From positions 124,001 to 188,000 of the forward strand of contig NZ_JAJFAW010000002.1 in the NCBI RefSeq assembly GCF_020711255.1: 64,000 nucleotides of DNA, read 5' to 3'. This DNA is from Hymenobacter plasmatis (GTDB taxonomy: Bacteria > Bacteroidota > Bacteroidia > Cytophagales > Hymenobacteraceae). Positions 1 through 64,000 of this stretch are shown in pieces; within the stretch, counting starts at the first letter, position 1, and each line of letters starts with the position of its first letter. The translations under genes were made by a program, and so were the position numbers. Under the pieces are notes generated by a model that had not been told where the DNA came from, ran no database searches, and was given only the letters and a program-made list of their open reading frames with translations.

Positions 1-297
1 CGCACACTGCGCCGCAACGCCCAGAGTGGGGTTGTGGTAAAAAACTGGCCCAGCGCGGCCGATACGCCGTTCAACTCAGCTGTGCTCGTGCCCAACCCCG
101 CGGGCGGTAGCGCCGCGCCCGTATCTATCTACAGCTTTGAAACCAACGAAAAGCAAGTGGTGACGGGCGCCAACGTGGTGCCGTTTGCCAGCCTCCTGAC
201 CGGCAGCATCGCCGTACAAGCCGGGGCTTACGCCTCCGCGTTTGACGAGCCGCTGCCCACGGCCCAGGCCACGGCCCTGCTTAACCTCTTTAGCTAG
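1..297 (+). CDS. C-terminal part of an unrecognised protein (cut by window edge)
   Basis: The reading frame is open from the first base to a TAG stop, so only the last 98 residues of a longer protein are visible. The fragment is rich in A, V, S and P, has no cysteine, and ends in ALLNLFS. I recognise no domain. A strong rho-independent terminator follows 30 bases later, so this is the last gene of its transcript. A GTG inside the frame at 34 could be mistaken for a start, but the frame is open upstream of it. Confidence 0.6.
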   Translation, partial: RTLRRNAQSGVVVKNWPSAADTPFNSAVLVPNPAGGSAAPVSIYSFETNEKQVVTGANVVPFASLLTGSIAVQAGAYASAFDEPLPTAQATALLNLFS

Positions 298-328
298 GCG
301 AACACAAGATTTTGGCTTTAGTATGCGA

Positions 329-353
329 AGGAGCGGCCAGGGCCGCTCCTTTT
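329..353 (+). terminator. Rho-independent terminator
   Basis: Ten-base perfect stem (329-338 with 341-350) followed directly by TTTT. It lies just downstream of the truncated gene at the left edge. Confidence 0.8.
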
Positions 354-506
354 GCGTATGGCCCCCGCAGGCAGGGCAAAAAAGGCATTTGCCTTTGCGC
401 AGACCTACTTTCTATCGTATCTTTATACTAGTTGGCAGCCAAGCTCTTCCGTAGAACTTTGCGCCTCATTTAGTCATCTCTCTTCTTCATTCGTACTCCT
501 GTTGCT

Positions 507-722
507 ATGCTAGATTACGTGAAAATGATTCTGCTGAAAGTAAGCTTCAACAAGGCACTTTTTGAAAAAGAACTCCGCAAGGCCCTCAAGATGCTCGTGC
601 CCACGGAAGTGCCCGATTTTCGCAGCTGGTGCTACCAGCAGTTCGCCAGAATTTACCGCAAGGTGCTCAAGCGTGTATTTGGTAGGCTCGACCAAAACAC
701 TTTAGAAGTCGGCCTTGGGTAA
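507..722 (+). CDS. Small conserved-looking basic protein, function unknown
   Basis: A 71-residue protein beginning MLDYVKMILLKVSFNKALFE. It is rich in K, R and F, has no signal peptide or clear membrane segment, and is probably a small helical cytoplasmic protein. From memory, short proteins of this type (MLDYVK...F.K.LFEKELRKALKML) recur in Hymenobacter genomes, but I cannot name a family. It stands alone between a terminator upstream and the convergent queG gene. An antisense frame over the same bases is a shadow. The codon use (K and F rich, amphipathic spacing) looks like real protein. Confidence 0.6.
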   Translation: MLDYVKMILLKVSFNKALFEKELRKALKMLVPTEVPDFRSWCYQQFARIYRKVLKRVFGRLDQNTLEVGLG

Positions 723-791
723 TCAGCCCGTAGTGGGATAGCCTGGGTGTGGGCAGTCCTTGGAAAACGACTGCGGAGTGCCTGCTGGTGG

Positions 792-1727
792 CTACTCGCC
801 ATCGAGCACAAACTTGATATTGCGTTTCAGCCCCTCGTAGCCAGTGCGCTTCATGGCCGACTGGCGGAACAGCTCCGTGAATAATTCGTGGGTGATTTCG
901 CGCCAGTCGCCGGGCGTCAGGTCTTTAAGGCCGGGCGCGGGGTTGAACTGTGGCTCCTGGTGCGGCTGCGAGAAGCGGTTCCAGGGGCACACGTCCTGGC
1001 AGATGTCGCAGCCGAACACCCAGTTGCCAAACTGCCCGGCTACCTCGGTCGGAATCTGGTCCTTCAGCTCAATGGTGAAGTAGCTGATACACTTGCTGCC
1101 GTCCACCACGTAGGGCTCAGCAATGGCCTGCGTGGGGCAGGCGTCGAGGCATTTGGTGCAGGTGCCGCAGTAATCCCGGATGGGGCCGTCGGCGGGCAAC
1201 TCCACGTCCACTATCAGCTCGGCAATGAAGTAGAATGAGCCGGTGCCGGGCGTAATTAAGTTGGAGTTTTTGCCTACCCAGCCCAGGCCGCTTTTTTTAG
1301 CCCAGGCCTTGTCGAGCACTGGCGCCGAATCGACGAAGCACCGCCCGCCGATGGCGCCGATTTCGGCTTCCATGTCGGCCAGCAGCGTCTTGAGCTTGTC
1401 TTTGATGACGAAGTGGTAATCGCGGCCGTAGGCGTATTTGCTGATTTTAAGCGTGTCGTCGGGCTGCTGGTCTTCGGGCGCGGGGTAGTAGTTGAGAAGC
1501 AGCGAAATCACCGATTTAGCGCCATCCACCAGCAGGCGCGGGTCGAGGCGCTTGTCGAAGTGGTTTTCCATGTAGCCCATCTTGCCATTCATCCGCTTGG
1601 TGAGCCAGGTTTCCAGGCGCGGGGCTTCCTCTTCTAGAAACTCGGCCTTGGAAATACCGCAGGCCATGAAGCCCAGCTCCGCCGCGCGGCGCTTGATGAA
1701 AGGGGCCCATTCGGATTTGCAGAGCAT
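792..1727 (-). CDS. queG: Epoxyqueuosine reductase QueG
   Basis: Cobalamin-dependent iron-sulfur enzyme that reduces epoxyqueuosine to queuosine in the wobble position of GUN-anticodon tRNAs, the last step of queuosine synthesis; cytoplasmic. At 311 residues it has family length. Visible marks are the [13 protein letters not shown] segment holding the likely catalytic Asp133, and two ferredoxin-like cysteine groups, C187-C190-C193-C197 and C240-C243-C247, which bind two 4Fe-4S clusters. The ATG at 1727 gives a normal N-terminus ([10 protein letters not shown]). No other queuosine gene is nearby. A 41-bp inverted repeat separates it from ruvB on the same strand, so co-transcription is uncertain. 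Confidence 0.95.
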
Positions 1728-1758
1728 TGACTATAAAGTAGACTACCAACAAAAATAG

Positions 1759-1887
1759 GTCATCCCCATCTGGCGTACGCGCAGCGAAGGACCTTATCAT
1801 GCCACAACATCAGTACAGCAAGGGGATGCTGCAAATCGTTCCGGCGTGATAAGGTCCTTCGCTGCGCGTACGCCAGATGGGGATGAC
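1759..1887. repeat. Long perfect inverted repeat between ruvB and queG
   Basis: Arms 1759-1799 and 1847-1887 are exact reverse complements over 41 bases, with a 47-base spacer. The arms hold GTCATCCCCATCTGG and GCGCAGCGAAGGACC, which resemble the GTCATGCTGAGC...GAAGCATC repeats at 3109, 15754 and 29393 in layout (GTCAT at the outer ends, GAAG core, TTATCA at the inner end). It fills most of the gap between two co-directional genes and would form a very stable hairpin in RNA. Confidence 0.9.
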
Positions 1888-1889
1888 AA

Positions 1890-2945
1890 TTACCCCTGCG
1901 TTATCTCGTCGAACAAACTGCCCGAGTTGCCGCGCATGTTCTGGGGCAACAGGCGGCCCAGGTGCTGGTATGCCGCCTCCGTGGCCTCCCGGCCGCGCGA
2001 GGTGCGCTTGATGTAGCCTTCCTGAATCAAGAACGGCTCGTACACTTCCTCGATGGTTTCGCCTTCCTCGCCGCAGGCCGTGGCGATGGTGCTGATGCCT
2101 ACCGGGCCGCCCTTGAACTTGTCGATGATGGTGGTCAGAATGCGCTTGTCCATGTCGTCGAGGCCGCGGGCGTCTACGTCGAGGGCGTTGAGGGCAAATT
2201 GAGCTATTTCCACCGTGATGGTGCCGTCGCCTTTAATCTGGGCAAAGTCGCGGGTGCGGCGCAGCAGGTTGTTGGCAATGCGCGGGGTACCGCGCGAGCG
2301 GCGGGCAATTTCAAAGGCCGCGTCCTCGTGAATAGGCGTGCCCAGAATTTCAGCCGAACGCAGCACAATGGTGGTGAGCAGCTTCGAATCGTAGTACTCC
2401 AAACGGGCCGAAATGCCGAAGCGAGCCCGCAGCGGCGCCGTGAGCATACCCGAGCGGGTGGTAGCGCCCACCAGCGTGAAGGGCGACAGCGAAATCTGCA
2501 CCGAGCGGGCATTCGGGCCCGAATCGAGCATGATGTCGATGCGGTAGTCCTCCATGGCCGAGTACAGGTACTCTTCCACCACGGGGTTGAGCCGGTGAAT
2601 CTCGTCGATGAACAGCACGTCGTGCGGCTCCAGGTTGGTGAGCAGGCCGGCCAGGTCGCTCGGCTTGTCGAGCACCGGGCCCGAGGTCATTTTAATGCCC
2701 GAGCCCAGCTCGTTGGCGATGATGTGCGAGAGCGTGGTCTTGCCCAGGCCGGGAGGGCCGTGCAGCAGTACGTGGTCGAGGGCGTCGCCGCGCTGCTTGG
2801 CGGCAGCCACGAATACCTTCAGGTTTTCCAGAATCTTTTCCTGGCCCGTAAAGTCACCGAACGACAGCGGGCGCAGGGCCTTGTCGATATCCTTGTCGGT
2901 GGCGTCGAAATTATCGGTGCCGCCAGTGAGATAGGCTTCGCGCAT
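1890..2945 (-). CDS. ruvB: Holliday junction branch migration ATPase RuvB
   Basis: Hexameric AAA+ motor that, with RuvA, drives branch migration of Holliday junctions in recombination repair. At 351 residues it has family length. Walker A is GPPGLGKTT (63-71), Walker B is LFIDEIH (111-117), the arginine-finger region reads [18 protein letters not shown], and a C-terminal winged helix carries [13 protein letters not shown]. The ATG at 2945 gives MREAYLTGG, which fits the usual short N-terminal lead. The neighbour is queG, an arrangement without functional logic. The stop lies two bases from the end of the 41-bp repeat. Confidence 0.97.
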
Positions 2946-3255
2946 AATGATATTTACTAAAATTATTGGTTGCAGCTTGCTAACCAGATGAGAAACCGCA
3001 CCGCTGGCAAAAAAGCTCCTTTACAATTTAAAAAAATGCTTCTTGCTGCTGTTGTGCTGAGGAAAGGAAAGCGTCTCGCAGATTTCCCTTCATCCTTCCC
3101 TTAATCGTCTGTCATGCTGAGCCTGCGAAGCATCTTATCAGGTCAGCACGATTCGTTCCATGGTGATAAGATGCTTCCTTCGTCAGCATGACAGATGGCG
3201 CGGTAGAGATGATTCGCTGCGCTCTGCATGACAAGAGGCGCGAGCGAGTTGCAGG
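2946..3255. other. 310-base gap: ruvB leader region plus a palindromic repeat
   Basis: No convincing gene. The first 110 bases are AT-rich (TTTACTAAAATTATTGG and A-runs near 3030) and probably hold the ruvB promoter on the minus strand, though no perfect TAnnTTTG is seen. Bases 3109-3194 hold a palindromic repeat. Confidence 0.6.
3109..3194. repeat. Palindromic repeat of the CATGCTGA...GAAGCATC family
   Basis: Left arm CTGTCATGCTGAGCCTGCGA continues to 3140; the right arm is 3164-3194. The arms pair except for a 7-8 base stretch in the middle (GAGCCTGC against GACGAAG). Outer ends CTGTCATGCTGA and inner ends GAAGCATCTTATCA are identical to those of the element at 29393. Confidence 0.85.
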
Positions 3256-3606
3256 CTACTCGTGCAGCAGCACTTCAATATCGAGGTGCAGCCAGTCCGA
3301 TTCCCAGGATTTGTGGTTGAGCCGGGCCGTTAGGTTTTTGCCGGCGTCGAGCAGGCGCGCTACGGTTTCGTTGCGGCCTTCGGGCAGGTAGCCCAGCCAT
3401 ACGTTGGCGGGGTCGGTGGCGGGCGCGGTGTGCACTTGCACGGCCCAATCGTCGTACTTGTTGGCGGGCTCGCGGCTGAGCAGCAGGGGCTGGCCCACGG
3501 TCAGGCCGGGCTCGTATTGCACGAGGTTGTCGCGGTGCGAGGTGCCGGCCACGAGGCATTCGAGCAGCACGAGGGGTTCGGCGGAAGAGGAAGCGGCGTC
3601 TGGCAT
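3256..3606 (-). CDS. Stand-alone HIRAN-domain protein
   Basis: A 116-residue protein that is almost entirely one HIRAN domain: LLECLVAGTSHRDN, the strand LTVGQPLLLSREPANKYDDW, then VWLGYLPEGRNETVARLLDA. HIRAN domains bind 3' ends of single-stranded DNA when attached to helicases such as HLTF; single-domain bacterial forms have no assigned job. I chose the ATG at 3606 because the in-frame extension further upstream (up to 3765) reads as out-of-frame proline and arginine-rich junk and runs into the preceding gene. It lies 47 bases behind the secreted unknown on the same strand and may share its transcript. Confidence 0.8.
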   Translation of the reverse strand: MPDAASSSAEPLVLLECLVAGTSHRDNLVQYEPGLTVGQPLLLSREPANKYDDWAVQVHTAPATDPANVWLGYLPEGRNETVARLLDAGKNLTARLNHKSWESDWLHLDIEVLLHE

Positions 3607-3653
3607 AAGAGAGCAGTGAGCTAGCAAAGTAAAGCCATGCCCGGTACTTACGC

Positions 3654-4616
3654 CTAGTGTTGGGCTACCGCCGCGGCCGGAGTCAGCAGCTGGTACGGCG
3701 AATCTTCCTGCGCAGGGCGGCGGCCGGTGAGGCGCAGGGCCAGCTGCTCGGTGGCTTCCTGCCACGCCGGGCGCGGGGTGGGCAGGTCGTCGCGCAGGAG
3801 CGGGAGCAGCAGGGCATCGTAATCGGGAGCAAGGGCCAGACAGGGCTCGTTTACCACCAGGCGCTTGGGCGGGAGGCCATCGCCGAGGCTTTTCAGGCCC
3901 TCCGCCCCTACCATTACCAAGTTGCCTTGGGCATCCAGCAGCGCGGCGGTGAGCACGAGCATGCCCACGGTGCCGGTCAGGTCTTCCAGGCGTTTGAACG
4001 GCGCCACGTGGCCCGAGCCTTGGTCGAGATAATAATCGGTGGGCATGCCCGAGCCGCTGGCCGAAAGGCTTGAACCCTCGTTTTTCCGGGAGAGGTGCAG
4101 GCTGGCTTCGCGTACCATGGGCACGAGCAGGTAGTCGAGTTTTTGGGCGGCCATCAGCTCAACCAGGGCTTTGCGGGTGGGGCCCTGGCCAGCCCAACCG
4201 GCCAGCTGCACGCAGTTGTAGCTGGCACTGGAGCACTTCAGGTTTTGAACGTAGGCGGGCAGGGTGCCGGGCAGTTCCTGGGCACGGGTGCCGAAGAATA
4301 CGTCGGGCAGGTTGTTGGGCCTGGCTTCGGCAGGTAGCGCCACGGCCAGCATGCCCGGCTGCCGGCTCAGAAAACCGCTAATGGAATCGAGCAGCACCTG
4401 CGCCCGCGTCTTACCCACGATGTACCGGGCCGCAATGTGCTGCAGCCGCGTGGGCAGCACCCCAATGCGGGCTGCAGCGCCCGGAATGCCCTTGGGCTGG
4501 TAGGCGTGATAGTAGGGCGAATGCAGCACGGCCGTGGGGCCAGCAGGTGCCTGGGCTAACGCTAAATAACTGGAAAATATCAGCGGCAGCAGGAAGCTTT
4601 GGTAGAGTTTACGCAT
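3654..4616 (-). CDS. Secreted protein of unknown function
   Basis: A 320-residue protein with a signal peptide (MRKLYQSFLLPLIFSSYLAL, cleavage near AQA), so exported to the periplasm or beyond. Two cysteines about seven residues apart (CSSASYNC) could form a disulfide. The central part reads like a mixed alpha/beta domain (LDYLLVPMVREASLHL, GTVGMLVLTAALLDAQGNLV), somewhat like periplasmic proteins that report on lipoprotein or curli-type assembly, but I cannot place it in a family. It is followed closely by the HIRAN gene. An AT-rich stretch upstream (4617-4690) would hold the promoter. Confidence 0.7.
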   Translation of the reverse strand: MRKLYQSFLLPLIFSSYLALAQAPAGPTAVLHSPYYHAYQPKGIPGAAARIGVLPTRLQHIAARYIVGKTRAQVLLDSISGFLSRQPGMLAVALPAEARPNNLPDVFFGTRAQELPGTLPAYVQNLKCSSASYNCVQLAGWAGQGPTRKALVELMAAQKLDYLLVPMVREASLHLSRKNEGSSLSASGSGMPTDYYLDQGSGHVAPFKRLEDLTGTVGMLVLTAALLDAQGNLVMVGAEGLKSLGDGLPPKRLVVNEPCLALAPDYDALLLPLLRDDLPTPRPAWQEATEQLALRLTGRRPAQEDSPYQLLTPAAAVAQH

Positions 4617-4813
4617 ATAGTCGAGTAGAATAGGTGAGAGAAAAAATCACTCTAAAATAATGATAATACCATATAAAATTGAATCAAACCCACATTAAAT
4701 CGGCAAAAAAGCCCCGTTCGCTCTATGCTACTGAGCTGCAAGCGGGCTGATAGAATCAGCGAGCCAGGGGGTTAACTGGCTCTTGCGATGACAGAAAAAA
4801 CTTCCCTGAAATC

Positions 4814-4846
4814 AAAAAGCCGACCCTCATTGAAGGACGGCTTTTC
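4814..4846 (-). terminator. Rho-independent terminator for the lipoprotein gene upstream on the minus strand
   Basis: Stem 4815-4822 with 4838-4845 (AAAAGCCG / CGGCTTTT). Read on the minus strand it ends in a T-run. It lies about 60 bases past the stop at 4905. Confidence 0.75.
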
Positions 4847-4904
4847 GTTAGGCTTCAGCTCAAGATGACAAGCGCATAACTGCTAATGCATGTTGGCTGC
4901 GCGG

Positions 4905-5549
4905 CTAATATTCGACCAGATAAAGGAGTTCACCTTCACGCCAAGCGGTTCCTACCTTGGAGTATACGCAGGTTACCCAACCATCATCGCTAATGTTTAC
5001 CAGCGCTCGTTTGTGGTCCTTTGAGAATAAAATACCCGAGAGAGAGAAGGCTCTTTCACTTCCGTAGCGTTGCAACAGTGAATCGCGCGCCAGAATGCGT
5101 GCCCGCCAGCCTAATCTTTTATTTATGGCTATTACGGTATCCAGCGGAATCACCCTGACCCAAGGTTGCCGAATTTTAGCTTGTTCGAATTTGAATAGCT
5201 TACTCGCCGTCAGTTGCCGACGCATATAAGCTAAATCCGATGGGGAGAAATACTTCAGGAGTTGCGTATGCTCATAGCTTCCCTTACCGGCCAACACGAA
5301 TTTGTAATCATCATCGGATGAATACGGATGGTCAAGCAAGAGCAGTCGCACGGTTGGCGAATCGGTAGCTACGGCGGCTTGCCGATGGTACTTGCCATCA
5401 GGGCCGAGCTTCGCATCCACAAAGGACGGCCGCATCTCCAGCAGGATTGATTGGGCCAGCTGATAGGTCAGCCTTTCGGTAACATGCTGGGCACTGCAAG
5501 AGCTTAGCCCCAGAAAAAGCACTAACAGAAACCAGCTACTCGTCTTCAT
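4905..5549 (-). CDS. Lipoprotein of unknown function
   Basis: A 214-residue predicted lipoprotein. The N-terminus MKTSSWFLLVLFLGLSSCSA has a type II signal with lipobox LSSC, so it should be membrane-anchored. The body contains SDDDYKFVLAGKGSYEHTQLL and a C-terminal segment (KDHKRALVNISDDGWVTCVYSK) that reads like a beta-sheet domain. I recognise no family. Its AT content is higher than that of its neighbours, for example many AAA, TTT and ATA codons, which may indicate recent acquisition. It has its own terminator and stands between two unrelated transcripts. Confidence 0.65.
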   Translation of the reverse strand: MKTSSWFLLVLFLGLSSCSAQHVTERLTYQLAQSILLEMRPSFVDAKLGPDGKYHRQAAVATDSPTVRLLLLDHPYSSDDDYKFVLAGKGSYEHTQLLKYFSPSDLAYMRRQLTASKLFKFEQAKIRQPWVRVIPLDTVIAINKRLGWRARILARDSLLQRYGSERAFSLSGILFSKDHKRALVNISDDGWVTCVYSKVGTAWREGELLYLVEY

Positions 5550-5562
5550 TTAAAATAGCAAA

Positions 5563-5596
5563 GAAAAAGGCTGCTCTGCTTCCAGAACAGCCTTTC
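5563..5596 (-). terminator. Rho-independent terminator of the acyl-CoA dehydrogenase gene
   Basis: Stem AAAGGCTG...CAGCCTTT (5566-5573 with 5588-5595), extended by TCTG/CAGA past one mismatch, with a T-run on the minus strand. About 20 bases past the stop. Confidence 0.75.
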
Positions 5597-5614
5597 TGCT
5601 AACGATAAATCGGC

Positions 5615-6850
5615 TTACTTAAACGCCTGAATGCCCGTGATATCCGCGCCTGTAATCAGCAAGTGAATATCGTGGGTGCCTTCGTAGGTAATCACCGATT
5701 CCAGGTTCATCATGTGGCGCATGATGGGGTACTCGCCGGTGATGCCCATGCCGCCGTGAATCTGGCGGGCTTCGCGAGCCACGTGCAGGGCCATATCCAC
5801 GGAGTTGCGCTTGGCCATGGAGATTTGGGCACTGGTAGCCTTGCCTTCGTTTTTGAGCACGCCCAGGCGCCAGGCCATGAGCTGGGCCTTGGTGATTTCG
5901 GTAATCATCTCGGCCAGCTTTTTCTGCTGGAGCTGGAAGCCACCGATGGGCTGGCCGAACTGCTCGCGCTGCAGCGAATACTTCAGGGCCGACTCGTAGC
6001 AATCGATGGCCGCACCGATGGCGCCCCAGGCAATGCCGAAGCGGGCCGAATCGAGGCAGGAGAGCGGGCCGCGCAGGCCTTCGATGTTGGGCAGGATGTT
6101 CTCCTTGGGAATCTTTACGTCTTCAAACACCAGCTCGCCGGTGGTGCTGGCGCGCAGGCTCCACTTGTTGTGGATTTCGGGCGTGCTGAAGCCTTCCATG
6201 CCGCGCTCCACTATCACGCCCTTGATGCGGCCAGCTTCGTTTTTGGCCCACACCACGGCTACCTGACACTCGGGCGAGTTCGAAATCCAGAGCTTGGCGC
6301 CGTTGAGCAGGTAGTGGTCGCCTTTGTCTTCGATTTTGGTGGTCATGCCGCCGGGGTTCGAGCCATGGTCGGGCTCGGTGAGGCCGAAGCAGCCCAACCA
6401 CTCGCCGCTGGCCAGCTTGGGCAGGAACTTCTTGCGCTGCTCTTCCGAGCCGTACTGGTAGATGGGGAACATCACCAGCGAGCCCTGCACCGAGGCCGTG
6501 GAGCGCATGCCGGAATCGCCGCGCTCAATCTCCTGCATGATGAGGCCGTAGCTGATGTAGTCGAGCCCGCCGCCGCCGTACTCCTGCGGAATGGTGGGGC
6601 CGAAAGCGCCCACATCGCCAAACTTCTTCACGATTTCGCTGGGAAAGTGCGCGTCCTGCGCCCACTTCTCGATGTTGGGCGAAATCTCCTTCTTCACGAA
6701 GTCTCGGATGCTCTGGCGGATGAGCAGGTGCTCTTCGGTGAGCAGGCCGTCGAGGTCGAAATAATCGGTAAACCCGTTGGCGTTGGTGCTGCCTTTCTGG
6801 GCAGAGTGGGCTTTGGACTCCGGAGAGAGGACGTCGGCTTGGGAAGACAT
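5615..6850 (-). CDS. Acyl-CoA dehydrogenase, glutaryl-CoA dehydrogenase type
   Basis: FAD-dependent acyl-CoA dehydrogenase of 411 residues. The sequence follows the glutaryl-CoA dehydrogenase branch, which oxidises and decarboxylates glutaryl-CoA to crotonyl-CoA in lysine and tryptophan breakdown: RSTASVQGSLVMFPIYQYG, GCFGLTEPDHGSNPGGM, the substrate segment ARFGIAWGAIGAA, and the catalytic base Glu390 in TYEGTHDIH. I start at ATG 6850 (MSSQADVLSP); the frame is open to 6958 but that extension has no family character and would overlap the divergent promoter region. A near-match -7 element (TATCTTTA, minus strand, 6881-6888) supports this. A saccharopine-dehydrogenase-like gene at 49421 could feed the same lysine route (inference). 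Confidence 0.88.
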   Translation of the reverse strand: MSSQADVLSPESKAHSAQKGSTNANGFTDYFDLDGLLTEEHLLIRQSIRDFVKKEISPNIEKWAQDAHFPSEIVKKFGDVGAFGPTIPQEYGGGGLDYISYGLIMQEIERGDSGMRSTASVQGSLVMFPIYQYGSEEQRKKFLPKLASGEWLGCFGLTEPDHGSNPGGMTTKIEDKGDHYLLNGAKLWISNSPECQVAVVWAKNEAGRIKGVIVERGMEGFSTPEIHNKWSLRASTTGELVFEDVKIPKENILPNIEGLRGPLSCLDSARFGIAWGAIGAAIDCYESALKYSLQREQFGQPIGGFQLQQKKLAEMITEITKAQLMAWRLGVLKNEGKATSAQISMAKRNSVDMALHVAREARQIHGGMGITGEYPIMRHMMNLESVITYEGTHDIHLLITGADITGIQAFK

Positions 6851-7052
6851 AGCGGGGGTGGTGAGGTGGGAGATGCGCGTAAAGATAACAGGCCGCACCG
6901 GGGGCAGTTTGGCCCAAGCCCCGGCTACGGCCGCGCCATTGCCCCTAAGTATACCCATGCTTGCGAATAATTTCCCTACTTACCGCCCCAAACCCTGCGG
7001 CTTTGCCGTAAAGCCTGCATTTCCTTCCCACCCGCCTTTCCTTGGGCTACTT

Positions 7053-8792
7053 ATGAGTCACGAAAAGAAACTAAACGAGCTAGAGGCCACCGCCATTTGC
7101 GGCAACGATATTTCTTCCTCCTGCCTGTATGTATCGGCGCTGGCCATTTCCTATGCCGGGCAGTACGCCTGGCTGGCGCTGCTGCTGGTGGGCGCCATTC
7201 TGTTCCTGTTTCGCAAAATCTACGGCGAAGTAGTGGGTGCCCTGCCCCTGAACGGCGGCGCCTACAACGTGCTGCTGAACACCACCAGCAAGCGCAACGC
7301 CGCGCTGGCCGCCTGCCTCACCATCCTGTCGTACATGGCCACGGCCGTGCTTTCGGCCAACGAGGCCATGCACTACCTGCACACGCTGTGGCACGGGCTG
7401 CCCATTATCTGGGCCACCATGGGGCTGCTGGGGCTGTTTTTGCTGCTCACGCTGCTGGGCATGTCGGAGTCGGCCATTGTAGCGGTGGTCATTTTCATCA
7501 CCCACCTGGCCTCGCTTACGCTGCTGGTGGGCGTCACCATCTGGTACCTGGCTACGCACGGCATGCCCAATCTGTCGCTCAACTTCCACGTGCCGGTGAA
7601 GGGCGGTAGTATTGTTAATGCGCTGTTTTTTGGGTTTAGCGCGGCCATGCTGGGCATTTCGGGCTTCGAGAGCTCGGCCAACTTTGTGGAGGAGCAGGCC
7701 CAGGGCGTGTTCCAGAAAACGCTGCGCAACATGTGGGTGGTGGTCACGGTGTTCAACCCGCTGCTGGCGTTTCTGGCCATTGCGGTGCTGCCACTGGCCG
7801 AAGTGGGCAAGCACACCGAAACCCTGCTCTCGTACCTGGGCACCGTCACGGGCGGGCCGTGGCTGGGCATGGCCATCTCGGTAAATGCCGTGGCCGTGCT
7901 CAGCGGCGCCGTGCTTACCTCCTTCGTGGGCGTGAGCGGCCTGATGAAGCGCATGACCCTGGACCGCATCCTGCCCCAGTTTTTCCTGAAGGAAAACAAG
8001 CGCGGCAGCAACTACTTCATCCTCATCACCTTCTTCCTGCTGTGCGTGTCGGTGCTGCTCATTACCAATGGGCAGTTGGGGCCGCTGGCGGGCGTGTACA
8101 CCATCTCGTTTCTGTCGGTGATGGCCTTCTTTGCCCTGGGCAACTTCCTGCTCAAGGGCAAGCGGCCCAATCTGCCCCGGCCCGTGTACGCCGGCATTCT
8201 CACCGTGACGCTGGCCATGGCCGGCGTGCTGCTGGCCTTGTACGGCAACGTCAAGATTCACCCGGAGTACCTGATTGTGTTCCTACAGTACTTCCTGCCC
8301 ACCATGGCGCTGGTGTACGTCATGCTCAACCGCATTGCCATCCTCAATCTGGTGCTCTCGGCCGTAGAGTCGCTGTCGCAGCACCTGCCCCGCACGGCGC
8401 GGCTGGTGCGCCTCAAGGTGCGGCAGCACCTGAAGGAGCTCACGGAGCAGGAGTTCGTGTTTTTCGCCAAGGGCGACAACGTGGTCAACCTCAACAAGGT
8501 GATGGCCTATGTGGTAGAAAACGAATTTACCAACCGCCTCAAAATCGTGACCTTGCTGAACAAGGGAGAAAAGTACCCCGAAGAACTGCTGAACGACATC
8601 CGGGTACTGGACCGGGCCTACGAAGAGATTGAAGTGGACTTCGTAACCATGGAAGGCCACTTTGGGCCCGACCTGATTGAGGAGCTCTCGAAGAAATGGA
8701 GCATCCCCAAAAACTTTATGTTCATCGGCTCGCCCGGCGACCGGTTTCCTTACCAGATTTCGGAATTGGGCGGCGTGCGGCTAATCATTTGA
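7053..8792 (+). CDS. APC-superfamily amino-acid permease with C-terminal soluble domain
   Basis: A 579-residue inner-membrane transporter. The N-terminal part, MSHEKKLNELEATAICGNDI, is a typical APC start with the unwound helix-1 motif region; about 12 hydrophobic segments follow to residue ~440. The last ~110 residues are soluble and mixed alpha/beta (LTEQEFVFFAKGDNVVNLNK ... NFMFIGSPGDRFPYQISELG) and may be a regulatory domain. The substrate cannot be told from sequence. I place the start at ATG 7053; the frame is open to 6777, but that extension overlaps the divergent acyl-CoA dehydrogenase gene and has no transporter character. A GC-rich hairpin follows the stop. Confidence 0.85.
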   Translation: MSHEKKLNELEATAICGNDISSSCLYVSALAISYAGQYAWLALLLVGAILFLFRKIYGEVVGALPLNGGAYNVLLNTTSKRNAALAACLTILSYMATAVLSANEAMHYLHTLWHGLPIIWATMGLLGLFLLLTLLGMSESAIVAVVIFITHLASLTLLVGVTIWYLATHGMPNLSLNFHVPVKGGSIVNALFFGFSAAMLGISGFESSANFVEEQAQGVFQKTLRNMWVVVTVFNPLLAFLAIAVLPLAEVGKHTETLLSYLGTVTGGPWLGMAISVNAVAVLSGAVLTSFVGVSGLMKRMTLDRILPQFFLKENKRGSNYFILITFFLLCVSVLLITNGQLGPLAGVYTISFLSVMAFFALGNFLLKGKRPNLPRPVYAGILTVTLAMAGVLLALYGNVKIHPEYLIVFLQYFLPTMALVYVMLNRIAILNLVLSAVESLSQHLPRTARLVRLKVRQHLKELTEQEFVFFAKGDNVVNLNKVMAYVVENEFTNRLKIVTLLNKGEKYPEELLNDIRVLDRAYEEIEVDFVTMEGHFGPDLIEELSKKWSIPKNFMFIGSPGDRFPYQISELGGVRLII

Positions 8793-8824
8793 TTGAGTGA
8801 AATTAAGCTCGGCTTTCCGCAGTT

Positions 8825-8846
8825 CGGGCCCTTCTTGAGGGCCCGG
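8825..8846 (+). terminator. Possible terminator of the permease gene
   Basis: CGGGCCC/GGGCCCG stem with loop TTCTTGA. The following bases are only weakly T-rich (GTAGCTTTTT a few bases on), so this is tentative. Confidence 0.4.
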
Positions 8847-9047
8847 GCGTGTAGCTTTTTGGCCTTGCCAAAGCGGCCAGCGGGGCTGAGACCTTATTTC
8901 GGCGCAAGCAGGGCCTTTTTTGGAAGTTTTGGGCCGCACCGGTGGTGAAGAATTGCTGAAATTGAGTTAATTTAGGGACGTCGGCCGGTGAAACGCCGTG
9001 CCGACAACCTGCGTTGTAAGGTTCGCACCGCATCAGCTGTTTTAGCC

Positions 9048-9272
9048 ATGTTCAGTCTTGTCTACGCCGTGGCCTTTTGCGCCTTTTTCCTGTTCGTGCT
9101 GGTGATTCCGCGCCGGCGCCGCGCCTTGCCCCCGCCTCCGCCGTCCGACGGCGACGACGACGGTGGCGAACCGCACGACCCGGGCCTGCCCGACCTGGAC
9201 CTGCCGCCCGGCATCTCCCGGCCTATTAATGATTGGGAGCCGGACTACAACAAGCGGCGCATCGGCGTCTGA
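9048..9272 (+). CDS. Small single-span membrane protein with acidic-proline tail
   Basis: A 74-residue protein: one hydrophobic helix (MFSLVYAVAFCAFFLFVLVI), a positive stop-transfer cluster PRRRR, a run of prolines, then an acidic stretch SDGDDDGGEPHDPG and a tail GISRPINDWEPDYNKRR. The charge pattern suggests N-out, C-in topology. I prefer ATG 9048 over the upstream ATG at 8988 because the membrane helix then starts the protein. I recognise no family; reality is supported by the sharply ordered composition rather than by homology. Confidence 0.5.
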   Translation: MFSLVYAVAFCAFFLFVLVIPRRRRALPPPPPSDGDDDGGEPHDPGLPDLDLPPGISRPINDWEPDYNKRRIGV

Positions 9273-9340
9273 CCTCCCCTTTCAGCCCAAGCAGCAAGGC
9301 TTACGTGTTGGCCTGTGAGGCCGTAGCCATGACAATTATA

Positions 9341-9393
9341 TATACGAAGTCTTATTATTAGGCATTTATCATTAGCCATTTATCGTTATCCCC
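9341..9393. repeat. Heptanucleotide array between convergent genes
   Basis: From 9363 the sequence reads as 7-base units CATTTAT, CATTAGC, CATTTAT, CGTTATC. The flank (9330-9360) is AT-rich. No clear partner arm is seen. It lies between the small membrane protein and the kinase-epimerase gene. Confidence 0.6.
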
Positions 9394-9397
9394 GGCC

Positions 9398-10834
9398 TTA
9401 GCCTACTTCCATGGTGTAAGCGGCCGAGAAAACCTGGCCCGGCTCCAGCGTCAGAATGCCTTCTTTTTCGCGTAGCTCGCCCGGCTCCCCCGTGGGGCTG
9501 GCCACACCATGCCACGGCTCCACGCACACAAAGCCGGCTCCGGGCCCTTTGGTCCAGAGGCCGAGGTAGGGAAAGCCATCGAACTGGAACCGCACGAAAT
9601 GCGCGGACTTGCGCGAGCGAAGCGTGAGGCGCGTGAAGTCGTAGTGCTTGAACACCAGCGCGTCGTCCGAGAACAGTTCGTAGGTAAGCGGCAGCTCCCA
9701 GGCATTGGTAAGCACAGGGGCCGTTTGGCCCGTTAGCAGGCCGCCTTCCAGGAGGTGGCGCTCCAGCGTCACGGGGTGGTCAAACTCAAAGAAATAATCT
9801 TCGAAGCTTTCGTCCGGCAGCAGCGGGCAGCGCACCGCCGGATGCGCCCCAATGCTGAACAACAGGGGCTGGTCGGTGGCCGTATTGCGTACGTCCCAGC
9901 GCACAGTGAGCAGGGTGTTGCGCAGCGTGTAGGTAATGGTGAGCTCGAAGTCGAAGGGGAAAATGGCGCGCGTGCTCTCGTCGTGCTGCAATTGGAACAC
10001 CAGCTCGGTAGCCGAATGCCGCAGCACCCCAAACTCCTTGTCGCGGGCAAAACCGTGCTGGGGCAGTTTGTAGTCCTGCCCCTCGTGCCGGTACGTGTCG
10101 CCGGGCAGGCGCCCCACCAGCGGAAACAGCACCGGCGCGTGGCGGGCCCACACGGCTGGGTCGGCGGGCCACACGTATTCGAGGCCGTTGGCCAGGGTCA
10201 CGAGGCTGGTAAGCTCGGCGCCGTGGGCCGCAAACGTGGCGCGGCAGCTGGGAGTGGCAAGGGTGTAGTGGGTCGCGGTATCAGGCATTGTTTTTACAGG
10301 TAAAGCGGGCAGTGGAGCCGTGCCGCGCAGCAGCTCATCTACCAAAAAGCAGGCGTGGGCAAAGCGGCGGTCCTCATCGCCGGATATTTCGGCAAAGTTG
10401 GCCATCCGCTCCCGCAATTCCCGGTGGTAGAGGTCGTAGAGCTGCTGGCGCAAATGCGGGTGCTCGCGCAGCGGGTCGGGCTGCCAGGGCACATCGACGC
10501 CCATGAGCAACACCAGGTCGTACTGGGCTTCGTGCATTCGGCTCAATATCCAATCGGGACAGCTGCCGAAGGCGTGCTCTGCCCATATTTTAATCACCAG
10601 CAAGTCGGTATCGTGAAACACCACGCGCTGGGCCTGCGCCTCTGCCGTGGCCTCGGCGGCCAGCTGGCCCCGGGCAATTTCCTCCAGGTCGGCCGGGGTG
10701 TAGTGCGGGCCCGAAGCGGCCAGGTATTCGCGGGCAAACTCGGGCGCATACGCCGTACCGTAGTGCGCCGCCAAACGAGCCGCCAGCGTTGATTTGCCGG
10801 TGGATTCCGGGCCAGTAAGTGAAACGCGCAGCAA
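9398..10834 (-). CDS. Nicotinamide riboside kinase fused to aldose 1-epimerase-like domain
   Basis: A 478-residue two-domain protein. Residues 1-170 are a NadR-type nicotinamide riboside kinase: Walker A GPESTGKST (8-16), EFAREYL, FHDTDLLVIKIWAEH, VPWQPDPLREHP; it would phosphorylate nicotinamide riboside to NMN. Residues ~183-478 are a galactose-mutarotase fold of the LacX-like aldose-epimerase group, with likely catalytic His331 (SIGAHPAVRCP) and Glu439 (CVEPWHG), and His260. The join is a short linker (GTAPLPALPVKT) followed by Met183, whose codon at 10288 looks like an ordinary start preceded by A-rich sequence, so the fusion may come from loss of a stop between two adjacent genes. pnuC lies just upstream on the same strand. 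Confidence 0.85.
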   Translation of the reverse strand: MLRVSLTGPESTGKSTLAARLAAHYGTAYAPEFAREYLAASGPHYTPADLEEIARGQLAAEATAEAQAQRVVFHDTDLLVIKIWAEHAFGSCPDWILSRMHEAQYDLVLLMGVDVPWQPDPLREHPHLRQQLYDLYHRELRERMANFAEISGDEDRRFAHACFLVDELLRGTAPLPALPVKTMPDTATHYTLATPSCRATFAAHGAELTSLVTLANGLEYVWPADPAVWARHAPVLFPLVGRLPGDTYRHEGQDYKLPQHGFARDKEFGVLRHSATELVFQLQHDESTRAIFPFDFELTITYTLRNTLLTVRWDVRNTATDQPLLFSIGAHPAVRCPLLPDESFEDYFFEFDHPVTLERHLLEGGLLTGQTAPVLTNAWELPLTYELFSDDALVFKHYDFTRLTLRSRKSAHFVRFQFDGFPYLGLWTKGPGAGFVCVEPWHGVASPTGEPGELREKEGILTLEPGQVFSAAYTMEVG

Positions 10835-11052
10835 CGTGTGGAAAGGGAAAATTGAGCCGAATTGGCCCGAGGTTATTAATTATCGAGTATTAACCAGATA
10901 ATAGACGCGCCTCCCAACAGAATATTATGACCGGCCCACAAAGTTGGCACTATTCCACGATTATACAGGCATTATCATTTCAATTGTCTCTGTAAAAGAG
11001 TCAGTAATGAAGTACTAGTGTGGCACGTCCCCTGGGCAGCGACTTTAGTTAC

Positions 11053-11757
11053 TTAGCTATCAGCCAGGACTGGCGCCGCCTGGACCTGCTGCGCCTTGAG
11101 CTCGCGTCGCCACTGCCAGTAGCCATAGGCTGCCAAGACCAGAAAGACGGCATAAAGCACGCTGGTCAAATAAAGCTCGCGGTGCCAATACATGCCCACG
11201 TAGGCCACGTCGACGGCCACCCACAGCAGCCAGTTTTCGATGTTGCGGCGCGAAAGCAGCGTTTGGGCGGCCAGGCTGATGGCTGTGGTGGTGCTGTCCC
11301 AATAGGGCAGGGCCGCATTGGTGTGGCGGCTGAACAAAAAGCCGGCTCCTAGCGCGTAGAGCAGGCCCGCGGCGGTGAGCCAGCCGGCTACGCGGCGGGG
11401 CGTGTGCGTGATGGGCAGCGCCCGCGCAGCGGCCGCATCGGCGGGGGCCGGCTTGCGCAGCCACTTCACCCAGCCATACACCAGCAGCGCAATAAAAGCC
11501 AGCTGTAAGCCCGCATCCGAATACAGCCGAGCCTGCTTGAACACCACCAAGTAAATCCCCCCGTTGATGATGCCAATGGGGAAGTTCCAGATGGAATTGC
11601 GGGCCGCGAGCCACACGCAGGCCACGCCCGTCACCACCCCGGCCACTTCCAGCGGGTCGGCCGTTTGGATGGCGGCCCAGGCGGCGGTCACGAAATCAAA
11701 ACTGAGAAGAATAGCCAGCACAAGCAAAACGGAAGAAGCGGCAAGGTAGGGCCCCAC
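11053..11757 (-). CDS. pnuC: Nicotinamide riboside transporter PnuC
   Basis: Inner-membrane facilitator of the PnuC/SWEET-like fold, about seven helices. The family mark VWLAARNSIWNFPIGIINGG is clear, as are QARLYSDAGLQ and the late NIENWLLWVAVDVAYVGMYW. PnuC relatives also carry thiamine (PnuT) or riboflavin, but the next gene on the strand encodes a nicotinamide riboside kinase, which makes nicotinamide riboside the likely cargo: the kinase traps it as NMN. The frame starts with GTG at 11757; the first ~25 residues are not typical of the family, and a GTG near residue 24 (VTAAWAAIQ) is an alternative start. Confidence 0.88.
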   Translation of the reverse strand: MGPYLAASSVLLVLAILLSFDFVTAAWAAIQTADPLEVAGVVTGVACVWLAARNSIWNFPIGIINGGIYLVVFKQARLYSDAGLQLAFIALLVYGWVKWLRKPAPADAAAARALPITHTPRRVAGWLTAAGLLYALGAGFLFSRHTNAALPYWDSTTTAISLAAQTLLSRRNIENWLLWVAVDVAYVGMYWHRELYLTSVLYAVFLVLAAYGYWQWRRELKAQQVQAAPVLADS

Positions 11758-11761
11758 GGCC

Positions 11762-11769
11762 TACTTTTG
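11762..11769 (+). promoter_or_regulatory. -7 promoter element (TAnnTTTG) of the rhodanese gene
   Basis: TACTTTTG, a perfect match to the Bacteroidota primary-sigma -7 element, 19 bases before the ATG at 11788. No TTG is evident at -33. Confidence 0.65.
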
Positions 11770-11787
11770 CGCCCATACTGCTACGCC

Positions 11788-12120
11788 ATGGACCACGCCT
11801 CGTTAGAAATTAGCCCCGAAGACCTCCAGCGCCGCCTGCAGGCCGGCGACGACGTTCAGCTGGTGGACGTGCGCGAACCCGAAGAATACGAATACTGCCA
11901 CCTACCCGGCAGCCTGCTGCTCCCCTTAGGCGAGGTAACGCGCCGGGCCACCGAAATCCGCACCGAGGGGCCCGTGGTGCTCATTTGCCACCACGGCGTG
12001 CGTTCGGCCCGGGCCCTGGGCTACCTGCAGCACCGTCTGGGCCGCACCAACGTGCTTAACCTGCGCGGCGGCGTGGCCGGCTGGGCTGCCCGGGTCGACC
12101 CGGACTTTCCGCGCTACTAG
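11788..12120 (+). CDS. Rhodanese-like sulfurtransferase
   Basis: A 110-residue single rhodanese domain: LVDVREPEEYEYCHLPGSLL, then the active-site loop CHHGVRSARAL with catalytic Cys, then NLRGGVAGWAARVDPDFPRY. Single-domain forms move sulfane sulfur between cytoplasmic thiol carriers; the exact partner is unknown. The ATG at 11788 is supported by a perfect -7 element 19 bases upstream. It is divergent from pnuC and not obviously co-transcribed with the next gene. Confidence 0.92.
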   Translation: MDHASLEISPEDLQRRLQAGDDVQLVDVREPEEYEYCHLPGSLLLPLGEVTRRATEIRTEGPVVLICHHGVRSARALGYLQHRLGRTNVLNLRGGVAGWAARVDPDFPRY

Positions 12121-12280
12121 CGCCGCCGCGGCCGAACTCCAGGGCGGAGCCAACTCAACCTGGGCTGGCGGCCCGATGGCGAGGTTAAATTGGGCTATTA
12201 AATGGCGGCACGTGTATCCAAATGCGGGCTCAATCGTTTGGGGCTGGAACTTGTTGTAGTCAACGCCTACCCTCCAAGCC

Positions 12281-13069
12281 ATGCCCGATTTCCCGCTGCC
12301 GGCCATCATTCTACCCGACCCTACTGCTCCTACCCTGGCCAGCCGCCTGGCCCTGCGCGAGCGGCCGCCGGAGGCCCCGCTCCTGCGCCAGGAGTGGAGC
12401 GACTTGCTTTTTATGCACTGGCCGGTACCGGTGGCGCTGCTGGCGCCGCACCTACCCCTGCGGCTCAAGCTCGATACCTACGACGGCATGGCGTGGCTGG
12501 CCGTGGTGCCGTTTCGGATGTCGAAAGTGCGCACCCGCATCAGCCCACCGGTACCCGGCGCCAGCGGATTTCTTGAGCTAAACGTGCGCACCTACGTGCA
12601 CCTCGACGGCGTGCCGGGCGTGTGGTTCTTTTCGCTGGATGCCACTAATGCCCTGGCCGTGTGGGTGGCGCGCACGTTTTTCAACCTGCCCTACCTGCGC
12701 GCCACCATGCGCATGGACAGCCCCAGCGCCCAGCTGCGGCAGTTCAAAGCCGAACGCACGCACGCGGGCATGGCCCCCGCGCACTTTCGCGCCACCTGGA
12801 CCATCGGCGCCCCACTGCCGCCTGCCGAGCCCGGCTCGCTGGCCTTTTTTCTCACGGAGCGCTACTGCCTCTACACCAGCAACCAGGCCCGCACCAAGCT
12901 CTACCGCGGCCGGGTGGCCCACGGGCCGTGGCCCCTGCGCGCGGCCCAGGTGCTGCACTACGAGTCGACGCTGGTGGAGAGCCTCGGCCTGCCCACTCCC
13001 ACCGGCAGCCCCCTCGTGCACGCAGGCGGCCCCGTGAGCGTGGAGCTGTGGCCGATGCAGCGGGTGTAA
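12281..13069 (+). CDS. DUF2071 (YqjF-like) protein
   Basis: A 262-residue cytoplasmic protein of the DUF2071 family. Recognisable segments are RQEWSDLLFMHWPVPVALLA, LDTYDGMAWLAVVPFRMSKV, FLELNVRTYVHLDGVPGVWF and FSLDATNALAVWVAR. The family resembles acetoacetate-decarboxylase-like barrels, but its reaction is unknown. The stop is only nine bases before the GTG start of hrpB, so the two are probably one transcript, with no known functional link. Confidence 0.88.
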   Translation: MPDFPLPAIILPDPTAPTLASRLALRERPPEAPLLRQEWSDLLFMHWPVPVALLAPHLPLRLKLDTYDGMAWLAVVPFRMSKVRTRISPPVPGASGFLELNVRTYVHLDGVPGVWFFSLDATNALAVWVARTFFNLPYLRATMRMDSPSAQLRQFKAERTHAGMAPAHFRATWTIGAPLPPAEPGSLAFFLTERYCLYTSNQARTKLYRGRVAHGPWPLRAAQVLHYESTLVESLGLPTPTGSPLVHAGGPVSVELWPMQRV

Positions 13070-13078
13070 TTTTGGTGG

Positions 13079-15736
13079 GTGAACCCTGCCTTTAGCCTGC
13101 CGCCACTGCCCGATTTGCCCATCCTCGCGGCGCTGCCTGCCCTGCGCGCCGCCCTGGCTGCGCACAGCCGGGTGGTGCTGGAAGCGCCGCCCGGCGCCGG
13201 CAAAACCACCGTGGTGCCGCTGGAGCTGCTGGCCGCACCCTGGCGCAGTCCGCAGGATAAAATCCTGGTGCTCGAGCCCCGGCAGCTGGCGGTGCGCGGC
13301 GCGGCAGCCCGCCTGGCCCAGCTGCTGGGCGAGCCGGTGGGCCGCACCATTGGCTACCGCGTGCGGCTCGATAGCAAAGTCTCCAAAGAAACCCGCGTGG
13401 AGGTCATCACCGAAGGCATACTGACGCGCATGATTCAGGACGACCCGGCCCTGGAAGGCGTGTCAGCCGTGGTGTTCGATGAATTTCACGAGCGCAGCCT
13501 GAATGCCGATTTGGGGCTGGCGCTGGCGCTGGATGCCCAGGCCGTGCTACGGCCGGAGCTGCGAATTTTAATCATGAGCGCCACGCTGGAGGCGCAACGG
13601 CTGGGCCAGTGGCTGCCCGCGCCGGTGGTGTCGTCGGCGGGCTTTTTGTTTCCGATTGATACCCATTACCTCGACCCACGCCGGGCCTCGGCGCTGCCTA
13701 ACAAGCCCAATGACCGGCTGGCCGAACTGGTACCCGCCCAGGTGCGCGCGGCCCTGCACGCCCATCCCGAAGGCGATATCCTGGTGTTTCTGCCGGGCGT
13801 GGGCGACTTGCAGCGCAGTGCCCGCAAGCTGGCCGATGCCCTGGCCGATACCGTCGACCTGCACCTGCTGCACGGCGAGCTGCCCCTCGAAACCCAGGAC
13901 GCCGCACTGCGCCCGGCCCGCGCGGGGCGCCGCAAGGTCATTCTGGCCACCAGCATTGCCGAAACCAGCCTGACCATCGAAGGCGTGCGGGTGGTGATTG
14001 ACGGGGGCTTTGCCCGGGTGCCGCGCTTTGTGCCGCGCACCGGTTTCACCACCCTCGAAACCGTGCCCGTGGCCCGCGCCGCCGCCGACCAGCGCCGGGG
14101 CCGCGCCGGCCGCCTGGCTCCCGGCACCTGCTACCGCCTCTGGACCGAAGCCGAACACCACAATCTCCCGGCCCACCGTCCGCCCGAAATTCACACCGCC
14201 GACCTCAGTAGCCTGGTACTGGAACTGGCCCTGTGGGGAGCAACCGAGCCCACCAGCCTGCGCTGGCTGGATGTGCCGCCGTCCGCTGCCTTCGCCCAAG
14301 CCAAAGACCTGCTGCTGCGCCTGGGGGCGTTAGATAATGAGGAATCAGGAATGAGGAATGAAGAATTCTCAGGCACTAATTCCTCAATAAGAACAAAGCC
14401 GACTGCACACGGCCGGCAACTGGCGGCACTGGGGCTTCCGCCGCGTTTGGGCCATTTGGTGGTGCGCGGGCAGGAGTTGGGCTATGGAGCCGCCGCGGGG
14501 GCACTGGCTGCATTACTGGCAGAGCGAGACTTGCTGCGTTGGGCCAGCCCCACCGATACGCGCCCCATCCCGCCCGACTTGCGCCTGCGCTTGGAAGCGC
14601 TGGAAAGCGGACGCCCACCCCTGCCGGGGTTGGCCTTGCACCACGCCACGCTGCAGCGCGTGCGCGACGTGGCCCGCAACCTGCAAAGCCGTCAGGGACA
14701 CGACAAAAAAGCTGCGCCCGGTTACTCAGCCGCTCAGGCACCGATTGGGCTGCTCACAGCCCTGGCCTACCCTGACCGCTTGGCCCAACGCGAAACCCAC
14801 GACCGGCTCCGCCTCGTCACGGGCCAGCGCGTAAGCCTGAACACCACCGACGTGGACCCGCAAGCGGAGTTTTTCGCGGTGGCCCACCTGGCCGGCACGG
14901 CCTCGGCGCCCCGGGCTACGCTGGCGGCTCCGCTGGGCCGAGACGAGCTGGAGCTGGCTTTCGCCGACCAGATTACCACCACCGACGAGGTGCGCTACGA
15001 CCCCGCTACCCAACGCGTGACCGGCCGCCGCGTGCGCCGGCTGGGCGCCTTGATGCTCGCCGAAACCGTCATTGGCCAGCCCAACCCCACGCTGGTGGGC
15101 CACGCCCTGCTGGCCTATCTGCAGGAAGCCGGCCTGAGCAAATTGAGCTGGACACCGGAGGCCCGGCAGCTGCAGCAGCGGCTGGAGTTTGTACGCCAGC
15201 ACTTCCCGCCCTCCGATACTACTGCTGAAACAGAAAGGTGGCCAGCCTTCGACGACGAAACGCTGGCGCAAGAACTTTCTACTTGGCTAGGGCCGCACCT
15301 TACGGGCCTCAAAACCCTGACCGACGTGCAGCGGCTCGACCTCACGGAGCCGTTGCTGGCACGCCTGCCCGGCGGCTGGAGCCAGCGCCAAACCCTCGAC
15401 CGTCTCGCCCCCGCCGCGCTGGAAGTCCCCAGCGGCTCGCACATCATCCTCGACTACAGCGACCCCGCCGCGCCCGTACTGGCCGTGAAGCTGCAGGAGC
15501 TGTTTGGCCTGACTGAAACGCCCACGGTGGCCGGCGGGCGGGTGCCGCTGCTCCTGCACTTGCTCTCGCCAGGTGGGCGGCCGGCGCAGGTCACCCGCGA
15601 CTTGCGCAGCTTTTGGGAGAAGGGCTACTTTGAAGTGCGCAAGGATCTGAAAGGCCGCTACCCCAAGCACCCCTGGCCCGATAAGCCCATGGAACACATT
15701 CCAACACGGCTGACGAAGAAGCGGCTGGGTGGGTAG
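13079..15736 (+). CDS. hrpB: ATP-dependent helicase HrpB
   Basis: DEAH-box RNA/DNA helicase of 885 residues, usual for HrpB (~820) plus an insertion. Walker A APPGAGKTT (36-44), DEAH-type box DEFH (135-138), MSATLEAQRL, the motif VI region QRRGRAGRLAPGTCYRLWTE, and the C-terminal HrpB domain ending PKHPWPDKPMEHIPTRLTKK. It starts with GTG at 13079, nine bases after the DUF2071 stop. Residues ~419-439 (NEESGMRNEEFSGTNSSIRT) do not belong to the family: they are encoded by a heptanucleotide repeat array at 14335-14393 that sits in a surface turn between the helicase core and the ratchet region. Confidence 0.94.
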   Translation: MNPAFSLPPLPDLPILAALPALRAALAAHSRVVLEAPPGAGKTTVVPLELLAAPWRSPQDKILVLEPRQLAVRGAAARLAQLLGEPVGRTIGYRVRLDSKVSKETRVEVITEGILTRMIQDDPALEGVSAVVFDEFHERSLNADLGLALALDAQAVLRPELRILIMSATLEAQRLGQWLPAPVVSSAGFLFPIDTHYLDPRRASALPNKPNDRLAELVPAQVRAALHAHPEGDILVFLPGVGDLQRSARKLADALADTVDLHLLHGELPLETQDAALRPARAGRRKVILATSIAETSLTIEGVRVVIDGGFARVPRFVPRTGFTTLETVPVARAAADQRRGRAGRLAPGTCYRLWTEAEHHNLPAHRPPEIHTADLSSLVLELALWGATEPTSLRWLDVPPSAAFAQAKDLLLRLGALDNEESGMRNEEFSGTNSSIRTKPTAHGRQLAALGLPPRLGHLVVRGQELGYGAAAGALAALLAERDLLRWASPTDTRPIPPDLRLRLEALESGRPPLPGLALHHATLQRVRDVARNLQSRQGHDKKAAPGYSAAQAPIGLLTALAYPDRLAQRETHDRLRLVTGQRVSLNTTDVDPQAEFFAVAHLAGTASAPRATLAAPLGRDELELAFADQITTTDEVRYDPATQRVTGRRVRRLGALMLAETVIGQPNPTLVGHALLAYLQEAGLSKLSWTPEARQLQQRLEFVRQHFPPSDTTAETERWPAFDDETLAQELSTWLGPHLTGLKTLTDVQRLDLTEPLLARLPGGWSQRQTLDRLAPAALEVPSGSHIILDYSDPAAPVLAVKLQELFGLTETPTVAGGRVPLLLHLLSPGGRPAQVTRDLRSFWEKGYFEVRKDLKGRYPKHPWPDKPMEHIPTRLTKKRLGG
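14335..14393. repeat. Heptanucleotide repeat inserted in frame in hrpB
   Basis: Units of seven: AATGAGG, AATCAGG, AATGAGG, AATGAAG, AATT, then a short loop and the inverted copy AATTCCTCA (from 14378). Translated as NEESGMRNEEF...TNSS. A copy in the E1 gene (61116-61180) is read in the same phase and orientation. Confidence 0.85.
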
Positions 15737-15753
15737 GTGCTTAGTGATAAAAA

Positions 15754-15853
15754 AGAACGTCATGCTGAGCGCAGTCGAAGCATCTCTACTGCGCAACTAA
15801 TTCTATTTAGTATTGCGGTAGAGATGCTTCGACTGCGCTCAGCATGACGTTCT
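15754..15853. repeat. Perfect inverted repeat of the CATGCTGA...GAAGCATC family
   Basis: Arms 15754-15789 and 15818-15853 are exact reverse complements over 36 bases (outer AGAACGTCATGCTGAGCG, inner GAAGCATCTCTAC), with a 28-base AT-rich spacer. It lies between the convergent hrpB and FRG genes and could act as a two-way terminator. Confidence 0.92.
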
Positions 15854-15869
15854 CTATGTACCCTTTCAC

Positions 15870-16712
15870 TCAGCGCATTTCGCTATCATCTACAAAACCA
15901 GCACCCTGCCCGCTGCGGGGCGAGTAATGGCGGTGCAGCCAGCGGCTTAGCCCACCAAGGCCGGGCAGCAGCACTCGCTCGGTGATATTGGCCTGGTCGA
16001 GCTTATCGCGCACTTCCCACTTGAGTTTGGCGGGGATGACGATGCGGAAATACAGTTCGGGACGTTCGGTCAGCCAGTCGTGCAGCACACTCTGGGCCGT
16101 GCTCATCAGTGAAAACAGCGCGTATTGGTGCACAATGCGGGCATCGAGGCTGGGCGGCTCCAGAAACATGACGTAAGGCGTCTCCTGCAGGGCTTCCAGC
16201 TCGCTTAAGTTTTTGCTTAGGGGCTGGAGCAGTTCGGAGGTAAACACGTTGGAGCCCTCCTTGCGCAGAGCCTGGCGCAGGCTCGGGGGGAGGTGCTCGG
16301 CGGCTTTCACGTAGTTGAGGGCCCAGATGATGCCGTCTTCGTGGTAGGCCTCCAGGTCGTCGGTGGCGAAGTGCAGGGCCACGTAGGGCGAGTACGTCCA
16401 GTCGAGCAGGCGGGTGGGCAGGCCGTGGTGTTGGGCCAGGGCCAGCCAATCCCAGGTACTGGCGGCCTGAATGGTCTGGGTCGTGTCGTGGGCGTACTTG
16501 CGGAAGTTGCGCAGCAAGTGGTTTTCCAGCTCGTAGTACTTGCCGCCCAGGCGCTGCAGGCTGGTATTGAGCTGAAAATGGCGCGAGCGGCTGCCCCGGT
16601 ACACAAACGGCGAACGGAACCGCCCCAGGCCGCTATCCCAGGTATCCTGGAAGAGCAGCTTTTGCAGGTCTTCCCAGGAAGTGGCGACGTAATCGTTGGC
16701 AGGTAGAGGCAT
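15870..16712 (-). CDS. FRG-domain protein
   Basis: A 280-residue protein with an FRG domain in its first half: the naming motif FVYRGSRSRHFQL (36-48), then LALAQHHGLPTRLLDWTYSP (90-109) and VALHFATDD. The FRG fold is thought to relate to ADP-ribosyltransferases and is found in phage, plasmid and defence contexts, but its biochemical role is not established. The C-terminal part has APSLDAR-like and FRIVIPAKLKWEVRDKLDQ segments and no signal peptide. It is a lone gene: a 36-bp palindrome lies downstream and a composite repeat lies upstream, so it looks like a mobile single-gene cargo (inference). Confidence 0.85.
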   Translation of the reverse strand: MPLPANDYVATSWEDLQKLLFQDTWDSGLGRFRSPFVYRGSRSRHFQLNTSLQRLGGKYYELENHLLRNFRKYAHDTTQTIQAASTWDWLALAQHHGLPTRLLDWTYSPYVALHFATDDLEAYHEDGIIWALNYVKAAEHLPPSLRQALRKEGSNVFTSELLQPLSKNLSELEALQETPYVMFLEPPSLDARIVHQYALFSLMSTAQSVLHDWLTERPELYFRIVIPAKLKWEVRDKLDQANITERVLLPGLGGLSRWLHRHYSPRSGQGAGFVDDSEMR

Positions 16713-16751
16713 GGGACGCAGAGAACTCAGATGTAAGCATGCAAGAACGGC

Positions 16752-16927
16752 ATACTCCCCTCCTCAGCTGAGGAGGGGATGTTTCCGCGCAGCGAAAACG
16801 GGGGTGGTTGAGCCGTTGCACGACACCCGAACGATGCTAGCCCAAGTCGTTCGCCCATCGTTCAACAGCTCAACCACCCCAGCTCAACTTGGCAGTTGAG
16901 CGTCCCCTCCTTAGCAAGGAGGGGAGT
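16752..16927. repeat. Composite palindromic repeat (CCCCTCCT type)
   Basis: A perfect 22-base palindrome (16757-16778, CCCCTCCTCAGCTGAGGAGG plus GG) and a second hairpin CCCCTCC...GGAGGGG (16904-16924) form the ends of a larger inverted repeat. Inside are GGGGTGGTTGAG (left) and CTCAACCACCCC (right), also reverse complements, and GCGCAGCGAAAACG. It lies between the FRG and SDR genes. Confidence 0.85.
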
Positions 16928-16944
16928 TTTTTGTTCTTATGTCG

Positions 16945-17796
16945 CTACTCGCCCGCCGGGAAATCGGCCGCTTCGCCCACCTGGGCGTACTGCTCCAGCT
17001 CCTTGCTGATGCTGGCGAACTTCTCGCGGGCACCTTTCACGGCGGCTTTGCCCAAGGGCAGGTGCAGCGGTGGGTTTTCCAGCTGCACCACGTCGTACAT
17101 GGCCTTGGCGGCGCGCACGGGGTCACCGGGCTGGCTGCCGCTGTAGCCCTGAATGCCGCGGAGATTCTCGCCCACCGTCGGTTGGTAATCGTCGATTTTG
17201 GTGTCGGCGATGGTGGCCGATTCGCCGGCCCACTTGGTGCGGAAGCCGCTTGGCTCAATATTGGTGACTTTGATGCCCAACGGCCCCACCTGCTGGCTCA
17301 GGCTTTCGCCAATGGCTTCGAGGGCAAACTTGCTGGCGTTGTAGATGCCCACGCCGGGGAAAGTTTTCAGGCCGCCGATGCTGGTGATGTTTAGCACGTG
17401 GCCCGAGCGGCGCTCGCGCAGGTGCGGCAGTACGGCCCGCAGCACGTGCAAGGCCCCAAACACGTTCACGTCGAACTGCCGCTGCACTTCTTCGGCGGGC
17501 ACTTCTTCGATGCTGCCCATGGAGCCGTAGCCGGCGTTGTTCACCACCACGTCGAGGTGGCCAAAATGGGCAATGGCCTCGGCCACGGCTGTTTTCACCT
17601 GGGCTTCGTTGGTCACGTCGCATACTACGCCGAAGGTGCGGCCCGCCTCCCGGGCCGTAAACTCCTGGGCTTGCTCGGGCTTGCGGAACGTAGCGGCCAC
17701 GCTGTCACCTTTCTCGAGGACATAAGCGGCCAGCGCTTCGCCAAAGCCGGAAGATGCGCCGGTGATAAACCAGGTTTTTGAAGAGGAATCAGACAT
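16945..17796 (-). CDS. Short-chain dehydrogenase/reductase
   Basis: Classical SDR of 283 residues: cofactor motif TGASSGFG (12-19), NNAG in LDVVVNNAGYG (81-91), catalytic Ser139, Tyr152 and Lys156 (IYNASKFALEAIGESL). Asp60-Val61 after the second strand and the TFRKP segment leave NAD versus NADP undecided. The branch is the oxidoreductases that act on unknown alcohols or ketones (similar to retinol-dehydrogenase-like bacterial SDRs). The substrate cannot be assigned. It is divergent from the secreted esterase at 17945. Confidence 0.88.
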   Translation of the reverse strand: MSDSSSKTWFITGASSGFGEALAAYVLEKGDSVAATFRKPEQAQEFTAREAGRTFGVVCDVTNEAQVKTAVAEAIAHFGHLDVVVNNAGYGSMGSIEEVPAEEVQRQFDVNVFGALHVLRAVLPHLRERRSGHVLNITSIGGLKTFPGVGIYNASKFALEAIGESLSQQVGPLGIKVTNIEPSGFRTKWAGESATIADTKIDDYQPTVGENLRGIQGYSGSQPGDPVRAAKAMYDVVQLENPPLHLPLGKAAVKGAREKFASISKELEQYAQVGEAADFPAGE

Positions 17797-17891
17797 AATA
17801 ACGGGCTTTGAAATGGTAGCCGCTAAGACGGATTATTGAGCTGAATTGTTTGCGCCAGTCCGCCAAGCGGGCTTGCCTACGTCCGGTTCGG

Positions 17892-17899
17892 TACCTTCG
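17892..17899 (+). promoter_or_regulatory. Probable -7 element of the esterase gene
   Basis: TACCTTCG, one base from TAnnTTTG, 45 bases before the ATG at 17945. The same TACCTTCG variant occurs before the last gene in the window (63770). Confidence 0.45.
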
Positions 17900-17944
17900 C
17901 GCCTCGCAAAATCCCACCCTTTCCTCTCGTACGCTGTTAGCTCT

Positions 17945-20924
<2,980 letters not shown>

Positions 20925-20953
20925 GCGCGCCCAAAACCCGCTTTGGACACTTA

Positions 20954-20990
20954 CGGGCAACGTCGGCTTCGGCTGGCGTTGCCCGTTGCG
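20954..20990 (+). terminator. Possible guaB terminator
   Basis: Stem CGGGCAACG (20954-20962) with CGTTGCCCG (20977-20985). It is followed by TTGCG rather than a clean T-run. Confidence 0.5.
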
Positions 20991-21056
20991 TTTGCGCAGC
21001 AATGGGTAAGGCAATTTTGCATGGCTGATTGTATCTTGCATGCCGATTGAGCGTCA

Positions 21057-23204
21057 GTGAAGACGCGGCGGGCTGGTGCGCTTGTGTTTTTCCTGGTTTT
21101 GTCTGTGCCTAAACGCTTACTCTCGCTTCTGTTGCCTTTTAGCCTGCTTAGTTGGGTGCTGCTGCTCCTTAGTGCGCTCAGCCACTCGGGAGCGGGCCCG
21201 TGGCTGGGCAACTGGCCGGAATGGACCACGCAGCTGACCCAGGCCGCTTTTGTGCTGGGCGTTTTTCTATATTATCGGTACCAGCCGTCGCCACTCGAGG
21301 GGCAGGCCTTTGTGCCGCTGCTGCGGCGCTTGCTGTTGGGTCCCGGCTTGCTGGCGCTGGGCTGCGTGGCGCTGCACCTGGTGGAGCGGCTGGCGAAAGA
21401 CGAGCCCGTCTTCAGCAACAACAGCGTATTCTTTACCAGCATCTACACGCTGAACCTGGGGCTGTTCGTGATTTTTCTGGCCCGTACCAACTACGCGTGG
21501 CGGGCGCTGGTATTGTTCCGTTCTACGTCCCATCTCCAGCGCGAATGGACGGCGTTTGAGGTGGCACTGGGCGCTACCCTGCTGTTTCGCCTGTTGGGCG
21601 TGAACCCGCCCAACTACATCGGCATTCCGCTGGTGGTCTTGCTAGGTTTGTACGGCATCTACCTCAGCGGCCACCAGAAGTGGGTGGCCTACCTCAGCCA
21701 GCGCGACAAGTGGAACGCCGTGCTGCTGCAGGCGGCCCTGTTGTTTGGGGTGCTGATTTTTGTGCAGTACTTCCGCATCACGCAGGTCGACCCGCAGCTT
21801 ATTGCGCCACAGCCGCAGTATGCCTTTCTATTGCTCACCGCTTTCTTTTCGGCCTTTTATGCGCTAATGGGGTTGCTGGTCACGTTTTTCAACATGCCCA
21901 TTGCCGACATCATCGACCAGCGGCGTAATGAAATTCTGCGCCTGCAGCGCCTCACCCAGATTATTCAGCGCGGCCAGACATCGGCCGAGGTTTACAACAT
22001 TCTGCTGGAGTCGGCGGTGCAAACCGTGCAGGCCGAGGCCGCGTGGCTGGACCTGGACCCGGGCCACGCCGGCGTCGACGCTTCAGAAGCCACGTTCTAC
22101 TACAACCTGCAGCCCGAGCAGGCCAACTCTCTGCGGGAGCTGCTCAAGGGCCACGAATTGCCGGAAGGCGAGTTCATCACCAACGACCTGAACGTGCGGC
22201 CGGGCTTTACGGGGCTGCCGCAGGCGTTTCGGTCGTTGCTGCAGCTGCCGCTACGCGGGCTGCACTACAACTACGGCATGCTCCACTTGCTGAAAGTGGA
22301 GCCCCACACCTTCGACCGCGAGGACCTCAACATTCTGCAGACCTTCACCAGCCAGGCGGTGCTCAGCATCGAAAACCTGGAGCTGGTGCGCACCTCGCTC
22401 GAAAACCAGCGCACCCAGGAAGAGCTGAAAATCGCCTCGCAGGTGCAAGACAGCCTCATTCCAAAAAACCTGCCTACCGACAACTGGTTTGAAATCAGCT
22501 CGCACTCGCTGGCGGCGAAAGAGGTAGGCGGTGACTTCTACGACTTCCTGCACCTGCCGGGCCGGCGGCTGGCCGTCATCATCGGCGACGTGAGCGGCAA
22601 GGGCGTGACGGCCGCCTTCCACATGGCCCAGATGAAAGGCATTTTCCATGCGCTGATGCAGGAAAATCCGCTGGCCAAGAACGAGCGCGACAAGTTCCCA
22701 GTGCCCAGTCGGTTTATGGCGCAGGCCAACACTGCCCTCTCCCACTGCCTGGAACGGTCGTCGTTCATCACCTCGTCGCTCTACATCATCGACTACGAGC
22801 AGGGCGGCTTCGTCTTTGCCCGCGCCGGGCACTGCCACACGCTGTACTACCACGCCCTGCGCGAGGAGGTTTTCTACTTCGAATCGACGGGCCTCGGCCT
22901 AGGCATTATCCGGAACGAGACCTACGAGAAGCACATCAAAAACCAGTTTTACGACTACAGCCCCGGCGACGTGATGGTGATATACACCGACGGCATCGTG
23001 GAGGCGCGGGGCGCCGGGGGCGCCGAGTACGGCGAAGACCGCCTGAAGCTGCGCCTGGAAGAAAGTTATTTCCAGGATGCCGAGAGCATTAAGTCGTTTA
23101 TTCTGAACGACCTGAACGGCTTCACCCACGGCTACCCCATCCACGATGACCAGACCCTGCTGGTTATAAAATTCAAGTCGGCTCAACCCCCACTGTTAGC
23201 CTGA
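21057..23204 (+). CDS. Membrane-bound PP2C/SpoIIE-type serine phosphatase with GAF domain (RsbU-like)
   Basis: A 715-residue protein. Residues ~15-285 are hydrophobic with about eight membrane segments; a short coiled segment (DIIDQRRNEILRLQRLTQII) leads into a GAF domain (~300-440); the C-terminal ~230 residues are a SpoIIE-type PP2C phosphatase with metal-binding VGGDFYDF, GDVSGKGV, ARAGHCH and VIYTDGIVEA. It would dephosphorylate the STAS protein encoded directly downstream. The frame opens with GTG at 21057; a GTG at 21105 (VPKRLLSLLL) just before the first helix is an alternative. Gap to the STAS gene is only 15 bases, so one operon. Confidence 0.9.
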   Translation: MKTRRAGALVFFLVLSVPKRLLSLLLPFSLLSWVLLLLSALSHSGAGPWLGNWPEWTTQLTQAAFVLGVFLYYRYQPSPLEGQAFVPLLRRLLLGPGLLALGCVALHLVERLAKDEPVFSNNSVFFTSIYTLNLGLFVIFLARTNYAWRALVLFRSTSHLQREWTAFEVALGATLLFRLLGVNPPNYIGIPLVVLLGLYGIYLSGHQKWVAYLSQRDKWNAVLLQAALLFGVLIFVQYFRITQVDPQLIAPQPQYAFLLLTAFFSAFYALMGLLVTFFNMPIADIIDQRRNEILRLQRLTQIIQRGQTSAEVYNILLESAVQTVQAEAAWLDLDPGHAGVDASEATFYYNLQPEQANSLRELLKGHELPEGEFITNDLNVRPGFTGLPQAFRSLLQLPLRGLHYNYGMLHLLKVEPHTFDREDLNILQTFTSQAVLSIENLELVRTSLENQRTQEELKIASQVQDSLIPKNLPTDNWFEISSHSLAAKEVGGDFYDFLHLPGRRLAVIIGDVSGKGVTAAFHMAQMKGIFHALMQENPLAKNERDKFPVPSRFMAQANTALSHCLERSSFITSSLYIIDYEQGGFVFARAGHCHTLYYHALREEVFYFESTGLGLGIIRNETYEKHIKNQFYDYSPGDVMVIYTDGIVEARGAGGAEYGEDRLKLRLEESYFQDAESIKSFILNDLNGFTHGYPIHDDQTLLVIKFKSAQPPLLA

Positions 23205-23219
23205 CGTATCGCCCTCATT

Positions 23220-23549
23220 ATGAAAGTTACCGCCCAACCCTCCGCCGATACCCTCACCCTCCTGCTGGACGGTGAGCTGGATGCTAGCTCCGCTATTGTT
23301 CTTGATACTGAGCTCGCTAAACCAGACATTCTCAACTACCGCAAGGTGCTGGTCGACTGCGCCAAGCTCAGCTACATTTCCTCGGCTGGCCTGGGCGTAT
23401 TCATTTCCCACTTGCAGCGCTTTCAGGATGCCAACGTAAAGCTGATATTCTTCAACATGCAAGAGAAGGTATTCAACGTATTTGAAATTCTTGGGCTCGA
23501 TGCCCTCATGACCATCGTTCCCAGCGCCACCGAAGCAGAAGCCGCTTAA
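23220..23549 (+). CDS. STAS-domain anti-sigma-factor antagonist (RsbV-like)
   Basis: A 109-residue single STAS domain (MKVTAQPSADTLTLLLDGEL). The phosphorylation site region is VDCAKLSYISSAGLGVFISH with Ser54 or Ser55 as acceptor, the hallmark of anti-anti-sigma factors. In the unphosphorylated form such proteins bind their kinase partner and free its target. It sits 15 bases after the phosphatase gene and is followed by the kinase gene across a heptanucleotide palindrome, giving phosphatase, antagonist and kinase in order. Confidence 0.92.
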   Translation: MKVTAQPSADTLTLLLDGELDASSAIVLDTELAKPDILNYRKVLVDCAKLSYISSAGLGVFISHLQRFQDANVKLIFFNMQEKVFNVFEILGLDALMTIVPSATEAEAA

Positions 23550-23553
23550 AAAA

Positions 23554-23648
23554 GTGTTGGATGTTGAGGGTTGAATGTTGAGCTAATTAGGATTTCATCG
23601 TCCTTCCTTCTGCTCAACACATTCACCCAACATTCAACCCTAACACTC
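23554..23648. repeat. Heptanucleotide palindrome inside the RsbV/RsbW-like operon
   Basis: Left arm units TTGGATG, TTGAGGG, TTGAATG, TTGAGCT (23557-23584). Right arm units ATTCACC, CAACATT, CAACCCT, AACACTC (23621-23648), pairing with the left. It begins four bases after the STAS stop and ends 12 bases before the kinase GTG start. Confidence 0.85.
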
Positions 23649-23660
23649 AAAACTTTCGAA

Positions 23661-24074
23661 GTGAAATCTGCGCTCCGCATTGCTTGTTCCCGCAGCCACC
23701 TCCAGCAGGTGCGGGACTTCGTGCGGAATTACCTCAGCAGCCGGCAGCTGCCCGAAATCACGGTCAACCAAGTGGTGCTGGCCGTAGACGAGGTAGTGGC
23801 CAATTTCATTATCCACGCCAACGGCGAAGACGAGACCCAGTTTCTGGACCTCAAGCTGCAGCTCGATGACCACGAGCTGAACGTGGAAATTGCCGACAAC
23901 GGCGACACCATCTTCCTGCCCGCGCCCCACCAAAGCCCCGACTTGCGCGACTTCATTCGCCAGGGCCGTAAGGGCGGCATGGGCATGACGCTTGTGAACC
24001 GGCTCATGGACAAAGTCGAGTTCTTTACCCGCGGCAATCACACCGTCTGCCACCTAAGCAAGCACCTGGCCTAA
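23661..24074 (+). CDS. RsbW-like serine kinase (HATPase_c, anti-sigma type)
   Basis: A 137-residue GHKL ATPase: N-box VDEVVANFIIHAN with Asn48, G1 box VEIADNG (Asp79), G2 box GGMGMTLV (105-112). The family phosphorylates STAS antagonists and sequesters a target, classically a sigma factor. I choose GTG 23661 because the in-frame extension to 23571 is translated repeat sequence and family members start just before the RIACSRSHLQQVRDF-type helix. No sigma-factor gene is adjacent, so the output target is unknown. Terminator at 24103. Confidence 0.88.
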   Translation: MKSALRIACSRSHLQQVRDFVRNYLSSRQLPEITVNQVVLAVDEVVANFIIHANGEDETQFLDLKLQLDDHELNVEIADNGDTIFLPAPHQSPDLRDFIRQGRKGGMGMTLVNRLMDKVEFFTRGNHTVCHLSKHLA

Positions 24075-24102
24075 CGTCGGTGAACTGCGCCCACAGCCTC
24101 CC

Positions 24103-24162
24103 AACCGGTCCTGTTCAGCTTCCCAGCCCCCGGTTGGGCTGGCTGGGCAGGACCGGTTTTTA
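24103..24162 (+). terminator. Terminator after the RsbW-like gene
   Basis: AACCGGTCCTG (24103-24113) pairs with CAGGACCGGTT (24148-24158); an inner CCAGCCC/GGGCTGG pairing is also possible. A T-run follows. Confidence 0.8.
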
Positions 24163-24308
24163 TTTCAAAAACCGCCGCCTGCTCAGCTTGTCCTTTGGTC
24201 TTTCTGCTTTTTATTGTGATTAAACCCGGGCTGAAGCTTTCTCTCGTCACTTACTGTGGGGCGCTTGCAGCGGTAGCCGGACTTGCTGCTTTACCTCCGG
24301 AAAATAGT

Positions 24309-24316
24309 TAATTTTG
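24309..24316 (+). promoter_or_regulatory. -7 promoter element of the PPIase operon
   Basis: TAATTTTG, perfect TAnnTTTG, 67 bases before the ATG at 24384. A second near-match, TACTTTTA, follows at 24323. Confidence 0.6.
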
Positions 24317-24383
24317 CATCGGTACTTTTATGCCCGCGCGGCCCGCTTCTTCCCGCTTGCCGCAATCGTCTCTTACTTTTTAT

Positions 24384-26702
24384 ATGCACAAACGCATTCT
24401 GTACGCCGGCGCTGCCGCCGTTACGCTGCTGGCTGGATGCCAGGCTTCTAAACCGGCTGCTTCGGCCTCCACGGCTTCGCCCGCGGCTGGGCCCGCCGTC
24501 GAAACCCTGGGCAACTACCCGGTGCCGGCCAATGAGTTTGCCTACGTGTACCGCAAGAACAACAGCTCGGCGCCCGACTTTGGCACCCGCCAAAGCGTGA
24601 CCGACTACCTGGACCTGTACACCAACTTCCGGCTCAAGGTGCTGGAAGCCGAGCAGAAAGGCCTGGATACCACGCAGGCGTTCAAGCGCGAGCTCGACGG
24701 CTACCGGCAGCAGCTCTCGCTGCCCTACCTCACGGAGAAAAGCGTGACCGACCAGCTGGTGCGCGAAGCCTACGACCGCATGAGCCAGGAGGTGAACGCC
24801 TCGCACATCCTCATTCGCGTGGCGCCCGATGCCACGCCGCAGGACACGCTGGCCGCGTACAAAAAGATTGAGGGCATCCGCCAGCAGGCGCTGGGCGGCG
24901 CCGATTTTGCGCAGCTGGCCCGCACCCTAAGCGAAGACCCCTCGGCGAAGGAAAACGCGGGCAAGTTGGGCTACTTCACGGCCATGCAGATGGTGTACCC
25001 ATTTGAGTCGGCGGCCTACAAAACGCCCGTGGGCCAGGTGTCGGCCCCCATTCGCACGCGCTTCGGCTACCACATCATCAAGGTCAATGACAAGCGGGCC
25101 GCACAGGGCGAAATCAAGGTGGCCCACCTTATGATTCGGATGAACGCCAACGCGGCCAAGTCCGACTCGCTCACTGCCAAGAAGAAAGTGGATGAATTGT
25201 ACAGCCGCCTGAAGAAGGGCGAAAACTGGGACAAGCTCGTGGCTCAATTTTCGGAGGATGCCGGCTCGGCTGCCAACGGCGGCGAGCTGCCGCCCTTCGG
25301 CACGGGCCGCATGATTCCCTCCTTCGAGGAAGTGGCCTTTAAGCTGCAAAAGCCTGGCGACATTTCGGCCCCGGTGCAAACGCCCTACGGCTGGCACATC
25401 ATCAAGCTGATTGAGAAGCAGCCGGTGCCCAAGTTTGCCGACATGGAAGCTTCGCTGAAAAGCAAGGTGGCCAAGGACTCGCGCTCCGAGCTCAACAAAG
25501 CTGCTTTCCTGAAGCGCGTGCGGCAGGAAGACAAGTTTGTGGAAATTCCAGCTGCTAAAACCTACGTTTTCAGCAAGGCTGATACCGCGCTGGTAGCCGG
25601 CCGCTTTAAGTACGCGGCGCCGGCCGCGGGCACCAAGGCCGGCAAAGGCGCCGTAAACGACAACTCGCCCCTGTTCACCATTATGGGCAAGCCCTATACG
25701 GTGAAGGACTTCCTGACCTATGTGCAGCAGAACCAGCGGCCCCGCACCGGCGCGCAGCCCTCGTTTGCCATGCAGCAGCTCTACGAGCAGTACGTGGAGC
25801 AGTCGCTGACCGACTTTGAGAAGAGCAGCCTCGAAAACAAGTACGAAGACTACCGCATGCTGGTAAAGGAGTACCGCGACGGCATCCTGCTCTTCCAGTT
25901 GATGGACGAGAAGGTGTGGAGCAAAGCCATTGAGGACACGGTGGGCCTGAAGAAGTACTTCGCCGCCAACCAGGCCAAGTACCAGTGGGACCAGCGCGTG
26001 CAGGGCACCGTGGTGAGTGCCGCCACGCCCGCCCTGCTAGCCCGTGTGCAGAAAGAGCTGAAAGCCGGCCGCTTCCAGGTTACCCGGAACGTGCCCAAAA
26101 CGGCGCCGTTCGGCACCGGCACCGCCTCGCCGAGCAAAGCCGGGGGTAATGCCCTGGCCGACATAGCCAAGCGCATGTTGCAGGACACCCTGGCCCGCGT
26201 AACATTCACAGGCCGCGTGAAGAAAGGCGAAAAGGCTAGCCTAGCCCGCGCCCGCGCCGATGCCGCCGCCAAGTACTTGCAGACGCAGGGCGTGCCGGCC
26301 CGCCGCATCAGCAAAACAGTGCAGGCTGCTCCGGCGGCCGAGGGCAGCGTACAGATTGGGCTGGTTACGGGGAACCCCGCCGCCATCGAATCGGAAATGA
26401 ACGAGAAGAACCCGCTGTCGGTGCAAATCACGCAGCGCGTGTTCCAGAAAGGCGACAACAAGCTGGTGGATGAGCTCATGGCCAAGGGCCCCGGCACCTA
26501 CACCGTGCAGAAAGACGGCCGCTACAACGCTGTGACCATCGAGAAAATCCTGCCGGCCGGCCCCAAAACCCTGGCCGAAGCCCGCGGCCAGGCCACTTCC
26601 GACTACCAGACTTACCTGGAGAAGGAATGGATTAATGAGTTGCGCACTGCGCGCCCGGTGAAGGTGAACGAGGGCGAGGTAAACAAGCTCATAACTAAAT
26701 AA
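24384..26702 (+). CDS. Parvulin-type peptidyl-prolyl isomerase lipoprotein
   Basis: A 772-residue periplasmic foldase. The N-terminus MHKRILYAGAAAVTLLAGCQ ends in lipobox LAGC, so it is a lipoprotein; this decides ATG 24384 over an in-frame ATG at 24330. Two parvulin domains are visible, about 137-232 (NASHILIRV ... FGYHIIKVND) and 240-345 (KVAHLMIRM ... YGWHIIKLIE). The long C-terminal region is helical and basic; near residues 590-650 the string TGRVKKGEKASLARARADA followed by AKYLQTQGVPARRISK resembles the second half of an OmpA-like peptidoglycan-binding domain. It precedes a SurA-like gene and MoxR. No frame disruption is seen. Confidence 0.9.
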   Translation: MHKRILYAGAAAVTLLAGCQASKPAASASTASPAAGPAVETLGNYPVPANEFAYVYRKNNSSAPDFGTRQSVTDYLDLYTNFRLKVLEAEQKGLDTTQAFKRELDGYRQQLSLPYLTEKSVTDQLVREAYDRMSQEVNASHILIRVAPDATPQDTLAAYKKIEGIRQQALGGADFAQLARTLSEDPSAKENAGKLGYFTAMQMVYPFESAAYKTPVGQVSAPIRTRFGYHIIKVNDKRAAQGEIKVAHLMIRMNANAAKSDSLTAKKKVDELYSRLKKGENWDKLVAQFSEDAGSAANGGELPPFGTGRMIPSFEEVAFKLQKPGDISAPVQTPYGWHIIKLIEKQPVPKFADMEASLKSKVAKDSRSELNKAAFLKRVRQEDKFVEIPAAKTYVFSKADTALVAGRFKYAAPAAGTKAGKGAVNDNSPLFTIMGKPYTVKDFLTYVQQNQRPRTGAQPSFAMQQLYEQYVEQSLTDFEKSSLENKYEDYRMLVKEYRDGILLFQLMDEKVWSKAIEDTVGLKKYFAANQAKYQWDQRVQGTVVSAATPALLARVQKELKAGRFQVTRNVPKTAPFGTGTASPSKAGGNALADIAKRMLQDTLARVTFTGRVKKGEKASLARARADAAAKYLQTQGVPARRISKTVQAAPAAEGSVQIGLVTGNPAAIESEMNEKNPLSVQITQRVFQKGDNKLVDELMAKGPGTYTVQKDGRYNAVTIEKILPAGPKTLAEARGQATSDYQTYLEKEWINELRTARPVKVNEGEVNKLITK

Positions 26703-26712
26703 AGCCCGGGCT

Positions 26713-26787
26713 GGCCCGGCAGCGCGAAGCGGCGTTTCGGCTCCCTACGGCCGTGGGGGCCGAAACGCCGCTTCGCGCTGCCGGGCC
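26713..26787. repeat. Perfect 29-bp inverted repeat
   Basis: Arms 26713-26741 and 26759-26787 are exact reverse complements (core AGCGCGAAGCGGCGTTTCGG), with a 17-base loop that itself holds CGGCCG. It begins ten bases after the foldase stop. No T-run follows, so it is not a typical terminator. Confidence 0.92.
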
Positions 26788-26929
26788 GCTGCAACCTTCT
26801 AGGCCGGCGCGGGCTCCTTGTTTTTGTCTGCCAACGGATTTATCGTGAAATTTGTGGGCTTGTTCGCGCGTTATGCGTGCACGGCTCAAGCTCCCGGCAT
26901 TTGGCCGGCCGGCTTTACACTACTACCCT

Positions 26930-28321
26930 ATGCTTTTTAAAGTGAATCGCGCTGCGGCGTCGGCCCTGCTTACGCTGCTGTTGCTACTGGGCTTTGCCCC
27001 CACTTCCCAAGCCCAGCTGGGCATTACCCGCACCAAAGGCCAGCAGCTGCTCGACGGCATTGTGGTGAAGGTGGACAACCAGATTGTGCTACAGTCCGAT
27101 GTGGAAAACATCTACTCCCAGGAAGTGGCCCGCGCCGAAGGCAAGCCCCTGCCGCCGGACTTGAAATGCAAAATCCTGCAGAGCCTGGTGCTGAACAAGC
27201 TCATGCTGGCCCGCGCCGAAGTCGACTCCGTGACGGTGGACGACAAGCAGGTGAACAGCGAGGTAGACCGCCGCATGGCCTACTTCGTGCAGCAGATTGG
27301 TTCCGAAAAGCGCCTTGAAGAGCAATACAACAAGCCTATCAAGGCGCTGAAGGACGACCTGCGGCCGCAAATCAAAGACCAGCTCACGCAGCAGAAAATG
27401 CAGGAAACCATCACCGGTAAGGTGGCAGTGACCCCGCGCGAAGTGGCTCAATATTTCAGCAAGGTGCCCAAGGACAGCTTGCCCTACTTCAGCACCGAGG
27501 TGGAAGTGGGCCAGATTGTGGTACCTGCCCAGGTGAACGAGAAGGCCAAGCAGGCTGCCATTGCCAAGCTCAACGACATCCGGGCGCAGGTGCTGGCCGG
27601 CGCCGACTTTGCCACCCTGGCCAAGCAGTACTCGCAGGACCCGGGCTCGGCCAAAGAAGGCGGCTACCTGGGCTTCTTCAAGCGCGGGGAGCTGGTGCCG
27701 GAGTACGAAGCGGCTTCGATGAAGCTGGAGCCGGGGCAGCTTTCGCCCGTAGTGCAGTCGCAGTTCGGCTTCCACCTTATTCAGTTTATTGAACGCAAGG
27801 GCAATACGTTTTCGACGCGCCACATCCTGCTCAAGCCCGAAACCGGCGCCGCCGATGCCAGCGAAGCTGCCAAGCTCCTGACCAAGCTGCGCCGCCAAAT
27901 CCTGTCCGACAGCATCAGCTTTGCCAAAGCGGCCAAAGACAATTCGGCGGACAAGTCCAGCGTCGGCAACGGCGGCCTGCTCCAGAACCGCCAGGACAGT
28001 GGCTCGCGCCTGCCCCTCGACAAGCTCGACCCGGCCATCTTCTTTACCATCGACACGATGAAGGTGGGCCACATCACCCCGCCCCTGCCTTACCGCACCG
28101 ACGACGGCAAGGACGCCATGCGTATTCTGTGGCTGAAGTCGAGCACCCCGCCTCACCAGGCCAACCTGCAGGAAGACTACCAGAAGATTGCCGCCGCGGC
28201 CCTGAACGAGAAGCGCAACAAGGCGCTCGACGAGTGGTTCCTGAAGAACCGCGGCACGGTGTACCTGGAAATTGCGCCGGAGTACGCCCAGTGCAAGGTG
28301 CTGGACGTGGCCGAACGCTAA
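26930..28321 (+). CDS. SurA-like periplasmic peptidyl-prolyl isomerase
   Basis: A 463-residue exported foldase of SurA layout: signal peptide (MLFKVNRAAASALLTLLLLL ... TSQAQ), N-terminal chaperone region opening with LLDGIVVKVDNQIVLQSDVE, parvulin domain 1 (~190-285, GQIVVPAQV ... FGFHLIQFIE) and parvulin domain 2 (~290-395, STRHILLKP). SurA proteins carry unfolded outer-membrane proteins through the periplasm. ATG 26930 starts the signal peptide. It follows another parvulin protein and precedes MoxR; this order recurs in Bacteroidota to my knowledge. A clean terminator-like hairpin follows the stop. Confidence 0.93.
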   Translation: MLFKVNRAAASALLTLLLLLGFAPTSQAQLGITRTKGQQLLDGIVVKVDNQIVLQSDVENIYSQEVARAEGKPLPPDLKCKILQSLVLNKLMLARAEVDSVTVDDKQVNSEVDRRMAYFVQQIGSEKRLEEQYNKPIKALKDDLRPQIKDQLTQQKMQETITGKVAVTPREVAQYFSKVPKDSLPYFSTEVEVGQIVVPAQVNEKAKQAAIAKLNDIRAQVLAGADFATLAKQYSQDPGSAKEGGYLGFFKRGELVPEYEAASMKLEPGQLSPVVQSQFGFHLIQFIERKGNTFSTRHILLKPETGAADASEAAKLLTKLRRQILSDSISFAKAAKDNSADKSSVGNGGLLQNRQDSGSRLPLDKLDPAIFFTIDTMKVGHITPPLPYRTDDGKDAMRILWLKSSTPPHQANLQEDYQKIAAAALNEKRNKALDEWFLKNRGTVYLEIAPEYAQCKVLDVAER

Positions 28322-28328
28322 ACCGCTG

Positions 28329-28356
28329 GCTAATGGCTGCGCGCCATTAGCTTTTT
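28329..28356 (+). terminator. Terminator after the SurA-like gene
   Basis: GCTAATGGC (28329-28337) pairs with GCCATTAGC (28343-28351), followed by TTTTT. Confidence 0.8.
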
Positions 28357-28383
28357 GTCTGGCCTCCGCTTTACTTTACTCTA

Positions 28384-28425
28384 CCAATAGCTAATGGTGT
28401 TCTGCCAATAGCTACTAGCTGAATC
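28384..28425. repeat. Heptanucleotide array abutting the MoxR start codon
   Basis: Six contiguous 7-base units: CCAATAG, CTAATGG, TGTTCTG, CCAATAG, CTACTAG, CTGAATC. The MoxR ATG follows one base later at 28427. The CTAATGG unit is related to the stem of the terminator at 28329-28351. Confidence 0.65.
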
Positions 28426-28426
28426 T

Positions 28427-29383
28427 ATGAGGAACGACAAAGAAGCCGCCGATGCCCTGGCAGACTCCTTCCAGAAGCTGCGCCAGGAAATCGGCAAAGT
28501 CATCGTAGGGCAGGACGAAGTGGTGCGGCTGGTGCTCACCGCCGTGTTTTCGCAAGGGCACAGCCTGCTGGTGGGGGTGCCCGGACTGGCCAAAACCCTG
28601 CTGATTCAAACCATCGCCGACTCCCTGGACCTGTCGTTCAACCGCATTCAGTTCACGCCGGATTTGATGCCCTCCGACATTGTGGGCTCCGAAACGATGA
28701 ACCAGCAGCGGGATTTTCACTTCGTGAAGGGCCCCATCTTCGCCAACATCATCCTGGCCGACGAAATCAACCGCACGCCCCCCAAAACCCAGGCCGCGCT
28801 GCTGGAGTCGATGCAGGAATACGCCGTGACGGTGGCCGGGCAGCGCTACGCGTTGGCCCGCCCATTCTTCGTACTGGCCACCCAAAACCCTATTGAGCAG
28901 GAAGGTACCTACCCCCTGCCCGAAGCGCAACTCGACCGCTTCATGTTCAATATTGAGCTGGGCTACCCCACCTATGCTGAGGAGCTGAACATCGTCAAAA
29001 ACACCACCTCCGACCGCAAGCACTCGGTAAACAAAATCCTGCACGCGGCCGATATTCAGGCATTCCAGGAGCTGGTGCGCCGGGTGCCGGTGGCCGACAA
29101 CGTGGTGGAATACGCCGTGAGCCTGGTGCACAAGACGCGCCCCGGCACCGAGCGCGCTGCGGCTCGCTCCACGCAACTACTGGAGTGGGGCGCAGGGCCG
29201 CGCGCCTCACAGCACCTCATTGTGGGCGCCAAGTGCAACGCGTTGCTCAACGGCAAGTACTCGCCCGATATTGAGGACGTACGCGCCGTGGCGGTGCCCA
29301 TCCTGCGCCACCGCCTCGTGCGCAACTTCAAAGCCGAAGCCGAAGGCATCGGCGTGGAGCAGATTGTGAAAGAACTTTTGTAA
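28427..29383 (+). CDS. MoxR-family AAA+ ATPase
   Basis: A 318-residue AAA_3/MoxR chaperone-like ATPase: Walker A GVPGLAKT (~50-57), Walker B IILADEINR, sensor-1 LATQNPIEQEGTYPLPEAQL, sensor-2 region in the C-terminal lid. MoxR proteins assist maturation of protein complexes, usually with DUF58 and VWA partner proteins. Those partners are not encoded next to it here; the downstream gene is an unknown 141-residue protein behind a palindrome. The start is ATG 28427 (MRNDKEAADALADSFQKL). Confidence 0.94.
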   Translation: MRNDKEAADALADSFQKLRQEIGKVIVGQDEVVRLVLTAVFSQGHSLLVGVPGLAKTLLIQTIADSLDLSFNRIQFTPDLMPSDIVGSETMNQQRDFHFVKGPIFANIILADEINRTPPKTQAALLESMQEYAVTVAGQRYALARPFFVLATQNPIEQEGTYPLPEAQLDRFMFNIELGYPTYAEELNIVKNTTSDRKHSVNKILHAADIQAFQELVRRVPVADNVVEYAVSLVHKTRPGTERAAARSTQLLEWGAGPRASQHLIVGAKCNALLNGKYSPDIEDVRAVAVPILRHRLVRNFKAEAEGIGVEQIVKELL

Positions 29384-29392
29384 AACTCGCCT

Positions 29393-29494
29393 GTCATGCT
29401 GACGAAGGAAGCATCTTATCAAAGCTGCTTTCGTCAGATTTAGTATTCCCGACGGCGCGAACCTGATAAGATGTTTCGCTCCGCTCAACATGAC
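29393..29494. repeat. Palindromic repeat of the CATGCTGA...GAAGCATC family
   Basis: Left arm 29393-29421 and right arm 29464-29494 pair with several mismatches in the middle (GACGAAGGAAGC against GAGCGGAGCGAAAC). Outer GTCATG and inner CATCTTATCA match the element at 3109. The right arm ends eight bases before the next ATG. Confidence 0.85.
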
Positions 29495-29502
29495 GAAAGC
29501 CC

Positions 29503-29928
29503 ATGGAAGCCCAAGCTTACTACCAGCAATTTGAGCGCAACGTGCGCATCATTCTCGATGCCCTTGCCGCCGGCCTAGACCTGCGCACCACGTCCCTTGA
29601 AACCAGCCTGCCCATCGAAGTATATGTGCTGTGCGAGGTCCTGAACCAAGGCGCCGGCGAAGACTTCGTGCTCACCGCTACCGGTGTGGCACGGCTGGCC
29701 GAGTTTCAGCAGCAGTTTATGAAGCACGAGGGCCAGACCCTAGCCGCTATGGAGCGCGTGCTCGCCGACAAGCGCGGCACCATGCGCACCCCCGAAGGCC
29801 GGGTATTGGCCAAGGAGATGCTCATCCGGCGGCTGGAATTCTTCAACGAAGCGGCCCGCCAGGTAAACGTGATGCGCACGCAGCAGGCCCTGGGCAGCCC
29901 CAGCCAGTACGAAGGCGTAAACAAATAG
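29503..29928 (+). CDS. Small helical protein of unknown function
   Basis: A 141-residue cytoplasmic protein, MEAQAYYQQFERNVRIILDA at the N-terminus, with long amphipathic helices (LAEFQQQFMKHEGQTLAAME, RRLEFFNEAARQVNVMRTQQ). No motif or family recognised. The start is eight bases behind a palindromic repeat, so the leader RNA would carry or directly follow a hairpin. It is followed by a good terminator, so it may be transcribed alone or with moxR. Confidence 0.65.
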   Translation: MEAQAYYQQFERNVRIILDALAAGLDLRTTSLETSLPIEVYVLCEVLNQGAGEDFVLTATGVARLAEFQQQFMKHEGQTLAAMERVLADKRGTMRTPEGRVLAKEMLIRRLEFFNEAARQVNVMRTQQALGSPSQYEGVNK

Positions 29929-29950
29929 CTCAACCCGACAATGTTTTTAC

Positions 29951-29988
29951 AAAAAGGCCGCTTCTGCTAGACAGAGGCGGCCTTTTTA
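29951..29988. terminator. Rho-independent terminator
   Basis: AAAAAGGCCGC (29951-29961) pairs with GCGGCCTTTTT (29977-29987), and the stem extends inward five more pairs with one G-U. A and T runs on both sides allow function in both directions. Confidence 0.85.
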
Positions 29989-30102
29989 TTCGTACCTATT
30001 CAGCCCTTGTAGTTGAGCAAGCCAGGGACTGGCCCAACTTATTTCTCCGGGTTCAGGTGGCGGCCGGTCGCCGCAGCCGGGCTTATTTCGTATCAAGAAT
30101 TC

Positions 30103-30660
30103 ATGCTGCCTCGCACTCCACTGCTCACGTCGCGCCTTTGCATGCGCCCCTACGAGCTGACCGACGCGCCCGAGTTCTTCGCCCTGCTCGATGGCGACCG
30201 CGGCCGCTTTCGCACCTCCTTTCCCGACCGCCTCCAGGCCGTGCGCACCCTCCCCGACGCCACCGTGGCCCTGCGGGCCTTTGCCGACGACTGGCGCACG
30301 GGCCGCTTCTACGTATTTGGGCTCTGGCATCGTGCCCACGGCACTTACCTGGGCGATATCTGCATTATGCCGCAGTCCAAGGGCCAGGCCGAAATTGGCT
30401 ACTACCTCGCCGCCGCCGCCGAAGGCCACGGCTACGCCCGGGAGGCGCTGGCTGCTGTGGTGCAGTTTGGCTTTGGTGCGCTGGGCAGCCAGCGCCTGCT
30501 CATTCGCTGCTACGCCCAGAACGCGCGGGGCCAGGCCGTGGCCCGCGCCGCAGGCTTCCTGCCCGAGCCTCAGCCTAGGCGCCCGCTCTGGTTCCGCAAC
30601 GCTGACGCGGTGGGCAACATCCAGCGCTTTGTGCTGACGGCTGCGGGCCGGCTGGCGTGA
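30103..30660 (+). CDS. GNAT-family N-acetyltransferase (RimJ/RimL-like)
   Basis: A 185-residue acetyltransferase of the Acetyltransf_3 type: TSRLCMRPYELTDAPEFFAL at the N-terminus, GDICIMPQSKGQAEIGYYLA in the middle, the acetyl-CoA pyrophosphate loop region AAAEGHGYAREAL, then LGSQRLLIRCYAQNARGQAV. Such enzymes acetylate N-termini, ribosomal proteins or small amines; the target is unknown. ATG 30103 (MLPRTPLLTS) fits the family; an open extension to 30013 is not family-like. Confidence 0.88.
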   Translation: MLPRTPLLTSRLCMRPYELTDAPEFFALLDGDRGRFRTSFPDRLQAVRTLPDATVALRAFADDWRTGRFYVFGLWHRAHGTYLGDICIMPQSKGQAEIGYYLAAAAEGHGYAREALAAVVQFGFGALGSQRLLIRCYAQNARGQAVARAAGFLPEPQPRRPLWFRNADAVGNIQRFVLTAAGRLA

Positions 30661-30701
30661 GGCAGCGTTTCGTTGGGCGGATTCTGAGCTAAAGCGTAGT
30701 A

Positions 30702-31952
30702 TTACTGCGCCACGCGCACGCGTTTGGCCGCGTTGCCCAGCAGCCAGTCCTGCCGGAAATTCAGGTACATGCCGAAAGAATAGTCCAGCAGCTTGGCATT
30801 GAGGTCGAACAGCGGCTCCACCCGGGCCGTGAGCGAGGCCGCGTCGGAGATGCGGAAGTCGTGCAGCAGCCGCAGCATCACAATCTTGCGTTTTGGGTCC
30901 ACAAAGTCCGGGTTCGACACGGTGCGCGAGGCGCTCTGGTACAAGTCGCCCCCGAGCGGCGAGATGAAGCGCGAACCCTGCCAGTAGCTCAGCATCACAT
31001 CGGCGTAGCGGGTTTCGAGGGTGGCGTTCAGGTACAGGGCCCGGCCGTAGCGGAAGGGAAACTGGCCCTTCGTGAAGGAGTAGTCCTGGTAGCCGAGCAC
31101 GTAGCCGTTGAGCCGCACGGCCTGCACAGTGGGCCCGGCCAGACGGTGCCGTGCTTCCAGCCCCAGGGCCTCGTTGAACACCGTTTGCAGGGGCTTGTCG
31201 AGGGTATCAATCTGCCCGCCGTGGTGGATGGCCGTGAACTGAAACGGCACCGCCACCTCCCAAGGGCTGCCATCGCGGCTGAGGCGGTAGTTGCTGCTGA
31301 TGCCCCCCGCCACTTCTTCCTGGTAGTTGCTATAGCGGTACTGCTGGCGCTGCCAGTCCACCCACTGGTCTACAAACAGCCGGGTGCCCTGGTAGCGCAC
31401 CTGGATGCCTTCCTCTAGCGGGTTGAGCATGGCCCGCTCGAAGTTGAACATTGGCTCGATGTAGTTGTGGGCCAGATGGGGCCGGATGTTGCCCAATATT
31501 ATCTGCTGCTTGCCAGTGGTCCAGGTGGCCCGGAACGTGGGCCGCACCTGCTGCAAGACCGGGTTGCCGAAGTCCTTCCACAGAAACACGCCGCCTTCGA
31601 GGCGCAGGTCTTTGATGGGGTAATAAACAAGCTGCGGATTGAGCTGCGTGCCGTAGAGCGTGTAGCCGTCGACGATTTTGTTGAAGTACTCGTTGTCTTT
31701 AAAGAAAACGAAGGCGTTGAGCGAAATCCTTATGTCGCCGGCCTTGGCGGGAGCATGAGAACGCAAGGAATTTACAGTCGCCGAATCAACCTCTTTTCCT
31801 TGTTTACTGTACAAGGCATCGGATTCTGTTTTGGTTTGAGGCCACTGGGCAGGAGGACTAATAAAGGCCCGATTATCCAGTTGCGCCCGCGCTTCTCCCA
31901 CTGTAATTAGCACACCTACAAGGGCAACTAAAATTTTTAGATAATTCGCCAT
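30702..31952 (-). CDS. Outer-membrane beta-barrel-like protein of unknown function
   Basis: A 416-residue exported protein. Signal peptide MANYLKILVALVGVLITVGE with cleavage near ARAQ. The body is a series of alternating amphipathic strands with many aromatic residues (DNEYFNKIVDGYTLYGTQLN, YLNATLETRYADVMLSYWQG), typical of an outer-membrane barrel or porin-like protein, though it ends VRVAQ rather than in a classical aromatic C-terminal strand. No family name is recognised. It is divergent from recA with about 160 bases between the starts. Confidence 0.7.
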   Translation of the reverse strand: MANYLKILVALVGVLITVGEARAQLDNRAFISPPAQWPQTKTESDALYSKQGKEVDSATVNSLRSHAPAKAGDIRISLNAFVFFKDNEYFNKIVDGYTLYGTQLNPQLVYYPIKDLRLEGGVFLWKDFGNPVLQQVRPTFRATWTTGKQQIILGNIRPHLAHNYIEPMFNFERAMLNPLEEGIQVRYQGTRLFVDQWVDWQRQQYRYSNYQEEVAGGISSNYRLSRDGSPWEVAVPFQFTAIHHGGQIDTLDKPLQTVFNEALGLEARHRLAGPTVQAVRLNGYVLGYQDYSFTKGQFPFRYGRALYLNATLETRYADVMLSYWQGSRFISPLGGDLYQSASRTVSNPDFVDPKRKIVMLRLLHDFRISDAASLTARVEPLFDLNAKLLDYSFGMYLNFRQDWLLGNAAKRVRVAQ

Positions 31953-32112
31953 ATATTTCTGCTTTCAACGGCACGAAACCGCTGAGCATTGTGTTAGAAA
32001 AAGCCGACGTAAAAGGGCTTCTTCGTAGTCCTAACCAAGGAATAGTTTTATTCGATTGCGACGGCACCAAAACCCTTAACTTTACCAAACCTAATTCCTT
32101 TTTCCTATCCCC

Positions 32113-33210
32113 ATGGCAGTAGCTACTGACAAAGCTTCAAAAGCGGACAAGGCCGAGACCAACGTCGCGGCCGAAAAAATGAAAGCCCTCCAGCTCACTC
32201 TTGACAAGCTGGACAAAGCCTATGGCAAAGGCACCGTGATGAAGCTCAGCGACAACAAGGTTGGCGACATCCCGAGCATCAGCACCGGTTCGCTCTCGCT
32301 CGACATTGCCTTGGGCATTGGCGGCGTGCCCCGTGGCCGCGTGGTGGAAATCTACGGCCCGGAATCGTCGGGTAAGACCACCCTCACGATGCACATGATT
32401 GCCGAGGCGCAGAAGAAAGGCGGCATGGCCGCGTTCATCGACGCCGAGCACGCTTTCGACAAATCCTACGCCGAGAAACTCGGCATCGACACCACCAACC
32501 TGCTCATTGCTCAGCCCGATAATGGTGAACAAGCGTTGGAAATCGCCGACCAGCTGATTTCCTCGGGTGCCATCGACATCATAGTGATTGACTCCGTGGC
32601 CGCCCTCGTGCCGAAAGGCGAATTGGAAGGCGACATGGGTGACTCGAAAGTGGGCCTGCACGCCCGCCTCATGAGCCAGGCCCTGCGTAAGCTCACCGGT
32701 ACCATCAACAAGACCGGCTGCTGCTGCGTGTTCATCAACCAGCTGCGCGAGAAAATCGGTGTGATGTTCGGCTCGCCCGAAACCACCACCGGTGGTAACG
32801 CCCTGAAATTCTACGCTTCGGTGCGCCTCGACATCCGTCGTATCGGCCAAATCAAGGAAGACAAGGACAACGTGACCGGTAACCGCACCAAGGTGAAGGT
32901 GGTGAAGAACAAAGTAGCGCCGCCCTTCAAGGTGGTCGAGTTCGACATCATCTACGGCCAGGGCATTTCGAAAGTCGGTGAGATTGTGGACCTGGGCGTC
33001 GACATGGGCATCATCGGCAAGTCGGGTTCGTGGTTCAACTACGGCGACACCAAAATTGGCCAGGGCCGCGAAGCGGTGAAAACCCTGCTGCTCGACAACC
33101 CCGAGCTGGCCAATGAGATTGAAGCCAAAATTCGTGCAATGGCGAAGGGCGACGACGATGTCATCCCCGTGGACCTGAGCATCGTTGAAGACGGCGAAGA
33201 CACGCTGTAA
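32113..33210 (+). CDS. recA: Recombinase A
   Basis: ATP-dependent strand-exchange protein and SOS co-protease, 365 residues. Walker [10 protein letters not shown] (82-90), the [12 protein letters not shown] segment, Walker [13 protein letters not shown], loop L1 [20 protein letters not shown], loop L2 near [20 protein letters not shown]. The N-terminal ~20 residues are K/A-rich and variable, as usual. A near-match -7 element (TAACTTTA, 32077-32084) precedes the ATG. Codons favour GGT, ACC and AAG more than the neighbours do, as in highly expressed genes. No intein. Followed by a strong terminator. Confidence 0.98.
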
Positions 33211-33231
33211 GCGAGTTGAACCTGAATATTC

Positions 33232-33264
33232 AAAAGCCCGTTGCAATCCGCAGCGGGCTTTTTT
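33232..33264 (+). terminator. recA terminator
   Basis: AAAAGCCCGTTGC pairs with GCAGCGGGCTTTT (one G-U pair), followed by TTT. Confidence 0.88.
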
Positions 33265-33342
33265 ACGTCCGTATCTTTACCTGTCTGCAGGCTGGCACTG
33301 CGTTTGTCAGGACCGGGTCTGGCTTCTCTTCTTTTTAATCTT

Positions 33343-34161
33343 ATGAACCGCCTTTGGCTCCTCTTTACTCCGCTTGTTTTGTTGCTCTTGGTGGCCATGC
33401 AGCCCGCTTTAGGCCCCGGCGACGCCGTTCGGTTTATTCCGCAGTCCAGCTTTGGCCGCGGTGAGGTCATCCGGTACACCGTGCACTACGGCCTCATCAA
33501 CGGCGGCGAAGCCACGGTAGAAACCGCCGGCAGCCTGGAGCGCGTGAACGACCGGCCCTGCTACAAGGCCACCGTGAGCGGCCGCACCACGGGCTCGTTC
33601 GATTTTTTCCTGCGCATCCGCGACCAGTGGCGCGCTTACATCGACACGACCAGCATCCTGCCCCTGCGTTCGCAGCGCGACATTGCGGAGAAGAACTATC
33701 GCAAGAAGGAAACCATCAATTACGACCACATCCACGACGTGGCCGAGGTGCAGGACCACGACAAGGACAACCCCAAGCGCACCACCGTGAAAGTGGCCAA
33801 CAACACCCTGGAGCTGGTGAGCGGCTTTTATTACCTGCGCACGTTCAACTTTGACCGCATGCGGGTGGGTGAAATCATCAAAGTGCCTGGCTACCTCGAC
33901 GGCGACAACTTCATGCTTGAAGTTGTGTACAAGGGCCGCGAAATTGTGGAAACCAAAGCCGGCGACGTGCACACGTTCAAGTTGGTGCCCAAGCTGCCCA
34001 ACAACAAGCTCTTCCGGGGCGAAAACGCCATTTCCGTATACCTTTCCGACGACCGCAACAAGATTCCGGTGCTGTTTCAGGCCGAAATGTTCGTGGGGAC
34101 CGTGAAAGTGGACATGGTGAAGTACCAGGGCCTGAAGTACCGCCTAAACATGGCAAACTAG
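33343..34161 (+). CDS. DUF3108 periplasmic protein
   Basis: A 272-residue protein with an N-terminal hydrophobic segment (MNRLWLLFTPLVLLLLVAMQ) and a DUF3108 domain: FGRGEVIRYTVHYGLINGGE, LRIRDQWRAYIDTTSILPLR, VPGYLDGDNFMLEVVYKGRE, ENAISVYLSDDRNKIPVLFQ. The family is periplasmic and of unknown function, related in fold to lipid-binding beta clams. ATG 33343 starts the signal sequence. A near-match -7 element (TATCTTTA, 33272-33279) lies upstream. Its TAG stop is embedded in the octamer TAGCTCAA. Confidence 0.88.
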   Translation: MNRLWLLFTPLVLLLLVAMQPALGPGDAVRFIPQSSFGRGEVIRYTVHYGLINGGEATVETAGSLERVNDRPCYKATVSGRTTGSFDFFLRIRDQWRAYIDTTSILPLRSQRDIAEKNYRKKETINYDHIHDVAEVQDHDKDNPKRTTVKVANNTLELVSGFYYLRTFNFDRMRVGEIIKVPGYLDGDNFMLEVVYKGREIVETKAGDVHTFKLVPKLPNNKLFRGENAISVYLSDDRNKIPVLFQAEMFVGTVKVDMVKYQGLKYRLNMAN

Positions 34162-34206
34162 CTCAATTTCCTTTTGGGAAACGGCAGGTAATCAGCTCAC
34201 AACTAC

Positions 34207-34250
34207 AAAGGCCCTGGCTCTTAATTGAGCTGGGGCCTTTTATCTTTTTA
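34207..34250 (+). terminator. Terminator after the DUF3108 gene
   Basis: AAAGGCCCTGGCTC (34207-34220) pairs with GAGCTGGGGCCTTT (34227-34240) with two G-U pairs; TATCTTTTT follows. Confidence 0.8.
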
Positions 34251-34422
34251 GGTAGAACGAATTCCAAAGAACATTCGCAGCTAAGCCCAATAACGATTCG
34301 TTGGGCTGGTCTTGGGCTGAGCTGGTTAAAGTTGAGCTGCGCCAGCTACACCTACAGCCACACCGCACGTGGGGCGAGCGTTGGTCACATAAACGTAACA
34401 TAGCCAGGGACTCAGCAATCGG

Positions 34423-34430
34423 TACTTTTG
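34423..34430 (+). promoter_or_regulatory. -7 promoter element of the two-component operon
   Basis: TACTTTTG, perfect TAnnTTTG, 37 bases before the GTG start at 34468. Confidence 0.7.
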
Positions 34431-34467
34431 CAGCACCATTGCTTTGCTTCACTTAAGCCCAATCGCC

Positions 34468-35163
34468 GTGACTGCTCCCAAATCGCCCGTGTACAAGATT
34501 CTCGTGGTCGATGACGACCCGGACATTGTTGAGCTGCTGGAGTTCAACCTGAAGAAAGAAGGCTACCAGACCGCCTCGGCCAGCGACGGCCGCAAAGCCC
34601 TGGCCGTAGCCGCCGATTTCCACCCCGACATCATCCTGCTCGATGTGATGATGCCCAACCTTGACGGGATTGCGGCTTGCCGCCTCCTACGCGAGCAGCC
34701 CAAGTTCAAGGACACGTACATCCTATTCCTTACGGCCCGGGCCGAAGAATTCTCCGAAGTAGCCGCTTTCGAAGCTGGCGCCGACGATTTTATCGCCAAG
34801 CCCATTAAGCCCCGCGCACTCCTCAGCCGCCTGGCCGCCGTGAAGCGCCGCGACCACGACCCCCACGCCGCCGTCGACGCCATCGACATCAACGGGCTGC
34901 GCATCGACCGCACCGGCTTTGCCGTGTACCAGGCGGGGCGCAAAATCACGCTGCCCAAGAAGGAGTTTGAGCTGCTGGCGTTCCTGGCGGCCTCGCCCCA
35001 CAAGGTGTTTAACCGCGAAGAGCTGCTCAAGAATATATGGGGCAACGACGTGTTTGTGCTGGCCCGCACCGTGGACGTGCACGTGCGCAAAGTCCGCGAA
35101 AAAGTCGGCGACCACCACATCCAGACCATTAAAGGCGTGGGTTATAAGTTCAACGCCGACTGA
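34468..35163 (+). CDS. PhoB/OmpR-type response regulator
   Basis: A 231-residue DNA-binding regulator. Receiver domain with acidic pocket Asp15-Asp16, phospho-acceptor Asp59 (IILLDVMMPNLDG) and conserved Lys in DDFIAKPIKPRAL; C-terminal winged helix with KKEFELLAFLAASPHKVFNR and VRKVREKVGDHHIQTIKGVG. I choose GTG 34468 (VTAPKSPVYKILVVDD); a TTG at 34444 is possible, but it leaves a leader of only a few bases and an atypical tail. The histidine kinase follows on the same strand across a heptanucleotide palindrome, so the two form a pair. Confidence 0.93.
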   Translation: MTAPKSPVYKILVVDDDPDIVELLEFNLKKEGYQTASASDGRKALAVAADFHPDIILLDVMMPNLDGIAACRLLREQPKFKDTYILFLTARAEEFSEVAAFEAGADDFIAKPIKPRALLSRLAAVKRRDHDPHAAVDAIDINGLRIDRTGFAVYQAGRKITLPKKEFELLAFLAASPHKVFNREELLKNIWGNDVFVLARTVDVHVRKVREKVGDHHIQTIKGVGYKFNAD

Positions 35164-35170
35164 TTGTCCT

Positions 35171-35284
35171 TAACCATTTGTCAATTAACATTCGACAGCT
35201 CAGCGGGCAGATATTGCTCCCCGCCGTACTTTTCGTGGGCGGAACTCTGGGCTGTTAAAGGATAAATGTTAATTGCTAAATGAA
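35171..35284. repeat. Heptanucleotide palindrome between regulator and kinase genes
   Basis: Left units CATTTGT, CAATTAA, CATTCGA, CAGCTCA (35175-35202). Right units TAAATGT, TAATTGC, TAAATGA (35263-35283), running into the kinase ATG at 35285. Arms 35175-35192 and 35265-35282 pair at 16 of 18 positions; CCGCC/GGCGG pairs inside. Confidence 0.8.
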
Positions 35285-36358
35285 ATGAACCTCTCTTCCC
35301 GCACCATTGCCATCCTCATTGCGCTACTGGTGGCCGGTGTGCTCACTGCCTATGCCCATTTTGGGCCCATGCTGCCGTTCCGGGAAGCCTTTCTGGCGGC
35401 GGGCATCACGGTAGCTGCGTGCTTCTTGCTGGTGTATTTGTCGTTTGAGGCGCTCATTTTTCGGGAAATCAACGGCATCTACGCGGGCCTGGAGCACATC
35501 AAGCGCAAGGAGTTCAAGCGCCTGAGCAACAAATTCCTGTTTCGGCCCGAGCCCGTGAAGCGCGTGCGCGATGAAATCCTGCTAATGGCCGAGCGCCGTC
35601 AGCAGGAGCTCGACGAACTAGTGCGCCTGCAGGCGCTGCGCCGGGAGTTCCTGGCCGACGTCTCGCACGAATTGAAAACGCCGCTCTTCGCCGCCCAGGG
35701 CTTCGTGCACACCATCTTGGACGACGAAGACGACGAAATTGACCTGGCCACACGCCGGAAGTTTCTGAGCAAAGCCGCCGCCAGCCTCGACACGCTCGAT
35801 GCCCTGGTGCAGGACCTAGTCACCATTGCCCAGCTCGAAAAAGGCGTGGTGCGCATGCGCCGCCAGCGCTTCGACCTGGTGGCGCTGGTGCGTGAGATAT
35901 TTGAGCTGCTGGAGCAGCAGGCTGCCCGGCGTGGCACGGCCCTCGAGCTGTTTCCGCCCAACCTTCCCGAAACGGGCCTGCAGGTAGTCGCCGACCGTAA
36001 CCGCATCCGCCAGGTGCTGGTGAACCTGGTTGACAACGCCATCAAGTACGGCCGCGAGCAGGGCCGGGTGGTGGTGGGCCTGGTAGAATCCGGCCGCTCG
36101 GTGCGCATTTCCGTGCGCGACGACGGCGCAGGCATCGCGCCGGAGCACCAGTCGCGCATCTTCGAGCGGTTCTATCGCATCGACAAAAGCCGCTCGCGCG
36201 AATCGGGCGGCTCCGGCCTGGGCCTCGCCATCAGCAAGCACATTGTGGAAGCCCACAAATCCAGCATTCGGGTAAAAAGTACCATCGGGGAAGGCACGAC
36301 GCTGGAATTTAAGTTGAGCAAGCCCAAAAGCGGAAACATCAGCCCGCGCGACAAATAG
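35285..36358 (+). CDS. PhoR-like sensor histidine kinase
   Basis: A 357-residue inner-membrane kinase with two membrane helices near the N-terminus (~8-24 and ~38-58) and almost no periplasmic part, so it senses within the membrane or cytoplasm. Dimerisation box FLADVSHELKTPL with phospho-acceptor His128, N-box VLVNLVDNAIKYG, G1 DDGAGIAPEH, F-box IFERFYRID, G2 GGSGLGLAISKHI. The preceding gene is its likely partner regulator. ATG 35285 is preferred to an ATG four codons upstream that lies in the repeat. Confidence 0.93.
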   Translation: MNLSSRTIAILIALLVAGVLTAYAHFGPMLPFREAFLAAGITVAACFLLVYLSFEALIFREINGIYAGLEHIKRKEFKRLSNKFLFRPEPVKRVRDEILLMAERRQQELDELVRLQALRREFLADVSHELKTPLFAAQGFVHTILDDEDDEIDLATRRKFLSKAAASLDTLDALVQDLVTIAQLEKGVVRMRRQRFDLVALVREIFELLEQQAARRGTALELFPPNLPETGLQVVADRNRIRQVLVNLVDNAIKYGREQGRVVVGLVESGRSVRISVRDDGAGIAPEHQSRIFERFYRIDKSRSRESGGSGLGLAISKHIVEAHKSSIRVKSTIGEGTTLEFKLSKPKSGNISPRDK

Positions 36359-36460
36359 ACTGGGCTGCGGCGCGGGTCAAAGCATCAATTCAGCTCAACT
36401 AATCCATTGGGCTACCTGAAGCGGTAGCGTTCCGGCGCAAGCGCGGCAGCACGCGGGCCG

Positions 36461-36468
36461 TACCTTTG
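36461..36468 (+). promoter_or_regulatory. -7 promoter element of the RluA-type gene
   Basis: TACCTTTG, perfect TAnnTTTG, ending nine bases before the ATG at 36478. The usual 6-8 base spacing to the start site would leave a leader of only about one to three bases. Confidence 0.7.
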
Positions 36469-36477
36469 GGGCTTCGT

Positions 36478-37191
36478 ATGAAGCTTCCCAATTTTTCCGA
36501 CCTCGTTATTTTTGAAAACGACGATTACCTCGTCGTTAACAAGCCCCCGTTCCTGGCCACGCTCGACGAGCGGGTGGGCGGCGCGCCCAACATGCTGCGG
36601 CTCGCCCGCCAGCACCACGACGACATTCAGGCCGCCCACCGCCTCGACCGCGAAACTAGTGGCGCGCTGGCCTTCGCCAAAAACCCCGAAGCCTACCGCC
36701 ACCTCGCCATGCAGTTCGAAAACCGCGAGGTGAAAAAGCAGTACCACGCCGTGGTGTGGGGCACGCCGCAGTTCGACAATCAGATTGTGGAGCGCAGCAT
36801 CGAAAACACGACGCGGGGCAAGGCCCGCCTCGCCTACAAAGGCAAAGCAGCCGAAACGCACTTTACCACGCTCGAGAATTTCACCCGCCACTCGCTTATC
36901 CTCTGCGAGCCCGTCACGGGCCGCATGCACCAGATTCGCCTGCACCTCATGTATTTGCAGGCCCCCATCGTGGGCGACACGCTTTATGGTGGGGAAGATT
37001 TTTTCCTTTCTTCCCTGAAGAAGAAATTTAATATGAAGGCCGGCGAGGAAGAGCAGCCCTTCATCAAGCGCTTTGCTTTGCACGCCATGCGCCTGCAATT
37101 CACGGGGCTGCAGGGCGAAGAAATAGTGGTAGAGGCTCCTTATCCCAAGGACTTCCGAGTGCTGGTGGAAGCTTTGCGGCAGAACCAATAG
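36478..37191 (+). CDS. RluA-family RNA pseudouridine synthase
   Basis: A 237-residue pseudouridine synthase catalytic domain without an S4 RNA-binding domain. The active-site Asp57 is in AAHRLDRETSGALAFAK; GRMHQIRLHLMYLQAPIVGD and ALHAMRLQF are the other family motifs. It could modify 23S rRNA or tRNA; the target is not readable from sequence. ATG 36478 begins MKLPNFSDLV; a start four codons upstream would lie inside the promoter element. The leader appears almost absent. Convergent with the next gene, seven bases between stops. Confidence 0.92.
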   Translation: MKLPNFSDLVIFENDDYLVVNKPPFLATLDERVGGAPNMLRLARQHHDDIQAAHRLDRETSGALAFAKNPEAYRHLAMQFENREVKKQYHAVVWGTPQFDNQIVERSIENTTRGKARLAYKGKAAETHFTTLENFTRHSLILCEPVTGRMHQIRLHLMYLQAPIVGDTLYGGEDFFLSSLKKKFNMKAGEEEQPFIKRFALHAMRLQFTGLQGEEIVVEAPYPKDFRVLVEALRQNQ

Positions 37192-37198
37192 CCTTGCC

Positions 37199-38662
37199 TC
37201 AGCGCACCCGCTCGAACACGATGATGCGAGTGGTGTCGCGCTCCGGGTGTAGCGGGTGGCGGGGCAGGGAGTCTTGCCACATTTGCCGGAAGCGGGCATC
37301 GGCCCGAACCTTATTCAAGTACACGTGGCGCTCTACGGGCGTGTACCAATCATCCCACACCAGAAGGCCGCCCACGGGCAGCGACGCGACCTGCCCGTCT
37401 TTATCCAGGACGATACCGGGATGGTCTTTGGGGTCGAAGAAGTTGTTGCGCGTCGCCACGGCCACGTAAGGAAACTCATACGCCAAGGGCCGCGACACGG
37501 GGCCATATTTCCGGCGTATCCAGGCCGCCGCACTTTCCACCACTTGCTGGTCAGGCGTCCGTGCAAAATCGTGCTGCCAGGGAAAGTCGCTGCCCGGCTC
37601 CACAGCCGGAAACAGCACGGCTGCTACCGCCACCGCGATGCGGATGCGACGCCGGGCGGCCAGCGTCTGCCCCACCCGTGCCACGCCGGCCAGGCCGCTG
37701 AGGGCCGCCACGGCAAATAATGGCGTGGTCACGGTAAGCACCCGCGTCAGGCCAAAAGAATTGAACAGCCCTTTGGCCCAGAAAATAGTGTGGGCCCCCA
37801 CGAACACGACGATGCTTCCGTAAATCAGGAATAGCTCGGCCCGGAACAGCGGGGCCCGGCGGCGCTCGGACCGGAAGCAGTCGAGCAGCATGCGCCCGGC
37901 GCCGATAAGCGCGAGGGCCCAAAACACCCGGCCCAGCAGGTAGGGCAGATGAATCCAGAAATGGTCCCAGTCGCCGTGCCCATACACCGACACCGTAGCA
38001 TAGGGATTGTGGCCAAAAACCCAGCCCAAGTCGCCGAGCACTACCGCGCCCACGGCGCTAAACACTGCATAGCCCAGCAGTAGCAACGGCAAAAACCGCC
38101 ACTGCCGCTCCCACACGAGGTAGACCGCCCAAATGCCGATGAGCATAAAGCCTTCGGAGCGGACGAAGGGCAACAGGGAAATAAGCGCCGCCGACCACCC
38201 AGGCCGGCCCGTAACGGCCAGCGCAACCGAGCCTACCAGCACCAAGCCAAACAGCGGCTCGGTGAGGCCAGAGAACTGAATGAAGAAATAATCGGGCGCG
38301 GCGTAGGCGAACAGAATGGCCAATTCCGGCGCAGGCAGGCGCAGGGCCCGGGCCACCACAAACGCGCACCACGCTGACAACGCCACCACTCCGCACTGGA
38401 ACAGCTTCATGCCCATAAACCCGGCCTGCGCCGGCAGGGAGGCCAGCAGCGTAAACAACGGCTTGGCCCACGAATCCATGTAATTCATGGGGTACTGAAA
38501 GGCGTAGCGCGCAAACAGGTAGTGCTGGATGCTGTCGCCCGAATCGTAGGTACTCTTCGTAAGGAACGCCACCACCACCGATATCCCCAGGAATACGGCC
38601 AGTAACAGTCGGGCGCGGCCGTTGGAAGCCGAACAATCTGAAATAGGAGCCGTTGGATTCAT
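37199..38662 (-). CDS. Polytopic membrane protein, GT-C glycosyltransferase-like
   Basis: A 487-residue integral membrane protein with about 10-12 hydrophobic helices and a soluble C-terminal part of ~110 residues. The first loop holds STYDSGDSIQHYLFARYAFQ, whose acidic residues after helix one are the usual position of the catalytic aspartate in GT-C lipid-linked sugar transferases (mannosyltransferase-like). Acceptor and donor are unknown. ATG 38662 (MNPTAPISDC) is chosen over an upstream ATG at 38698, because a perfect -7 element lies between them. Confidence 0.75.
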   Translation of the reverse strand: MNPTAPISDCSASNGRARLLLAVFLGISVVVAFLTKSTYDSGDSIQHYLFARYAFQYPMNYMDSWAKPLFTLLASLPAQAGFMGMKLFQCGVVALSAWCAFVVARALRLPAPELAILFAYAAPDYFFIQFSGLTEPLFGLVLVGSVALAVTGRPGWSAALISLLPFVRSEGFMLIGIWAVYLVWERQWRFLPLLLLGYAVFSAVGAVVLGDLGWVFGHNPYATVSVYGHGDWDHFWIHLPYLLGRVFWALALIGAGRMLLDCFRSERRRAPLFRAELFLIYGSIVVFVGAHTIFWAKGLFNSFGLTRVLTVTTPLFAVAALSGLAGVARVGQTLAARRRIRIAVAVAAVLFPAVEPGSDFPWQHDFARTPDQQVVESAAAWIRRKYGPVSRPLAYEFPYVAVATRNNFFDPKDHPGIVLDKDGQVASLPVGGLLVWDDWYTPVERHVYLNKVRADARFRQMWQDSLPRHPLHPERDTTRIIVFERVR

Positions 38663-38677
38663 AAGGAACGAAAGGCC

Positions 38678-38685
38678 CAAAAGTA
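38678..38685 (-). promoter_or_regulatory. -7 promoter element of the GT-C-like gene
   Basis: TACTTTTG on the minus strand (CAAAAGTA on plus), 15 bases before the ATG at 38662. Confidence 0.65.
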
Positions 38686-38769
38686 CGCTTGTGCTCACTT
38701 GGCTGCCAGTAGTGCCCAGCTGCGGCGGGGCTTAACTTCGGACGACGACAGAAAAACTACTCGTCCATG

Positions 38770-38801
38770 TTTGCCTATTTCCCCATAAATCAGTACCTTT
38801 G
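38770..38801 (+). promoter_or_regulatory. Promoter of the rplM-rpsI-rpsB operon
   Basis: TTTG at 38770-38773 and perfect -7 element TACCTTTG at 38794-38801, 20 bases apart, which matches the Bacteroidota -33/-7 layout. About 72 bases of leader before rplM. Confidence 0.8.
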
Positions 38802-38873
38802 TGTCCGTTTTTCCCGAAGCCGTAGGGGCTTCGAACTCTTATTCAATAGTTTAGCATACCTTTTTTTCGACTC

Positions 38874-39326
38874 ATGGACCACCTGAGCTTCAAGACGACC
38901 CACGTCAATAAGGCCAACGCCCAGAAGAGCTGGGTTATCGTAGACGCCAGCGTAGCCCCGCTGGGCCGCGTTTGCTCGCAGATTGCCAACATTCTGCGCG
39001 GCAAGCACAAGCCTTCGTTTACGCCCAACTCGGACTGCGGTGACAACGTCATCGTTCTCAATGCCGACAACCTGCGCGTTACGGGCAAAAAAATGACCGA
39101 GAAGGTCTACATCACGCACTCGGGCTACCCCGGCGGCCAGAAGCGTCGCACCGTACGCGAGCAAATGAACCGCGACTCGCGCCGTGTAATTGAGCACGCC
39201 GTGAAAGGCATGCTGCAAGGCAACAAGTTGGGTTCGGCTCAGTACCGCAACCTGTACGTGTACGCCGGCATGGAGCATCCGCACGAAGCGCAGCAGCCCG
39301 TTGCTATCGAACTCAAAAACCTGTAA
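38874..39326 (+). CDS. rplM: 50S ribosomal protein L13
   Basis: Large-subunit protein L13, 150 residues, family length. Typical stretches: WVIVDASVAPLGRVCSQIAN, LRGKHKPSFTPNSDCGDNVI, the K-rich ITHSGYPGGQKRRTV, and VKGMLQGNKLG. First gene of the operon rplM-rpsI-rpsB, 35 bases before rpsI. Codons differ from the genome average here: more CGT, GGT and TAC in line with high expression. No ribosome-binding AG-rich sequence is seen before the ATG, as is usual in this phylum. Confidence 0.98.
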   Translation: MDHLSFKTTHVNKANAQKSWVIVDASVAPLGRVCSQIANILRGKHKPSFTPNSDCGDNVIVLNADNLRVTGKKMTEKVYITHSGYPGGQKRRTVREQMNRDSRRVIEHAVKGMLQGNKLGSAQYRNLYVYAGMEHPHEAQQPVAIELKNL

Positions 39327-39361
39327 GCCAACGACGGCTTACGCTTTTATTTTTCCACTAA

Positions 39362-39748
39362 ATGGCAATTACCAACACCTCTGGTAGAAGAAAAACCTCG
39401 GTGGCCCGCATTTACATGCAGGCCGGGCAAGGGAATATCACTATCAATGACCGGGACATGAAGTCGTATTTCAGCAACGAGTTGCTGGAAAACGTCGTGA
39501 ACCAACCCCTGGCAATCCTGGAGCAAGTCGGCCAGTACGACATCAAGGTGAACGTGCGCGGCGGCGGCATTTCGGCTCAGGCCGAGGCTATCCGTTTGGC
39601 TATCACCAAGGCTCTGGTTAGCGACAACGAAGAAACCCGTCCTGCTTTGAAGAAGGAAGGCTTTCTGACCCGCGACCCGCGCATGGTGGAACGCAAGAAA
39701 TTCGGCAAGCGCAAAGCTCGTCGCTCGTTCCAGTTCTCGAAACGCTAA
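39362..39748 (+). CDS. rpsI: 30S ribosomal protein S9
   Basis: Small-subunit protein S9, 128 residues. TSGRRKTSVARIYMQAGQGN at the N-terminus, NVRGGGISAQAEAIRLAITK, and a basic C-terminus KFGKRKARRSFQFSKR whose last Arg reaches the P-site tRNA in the family. It follows rplM by 35 bases and precedes rpsB by 18. Confidence 0.98.
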   Translation: MAITNTSGRRKTSVARIYMQAGQGNITINDRDMKSYFSNELLENVVNQPLAILEQVGQYDIKVNVRGGGISAQAEAIRLAITKALVSDNEETRPALKKEGFLTRDPRMVERKKFGKRKARRSFQFSKR

Positions 39749-39751
39749 TCC

Positions 39752-39757
39752 AGGAGG
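39752..39757 (+). promoter_or_regulatory. Strong Shine-Dalgarno sequence before rpsB
   Basis: AGGAGG with nine bases to the rpsB ATG at 39767. It is the only consensus-strength site I see in the window; most genes here have none. Confidence 0.85.
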
Positions 39758-39766
39758 AAATATATC

Positions 39767-40534
39767 ATGGCCCAGACTACCTATAAGGACCTGCTCGACG
39801 CAGGTGCCCACTTTGGTCACCTCACCCGCAAGTGGGACCCCAAAATGGCGCCGTACATCTTCATGGAGAAGAACGGCATCCACATTATTGACCTCAACAA
39901 AACGCTGGTTTCGCTCGATTACGCAGCCCAAGCTATTCGCAACATCGCGAAGAGCGGCCGCAAAATCATGTTCGTAGCCACGAAAAAGCAGGCGCAGGAA
40001 ATCGTTACGACGGAAGCCGAGCGTTTGAAGATGCCTTTCGTTACCGACCGGTGGTTGGGCGGCATGCTCACCAACTTCGCCACGGTTCGCAAGAGCCTGA
40101 AGAAGATGGCCACCATCGACAAGATGGTGAAAGAGAACACGGCCTACGCCGCTCTCGCCAAGCGTGAGAAGCTGATGATGTCGCGTGAGCGCGCCAAACT
40201 CGACCGCGTACTCGGTGGTATCGCCGACCTCGGCCGTCTGCCCGCTGCTCTGTTCGTAGTGGACGTGAAGCGCGAGCATATCGCCGTGAAAGAAGCTCAC
40301 AAACTGGGCATCCCGGTGTTTGCTATCTGCGACACGAACTCGAACCCCGAATTGGTACAGTTCCCGATTCCTGCCAACGACGACGCCTCGAAGTCCATTC
40401 AGCTCATCGTGGGCGTGATTGGCAAGGCCATCGAAGACGGCCTGTCGGAGCGCAAAGTTGACAAAGAAGACGCCGAGCGCAAGGAAGCCGACGAGGCTGC
40501 CATCGCCGAAAAAACGGCTGCTGACGAAGAATAG
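39767..40534 (+). CDS. rpsB: 30S ribosomal protein S2
   Basis: Small-subunit protein S2, 255 residues: LLDAGAHFGHLTRKWDPKMA, the coiled-coil region between ~110 and 150, FVVDVKREHIAVKEAHKLGI, and IPVFAICDTNSNPELVQFPI. The C-terminal tail (KEDAERKEADEAAIAEKTA) is acidic and helical, a common lineage-specific extension. A consensus AGGAGG precedes the ATG. A good terminator separates it from tsf, so tsf is probably transcribed both by read-through and on its own. Confidence 0.98.
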   Translation: MAQTTYKDLLDAGAHFGHLTRKWDPKMAPYIFMEKNGIHIIDLNKTLVSLDYAAQAIRNIAKSGRKIMFVATKKQAQEIVTTEAERLKMPFVTDRWLGGMLTNFATVRKSLKKMATIDKMVKENTAYAALAKREKLMMSRERAKLDRVLGGIADLGRLPAALFVVDVKREHIAVKEAHKLGIPVFAICDTNSNPELVQFPIPANDDASKSIQLIVGVIGKAIEDGLSERKVDKEDAERKEADEAAIAEKTAADEE

Positions 40535-40554
40535 TCCCTTCTTAGCTCTTTGAA

Positions 40555-40598
40555 AAAAGGGAACCTTCGAGTAGCTAGGCTCCGGAGGTTCCCTTTTT
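40555..40598 (+). terminator. rpsB terminator or attenuator before tsf
   Basis: AAAAGGGAACC (40555-40565) pairs with GGTTCCCTTTT (40587-40597), with a T-run. Confidence 0.85.
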
Positions 40599-40636
40599 CA
40601 TTTCCCTGAATTCCAACCCAACAAACACAACATCTA

Positions 40637-41473
40637 ATGGCCGCTATTACCGCCGCAGACGTAAACAAGCTCCGCACCATGACCGGTGCCGGCATGATGG
40701 ATTGCAAAAAAGCCCTGACCGAAGCCGATGGCGACTTCGAAGCTGCCCGCGACATTTTGCGCAAGGCTGGTCAGAAAATCGCTGACAAGCGTGCCGAAAA
40801 CGAAACGTCGGAAGGCTTTGTAGCCGTGAGCGTGAGCGAAGACGGTACCAATGGCAAGCTGGTGGCCCTGGCCTGCGAAACCGAGTCGGTAGCCAAAGTG
40901 GCTAACTTCCGTGAGCTGGTTCAGCGCATCCTTGATGCTGCTGTGCGCACCAACGCTGTTACCAAAGAAGACCTGCTCGCTACCAAAGAAGAGGATGGCC
41001 TGACCATTCAGGAGCACATCACCGACCTGATGGGCAAAATCGGCGAGAAGCTGGACCTGACCTACGCCACGCTGACCGCGGAGAAAGTAGCTTCCTACAT
41101 TCACTCCGACAGCAAGAAAGGCGTACTCGTAGGCCTGAAGAACGTCGGCTCGGCCGACGCTGCTGCCGTAGGCCGCGACGTAGCCATGCAAATTGTAGCC
41201 ATGAAGCCCGTTGCCGTTGACAAAGACGGTGTGGACTCGGCTACGGTGGAGCGCGAAATTGAAATCGGCAAAGAGCAGGCGCGTGCCGAAGGCAAGCCCG
41301 AAGCCATGCTGGAGAAAATTGCCCAAGGCAAGCTGAATAAGTTCTACAAAGAGAACACCCTGCTGAACCAGGAGTTCGTGAAAGACAACTCGCTGACCAT
41401 CGCCGCCCTGCTCGACAGCAAGTCGAAAGGCATGACGGTTTCGGACTTCAAGCGTGTGGCTATCGGCGCTTAA
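40637..41473 (+). CDS. tsf: Elongation factor Ts
   Basis: Nucleotide-exchange factor for EF-Tu, 278 residues. N-terminal UBA-like region KLRTMTGAGMMDCKKALTEA with the conserved TGAGMMDCKKAL, core DKRAENETSEGFVAV and ALACETESVAKVANF, and the C-terminal module. It lies downstream of rpsB, its usual neighbour. A perfect 17-bp terminator stem follows. Confidence 0.98.
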   Translation: MAAITAADVNKLRTMTGAGMMDCKKALTEADGDFEAARDILRKAGQKIADKRAENETSEGFVAVSVSEDGTNGKLVALACETESVAKVANFRELVQRILDAAVRTNAVTKEDLLATKEEDGLTIQEHITDLMGKIGEKLDLTYATLTAEKVASYIHSDSKKGVLVGLKNVGSADAAAVGRDVAMQIVAMKPVAVDKDGVDSATVEREIEIGKEQARAEGKPEAMLEKIAQGKLNKFYKENTLLNQEFVKDNSLTIAALLDSKSKGMTVSDFKRVAIGA

Positions 41474-41493
41474 TTGCGTTTAGCCCTTTGATT

Positions 41494-41531
41494 AAAAAGG
41501 CCCGCTGGCATAATGCCAGCGGGCCTTTTTT
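41494..41531 (+). terminator. tsf terminator
   Basis: Seventeen-base perfect stem (41494-41510 with 41514-41530; AAAAAGGCCCGCTGGCA) with a three-base loop as drawn and T-rich end. Confidence 0.92.
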
Positions 41532-41555
41532 GTGGATGCACAGTTAAAGCTGGCG

Positions 41556-42599
41556 CTACTTTCTGCTCAACTGCCATGCCTGTACCCGCGCTTTGGCATT
41601 CTCCCGAATATTCATGTAGAACAAGGCATAATCGGCGATGTGGAAAGAGTGGCGCAGTTCGGGGCGGCCGGGGAGCAGAAAGCGGGGGTATCCCCCGGGC
41701 TTGGGCGGGGTTATCCAGAGCAGGCCTTTGTGGATTTGGGCATCGGTTACCTGCGGGTCGATGCGCTTGAAGTCCTGGCTGACGCCGCCGCGGTTGAGCG
41801 TGGCGGGGGCTAGCAGGGTATCGAGTTTCCAGGTGAGAGGGTTGGTGACGGCAAACGGCTGGAAAGGCAGGTAATCGAAGCTAGTGGCTACGGAATTGTA
41901 GGTAATGAAGCAGCCTGTTTCGAGCGAATCGGCGCAGGGACGAATGGTTTGATATTCATCGGGCTTCACCTTAAAGCCGACGAGGTAGGCAGCCACGAGT
42001 TGGCGGCGGAGCTTGGGGTTGGTGTCGAAGAACTCGTGCAGCAGGCGGGTGGCGTGGGCCGTGCCCTGGCTATGCCCGGCGATGATGATGGGACGGCCTT
42101 GGTTGTAATGGGCGAGGAAGTATTGGAAGGCGGCTTTCACGTCGGCATAAGCCAGGTCCAGGGCAGCCTGGCCATTGGGGGTCTCCTCATCGAAGAAGGA
42201 ATAGAGCGTGGCCTGGCGGTAGCGCGGGGCATAGATGCGCCCAGCCGCATTGAAGGCGCTAGCCTGGTGGCGGATGGTGCTGCGGTCGGTGAAGCGGTTG
42301 AGCTTATTGGCGCTGAGGTCGGCATTCCAGCCTTTGGGCCGGTAAAAAGTGGTGGGGTGAATAAAGAAAACGTCGGCCGCTGCGGCGGCTTGCTCGTCAC
42401 GCAGGCCGGAGTTTAGGGGCACCGCATCGGCCGAGTCGAGGCGCGTGGGTAGGGCAGCCCAACAGCTATCCAAGGCATAGTTGGGCCCGGTAGCGGGGGT
42501 GTACGCCACAAAATCGTGGCGCGGCTTGAGGAGGTTGAGGCAGGAAGCGAGGGGCAGTAGCGGCAGTAAAAACAGAAGCGGGTAGAAGCGGCGGAACAT
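41556..42599 (-). CDS. DUF3089 alpha/beta-hydrolase lipoprotein
   Basis: A 347-residue predicted lipoprotein: MFRRFYPLLFLLPLLPLASC with lipobox LASC (Cys20). The body is of the DUF3089 type: VFFIHPTTFYRPKGWNADLS, PRYRQATLYSFFDE, the nucleophile elbow IIAGHSQGTAHATRLL, and AAYLVGFKVKPDEYQTIRPC. It should be an envelope-bound serine hydrolase of unknown substrate. I start at ATG 42599, which begins the lipoprotein signal; an in-frame ATG lies 39 bases upstream. Convergent with tsf. Confidence 0.88.
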   Translation of the reverse strand: MFRRFYPLLFLLPLLPLASCLNLLKPRHDFVAYTPATGPNYALDSCWAALPTRLDSADAVPLNSGLRDEQAAAAADVFFIHPTTFYRPKGWNADLSANKLNRFTDRSTIRHQASAFNAAGRIYAPRYRQATLYSFFDEETPNGQAALDLAYADVKAAFQYFLAHYNQGRPIIIAGHSQGTAHATRLLHEFFDTNPKLRRQLVAAYLVGFKVKPDEYQTIRPCADSLETGCFITYNSVATSFDYLPFQPFAVTNPLTWKLDTLLAPATLNRGGVSQDFKRIDPQVTDAQIHKGLLWITPPKPGGYPRFLLPGRPELRHSFHIADYALFYMNIRENAKARVQAWQLSRK

Positions 42600-42675
42600 G
42601 AATATTAGCACAGGTATAAATCTTATGTAGAAGCTCATGCCTCGCGGCGCGCTGCATGAGCTTCTATTCTATCAA

Positions 42676-43683
42676 TCAAATAGTAGCGGGCCAGTGCTTG
42701 AGCTGGCGGGGCTTGCCAGTTTCGTCATACAACAAGCTCATGGGCTCGAGGGGTTTCTCGACGATGTCGGCCAAGCTAATATTCCAGCGATACCACATAT
42801 CGGCCAGCGTCTGGGTATAGGATGCGTTTTCCCACGGGTTGAACACGGCGCCGGTCACGTCGTCGAGCAGGGCGTCGAACACCAGTTGGGTATCGCCGGG
42901 GCGCGGGGTGCGGGGGTAGATGTCGGGCACCACGTGCAAGAGGTGGGCGGCGTAGTACACGCGGGCCTTAAACTCGGCAATCTGCACCGGGTGCAGCGGG
43001 CGTTGCGCATCGTGGTATACCTTGCCCATGGCCTGGCCAATCAGCCCAATATCCACCAGGCAGGCCACCAGCACGGTTTTATTAAGCTTGATGCTGAAGA
43101 CGAGGGTGTTCAGGTCGTCGTCGTACTCGAAGGGGGTTACATCTTCGGCAGGGTCGGCTTCGAGCACGAAAACGGAGCCGGGCACAAAGTCGGCGTACTC
43201 GGTGGGCACACGTAGGCCCTGTAGAAGCTGGAAAAACGCCTGAAACCGCCGAACCAACGCGGCGTTTTCCGCCAGGGGGTACTTGGGTTTTATCAGGGGC
43301 TCAAATTCATTCAGCAGCTCGGTGATGAACACCCCGTAGAACATTTTGCCCATCCACAAAAACAGCGTTTCGTCGCCCAACGCCCGTAGGGCCTCGGGAC
43401 CTTGCGCGGAAGCGGTTTCTACTTGCTGTTCGAGGGCTTCGATGCGGGCGCGCACCGCTGGGCTGGCCGGCAGGCGCAGGTCACGCATGAGCACCGTGCG
43501 CTGGTCGAGGAGCTGAATGGGGCGGTCGGCCAGGTTGTAGCGGGCTTGCAGCCACTCGGCAAACACGGGAATGGTATCATCGGGGCCTACGGGCTGGCCG
43601 CTGAGAAAACACGTCTGGGGGCCAAAACGCATTCCATCGAAGGGGTCGTAGGGAATGAGGTCGGCGGGGGTGAGCTGGGGCAT
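42676..43683 (-). CDS. Cytoplasmic protein of unknown function (335 residues)
   Basis: Begins MPQLTPADLIPYDPFDGMRF, followed by TCFLSGQPVGPDDTIPVFAE, which may be a degenerate zinc-binding or metal-site segment, then LLDQRTVLMRDLRLPASPAV. The rest is helical with RFQAFFQLLQGLRVPTEYAD and an acidic stretch FEYDDDLNTLV. No signal peptide and no recognised family; I have a vague memory of similar proteins in other Bacteroidota, always unannotated. Same strand as the DUF3089 lipoprotein, 76 bases upstream of it. Confidence 0.7.
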   Translation of the reverse strand: MPQLTPADLIPYDPFDGMRFGPQTCFLSGQPVGPDDTIPVFAEWLQARYNLADRPIQLLDQRTVLMRDLRLPASPAVRARIEALEQQVETASAQGPEALRALGDETLFLWMGKMFYGVFITELLNEFEPLIKPKYPLAENAALVRRFQAFFQLLQGLRVPTEYADFVPGSVFVLEADPAEDVTPFEYDDDLNTLVFSIKLNKTVLVACLVDIGLIGQAMGKVYHDAQRPLHPVQIAEFKARVYYAAHLLHVVPDIYPRTPRPGDTQLVFDALLDDVTGAVFNPWENASYTQTLADMWYRWNISLADIVEKPLEPMSLLYDETGKPRQLKHWPATI

Positions 43684-43752
43684 ATAAATGAGTAACGCGA
43701 ACTTAGGAGCTCACGCCGCCGCTCCGACGGACAAATCCGGCGGGCGCGGCGA

Positions 43753-43772
43753 CGCGAACTGCAAAGTTCGCG
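43753..43772. repeat. Small perfect hairpin CGCGAACT-GCAA-AGTTCGCG
   Basis: Eight-base stem with a GCAA tetraloop in the GC-rich gap between two minus-strand genes. It lacks a T-run. CGCGAACTT also occurs nearby (43692) as a partial copy. Confidence 0.6.
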
Positions 43773-43804
43773 CTACGGCGGTTACAAAATGGAGCTGGCC
43801 GCGG

Positions 43805-44206
43805 CTAGCGAGACAGCGACGAGCTGGCTTTGATAAGCAGCTTGCTCAAGTTGTGTAGCGGGGTGCTGTAGTCGCCCCCGGCTTCTTCGGCTACTTTGGC
43901 CGTTTCGGCGCCGAGAGTAGCGAGTACCTCAGCAATGTCGTGGGCTGGGCTTTTGGCATCCGATAGCAGAAGATTGAGCTGGTGGAGGCCCTGCTTAATC
44001 TTGGCTAAGCCCGGACGCTCGGTGGAAGCCAGTACAGCTTCCCAGCGCTCAATCTCGACGCGGCCCTGCGGCCCGGCATTGGTGGGCGTGCTCGCCGTCA
44101 GGAAGGTCAGGGTATCGTCGAGGAGAGCGGTATTTTGCTGGTCGCTCACGGCCATGGGCACTTCGGGAGTGGCGGGCGATTGCGGAGTGGTGGCGATGGA
44201 ATCCAT
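43805..44206 (-). CDS. Small helical protein of unknown function
   Basis: A 133-residue protein with a low-complexity T/P/S/A N-terminus (MDSIATTPQSPATPEVPMAV) and two or three helices (QNTALLDDTLTFLTAS, LAKIKQGLHQLNLLLSDAKS, DIAEVLATLGAETAKVAEEA). No cysteine, no signal peptide. It may be a helical-bundle protein. No family recognised. An internal ATG at residue 18 is a possible alternative start. Confidence 0.6.
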   Translation of the reverse strand: MDSIATTPQSPATPEVPMAVSDQQNTALLDDTLTFLTASTPTNAGPQGRVEIERWEAVLASTERPGLAKIKQGLHQLNLLLSDAKSPAHDIAEVLATLGAETAKVAEEAGGDYSTPLHNLSKLLIKASSSLSR

Positions 44207-44374
44207 AAAAATTACGAGCTAAGGAGGATATAAGGGGCTATACTAGCGCGGAGACTAAAAAGTTAGCCCCTCTTATTCCCAGGAAGCTCCATAGGCGGCA
44301 CCGAGGAGCCGCGGGTTACCTTTCCGGCCTGGCTTTGATTAATGCTATCCTTTCATCGTAACTCGTTTACTCCC

Positions 44375-44755
44375 ATGAAAACGTTGTTCAAAACCTTGTT
44401 TGTTGCGGCGGCCGTGGCCCTGGGCACCGCTGCCTGCACCGAAACCGATAAGAAGAACGCCGAGGCCACCGCCGAGAGCGCCGCTACCACAGCCGAAACC
44501 GCTACCGAATCGGCAGCCGACCGCACCAACGCCAAGCTTGACCGGGCCAGCAAAAAACTGGACGCGGCTACCGAAAAGCTGGAAGCCAAAATGGATGCCG
44601 CCAGCGACAAGCTGGACGCTAAAATGGCGAAAGCCGGTGCAAAGATGGACGCCGCCGGAGAGAAACTGGATGCCAAAATGAAGGCCGTAGGTGATGCCGC
44701 CGAACGCACGGCTGCCCAAGCCAAAGAAAACGCGAAAGAGGCCGCCAGGAAATAA
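44375..44755 (+). CDS. Small coiled-coil lipoprotein with tandem KLDAKM repeats
   Basis: A 126-residue lipoprotein: signal MKTLFKTLFVAAAVALGTAA with Cys21 in a TAAC lipobox. After an A/E/T-rich linker come near-perfect repeats of about 11 residues, KLDRASKKLDA, KLEAKMDAASD, KLDAKMAKAGA, KMDAAGEKLDA, which will form a long amphipathic helix, like Lpp or LEA-type proteins. Likely an envelope stress or spacer protein (inference). ATG 44375 begins the signal. A -7-like TACCTTTC lies at 44317. A similar but repeat-free small lipoprotein is at 46665. Confidence 0.78.
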   Translation: MKTLFKTLFVAAAVALGTAACTETDKKNAEATAESAATTAETATESAADRTNAKLDRASKKLDAATEKLEAKMDAASDKLDAKMAKAGAKMDAAGEKLDAKMKAVGDAAERTAAQAKENAKEAARK

Positions 44756-44848
44756 ACATCGGCTCGCATTTCGCTGACAGTCAACATCAGTTCATATCAA
44801 GAAAGCCCGTACGCATAGCGTGCGGGCTTTTTGAGAATTGAGCTAAAG

Positions 44849-46435
44849 TCAGAGTCCTGCTACTTCCTGTAGCACCTCGTAGTACGGCCGCCCCAGCATG
44901 CGCGCCCGCAGCCAGGCATAGAAGCTCAGGGCTTGCAGGTCTTCGCGCTGCAGCGGCAGGAAAGTGGGCAAATCGGCTACGCGAGCGGCAAAGGCGGGCC
45001 GGCGGGCCGCCGCGGGGTCGTTGATGACGTCGTGCACCAGCTCAAGAAAGCTGAGAATGTAGCGGTAGGGCCCGCCCACCAGCCCAACTTCGGCCGCGGG
45101 CGGTAAGGTGGCGTCATCGGCGGCGGGGCAGGGCGCTGCTGCCTCGGCGGGGAACTGCTCCCGTAGGCTGCGCTCGATGGCTTTGAGGCGGCCCAGGGCA
45201 ATGTCTTCGTGGCCCAATTCGAGTTGAATGAACATTTCGGCCATGTTCTTATTCAGCAGCCATTCCAGTCCCAGCTGCTCCTCGAGCCAGTGGTCGGTGC
45301 GGCCGATGCGCAGCAGGGCCTGGTTGGCTTTGCTGAAATTGCCCTCGGCAAAGTAGTGGAACACCAGCTGCAGGCGGGCGGTGAGCTCCTCCACCAGGGG
45401 CAGCGCGGGCGTGGCTTTCAGCGCCTGTTCCAGCAAGTCGATGCCCTCCGAGTTGCGGTGGATAAAGCCCAAATTGGCAGCCAGCAGAAAGGTGAAGCGG
45501 GGCACAAACTCGGCGTATTTGCGGCCAGAAGATGCCTGCAGTAGGGCGCGCCCCTGCTCCAGGTAGGCGATGGATTGGGCAAAGTGCCGGGAGCGGTACA
45601 GCGCGTGCGCCAGCATGTAGAGCAGCCGCAGCTGGTAGCTGCGCTGGGCCGGGGCAAACCCGTGGCGCCGCTCCATGAGCCGGTAGCAGCGCTCGATGTA
45701 CACGGCAAACGTGGCAAAATCCCGGCGCACAAGCATGGCACTGCGCGCGATGGACATGAGTCGGCACAGCAACGACGGCGAGCGCGCAAAGGCTTCCTGC
45801 AGGTCGTACTCGGCCAGGATGTCGTGCATCATGGCATCGAGCGGGGCGGCGGCACGGCCTTTTTTGCGGGCTTCGCGCAGGCGCTGCCGCAGCAGGCTGT
45901 CGGCAATGTTGGCCCGCTCCTCTTCGTCGGCCGCTTTTTTGTTGACGTGGCGGCGGGCAATTATCTCCAGCAGCGGCTCGGCGTGCGGGGAGTTGGCGTA
46001 CTGAATCTGCAGGTTGTACACCGCGTTCAGGGGCTCATACTGCTCGTTGTCGCGGGCCAGCTTTTCGGCCTTGCGCAGCGTGCTCCACGCCAGGCGCGGA
46101 ATTCCGGCTTCGAACAGGTATTGGGCCAGGGTGAGCTGGCCGCGCACCGAGGCCGCCGCCGTGGTGTCGAGCTGGCGTTGGCGTAGCAGCAGGAAGTCGG
46201 TGAGGTGGCGCAGCAGACGCTTGCGCAGCGCGTAGTAGGCCACGGGGTTGGGCTCGTCGGGGTACAGCGCGGCGATGAGCTGGGGGCCAGCAATCTCCTT
46301 GGGCTGCACCAGCAGCTCGTACAGGCGGGAGTCTTGCCTGCCGGCGGCTTTGCGGCGCTGCCGCTGAATGAACACGCCAAAATCACGCCGCTCGTCGGGC
46401 CCCAGCGTTAAAAGCGTCGTGCGCAAATCGTCCAT
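44849..46435 (-). CDS. Large alpha-helical (TPR-like) protein of unknown function
   Basis: A 528-residue cytoplasmic protein made almost wholly of helices. It starts MDDLRTTLLTLGPDERRDFG, and many helix pairs have TPR-like spacing (FAVYIERCYRLMERRHGFAP, LLYMLAHALYRSRHFAQSIA, YLEQGRALLQASSGRKYAEF), which suggests a solenoid for protein binding. No enzymatic motif or signal peptide. I know similar long helical proteins as unannotated in Cytophagales. Its end is convergent with the coiled-coil lipoprotein gene; its start is divergent from the small lipoprotein at 46665. Confidence 0.72.
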   Translation of the reverse strand: MDDLRTTLLTLGPDERRDFGVFIQRQRRKAAGRQDSRLYELLVQPKEIAGPQLIAALYPDEPNPVAYYALRKRLLRHLTDFLLLRQRQLDTTAAASVRGQLTLAQYLFEAGIPRLAWSTLRKAEKLARDNEQYEPLNAVYNLQIQYANSPHAEPLLEIIARRHVNKKAADEEERANIADSLLRQRLREARKKGRAAAPLDAMMHDILAEYDLQEAFARSPSLLCRLMSIARSAMLVRRDFATFAVYIERCYRLMERRHGFAPAQRSYQLRLLYMLAHALYRSRHFAQSIAYLEQGRALLQASSGRKYAEFVPRFTFLLAANLGFIHRNSEGIDLLEQALKATPALPLVEELTARLQLVFHYFAEGNFSKANQALLRIGRTDHWLEEQLGLEWLLNKNMAEMFIQLELGHEDIALGRLKAIERSLREQFPAEAAAPCPAADDATLPPAAEVGLVGGPYRYILSFLELVHDVINDPAAARRPAFAARVADLPTFLPLQREDLQALSFYAWLRARMLGRPYYEVLQEVAGL

Positions 46436-46664
46436 GCTGGCAAATTACGCTACGGATGCCAGCTGTATACACCGACTCTTTTGTGAACGCGGACAAGCAC
46501 TTATCAACCGTTGAAATGGGCACAAGCGACCTGCCTTTGCGGCGCTGCTTCGGGACTGGCCGCGACACCCCTTCGAAACCCTACCGGTCTGAACTAGGTA
46601 AAAGCGGGTTACCTTTTCACATTCCCGTGATTAAAGTAGAATCTTCACCTTTCTTTCCAATATT

Positions 46665-46919
46665 ATGAAATTCTCGTTCAAAACCCTGCTTGTCCTGTCT
46701 GCCTTCGGTGCCTTCGCCACTACTTCTTGCTCCGAGAAGAAGGCCGATGACGCCGCTACCACCACCGAAAACGCCGCTTCCGATGCTGGCAACGCCATGG
46801 ACAACGCCGTGGACAGCGCCAAAGCCGACATCGCCCGCGAGCCCGGTGATACCGCCGTGGTACGGAACAAGCCCGCTGATAAGGTTATCGAAGAAGTGCC
46901 CGCTACCAAGCAGAAGTAA
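46665..46919 (+). CDS. Small lipoprotein
   Basis: An 84-residue lipoprotein: MKFSFKTLLVLSAFGAFATT followed by Cys22 (lipobox TTSC), then a low-complexity D/A/T/N region (NAASDAGNAMDNAVDSAKAD) and a charged tail. Same build as the gene at 44375 but without repeats. Preceded by TACCTTTT (46610), one base from the -7 consensus, and followed by a strong terminator, so a single-gene unit. Confidence 0.75.
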   Translation: MKFSFKTLLVLSAFGAFATTSCSEKKADDAATTTENAASDAGNAMDNAVDSAKADIAREPGDTAVVRNKPADKVIEEVPATKQK

Positions 46920-46937
46920 GCCTTCTTAATTTCTTGC

Positions 46938-46971
46938 AAAAGCCCCGCTACGACCGTAGCGGGGCTTTTTT
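46938..46971 (+). terminator. Rho-independent terminator
   Basis: AAAAGCCCCGCTACG (46938-46952) pairs perfectly with 46955-46969, then TTTT. Confidence 0.9.
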
Positions 46972-47191
46972 GTTGGCCTTTAGCCCCGGCAGATTGAAAG
47001 TTGAGCTAACCCAGGACTTTGGAATCAAAGTGCAAGAGCAATGTCCCACAATCACAAAAATACGCACTATAATTCAATTACTTATGTACAATAACACCCC
47101 ATTGCCAAAGTCTAATAGTTGCTAAAATGCGCTGGCATTCGGCATGAGGCGCGCTCACCTTTACGCATCGTCTCATTTAACCCCGTTCCCG

Positions 47192-47992
47192 ATGCGTACC
47201 TCTTTACTCTTTGCATTGCTGGGCCTGCTGGCCGGCACCGCGCACGCGCAAGACCTGCTCACCAAGCGCACCGGCGAGGCCGTCTCGGTGAAAGTGGTTG
47301 AGATAACCCCTTCCGAAGTGAAGTACCGCCGCGCCGACAACCCCGATGGCCCCCTTATTAGCCTGTGGCGTTCTGATGTGTACATGATTCGCTACGCCAA
47401 CGGCACGCAGGAGCTGCTCAACGGCAGCCCCACTCTGCCCGCCGCGCCCGTGACTGCCGCACCACCCCTGGCACCCGCCAGCCCAGCCCCCGCAGCGCAA
47501 GCCGCCCTGCCAGCCGGCGTGCCCATGGTGGGCAACCAAGACCCCAACGACGCGGTGCTGGCCGAGCCCATCAGCCTCGACGGGCCGCGCGTGGGCTTTA
47601 CCATCCTCCCGCGGGGGGTGCTGGACAAAGCACACGACAGCGGCACCGACCTCAATCCGTTTATTACGCAGTTTGGCTGGCAGTTCGAGAAGCGGCTGTT
47701 TAGGCTCCCCAGCGGCGTGAGTGGGCTGGTAGAATTTGTGCCGCTGGTGGGCGGGCTGGAGCAGGGCCAGTTCCTGCCGAGCCTCAGTGGGCTGGTGGGC
47801 CTGCGGGGCGCCAAAGGCTTTGAGTTTGGCGTGGGGCCAAACCTTACGCCCTTGGGCTCCAGCATTGTACTGGCCATGGGCACCTCCATCAAATCCAATG
47901 GCGTCAACTTCCCCATTAACCTGGCCGTAGTGCCCGGCGCCAGCGGCGTGCGCGTGAGTCTGCTGGTGGGCTTTAATGCCCGGCACCGGTAG
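47192..47992 (+). CDS. Exported protein, probable outer-membrane strand-rich domain
   Basis: A 266-residue protein with signal peptide MRTSLLFALLGLLAGTAHAQ. The next ~60 residues (KRTGEAVSVKVVEITPSEVK ... MIRYANGTQELL) read like the small N-terminal beta domain common in Bacteroidota exported proteins. A P/A-rich linker (~90-125) leads to a strand-rich C-terminal domain with GFTILPRGVLDKAHDSGTDL and GVGPNLTPLGSSIVLAMGTS. No family name. ATG 47192 begins the signal peptide. The upstream gap is AT-rich and holds the octamer TTGAGCTA at 47001. Confidence 0.72.
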   Translation: MRTSLLFALLGLLAGTAHAQDLLTKRTGEAVSVKVVEITPSEVKYRRADNPDGPLISLWRSDVYMIRYANGTQELLNGSPTLPAAPVTAAPPLAPASPAPAAQAALPAGVPMVGNQDPNDAVLAEPISLDGPRVGFTILPRGVLDKAHDSGTDLNPFITQFGWQFEKRLFRLPSGVSGLVEFVPLVGGLEQGQFLPSLSGLVGLRGAKGFEFGVGPNLTPLGSSIVLAMGTSIKSNGVNFPINLAVVPGASGVRVSLLVGFNARHR

Positions 47993-48132
47993 AGGTCGTT
48001 GGTGAAAAGCAGGATGCTGTGCCGGAGTGCCAATAAAATTTCGGCATTGCCCAGGCCAGCTCAACCCAACCGGCCGCCGGGGCGTACACTCCCCAGATTT
48101 TAAATCCTTCCCACCCACATTTCCTTTCAGTC

Positions 48133-48351
48133 ATGGACCTCAACCAGAATAACCTCAACGACCAGACCGAATTGAAGGCCCGCGGCAACTGGAACCAACT
48201 CAAAGGCGAAGCCAAGCAGAAGTGGGGCAACCTCACCGATGACGACCTCGACTACGAAGAAGGCAAACAGGATGAGTGGCTCGGTCGCTTGCAAGAGAAA
48301 ACCGGCCACGCCGTAGAGGACCTCAAAAAATGGTTCAACCGGACTTTCTAA
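48133..48351 (+). CDS. CsbD-like general stress protein
   Basis: A 72-residue hydrophilic protein of the CsbD family: KARGNWNQLKGEAKQKWGNL, DDDLDYEEGKQDEWLGRLQE, TGHAVEDLKKWF. Such proteins are abundant under stress in many bacteria but have no known activity. Followed by a perfect terminator. The next gene, DUF1206, is often a neighbour of stress genes as well, but lies behind the terminator. Confidence 0.92.
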   Translation: MDLNQNNLNDQTELKARGNWNQLKGEAKQKWGNLTDDDLDYEEGKQDEWLGRLQEKTGHAVEDLKKWFNRTF

Positions 48352-48410
48352 CCCGTGCATTACCAATGAAGTAAGACGCCTTCCAATCCACACGTCGCTG
48401 CTTCATTTCG

Positions 48411-48446
48411 AAAGCCCTTTCTGGCAACAGAAAGGGCTTTTTGTTT
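48411..48446 (+). terminator. Rho-independent terminator after csbD-like gene
   Basis: Thirteen-base perfect stem (48411-48423 with 48428-48440), GCAA loop, T-rich end. Confidence 0.9.
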
Positions 48447-48586
48447 TAAGCCGTAGCTCAACCTGCTCGGCGACGCGCTGCATTTTGGCTACCGGTGAAG
48501 CCAAAAAACACCGATAAGCCCTCCCCTATCTTAACCTTACCACGCGGCCTAATCGTAAGGAAAGCTGTTCCATTATCCCCGCGTGT

Positions 48587-49417
48587 ATGTCTACTGCCGA
48601 TACCTTGCTTGCTGCTGTTCCCCGTTCGCCTTCGGCTGGCATCAAGGCGCTGGCCCGGCTGGGCTTTGCGGCTATTGGGGTGGTGTATGTGCTCATGGGC
48701 GTGCTGGCCCTGCTGGCGGCCCTAAGCCGGGACCACGGCGTGCAGGCCGATAAAGAAGCAGCCGTGAAGCACCTGCAGGATTTGCCGGCCGGCAGCCTGC
48801 TGCTGGGGCTGATTGCCGTGGGGCTGCTGGGATACATCATCTGGCGCTTTACCCAGGCCATTCGCGACACTGAGGGCAAGGGCTCCGGCGCCAAAGGCTG
48901 GAGCTTCCGGCTGTGGTACATCTGCAGCGGGCTGTTCTACAGCGGCTTGGCGCTATACGCGGGCCGCCTGGCCCTGAGAGGCCACGCCGACGAAGGCGCC
49001 GACACCTCGAAATCATTGGCCGCCACCATCTTGGGCTGGCCCTCTGGCGACTGGCTCTTAATTTTCTTGGGCGTGGTGACCATCGGTATTGGCCTTTTCC
49101 AAGGGTACCGGGCCTACTCGCACAAGCTGCAATCTGACGTAGACGGCCAGGACCTGACCGCCGCCCAGCAGCGCCTTGTGTACCGGGCGGCCCAGGTGGG
49201 CGTCACGGCCCGGGGCGTGGTGGTGAGTCTCATCGGTTACTTCTTTGTGGAAGCCGGCTGGCAGTCGCGGGCGGCCGAAGCCGGCAGCACCAACGAGGCC
49301 TTGGGCCTGCTGGCCGGGATGGGGCCCCTGGTGCTGGGCGTGGTGGCCGCGGGCCTGGTACTGTACGGGCTCTACTCGCTGGTGCAGGCCCGCTACCCCA
49401 TCCTGCGCGGCTTGTAG
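48587..49417 (+). CDS. DUF1206 membrane protein
   Basis: A 276-residue protein with six membrane helices in three repeats of the DUF1206 unit; each repeat has a conserved small-residue helix (LARLGFAAIGVVYVLMGVLA; RLWYICSGLFYSGLALYAGR; GVTARGVVVSLIGYFFVEAG). The function is unknown. ATG 48587. The stop is four bases from the convergent stop of the saccharopine-dehydrogenase-like gene, with no terminator between. Confidence 0.9.
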   Translation: MSTADTLLAAVPRSPSAGIKALARLGFAAIGVVYVLMGVLALLAALSRDHGVQADKEAAVKHLQDLPAGSLLLGLIAVGLLGYIIWRFTQAIRDTEGKGSGAKGWSFRLWYICSGLFYSGLALYAGRLALRGHADEGADTSKSLAATILGWPSGDWLLIFLGVVTIGIGLFQGYRAYSHKLQSDVDGQDLTAAQQRLVYRAAQVGVTARGVVVSLIGYFFVEAGWQSRAAEAGSTNEALGLLAGMGPLVLGVVAAGLVLYGLYSLVQARYPILRGL

Positions 49418-49420
49418 GCC

Positions 49421-50644
49421 CTACGCCACTGTCTCCTCGGCCACGTAGTCGGCCAGGTACTGGTAGCGTTCGGTGAGGTGGCCCCCTTTGGCAATGGTGG
49501 CGCGCGCAATCACCCCTTCGGCATCGTTGCCCAGCAGGTGGGGAAATACTTTATCCAGCAGCTGGCGGCCAAAGTCGCGGCTGGCGTTGCGGGGCAGCTC
49601 GCACGGCAGGTTGTCTACGGCCATCACCGTGATGTTTGTGGGCCGCGAGTAAGGCGGCTCCAGCTCCCCCGTTTGCGGGTTGTAGTCGAAGGCCGGGTCG
49701 GCAATGGTGCTGCTACGCTTGGTGGTGGGCACCGAGCCGTTGACGTCGCAGGTGACGTCGGCAATGGTGTTGATGCGGAAATCCGGGCGCCGGGTATCGG
49801 CTTCTTCAAACAGCCGGGGCGCGGCCGGGTGCCAGTACGCGCAGGCAATGAGCAAGTCGGTGACGGGCAGAAACGGCCCAAACGTAGACTCGTACTCCTG
49901 CGGGTTGGCGTGAAAGTCGGCGGTATCCCACACGCGGCCGTCGCGGCGGCGGTTGTAGTCGGAGCTGCGCAGCTGGGTGTACACCGGCTCCTTAAAATCC
50001 AGGTAGAGGTAATCGTACACGCTCACGCGCCGGATGCCCATGCGGTCGAGCACTTCCAACGCACCCTGCGCTACGCGCCCCGAGCCGGTCACGGCTATCT
50101 TGATGGGCGGCAGCTTTTTGACTTTGAAGAACTCCTCCTGCATGTCGTCCATGTCGAGGCATTCGTGCGCGGGTTTGAGCTCGTACAGGCCGTGCTTGCG
50201 GCCATACGTGAGCAGGCCGTTGTAGGCGCCCACAATGCCGGCGTAGCGCCCAAACGCCACAATGCGCTCGCCGCGGGCGTTGGTCAGCAGTTCGTAGTCG
50301 ACCAGCGTAATTTCTTTCTTGAGCACCTCGCGCAGCAGGTTGCGGTTGGCGGGCTGCTTTTTCACGGTGTGCGAGAAAAAGAAGTACGTCTTGTGGGGAA
50401 TGAGCTGGCTGACGGGCACTTCCTTCACGCCCATGAGCACATCGCAGCCCGAAATATCGTCGCGCACTTCTATTCCCAGGGCGCGGTACTCCTCGTCGCG
50501 GTAGCTGCGAAAGGGGCTGCTTTGCACTACAATGCGCAGGTCGGGAAAAGTGGCTTGGGCTTCCACGCACTTCTTGGGCGTGAGGGGCACGCGCTTGTCG
50601 TGCGGGGTTTTACCCTCGCAGATGAGGCCGATGGTTAAGGACAT
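49421..50644 (-). CDS. Saccharopine dehydrogenase-like protein (LYS1 type, AlaDH/PNT fold)
   Basis: A 407-residue NAD-dependent dehydrogenase of the alanine dehydrogenase / saccharopine dehydrogenase (L-lysine-forming) group. It shows the N-terminal GLICEGKTPHDKRVPLTPKK, TYFFFSHTVKKQPANRNLLR, nucleotide motif VTGSGRVAQGALEVL, RINTIADVTCDVNGSVPTTK. In other organisms the enzyme interconverts saccharopine with lysine and 2-oxoglutarate. Together with the glutaryl-CoA-dehydrogenase-like gene at 5615 this hints at lysine breakdown via saccharopine (inference). Between its start and gcvP lies a heptanucleotide palindrome. Confidence 0.82.
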   Translation of the reverse strand: MSLTIGLICEGKTPHDKRVPLTPKKCVEAQATFPDLRIVVQSSPFRSYRDEEYRALGIEVRDDISGCDVLMGVKEVPVSQLIPHKTYFFFSHTVKKQPANRNLLREVLKKEITLVDYELLTNARGERIVAFGRYAGIVGAYNGLLTYGRKHGLYELKPAHECLDMDDMQEEFFKVKKLPPIKIAVTGSGRVAQGALEVLDRMGIRRVSVYDYLYLDFKEPVYTQLRSSDYNRRRDGRVWDTADFHANPQEYESTFGPFLPVTDLLIACAYWHPAAPRLFEEADTRRPDFRINTIADVTCDVNGSVPTTKRSSTIADPAFDYNPQTGELEPPYSRPTNITVMAVDNLPCELPRNASRDFGRQLLDKVFPHLLGNDAEGVIARATIAKGGHLTERYQYLADYVAEETVA

Positions 50645-50659
50645 GGGATACGATGGGAA

Positions 50660-50728
50660 GTGACGAATGAGGAAGGCAGAATGACGGAGCGGAACTCTTC
50701 ATTCCCCATTCGTCATTCCTCATTGCTA
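50660..50728. repeat. Heptanucleotide palindrome before gcvP
   Basis: Left units GAATGAG, GAAGGCA, GAATGAC (50665-50685). Right units CATTCCC, CATTCGT, CATTCCT, CATTGCT (50700-50727). The arms pair (GAATGAGGAA-type against TTCCTCATTC-type). It lies between divergent starts. Confidence 0.85.
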
Positions 50729-50786
50729 ATGGGGTGGCCGGTCAAAATTACGGTTTTGATGGCAGTCCGCCGGGCCATTTCGAGCT

Positions 50787-50794
50787 TACCTTTG
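50787..50794 (+). promoter_or_regulatory. -7 promoter element of gcvP
   Basis: TACCTTTG, perfect TAnnTTTG, 65 bases before the ATG at 50860. The remaining leader is too short for a glycine riboswitch. Confidence 0.65.
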
Positions 50795-50859
50795 TTAAGG
50801 AATCTGAACCTGAACCTTACTACGTCAAAACCGCTTCCTTCTCACTATTTCCCGCCTTT

Positions 50860-53778
<2,919 letters not shown>

Positions 53779-53793
53779 TCCACTAGTCGCTTG

Positions 53794-53962
53794 TCATTGC
53801 GAGCACAGCGAAGCAATCCTTCCTCTCATCGCGAATAATCCTTTCAATACAAAAAGCCCCGACTCTAGGCAGAGTCGGGGCTTTTTGTATTGAAAGGATT
53901 TGTCACAACTCAGGGCTGTTCACTGAGAACAGGACAGATTGCTTCGCTGTGCTCGCAATGAC
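53794..53962. repeat. Nested palindromes: 26-bp outer repeat around a 30-bp terminator stem
   Basis: Outer arms 53794-53819 and 53937-53962 are perfect reverse complements (GTCATTGCGAGC...GAAGCAATC). Inside, arms 53837-53866 and 53871-53900 are perfect over 30 bases with an AGGC loop and contain AAAAAGCCCCGACTC, a two-way terminator. It lies between the convergent gcvP and SH3-like genes. Confidence 0.93.
53837..53900. terminator. Two-way terminator inside the nested repeat
   Basis: Thirty-base perfect stem with A-run on the left and T-run on the right, loop AGGC; serves gcvP (+) and the SH3-like gene (-). Confidence 0.85.
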
Positions 53963-53992
53963 AGTAAGTAGCCTTACAAGGACGGGCTTGCG

Positions 53993-54304
53993 CTACTTGC
54001 TTCCCCGCTCGCCGAAGCAGCGGCGGTCCATGTACCCCATCCGGGTCTGGCCGTCCTTATCGAGCCGAACGCGTACAAAGTAGGCGTTGATGGTATCGGT
54101 TACCTGCACTTCGTTGCCAGCGGTGGTTTGGGCCAGTACGGTCGAGGTTTTGTTCATGCCATCGTACACGGGGCAGTCCACAATGGTATTGTGCGCGATG
54201 GGGGTATGGTTGGCAGCGGCGGTCTGCATTCGTTCGTCGCGGGTGGAAGAGCAAGCGGCCAGCAGGCCCGTAGCAGCCAGAAACAACAGGGCAGTACTTT
54301 TCAT
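53993..54304 (-). CDS. Small lipoprotein, possible SH3-like domain
   Basis: A 103-residue lipoprotein: MKSTALLFLAATGLLAACSS with lipobox LAAC (Cys18). The body (CPVYDGMNKTSTVLAQTTAG, EVQVTDTINAYFVRVRLDKD, RMGYMDRRCFGER) has the strand pattern of a bacterial SH3 (SH3b) domain, often peptidoglycan-binding. Two further cysteines could form a disulfide. Assignment of the fold is moderate. Single gene, ending at the nested palindrome. Confidence 0.72.
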   Translation of the reverse strand: MKSTALLFLAATGLLAACSSTRDERMQTAAANHTPIAHNTIVDCPVYDGMNKTSTVLAQTTAGNEVQVTDTINAYFVRVRLDKDGQTRMGYMDRRCFGERGSK

Positions 54305-54533
54305 TAACGAAGCAAGAGCGTTGGGTGGAAATTCGAGGGTAAGGTAGGATAAAATCTGGTTATCTCAAGCTAACGTGGTGATACAAACCACAACAATGCG
54401 GGCAACTATATAGTGGTAAAAGTGGAACGCCATCGGCCTGTCCGCCGTTATACAGATGGCCTGAAAATTGCTTCAATTCTTCCCGAGATTCAGCACTTTG
54501 AGTCCTTCAATCAATCCGTCTTTCTTTCTGATT

Positions 54534-55130
54534 ATGAACCGCATCACCCGTTTTCTGGCTCGTCCGGCTGCTTTGGCCGCGATGAGCTTTGTGCTGCTTT
54601 TGGGCAGCGGTTGCTCCACGGCTTCCCGCGTGGGCGTGACCAACGACTTTGACCACTCCGTCAACTTCCGGGCTTTCAAAACCTGGTCTTGGTACCCGCA
54701 GCAACCCACTGATACCGAAGGCGGCCCGGCCAAAGGCTATGAGTCCTTCCTCGACAAGCGCATGCGCGCCGCCGTGAAGGCCGAAATGACCCGCAAAGGC
54801 CTAACCGAAGTGGACAAAGCCCCCGATATCTACGTGGCCTACAGCGCTCGCGTGGAAGACAAACAGCAAGTATCGCCCTATTACAATGGCTTGGGCTATC
54901 CTTATGGCTATGGCTACGGGTACTACGGCCGCGGCATGCAGCCCATCACTCAGTACAAAGCCGGCACTGTGGTAATCGACATCATCGATGCCCGCCGCAA
55001 GGAGCTGGCCTGGCGTGGCACCGGCCAGGCTCAGGTCGACCAAAACACCATCAACGAGGTGGAGACCAATCGCATTGTCAACGGTATCCTGAGCACCTAC
55101 CCTCCCCAGGACAACCAGGCTCGCCGTTAA
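54534..55130 (+). CDS. DUF4136 lipoprotein
   Basis: A 198-residue lipoprotein: MNRITRFLARPAALAAMSFV ... LLLGSGC lipobox. The domain is DUF4136: DFDHSVNFRAFKTWSWYPQQ, AAVKAEMTRKGLTEVDKAPD, IYVAYSARVEDKQQ, then VVIDIIDARRKELAWRGTGQ. A glycine-tyrosine stretch (GLGYPYGYGYGYYGRGM) interrupts it, common in the family. Function unknown; envelope. ATG 54534 begins the lipoprotein signal. Followed by a two-way terminator shared with lipA. Confidence 0.9.
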   Translation: MNRITRFLARPAALAAMSFVLLLGSGCSTASRVGVTNDFDHSVNFRAFKTWSWYPQQPTDTEGGPAKGYESFLDKRMRAAVKAEMTRKGLTEVDKAPDIYVAYSARVEDKQQVSPYYNGLGYPYGYGYGYYGRGMQPITQYKAGTVVIDIIDARRKELAWRGTGQAQVDQNTINEVETNRIVNGILSTYPPQDNQARR

Positions 55131-55152
55131 TCCCCGTTTAACCACAGGACGC

Positions 55153-55188
55153 AAAAAAGCCCTCTCCAGCAATGGAGAGGGCTTTTTT
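55153..55188. terminator. Two-way terminator between DUF4136 and lipA
   Basis: Sixteen-base perfect stem (55153-55168 with 55173-55188), GCAA loop, A-run and T-run at the ends. Confidence 0.92.
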
Positions 55189-55228
55189 ATTACCGCAAGC
55201 TGGCGGCGGGAATTAAGCTAAAATTGAG

Positions 55229-56122
55229 CTAAACCGGTACGTTCACGTGGCGCTCGGCGTGGTAGGAACTACGCACCAGCGGGCCGCTTTCCACGTATTT
55301 CAGGCCGCGCTTCAGGCCTTCTTCTTTGTAGTGGGCAAACTGGTCGGGGGTGATGAACTCGGCCACGTCCAGGTGACGCTTGGTGGGCTGCAGGTATTGG
55401 CCCAGGGTCAGGATGTCGAGGCCATTGGCCACGAGGTCGTCCATGGCCTGGTACAGTTCATCGGCCTTCTCGCCCAGGCCCAGCATGATGCCTGACTTGG
55501 TGCGGTGGCCGGCCAGCTTCGTGCGGCGGATTTGCTCCAGGCTGCGGTCGTAGCGGGCCTGGGGGCGCACGAGGCGGTAGAGGCTGCCCACGGTTTCGAT
55601 GTTGTGCGAAATCACTTCCTGGCCGCCCGAAATCATCACGTCGAGGGCATCCCAGTTGGCTTTCACGTCCGGAATCAGGGTTTCGATGGTGGTGCCGGGG
55701 CTGAGCTGCTTGGTGAGCACCACGGTTTCGCGCCACACGCTGGCGCCGCGGTCCTTCAGTTCGTCGCGGTTCACGCTAGTAATCACGGCGTGCTTCACTT
55801 TCATGAGCTTGATGGCCTCGGCCACGCGGCGGGGCTCGTCGAGGTCGTATTCGGTGGGGCGGCCCGTGGCCACGGCGCAAAACGAGCACGAGCGGGTACA
55901 GATGTTGCCCAGAATCATGAACGTGGCCGTGCCGGCGCCCCAGCATTCGCCCATGTTGGGGCAGTTGCCGCTCTCGCAAATGGTGTGCAGCTTGTGCTCG
56001 TCTACCAGGCGGCGCACGGCGGCGTATTCTTCGCCCACAGGCAGCTTCACGCGCAGCCAATCGGGCTTGCGGGGGCGGGCAGGCGCAGCCGTTTCGGGCT
56101 GGATAACGGGCAAATCAATCAT
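55229..56122 (-). CDS. lipA: Lipoyl synthase
   Basis: Radical SAM enzyme that inserts two sulfurs into octanoyl-lipoyl domains; needed for the glycine cleavage H protein and 2-oxoacid dehydrogenase E2 proteins. 297 residues. Auxiliary cluster cysteines 49, 54 and 60 ([15 protein letters not shown]), radical SAM cysteines 75, 79 and 82 (CTRSCSFC), and the C-terminal VRSSYHAE serine ligand of the auxiliary cluster. ATG 56122. Its leader holds a heptanucleotide palindrome behind a perfect -7 element. gcvP and the E1 fusion lie within 7 kb on either side. Confidence 0.97.
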
Positions 56123-56127
56123 TTTAT

Positions 56128-56277
56128 TAATGAAGAAGGAGGAATGAAGAAGGAGGAATTATCCTCGGCCCATTCGATACTAAGCACTAACAAATTTACG
56201 GTGCAATTGATGCGCCTTGTATATCCGGGGATGGCCCAGCCCAATTCTTCACTCCTAATTCTCCACTCTTCCTCAAG
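56128..56277. repeat. Heptanucleotide palindrome in the lipA leader region
   Basis: Left units AATGAAG, AAGGAGG, AATGAAG, AAGGAGG (56129-56156). Right units AATTCTT, CACTCCT, AATTCTC, CACTCTT, CCTCAAG (56243-56277). The arms are inverted copies about 80 bases apart, and the lipA promoter lies between them. Confidence 0.85.
56191..56198 (-). promoter_or_regulatory. -7 promoter element of lipA
   Basis: TAAATTTG on the minus strand, 68 bases before the ATG, inside the loop of the palindrome. The leader RNA would contain only the left arm. Confidence 0.6.
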
Positions 56278-56284
56278 CGCAGCA

Positions 56285-57100
56285 CTACGAGCGGTGCCCG
56301 AAATACAGCGTCAGGTACACCGACGGGAAGATTTGGCGGTTGAGCCCGTCCGTATCGGACAGGTTGCCGGGGCTGAGAATCAGCAGGCGCTTGGTGTAGC
56401 CTTCCACTAAAAAACCAACCTCCATGCCGGTCACGGCGTCGCGGTAGCGGCCGTACTCGAAGCTCAGGCCGGTGCGCAGGTGAAATCCCGGCACCACTTT
56501 GGTTTCGCCAATGCCGCTGAACAGGGGGCCCCGGTCCAGAATGGCGCCCGTGTCGGCGTGCTTCACGGGGTCGTACTGCTCGTTTACAATATCATCAGTC
56601 GACACGTTGATGACCCGGGTTTGCGTGGCCGTGCGGTCGAAGCTGATGTAATAAGGCATGAGCAGGCCGAAGGACGGGCCCGCACTTACCAAGCCGTTCA
56701 CCTGCACGCCGGCGTCGGCGGCTTTGCGGAACAGGATGCGCTGCAGGCCCAGTGAGGGGCGCAGCACAAACGCGTAGTTGGTTTTGCGGTCGATGTAGCT
56801 GCCGCCGACGATGGTGTTGATGCGGTCTTCTTTGGCATTCTTGAGCATGACGCCCTCAATGCTCCAGAAGCGCAGCAGCCGGTCGTCGAGCACACGCGAC
56901 GAGCGCAACGATACGCCGCCCAGCAGGCCACCCTGGGTATTGAAATTGACCCCGTACACGAATTCCTTCCGGTACGACTGCTCGTCGGATGGCGCGGCGG
57001 GCACCGGACCGGAGCGTACGGGCGCCTGCGCCTGAGCGGTGGCGGCCACCAGCAACCCAGTTGCCAGCAGGCCAAAATATCGAAAGGAAAGGGGAAGCAT
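56285..57100 (-). CDS. Outer-membrane beta-barrel-like protein
   Basis: A 271-residue exported protein with signal peptide (MLPLSFRYFGLLATGLLVAA, cleavage near AQAQ). Alternating strands rich in aromatic and charged residues (FVYGVNFNTQGGLLGGVSLR, NYAFVLRPSLGLQRILFRKA, PGFHLRTGLSFEYGRYRDA) and a C-terminal IFPSVYLTLYFGHRS are typical of an outer-membrane barrel. It carries a loop with DRTATQTRVINVSTDDIVNE. No family name. ATG 57100 starts the signal; the frame is open to 57130. Its stop is close to the heptanucleotide array at 56277. Confidence 0.78.
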   Translation of the reverse strand: MLPLSFRYFGLLATGLLVAATAQAQAPVRSGPVPAAPSDEQSYRKEFVYGVNFNTQGGLLGGVSLRSSRVLDDRLLRFWSIEGVMLKNAKEDRINTIVGGSYIDRKTNYAFVLRPSLGLQRILFRKAADAGVQVNGLVSAGPSFGLLMPYYISFDRTATQTRVINVSTDDIVNEQYDPVKHADTGAILDRGPLFSGIGETKVVPGFHLRTGLSFEYGRYRDAVTGMEVGFLVEGYTKRLLILSPGNLSDTDGLNRQIFPSVYLTLYFGHRS

Positions 57101-57200
57101 AATCAACCGAAAGTAGGCCCTATCAGGCACCGCAGGCGCGGCGCATCAAGTAATACGTAAATTAGCTAACGAAGAAACAACTTTTTCAAGGTAACTCCCT

Positions 57201-57230
57201 GACTTAATGAACACCGACTTAATGAACACC
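57201..57230. repeat. Fifteen-base tandem duplication at the OsmC start
   Basis: GACTTAATGAACACC occurs twice, exactly adjacent, in frame, doubling the start codon region. Confidence 0.95.
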
Positions 57231-57632
57231 GCCACTGCCCGCTACGCGGGCCAACTCCGTACCGAAGCCACCCACGTCGCTTCCGGCAACGTTATTCATA
57301 CCGATGCGCCCACCGACAACCACGGCCGCGGCGAAGCCTTTTCGCCCACCGATTTGGTAAGCACCGCCCTTGGCTCGTGCATGATGACGATAATGGGCAT
57401 TGTGGCCGACCGCCATAAGCTCAACTTAGTCGACAGCACCTTTGCCGTGGTGAAGCACATGAGCGCCGAAGCCCCCCGCCGCATCGTGCAAATCGACGTG
57501 ACGTTTACCCTGCCCGCGGCACTGCAGCCGAATGACCGGGCCCTGCTGGAGCGCGCCGCCTACACCTGCCCCGTAACGCTGAGCCTGCATCCGGACATCC
57601 GGCAAAACGTGGTGTTTAATTACGAAGTGTAA
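57207..57632 (+). CDS. OsmC-family peroxiredoxin-like protein
   Basis: A 141-residue OsmC/Ohr-like protein that would reduce organic hydroperoxides by two cysteines: Cys58 in TDLVSTALGSCMMTIMGIVA and Cys121 in ERAAYTCPVTLSLHPDI. Both are at family spacing, and DNHGRGEAFSPTDL is present. The first 30 bases are a 15-base tandem duplication that provides two in-frame ATGs (57207 and 57222), so the protein may start as MNTDLMNTATA or MNTATA. It is convergent with the YtxJ-like gene. Confidence 0.92.
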   Translation: MNTDLMNTATARYAGQLRTEATHVASGNVIHTDAPTDNHGRGEAFSPTDLVSTALGSCMMTIMGIVADRHKLNLVDSTFAVVKHMSAEAPRRIVQIDVTFTLPAALQPNDRALLERAAYTCPVTLSLHPDIRQNVVFNYEV

Positions 57633-57704
57633 AAGCTGAATGCGTGCGCGGTGGAGCGCTTGGATGCCGGCAAAAGCAAGTCGGCGCTCCACTGCTTCAT
57701 GCAG

Positions 57705-58052
57705 TTACTGCCCTACAGCCGACTTCACGTCGCTGAGGCGAATGCCCATGTGGGAGGCATCGTAGCGGCACTCGCCGTCCTGAATAAGCAGCAGCTGAGG
57801 CGACTCGTGGCGAATGCCGAACTGCTCAGCAATCTGGGCCGAAAGCGGCCGGAAACGCAGCAAGTCGAGGTAGTAAATAGGCACGTTGGCAAGGCCGCTG
57901 TCGGCCCACTGGCGCTCAATTTTGCTTTTGGCCGCCGCGCTGATTGAGCAAGTGGTGCTGTGCTTAAAAATGAGCACCGGCTGCTCGTGCGAGGCCTGCG
58001 CCAGGTCGGTTATCTGTTCGGGTTGGGTAAGGGGAAGCCAGGGCGTGGACAT
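57705..58052 (-). CDS. YtxJ-like bacillithiol-system thioredoxin-fold protein
   Basis: A 115-residue thioredoxin-like protein of the YtxJ (DUF2847) type: PVLIFKHSTTCSISAAAKSK with the single active Cys35, then VPIYYLDLLRFRPLSAQIAE, HESPQLLLIQDGECRYDASH. These are proposed monothiol bacilliredoxins that remove bacillithiol from proteins. It implies that the organism makes bacillithiol (inference; no biosynthesis gene in the window). ATG 58052 is chosen over an in-frame ATG 48 bases upstream. An OsmC-like peroxidase lies next to it, convergent. Confidence 0.88.
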   Translation of the reverse strand: MSTPWLPLTQPEQITDLAQASHEQPVLIFKHSTTCSISAAAKSKIERQWADSGLANVPIYYLDLLRFRPLSAQIAEQFGIRHESPQLLLIQDGECRYDASHMGIRLSDVKSAVGQ

Positions 58053-58198
58053 AAGAGCAACTAGTGGATGGAAAATGAGGAGGTACGCTTTGCAGGGCAA
58101 TACGCAAGTTGGTACCGCGACGGTAGTACAACAATGCTATAACACATGATACCCCGGAAGTCATTCAAAAAATATAGCTCAACTTCCGCCGCGACGCA

Positions 58199-58492
58199 TT
58201 ATTCCTTCTTTTTGCGGCGCAAAGGCTGAAAACCGGGCGCCTTTGCTCTCGCAGGGGCTACTCTTCGGTACTCCAGCTCGTCGCTGCCTTCGGGCATGGG
58301 CTGGGTGCTTTGGCCCCGCTTGAGCCGGGCGGCGGTCACGCCTAAGTGGCTGTCTTTGTAGGGAGAGGCGGTGTGCTTGGCATCGCGCAGGGCGCGGCGG
58401 TTGGCCGCTTTTACTTGCGACGGCTTCTCATGCACTATCTGGGCCTGGGCTACCTGGGAGCTCCACATCAGCCCAACGACGACCAGCAGCAT
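58199..58492 (-). CDS. Small exported basic protein of unknown function
   Basis: A 97-residue protein starting MLLVVVGLMWSSQVAQAQ, a signal peptide, followed by a basic region (KPSQVKAANRRALRDAKHTA, KKKE end). GTG at 58498 is an alternative start two codons upstream. The longer open frame to 58666 overlaps the preceding gene in a different frame and is R/P/L-rich, so it is rejected. It follows the P/A-rich lipoprotein gene closely and is probably co-transcribed. No family recognised. Confidence 0.6.
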   Translation of the reverse strand: MLLVVVGLMWSSQVAQAQIVHEKPSQVKAANRRALRDAKHTASPYKDSHLGVTAARLKRGQSTQPMPEGSDELEYRRVAPARAKAPGFQPLRRKKKE

Positions 58493-58505
58493 TAACACCC
58501 TTGCC

Positions 58506-59099
58506 TTACGGCTTGACCACGGGCGCAGCACCTGGAGCAGTTGCGGGAGCAACTGCAGGGGTAGGCGCAGGAGCCGCTGCGGGCGCAGGCGCGACGTTCG
58601 GAGCGGGGTCTTCGGCAGGGGCCGGGACTGCAGGCCGGTGGTCGGGGCTGTAGTTGGGTTTGTCATGGAGCTTGAATTTGAAGAAGTTGCGAATCGACTG
58701 CAAAGGCCGGAAGGGCTTGCGGGCGGGCTTGTGAATGCGCCGCCGCATCAGCTTGGGCTTTTTCATCAGCCCGTTTTTGTCGTACCGCACGGTGGAGTGC
58801 TCCGGGAGCGTGCGGGTTTCGGTGCTGGCACTGGCCGTGGGGCCCGGCACGGTGCCCCCGGTGGGGGTAGAAACATCGGTAGCGGCTTCTTCCACGTCGG
58901 TGCCGTCCTCGTTTTTGGCGTTGGTTTTCTTGCCGTGGGTGAACGACAAAAACGACCGTTTGCTCTTTTTGGCTTTTTGCTGGGCCTTGAATTCCGGCGA
59001 CGGCTTCGGCGTAGGGAGGCGGTAGGGATGGAAAACTTTGTGGTACACGCTGCAGCTGCTCAACAGCGCCACCAAAAAACAGTAGAAGAATGTTTTCAC
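58506..59099 (-). CDS. Lipoprotein with basic core and Pro/Ala-rich tail
   Basis: A 197-residue lipoprotein starting with GTG at 59099: VKTFFYCFLVALLSSCSVYH, lipobox LSSC at Cys16. A basic segment with KKSKRSFLSFTHGKKTNAKN, later KKPKLMRRRIHKPARKPFRP, then a ~45-residue tail of alternating Pro and Ala (PAPAEDPAPNVAPAPAAAPA). The tail would be extended, possibly spanning the periplasm. No family recognised. GTG 59099 is preferred over an in-frame ATG at 59216, because it begins the lipoprotein signal. Confidence 0.65.
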   Translation of the reverse strand: MKTFFYCFLVALLSSCSVYHKVFHPYRLPTPKPSPEFKAQQKAKKSKRSFLSFTHGKKTNAKNEDGTDVEEAATDVSTPTGGTVPGPTASASTETRTLPEHSTVRYDKNGLMKKPKLMRRRIHKPARKPFRPLQSIRNFFKFKLHDKPNYSPDHRPAVPAPAEDPAPNVAPAPAAAPAPTPAVAPATAPGAAPVVKP

Positions 59100-59482
59100 T
59101 AGGGACAGGGATAAGCTAAAATCGGGCTTGAAGATACGCACCGCGCTCTGGAAGGTGAACCGTGAGGCCAGGGCCCCGACCCTATCCGAAAAGTGCTGCT
59201 CAACCTGCAGTGCCAAGCCGGTTTCGGGCAGGTCATACTAGATTTTAAGTACACCTTTTTGGCATTTTTGGCCAGTGTCTATTTTCTCCTAAAGGTCGAC
59301 AGTGAGTAGTTAAGACACTTAATTCAAAGATAATTAAAGGCGGAAATATTTTTTCGGAAGAGTATTTTCAGGAAGCCATGAGCAAGAATAGCAATGTTAA
59401 AACCGATAACCCCTCAAATAAGCTCGTCGTATCGGCTCAACATTCTTTCTTCCTTTCATCCACATTTCCTACCCGAAAAACC
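59100..59482. other. 383-base gap, AT-rich leader region
   Basis: No gene, repeat or perfect -7 element identified. Bases 59240-59420 are AT-rich (for example TACACCTTTTTGGCATTTTT and AATATTTTTTCGGAAG) and may hold the promoters of both flanking divergent lipoprotein genes. An in-frame extension of the plus-strand gene reaches 59378 but lacks signal-peptide character. Confidence 0.6.
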
Positions 59483-60088
59483 ATGAAGAAACTAGCCATT
59501 CTCCCCGCATTTTTAGTGCTGCTGGCCGGTGCATCCAGCTGCGAAAAGAACCAAGTTGAGCCAACTCAGCCCACCATTTCGGCCGCCGATGCCACGCTTG
59601 ATGCCCTGACCCAAGGCAAAACGGTAACGTCTACCAATACCGGTACCTACCCCTACACCTATCAGGTAGTTGAGAATGGGATTACCGTTACTAAAAATGC
59701 AACCGGTACGTTTACCTCGGCGCTGCGCATCACCAGCTTTGAGGTAAGAAACGGGGTGATAACTGCCATTGGCACGCTGAGCGCCACGCCAACTTCGGGC
59801 CCGGCTTCGGCCTACGGGCCAGTGGCCGTGGCCATTCCGCTGTCGCTGGCGCAGATTAGCAGCTCCTGCTCGGGGGCTCAAGTCAACTACGGTACGCAAA
59901 CGGTGAGCCTGAACGGCACGACCCAAAGCGTGAACCCGGTGCTGAGCGTGTCGCCGTCGCAGTCTGACAAAAACCTGCTCGGCAACCTAGTGTGTTCGCT
60001 CGGCAAGATTCTGGGCAACCCCTCGCCCTCGGATACCGGCGGCGTAGTGAGCCACCTGAACAAAATCATCAGCATCATTGGCTCGTAA
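59483..60088 (+). CDS. Lipoprotein of unknown function
   Basis: A 201-residue lipoprotein: MKKLAILPAFLVLLAGASSC, lipobox ASSC at Cys20. The body is T/S-rich with strand-like segments (TGTYPYTYQVVENGITVTKN, TGTFTSALRITSFEVRNGVI) and two later cysteines. No family recognised. ATG 59483 begins the signal; the open frame reaches 59378 but lacks a signal-like sequence. Convergent with the E1 fusion gene across a strong two-way terminator. Confidence 0.72.
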   Translation: MKKLAILPAFLVLLAGASSCEKNQVEPTQPTISAADATLDALTQGKTVTSTNTGTYPYTYQVVENGITVTKNATGTFTSALRITSFEVRNGVITAIGTLSATPTSGPASAYGPVAVAIPLSLAQISSSCSGAQVNYGTQTVSLNGTTQSVNPVLSVSPSQSDKNLLGNLVCSLGKILGNPSPSDTGGVVSHLNKIISIIGS

Positions 60089-60110
60089 TCCGGCCGCTGA
60101 TAACTGCTGA

Positions 60111-60146
60111 AAAAAAAGAGGCGCCGCTACCGGCGCCTCTTTTTTA
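60111..60146. terminator. Two-way terminator
   Basis: AAAAAAGAGGCGCCG pairs with CGGCGCCTCTTTTTT across a CTAC loop, between convergent genes. Confidence 0.92.
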
Positions 60147-60149
60147 TGC

Positions 60150-62201
60150 TTAGTAGCTGCGCAGGGCCTCTACTTGCTCGCGCAGCCGCTGCAGCGGCAG
60201 AAACGCCGCCTCGAGCGGGGGCGCAAACGGAATGGCGGTATCGAGCGAGGCCACGCGGCGCACCGGCGCGTCGAGGTGCTCAAAGCAGTTTTCGCCAATC
60301 CAGGCCGCGATTTCGCCGCCGATGCCGCCGGTCAGGGTGTCTTCGTGCAGCACCAGCACGCGGCCGTTTTTCTCTACGGTTTGGCGCACGGCCTCCTGGT
60401 CCCAGGGCAGCAGAGTGCGCAGGTCGAGGATATCGGCCGATACGTTGAGCTCTTCGCACACCTGCAGAGCCCAGCGCACGCCCATGCCGTAGGTAATGAT
60501 GCTCAATTCGTTGCCTTCGGCGGCCAGCGCGGCCTTGCCGATGGGCGTGGTGTAGTAGGCCTCGGGCACGGGGCCGGAGAGGCTGCGGTAGAGCATCTTG
60601 TGCTCGAAGTACATCACCGGGTTGGGGTCTTCGAAAGCGGCGCAGAGCAGGCCCTTGGCGTCGTGCGGGTTGCTAGGGTACACCACCTTCAGGCCGGGCA
60701 CGTGCGTAAACCACGCCTCGTTGCTCTGGCTGTGGAAGGGGCCGGCGGCGCTGCCGGCGCCGGTGGGCATGCGCACCACCACGTCGGCGTTTTGGCCCCA
60801 GCGGTAGTGGCTTTTGGCGAGGTTGTTTACAATCTGGTTGAAGCCACAGGTCACGAAGTCGGCAAACTGCATTTCCACCATGCTTTTCTTGCCCTTGATG
60901 CTCAGGCCCAGCCCTGCGCCCACAATGGCCGACTCGCACAAGGGCGTGTTGCGCACCCGCGCCTTGCCAAACTCGGCCACGAAGCCTTCGGTTATCTTGA
61001 AGACGCCGCCGTAGTCGGCAATGTCCTGACCCATCAGCACGAGGTCGGGGTAGCGCTGCATGCTCTGGCGCAGCCCCTCCTGAATGGCATCGACAAAGCG
61101 CAGCTCCCTTGTGGGTAATGAGGAATTATTGGGGGAGTCGTTTTTCAATTCCTCATTCTTCATTCTTAATTCTTCATTAAGCGAAGCGTCCGGCGTGAAG
61201 GGCTGGTACATGTCGGCGATTTCCTCCTGCACGTCGGCGGTGGGCATTGGCACGGCATCGGCTTCCTGCAAGCCGGCTTCGATAGCCGCCTTGATGGTTT
61301 CGCGGATGTTGTGCTTGGCCGTTTCCGTGAGGATGCCTTCCTGGATAAGCCACTTCTCGTAGTTTTCCACCGGGTCTTTGGCAGCCCACTCTTCCATCAG
61401 GGACTGGGGCACGTACTTGGTGCCGCTGGCTTCTTCGTGGCCGCGCATCCGGAAGGTGAGGGCTTCGATGAGCACGGGGCGCGGGTTTTGGCGCAGGTCC
61501 TCGGCCAGGCGCTTCACGGTGCTGTACACTTCCAGCACGTTGTTGCCGTCTACCTGCACGGCGTCCATGCCGTAGGCCGGGCCTTTGTCGACGAACGACT
61601 TAAAGCGAAACTGCTCGTTGCTGGGCGTGCTCAGGCCGTAGCCGTTGTTTTCAATCATGAAGATGACCGGCAGCTGCCACACAGCGGCCACGTTCAGGGC
61701 CTCGTGGAAGTCGCCTTCGCTGGCGCCGCCGTCGCCGCTGTAGGTCAGGGTCACTTTGGGCTTTTGGTCGAGCACGTCGGCCAGGGCAATGCCATCGGCT
61801 ACGGCCAGTTGCGGGCCCAGGTGCGAAATCATGCCCACGATGTGGTGCTCGTTGCTGCCGAAGTGGAAGCTGCGGTCGCGGCCCTTGGTGAAGCCCGTGC
61901 GCTTGCCCTGCCACTGCGCAAACAGGCGCCCCAGCGGCACATTGCGCCCCGTAAATACGCCCAAGTTGCGGTGCAGCGGCAGAATGTACTCGTCAGGCTC
62001 CAGCGCCAGCGTGCTGCCCACCGAGATGGCTTCCTGCCCAATGCCCGAGAACCACTTGCTCACCTTGCCCTGGCGCAGCAGAATCAGCATTTTTTCCTCA
62101 ATCAGCCGCGGGCGCAGCAGGTGCTGGTAGAGGTGCAGCAGGGTTTCGTTGGAATGGTCGAGGCGGTCGAACCGGAGCGCCGTGGCAGCGAGGGTCATCA
62201 T
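60150..62201 (-). CDS. 2-oxoacid dehydrogenase E1, alpha and beta subunits fused
   Basis: A 683-residue single-chain E1 of the branched-chain or pyruvate dehydrogenase type; thiamine-diphosphate enzyme that decarboxylates a 2-oxoacid and acylates a lipoyl E2. Alpha half ~1-335: EKMLILLRQGKVSKWFSGIG, thiamine-PP motif SGDGGASEGDF (155-165) to NNGYG. Beta half ~366-683: LVLMGQDIADYGGVFKITEG, VEMQFADFVTCGFNQIVNNL, GGIGGEIAAWI. Fused E1 is usual in Bacteroidota. The junction, residues ~341-365 (NEELRMKNEELKNDSPNNSS), is encoded by a heptanucleotide array (61116-61180). The substrate is not decidable from sequence. Divergent promoter shared with 62292. Confidence 0.93.
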   Translation of the reverse strand: MMTLAATALRFDRLDHSNETLLHLYQHLLRPRLIEEKMLILLRQGKVSKWFSGIGQEAISVGSTLALEPDEYILPLHRNLGVFTGRNVPLGRLFAQWQGKRTGFTKGRDRSFHFGSNEHHIVGMISHLGPQLAVADGIALADVLDQKPKVTLTYSGDGGASEGDFHEALNVAAVWQLPVIFMIENNGYGLSTPSNEQFRFKSFVDKGPAYGMDAVQVDGNNVLEVYSTVKRLAEDLRQNPRPVLIEALTFRMRGHEEASGTKYVPQSLMEEWAAKDPVENYEKWLIQEGILTETAKHNIRETIKAAIEAGLQEADAVPMPTADVQEEIADMYQPFTPDASLNEELRMKNEELKNDSPNNSSLPTRELRFVDAIQEGLRQSMQRYPDLVLMGQDIADYGGVFKITEGFVAEFGKARVRNTPLCESAIVGAGLGLSIKGKKSMVEMQFADFVTCGFNQIVNNLAKSHYRWGQNADVVVRMPTGAGSAAGPFHSQSNEAWFTHVPGLKVVYPSNPHDAKGLLCAAFEDPNPVMYFEHKMLYRSLSGPVPEAYYTTPIGKAALAAEGNELSIITYGMGVRWALQVCEELNVSADILDLRTLLPWDQEAVRQTVEKNGRVLVLHEDTLTGGIGGEIAAWIGENCFEHLDAPVRRVASLDTAIPFAPPLEAAFLPLQRLREQVEALRSY
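61116..61180. repeat. Heptanucleotide array at the alpha-beta junction of E1
   Basis: On the plus strand: left AATGAGGAATT (61117-61127), right AATTCCT, CATTCTT, CATTCTT, AATTCTT, CATTAA (from 61147). The 11-base ends pair perfectly. On the coding strand it reads AATGAAG, AATTAAG, AATGAAG, AATGAGG, AATT, then the loop, in the same phase as the hrpB copy. Confidence 0.88.
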
Positions 62202-62229
62202 GGGCGGGAAGAGAACAACAGGAGTCCGG

Positions 62230-62237
62230 CAAAGGTA
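62230..62237 (-). promoter_or_regulatory. -7 promoter element of the E1 gene
   Basis: TACCTTTG on the minus strand, 28 bases before the E1 ATG at 62201. Confidence 0.7.
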
Positions 62238-62254
62238 GCAGGAGAGGCGGCGCC

Positions 62255-62262
62255 TATATTTG
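62255..62262 (+). promoter_or_regulatory. -7 promoter element of the barrel gene
   Basis: TATATTTG, perfect TAnnTTTG, 29 bases before the ATG at 62292. It is 17 bases from the divergent E1 element. Confidence 0.65.
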
Positions 62263-62291
62263 ATTCTGGCTCAATTACCACTACCAAACTC

Positions 62292-62996
62292 ATGCGCCTG
62301 TTGCTACTCACTGCTTTCGGCATGCTGGCCTACCACGAGGCCACGGCCCAGACCCGAGCCACGGGCGCCGACTCCGTCTCGCAATGGGGCTGGAGCATCC
62401 GCGTGGGCCTGGGCGCGGCCACGAGCCAGCACGGCGACTACCGGCGCGAGTACAGTGAAGTGGCAGCCGGGCCCCTGGTGGGCGTTGGGGCCACGCGCTA
62501 CTTTGCCGGGCCGTTGGTCAGCCTCGCGGCCGAAGCGCTGCTGACCCGTTGCGCGGTGGTGGTTGACTTTCGGCAGCAAGATATTACTGCTTACACTTAC
62601 CACCCAGCCCAGACGCTGCACCAATGGCGGCTTTTTACGCCCGTTTATGTGCGCACTTCCTCACCGGCCAAGGGGTTGCACCTGCTGGTCGGCGCTGGGC
62701 CCACCTTCGCGCTGGGCCACTCCGGCCACGACGCGGCCTACTACCCGCGCCCGGTAGAGCTCACGGGAATGGTGGGCCTTGAGGTACGCGTGCTACCGTG
62801 GCACCGCTACGAAACCACACTGGGCCTGCGCGTGCACGCGCCGCTCACCCCAAGCTATGCCTACGGCTACCTGGGCATCTATAACAACCCGAGCGGGGGA
62901 GTAACTACGCACGAAGCTCGCCACGACGTATACAGCCGCTGGCTGGGCGTCACGCTGGCCACCACGCTCTACCCAGCTGCTACCCGCAAGCCCTAA
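62292..62996 (+). CDS. Outer-membrane beta-barrel-like protein
   Basis: A 234-residue exported protein with signal peptide (MRLLLLTAFGMLAYHEATAQ) and alternating amphipathic strands (WGWSIRVGLGAATSQHGDYR, GLHLLVGAGPTFALGHSGHD, TTLGLRVHAPLTPSYAYGYL), consistent with a small outer-membrane barrel. No family name. ATG 62292 is fixed by the signal peptide and by the -7 element at 62255; the same frame is open far upstream through the antisense of the E1 gene, which is a shadow. Its stop lies 11 bases from the convergent lipoprotein gene. Confidence 0.78.
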   Translation: MRLLLLTAFGMLAYHEATAQTRATGADSVSQWGWSIRVGLGAATSQHGDYRREYSEVAAGPLVGVGATRYFAGPLVSLAAEALLTRCAVVVDFRQQDITAYTYHPAQTLHQWRLFTPVYVRTSSPAKGLHLLVGAGPTFALGHSGHDAAYYPRPVELTGMVGLEVRVLPWHRYETTLGLRVHAPLTPSYAYGYLGIYNNPSGGVTTHEARHDVYSRWLGVTLATTLYPAATRKP

Positions 62997-63007
62997 GCAG
63001 CCGGCGC

Positions 63008-63607
63008 CTAGGGGTTGAGCTGAATATCGAACCGCCCTTCGGTTATCCGCACTTCGGCCGGCAAGTCGGCAGACCGCGGGGCCACCGGGCTGGGTATGGC
63101 CCGCAGCTCGAAGCGGCCAGCTACAAAGGGATGCGCACCCGTGGTGTCAAGCCGTGTAATGATGAGGGTACCGGCCTGGGGCTCAGTGGCCACGTATTCC
63201 ACGAGGCCGTTGGTGGTTTTCAGTTGCACCTGGCGGCCGGGCTGCGCCTGGCTCAACTCGTACACGCCGGGCCCGGTCACCTGGCCCACCACAAAATGGA
63301 AGTTGCTAATGGGACCGTCTACCTGCAGGCGCCGGAACGCATCGAGCTGCAGCTCGCCCCCATGGTAGCGGACCGTGGGCGTAATCACCTTGCCGACCAG
63401 CGTGCGGGTGTTGTTCGCCTCCCACACCTGCCCATTCACGAGGCACCCGAAGGTATTGGCCCCGACCTGGGTGGCGGCGGGCAGCTGCACCGGCTGCGGT
63501 TGCGGATAAAGCTTATCCAGCGAGTCTTCGCAGCTCATTAGCAGCGGCAGGAGCAGCAGCGTCGGCAAGCGCTTACACAAAGTGGCAACAGGTAAAAGAG
63601 TTGGCAT
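63008..63607 (-). CDS. Lipoprotein of unknown function
   Basis: A 199-residue lipoprotein. From ATG 63607: MPTLLPVATLCKRLPTLLLL ... LLMSCED, lipobox LMSC. The body (FGCLVNGQVWEANNTRTLVG, PISNFHFVVGQVTGPGVYEL, EVRITEGRFDIQLNP) resembles the beta-rich DUF6252-type exported lipoproteins with a Cys-Leu-Val-Asn-Gly opening that I recall from Bacteroidota (moderate). The open frame reaches 63688 but the signal decides 63607. Confidence 0.72.
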   Translation of the reverse strand: MPTLLPVATLCKRLPTLLLLPLLMSCEDSLDKLYPQPQPVQLPAATQVGANTFGCLVNGQVWEANNTRTLVGKVITPTVRYHGGELQLDAFRRLQVDGPISNFHFVVGQVTGPGVYELSQAQPGRQVQLKTTNGLVEYVATEPQAGTLIITRLDTTGAHPFVAGRFELRAIPSPVAPRSADLPAEVRITEGRFDIQLNP

Positions 63608-63798
63608 AAGCTGATTGATTAGAAACGCAATACGGCTGGTGGCGAAAGTAGGCATTAGGACCATAGGTTTCGTGAGCGGCAGTGCCACGCCGACCTCGCC
63701 CCTTCGGCTCCATTTTATGCTGGGCTGCTGCCACGTTGTGCTGGATGCAAAACCGAGGCATTCGGCCTCTACCTTCGCAGCTACATTCTTGCATTTTT

Positions 63799-64000
63799 AT
63801 GCCCAAATTTCTACCAACTGGCTTCTTGCTTTTCGGCGCTTTCATCGCCCGAGCCCAACAAGTTGACACCCTAGCTTCCGTAACCCCTGACAGCCTTGCT
63901 GGCCCCCTACCCGCGCGCATCATCAGCTCCAGCGGCATCGCTAGCGCGGCCACGGCCCCGTTGCCGTATTACACCACCGTCCAGCCCCTGCTTTCCCGCG
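63799..64000 (+). CDS. N-terminal part of an exported protein (cut by window edge)
   Basis: From ATG 63799 the frame is open to the right edge: MPKFLPTGFLLFGAFIARAQ is a signal peptide, followed by QVDTLASVTPDSLAGPLPAR. Only 67 residues are visible and no domain can be assigned. TACCTTCG at 63770, one base from the -7 consensus, lies 29 bases upstream of the ATG. Divergent from the lipoprotein at 63607. Confidence 0.65.
   Translation, partial: MPKFLPTGFLLFGAFIARAQQVDTLASVTPDSLAGPLPARIISSSGIASAATAPLPYYTTVQPLLSR

Follow-up and report, generated by a model that had tools for sequence, protein, structure and literature searches.

In-frame hairpin repeats in hrpB and other genes of Hymenobacter: an inherited site with stem sequences that differ between species

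The hrpB gene of Hymenobacter plasmatis carries in frame a 60-bp hairpin-repeat insert, which is read here, with a probability of about 0.6, as a copy of a dispersed, non-autonomous family of palindromic repeats that is tolerated in loops and linkers and whose stems have been rewritten later. The repeats are dispersed through the genome, their hairpins have one polarity, the two arms of an element covary, copies are retained in frame within genes, and at the hrpB codon the presence of an insert is inherited and its content has no tree signal. An element would consist of a short core flanked by two stem arms, each built of short, degenerate tandem units (AATGARG in this case), and such hairpins would be copied around the genome, surviving within genes only in loops or linkers and in a frame free of stops. 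An occupied site would then be inherited, with its stem sequence continuing to be rewritten in both arms together and the new unit usually being one common in that genome. The rewriting may proceed by template switching between arms, unit slippage, exchange with other copies, or re-insertion.

Within the window (the whole stretch of 64,000 nucleotides that was analysed), hrpB occupies positions 13079–15736 on the forward strand and encodes the ATP-dependent RNA helicase HrpB (885 aa; Pfam DEAD, Helicase_C and HrpB_C), whose sequence matches the structures 6eud and 6heg with an E value of about 1e-166. The insert, its ends set by conserved flanks in orthologs, spans 14336–14395 (+) and encodes residues 420–439, NEESGMRNEEFSGTNSSIRT. 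An earlier reading, made from the sequence alone, had placed the array at 14335–14393, one or two bases off, and had correctly described it as lying in frame in a gene that is open throughout. The insert is composed of a 5' arm of 33 bases of degenerate AATGARG-type heptads (14336–14368, +, identified by TRF, pattern match and the sequence) and, beyond a short spacer, an opposite arm of ten bases, TAATTCCTCA (14377–14386, +, from sequence and folding). TRF reports 4.4 copies of period 7 at 14336–14366 (score 48), and the degenerate pattern AATGARGAATGARGAATGA, with up to 3 mismatches allowed, matches the window 13 times, including three matches in the hrpB array, where 0.02 are expected from dinucleotide shuffles. 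The lag-7 score of the insert (13/14) is reached by none of 200 of its own shuffles and its arm score is equalled in 1 of 200, with a folding z of -4.0. The hairpin is nevertheless asymmetric, as the right arms of seven other species fit its left arm no worse than its own right arm does. Repeats of AATGARG without any departure would bring stops into each of the three sense frames; in this insert the two TGA positions that fall in frame read TCA and TTC instead, so the gene is not open by luck. Directly past the hrpB stop, at 15755–15852, lies a near-perfect long inverted repeat, GAACGTCATGCTGAGCGCAGTCGAAGCATCTC..., which is a palindrome of another kind.

An AlphaFold model of the window HrpB, built with an alignment of 28 HrpB sequences (mean pLDDT 80.6, pTM 0.54), predicts that residues 420–439 are a low-confidence loop joining two short strands (418–420 and 439–441), with pLDDT below 50 at 425–435. 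The proposed position at a turn between the helicase core and the downstream domain is therefore roughly right. The solved structure 6eud, of the E. coli HrpB, has only the short LEGERLSAQG at the position of the insert.

After removal of duplicates, 34 ortholog rows have 48–153 bp at this hrpB codon, all of them from Hymenobacter or Hymenobacteraceae, and 30 rows, seven of these outside Hymenobacter, have 6–18 bp, so that orthologs without the insert of about 20 residues do exist, as the sequence-only reading had anticipated. In a HrpB tree built without the insert, and leaving out one row (L038), all 34 insert-bearing rows fall inside one group of 38 rows (SH-aLRT 98, by a quick method), and 18 Hymenobacter rows outside this clade have 9 bp at the codon. 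L038, the hrpB of G010, matches in several frames and is either a pseudogene or the product of a low-quality assembly. The clade contains four empty rows (H. arizonensis, H. jeongseonensis, H. armeniacus and strain BT559), and the insert is thus dispensable. Its presence changes 5 times on the tree, as against a mean of 17.7 and a minimum of 12 in 500 shuffles; presence follows the tree, that is, it is inherited. With 34 of 38 clade rows occupied and 5 changes, the hrpB site is not a fresh insertion, and it is mostly the repeat content that varies rather than the presence. The two rows nearest the window species on the tree are empty, so keeping the insert and losing it before a second insertion come out equally parsimonious for this species. 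Every one of the 34 inserts has a length divisible by three and no stop in the reading frame of the gene; of the other two sense frames, one is open in just 3 inserts and the other in 2.

Related species carry different 7-, 8- or 9-mers at the same codon, among them AATGAGG, AGTGAAC, AGTTAAG, the 8-mers GGGTAAGG and GGGGCTTG and the 9-mer AATGGGAGT, and no sequence is common to all inserts. Among the 20 rows that could be typed by hand, into 7 types, the repeat type changes 13 times on the tree against a shuffled mean of 13.4, and hence does not follow the tree. Arm complementarity exceeds that of the insert's own shuffles (p<=0.01) in 21 of 33 inserts, with no arm pairing at this threshold in the remaining 12; likewise, the folding z relative to shuffles falls below -2 in 21 of 33. 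In 14 of 33, the insert's own opposite arm is a better match than the arm of any other species. Self-match at period 7 is significant in only 12 of 33, and the others have units of 8 or 9 bases, have none, or look decayed.

The window genome (G000, 5.13 Mb) contains 199 matches to the AATGARG pattern, dispersed throughout, compared with none in the control. Among the matches listed, these form at least 39 clusters at 0–1 mismatch, at least 30 of them with both arms, and in 30 of 30 paired elements every AATGARG match precedes every CYTCATT match, giving a single polarity. Nineteen of the listed elements could be anchored at their inner AATT tetramers. Their left arms show 27 departures from the unit, 13 of which reappear on the opposite side of the element concerned, where 2.7 are expected when loci are permuted; the 13 are spread over 8 elements, with six of them in two elements. 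A core, AATTGGTCGTTGGGCTAATTC, present here in 12 copies, is missing from all of 36 congeners and from the control, which shows that copies spread within the lineage. These places have different flanks and often different arms (10 rows representing 9 places, two rows being the same place), and near-identical cores are found with different arms, some of which are fully self-complementary; the core is thus common to 12 copies, and the stems differ between loci as well as between species. Within the window, an AATGARG-type hairpin supported by pattern and fold (50660–50735) lies upstream of the ORF at 50734–53778, which reads as glycine dehydrogenase-like, and AATGARG-type arms around a spacer of about 80 bp (56129–56270) lie upstream of the ORF at 55229–56122 (-), which reads as lipoyl synthase-like, both named by reading the sequence. 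Another hairpin, at 23554–23650, is made of heptads of a different type (GTTGAATGTTGAGG / CTCAACATTCAACCC) and overlaps the start of the ORF at 23571–24074. No Rfam family was found in the 64-kb window at the gathering threshold.

AATGARG hairpins also lie in frame in five further genes, encoding a fused E1 dehydrogenase, PBP1C, an EgtB-like protein, a glycosyltransferase-deacetylase fusion and an alpha/beta hydrolase; in-frame comparison with orthologs covered hrpB, E1, PBP1C and the EgtB-like gene. The second in-gene hairpin of the window (61115–61178, -), NEELRMKNEELKNDSPNNSSL, is in the linker of the E1 dehydrogenase (60150–62201, -) between Pfam E1_dh (32–322) and Transket_pyr (369–539). 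This linker was compared in 30 of the 36 genomes searched, measuring 39–138 bp in 22 Hymenobacter loci and 33–36 bp in eight from the outgroup, and G011, a genome rich in AATGARG, has an E1 linker without such a repeat. The EgtB-like protein has its copy at residues 183–207, between DinB_2 and FGE-sulfatase, the glycosyltransferase at residues 191–216, between its two lobes, and PBP1C at residues 477–510, within the transpeptidase domain. AATGARG repeats occupy this one PBP1C loop in six genomes, and in other genomes it holds unrelated palindromes (G002, G007 and G013; G009 and G016), repeats of other kinds, or a short linker of 36 bp or more. The palindrome filling it in G007, G013 and G002 (L238, L245 and L251) is GC-rich and encodes APHPP...PGE.... 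In the pbpC of G029 (L252 / L255), a 113-bp AATGARG insert offers a natural example of a length that does not fit: it is not divisible by three, and in the assembly it disrupts the reading frame. At least one of six frames is open in 13 of 29 elements outside assigned genes, so an open frame alone is no proof of coding; the spanning open frames L198, L199, L209 and L216 were left out of the gene count, and a Pfam search of L198, L209 and L216 gave no match. The earlier claim that the arrays move or expand into coding DNA is upheld in so far as the repeats are dispersed, copied within the genome and in frame in these five other genes, but not as stated for the hrpB site, which as a site is no fresh insertion. 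The interpretation made from the sequence alone is in this sense partly supported.

The abundance of repeat units differs between genomes, with 445 AATGARG matches in G019, 430 in G011 and 199 in G000. The three hrpB inserts of AATGARG type sit in the three genomes with the highest AATGARG counts among the 19 insert-bearing genomes (1/969), in a rank test that keeps the relatedness of the genomes in and whose matches are overlapping positions, including the hrpB insert itself, rather than elements. Rank tests of the same kind for two other patterns gave 1/19 and 23/969; for the third pattern, one of the three matching genomes comes no higher than 9th among the 19, and a single long array supplies most of the G022 count for one pattern. 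In most cases, then, an insert matching one of the three tested patterns is of a unit that its own genome has in abundance. A long tandem array of the 14-base unit AACAGTGAGCAGTT lies in G022 at C217:62679-63132, with more than 30 matches spaced 14 bases apart. When 100-kb samples were surveyed for lag-7 arrays, none was listed for G012, G024 and G033, so array abundance varies widely. Two G016 rows of this survey are runs of N; in L188 (14096–14465 and 15570–15904) the N runs are flanked by CTCAA and TGAGC and are perhaps assembly gaps at hairpin repeats.

No mobilising enzyme was found for the AATGARG hairpins. A RAYT/Y1 transposase was considered as the mover and rejected, as Y1_Tnp is present in 19 of 22 genomes searched and is unrelated to AATGARG abundance (1 match each in G019 and G011, 3 in G000 and 9 in G029), and of 12 Y1 genes inspected, only 2 have lag-7 arrays nearby, these being arrays of other units. 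Target-site duplications, which would go with a MITE and which the sequence-only reading had advised looking for at the edges of the array, were not recognised by eye at the 9 places sharing the AATTGGTCGTTGGGCTAATTC core. An outer AAGCGAAGCG is present at 10 of 78 element ends, against a background of 0.1%, with the element ends themselves not defined; it was rejected as an element end since, for all its enrichment, it is found at only these 10. It could instead be a target, because similar bases in E1 encode PDASL, which is common to relatives without AATGARG repeats.

The nearest precedents are the Rickettsia palindromic elements (RPE) and the heptads of the Nostoc P6b stem-loop. RPE and palindromes of REP/ERIC type are reported to be dispersed, to lie in frame in unrelated genes and to be translated (PMC10969869, PMC3733652), and CGTC/GTAG end tags are a feature described for intragenic REP/ERIC-type palindromes. 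The Hymenobacter inserts resemble RPE in being palindromes at many loci of one genome, open in frame in conserved genes. However, each RPE is described as encoding a conserved peptide, whereas the Hymenobacter stem is a tandem array with a unit that differs between species at one inherited site. In the P6b stem-loop of the Nostoc tRNA-Leu(UAA) intron, two heptanucleotide classes are described (Class I TDNGATT and Class II NNTGAGT), and one motif is reported to have replaced the other repeatedly in separate lineages (PMC4476775). The likeness lies in 7-nt repeats on both sides of a stem at a fixed site with motif replacement, although in hrpB some units are of 8 or 9 nt and the 12 inserts without significant pairing also depart from it. 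The hrpB repeat is not in a tRNA-Leu group I intron; P6b is described as part of a self-splicing intron with two motifs, whereas in Hymenobacter many motifs (7-, 8- and 9-mers) occupy protein-coding loops, with copies genome-wide. Heptameric repeats, including TAACTGA in Beggiatoaceae, cyanobacteria and Bacteroidetes and GGGAATC in Xanthomonas and Nostoc, are reported, together with long simple sequence repeats, as an over-represented class with genome-wide spread (PMC4679880, PMC4692102). Those are described as mainly direct and mostly intergenic, whereas the Hymenobacter arrays form paired inverted arms and include genes. Template switching (quasipalindrome correction) is reported to create and keep matched arms through reverse-complement copying (PMC8794818), and would account for the symmetry of the arms but not for the dispersal or the genome-wide sharing of units. 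A search of the open-access literature, with subscription journals mostly outside its scope, found no published description of the Hymenobacter inserts.

A serious if tentative rival is recurrent independent insertion, by which the hrpB loop would be a tolerant hot spot that loses its old hairpins by deletion and gains new ones from whichever family is active, with no rewriting in place; the differences in content may then be separate insertions. The four empty clade members and the empty rows nearest the window species are compatible with such turnover, but the few changes of presence on the tree argue against it. The unrelated palindromes at one PBP1C loop and a repeat type that lacks tree signal and tends to match the genome pool would also follow from fresh insertions; however, the hrpB inserts of G023 and G009 keep an alignable spacer with arms that differ, though partly alignable (compared by eye), and the near-identical cores of the window genome carry different, sometimes fully self-complementary arms. 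A stronger form of the preferred reading, that of a rewritten repeat family, is rather speculative. It would make the hairpin sites vertically inherited landing pads, with stems periodically overwritten, both arms at once, by the unit then prevailing in the genome, so that short translated linkers would be rewritten in concert across the genome by a dedicated, as yet undescribed copying activity.

That the stem is useful as RNA or DNA, through pausing or mRNA stability, and that its pairing is kept by selection, is very improbable: the arms covary within loci and 21 of 33 inserts fold significantly, but four clade members have lost the insert, 12 lack significant pairing, the same hairpins occur in unrelated genes and between genes, and template switching alone can reportedly create and keep stems (PMC8794818). 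No more credible is an ordinary low-complexity protein linker, variable by slippage and selected at the protein level with incidental DNA symmetry. The insert is predicted to lie in a low-confidence loop, and length variation is general in the E1, PBP1C and EgtB linkers, but the symmetry belongs to the DNA and is present outside genes too, and the AATGARG unit and its polarity recur at dozens of loci.

The hrpB orthologs form a natural series of 34 rows at one codon with fixed boundaries, where different rules govern the evolution of a hairpin's presence and that of its sequence. This series allows the spread of short palindromic repeats and the matching of their arms to be tested. The findings also suggest that stretches like NEELRMKNEEL, found in annotated Hymenobacter proteins, derive from the translation of repeat DNA, and they show a recurring route from DNA repeats to protein loops.
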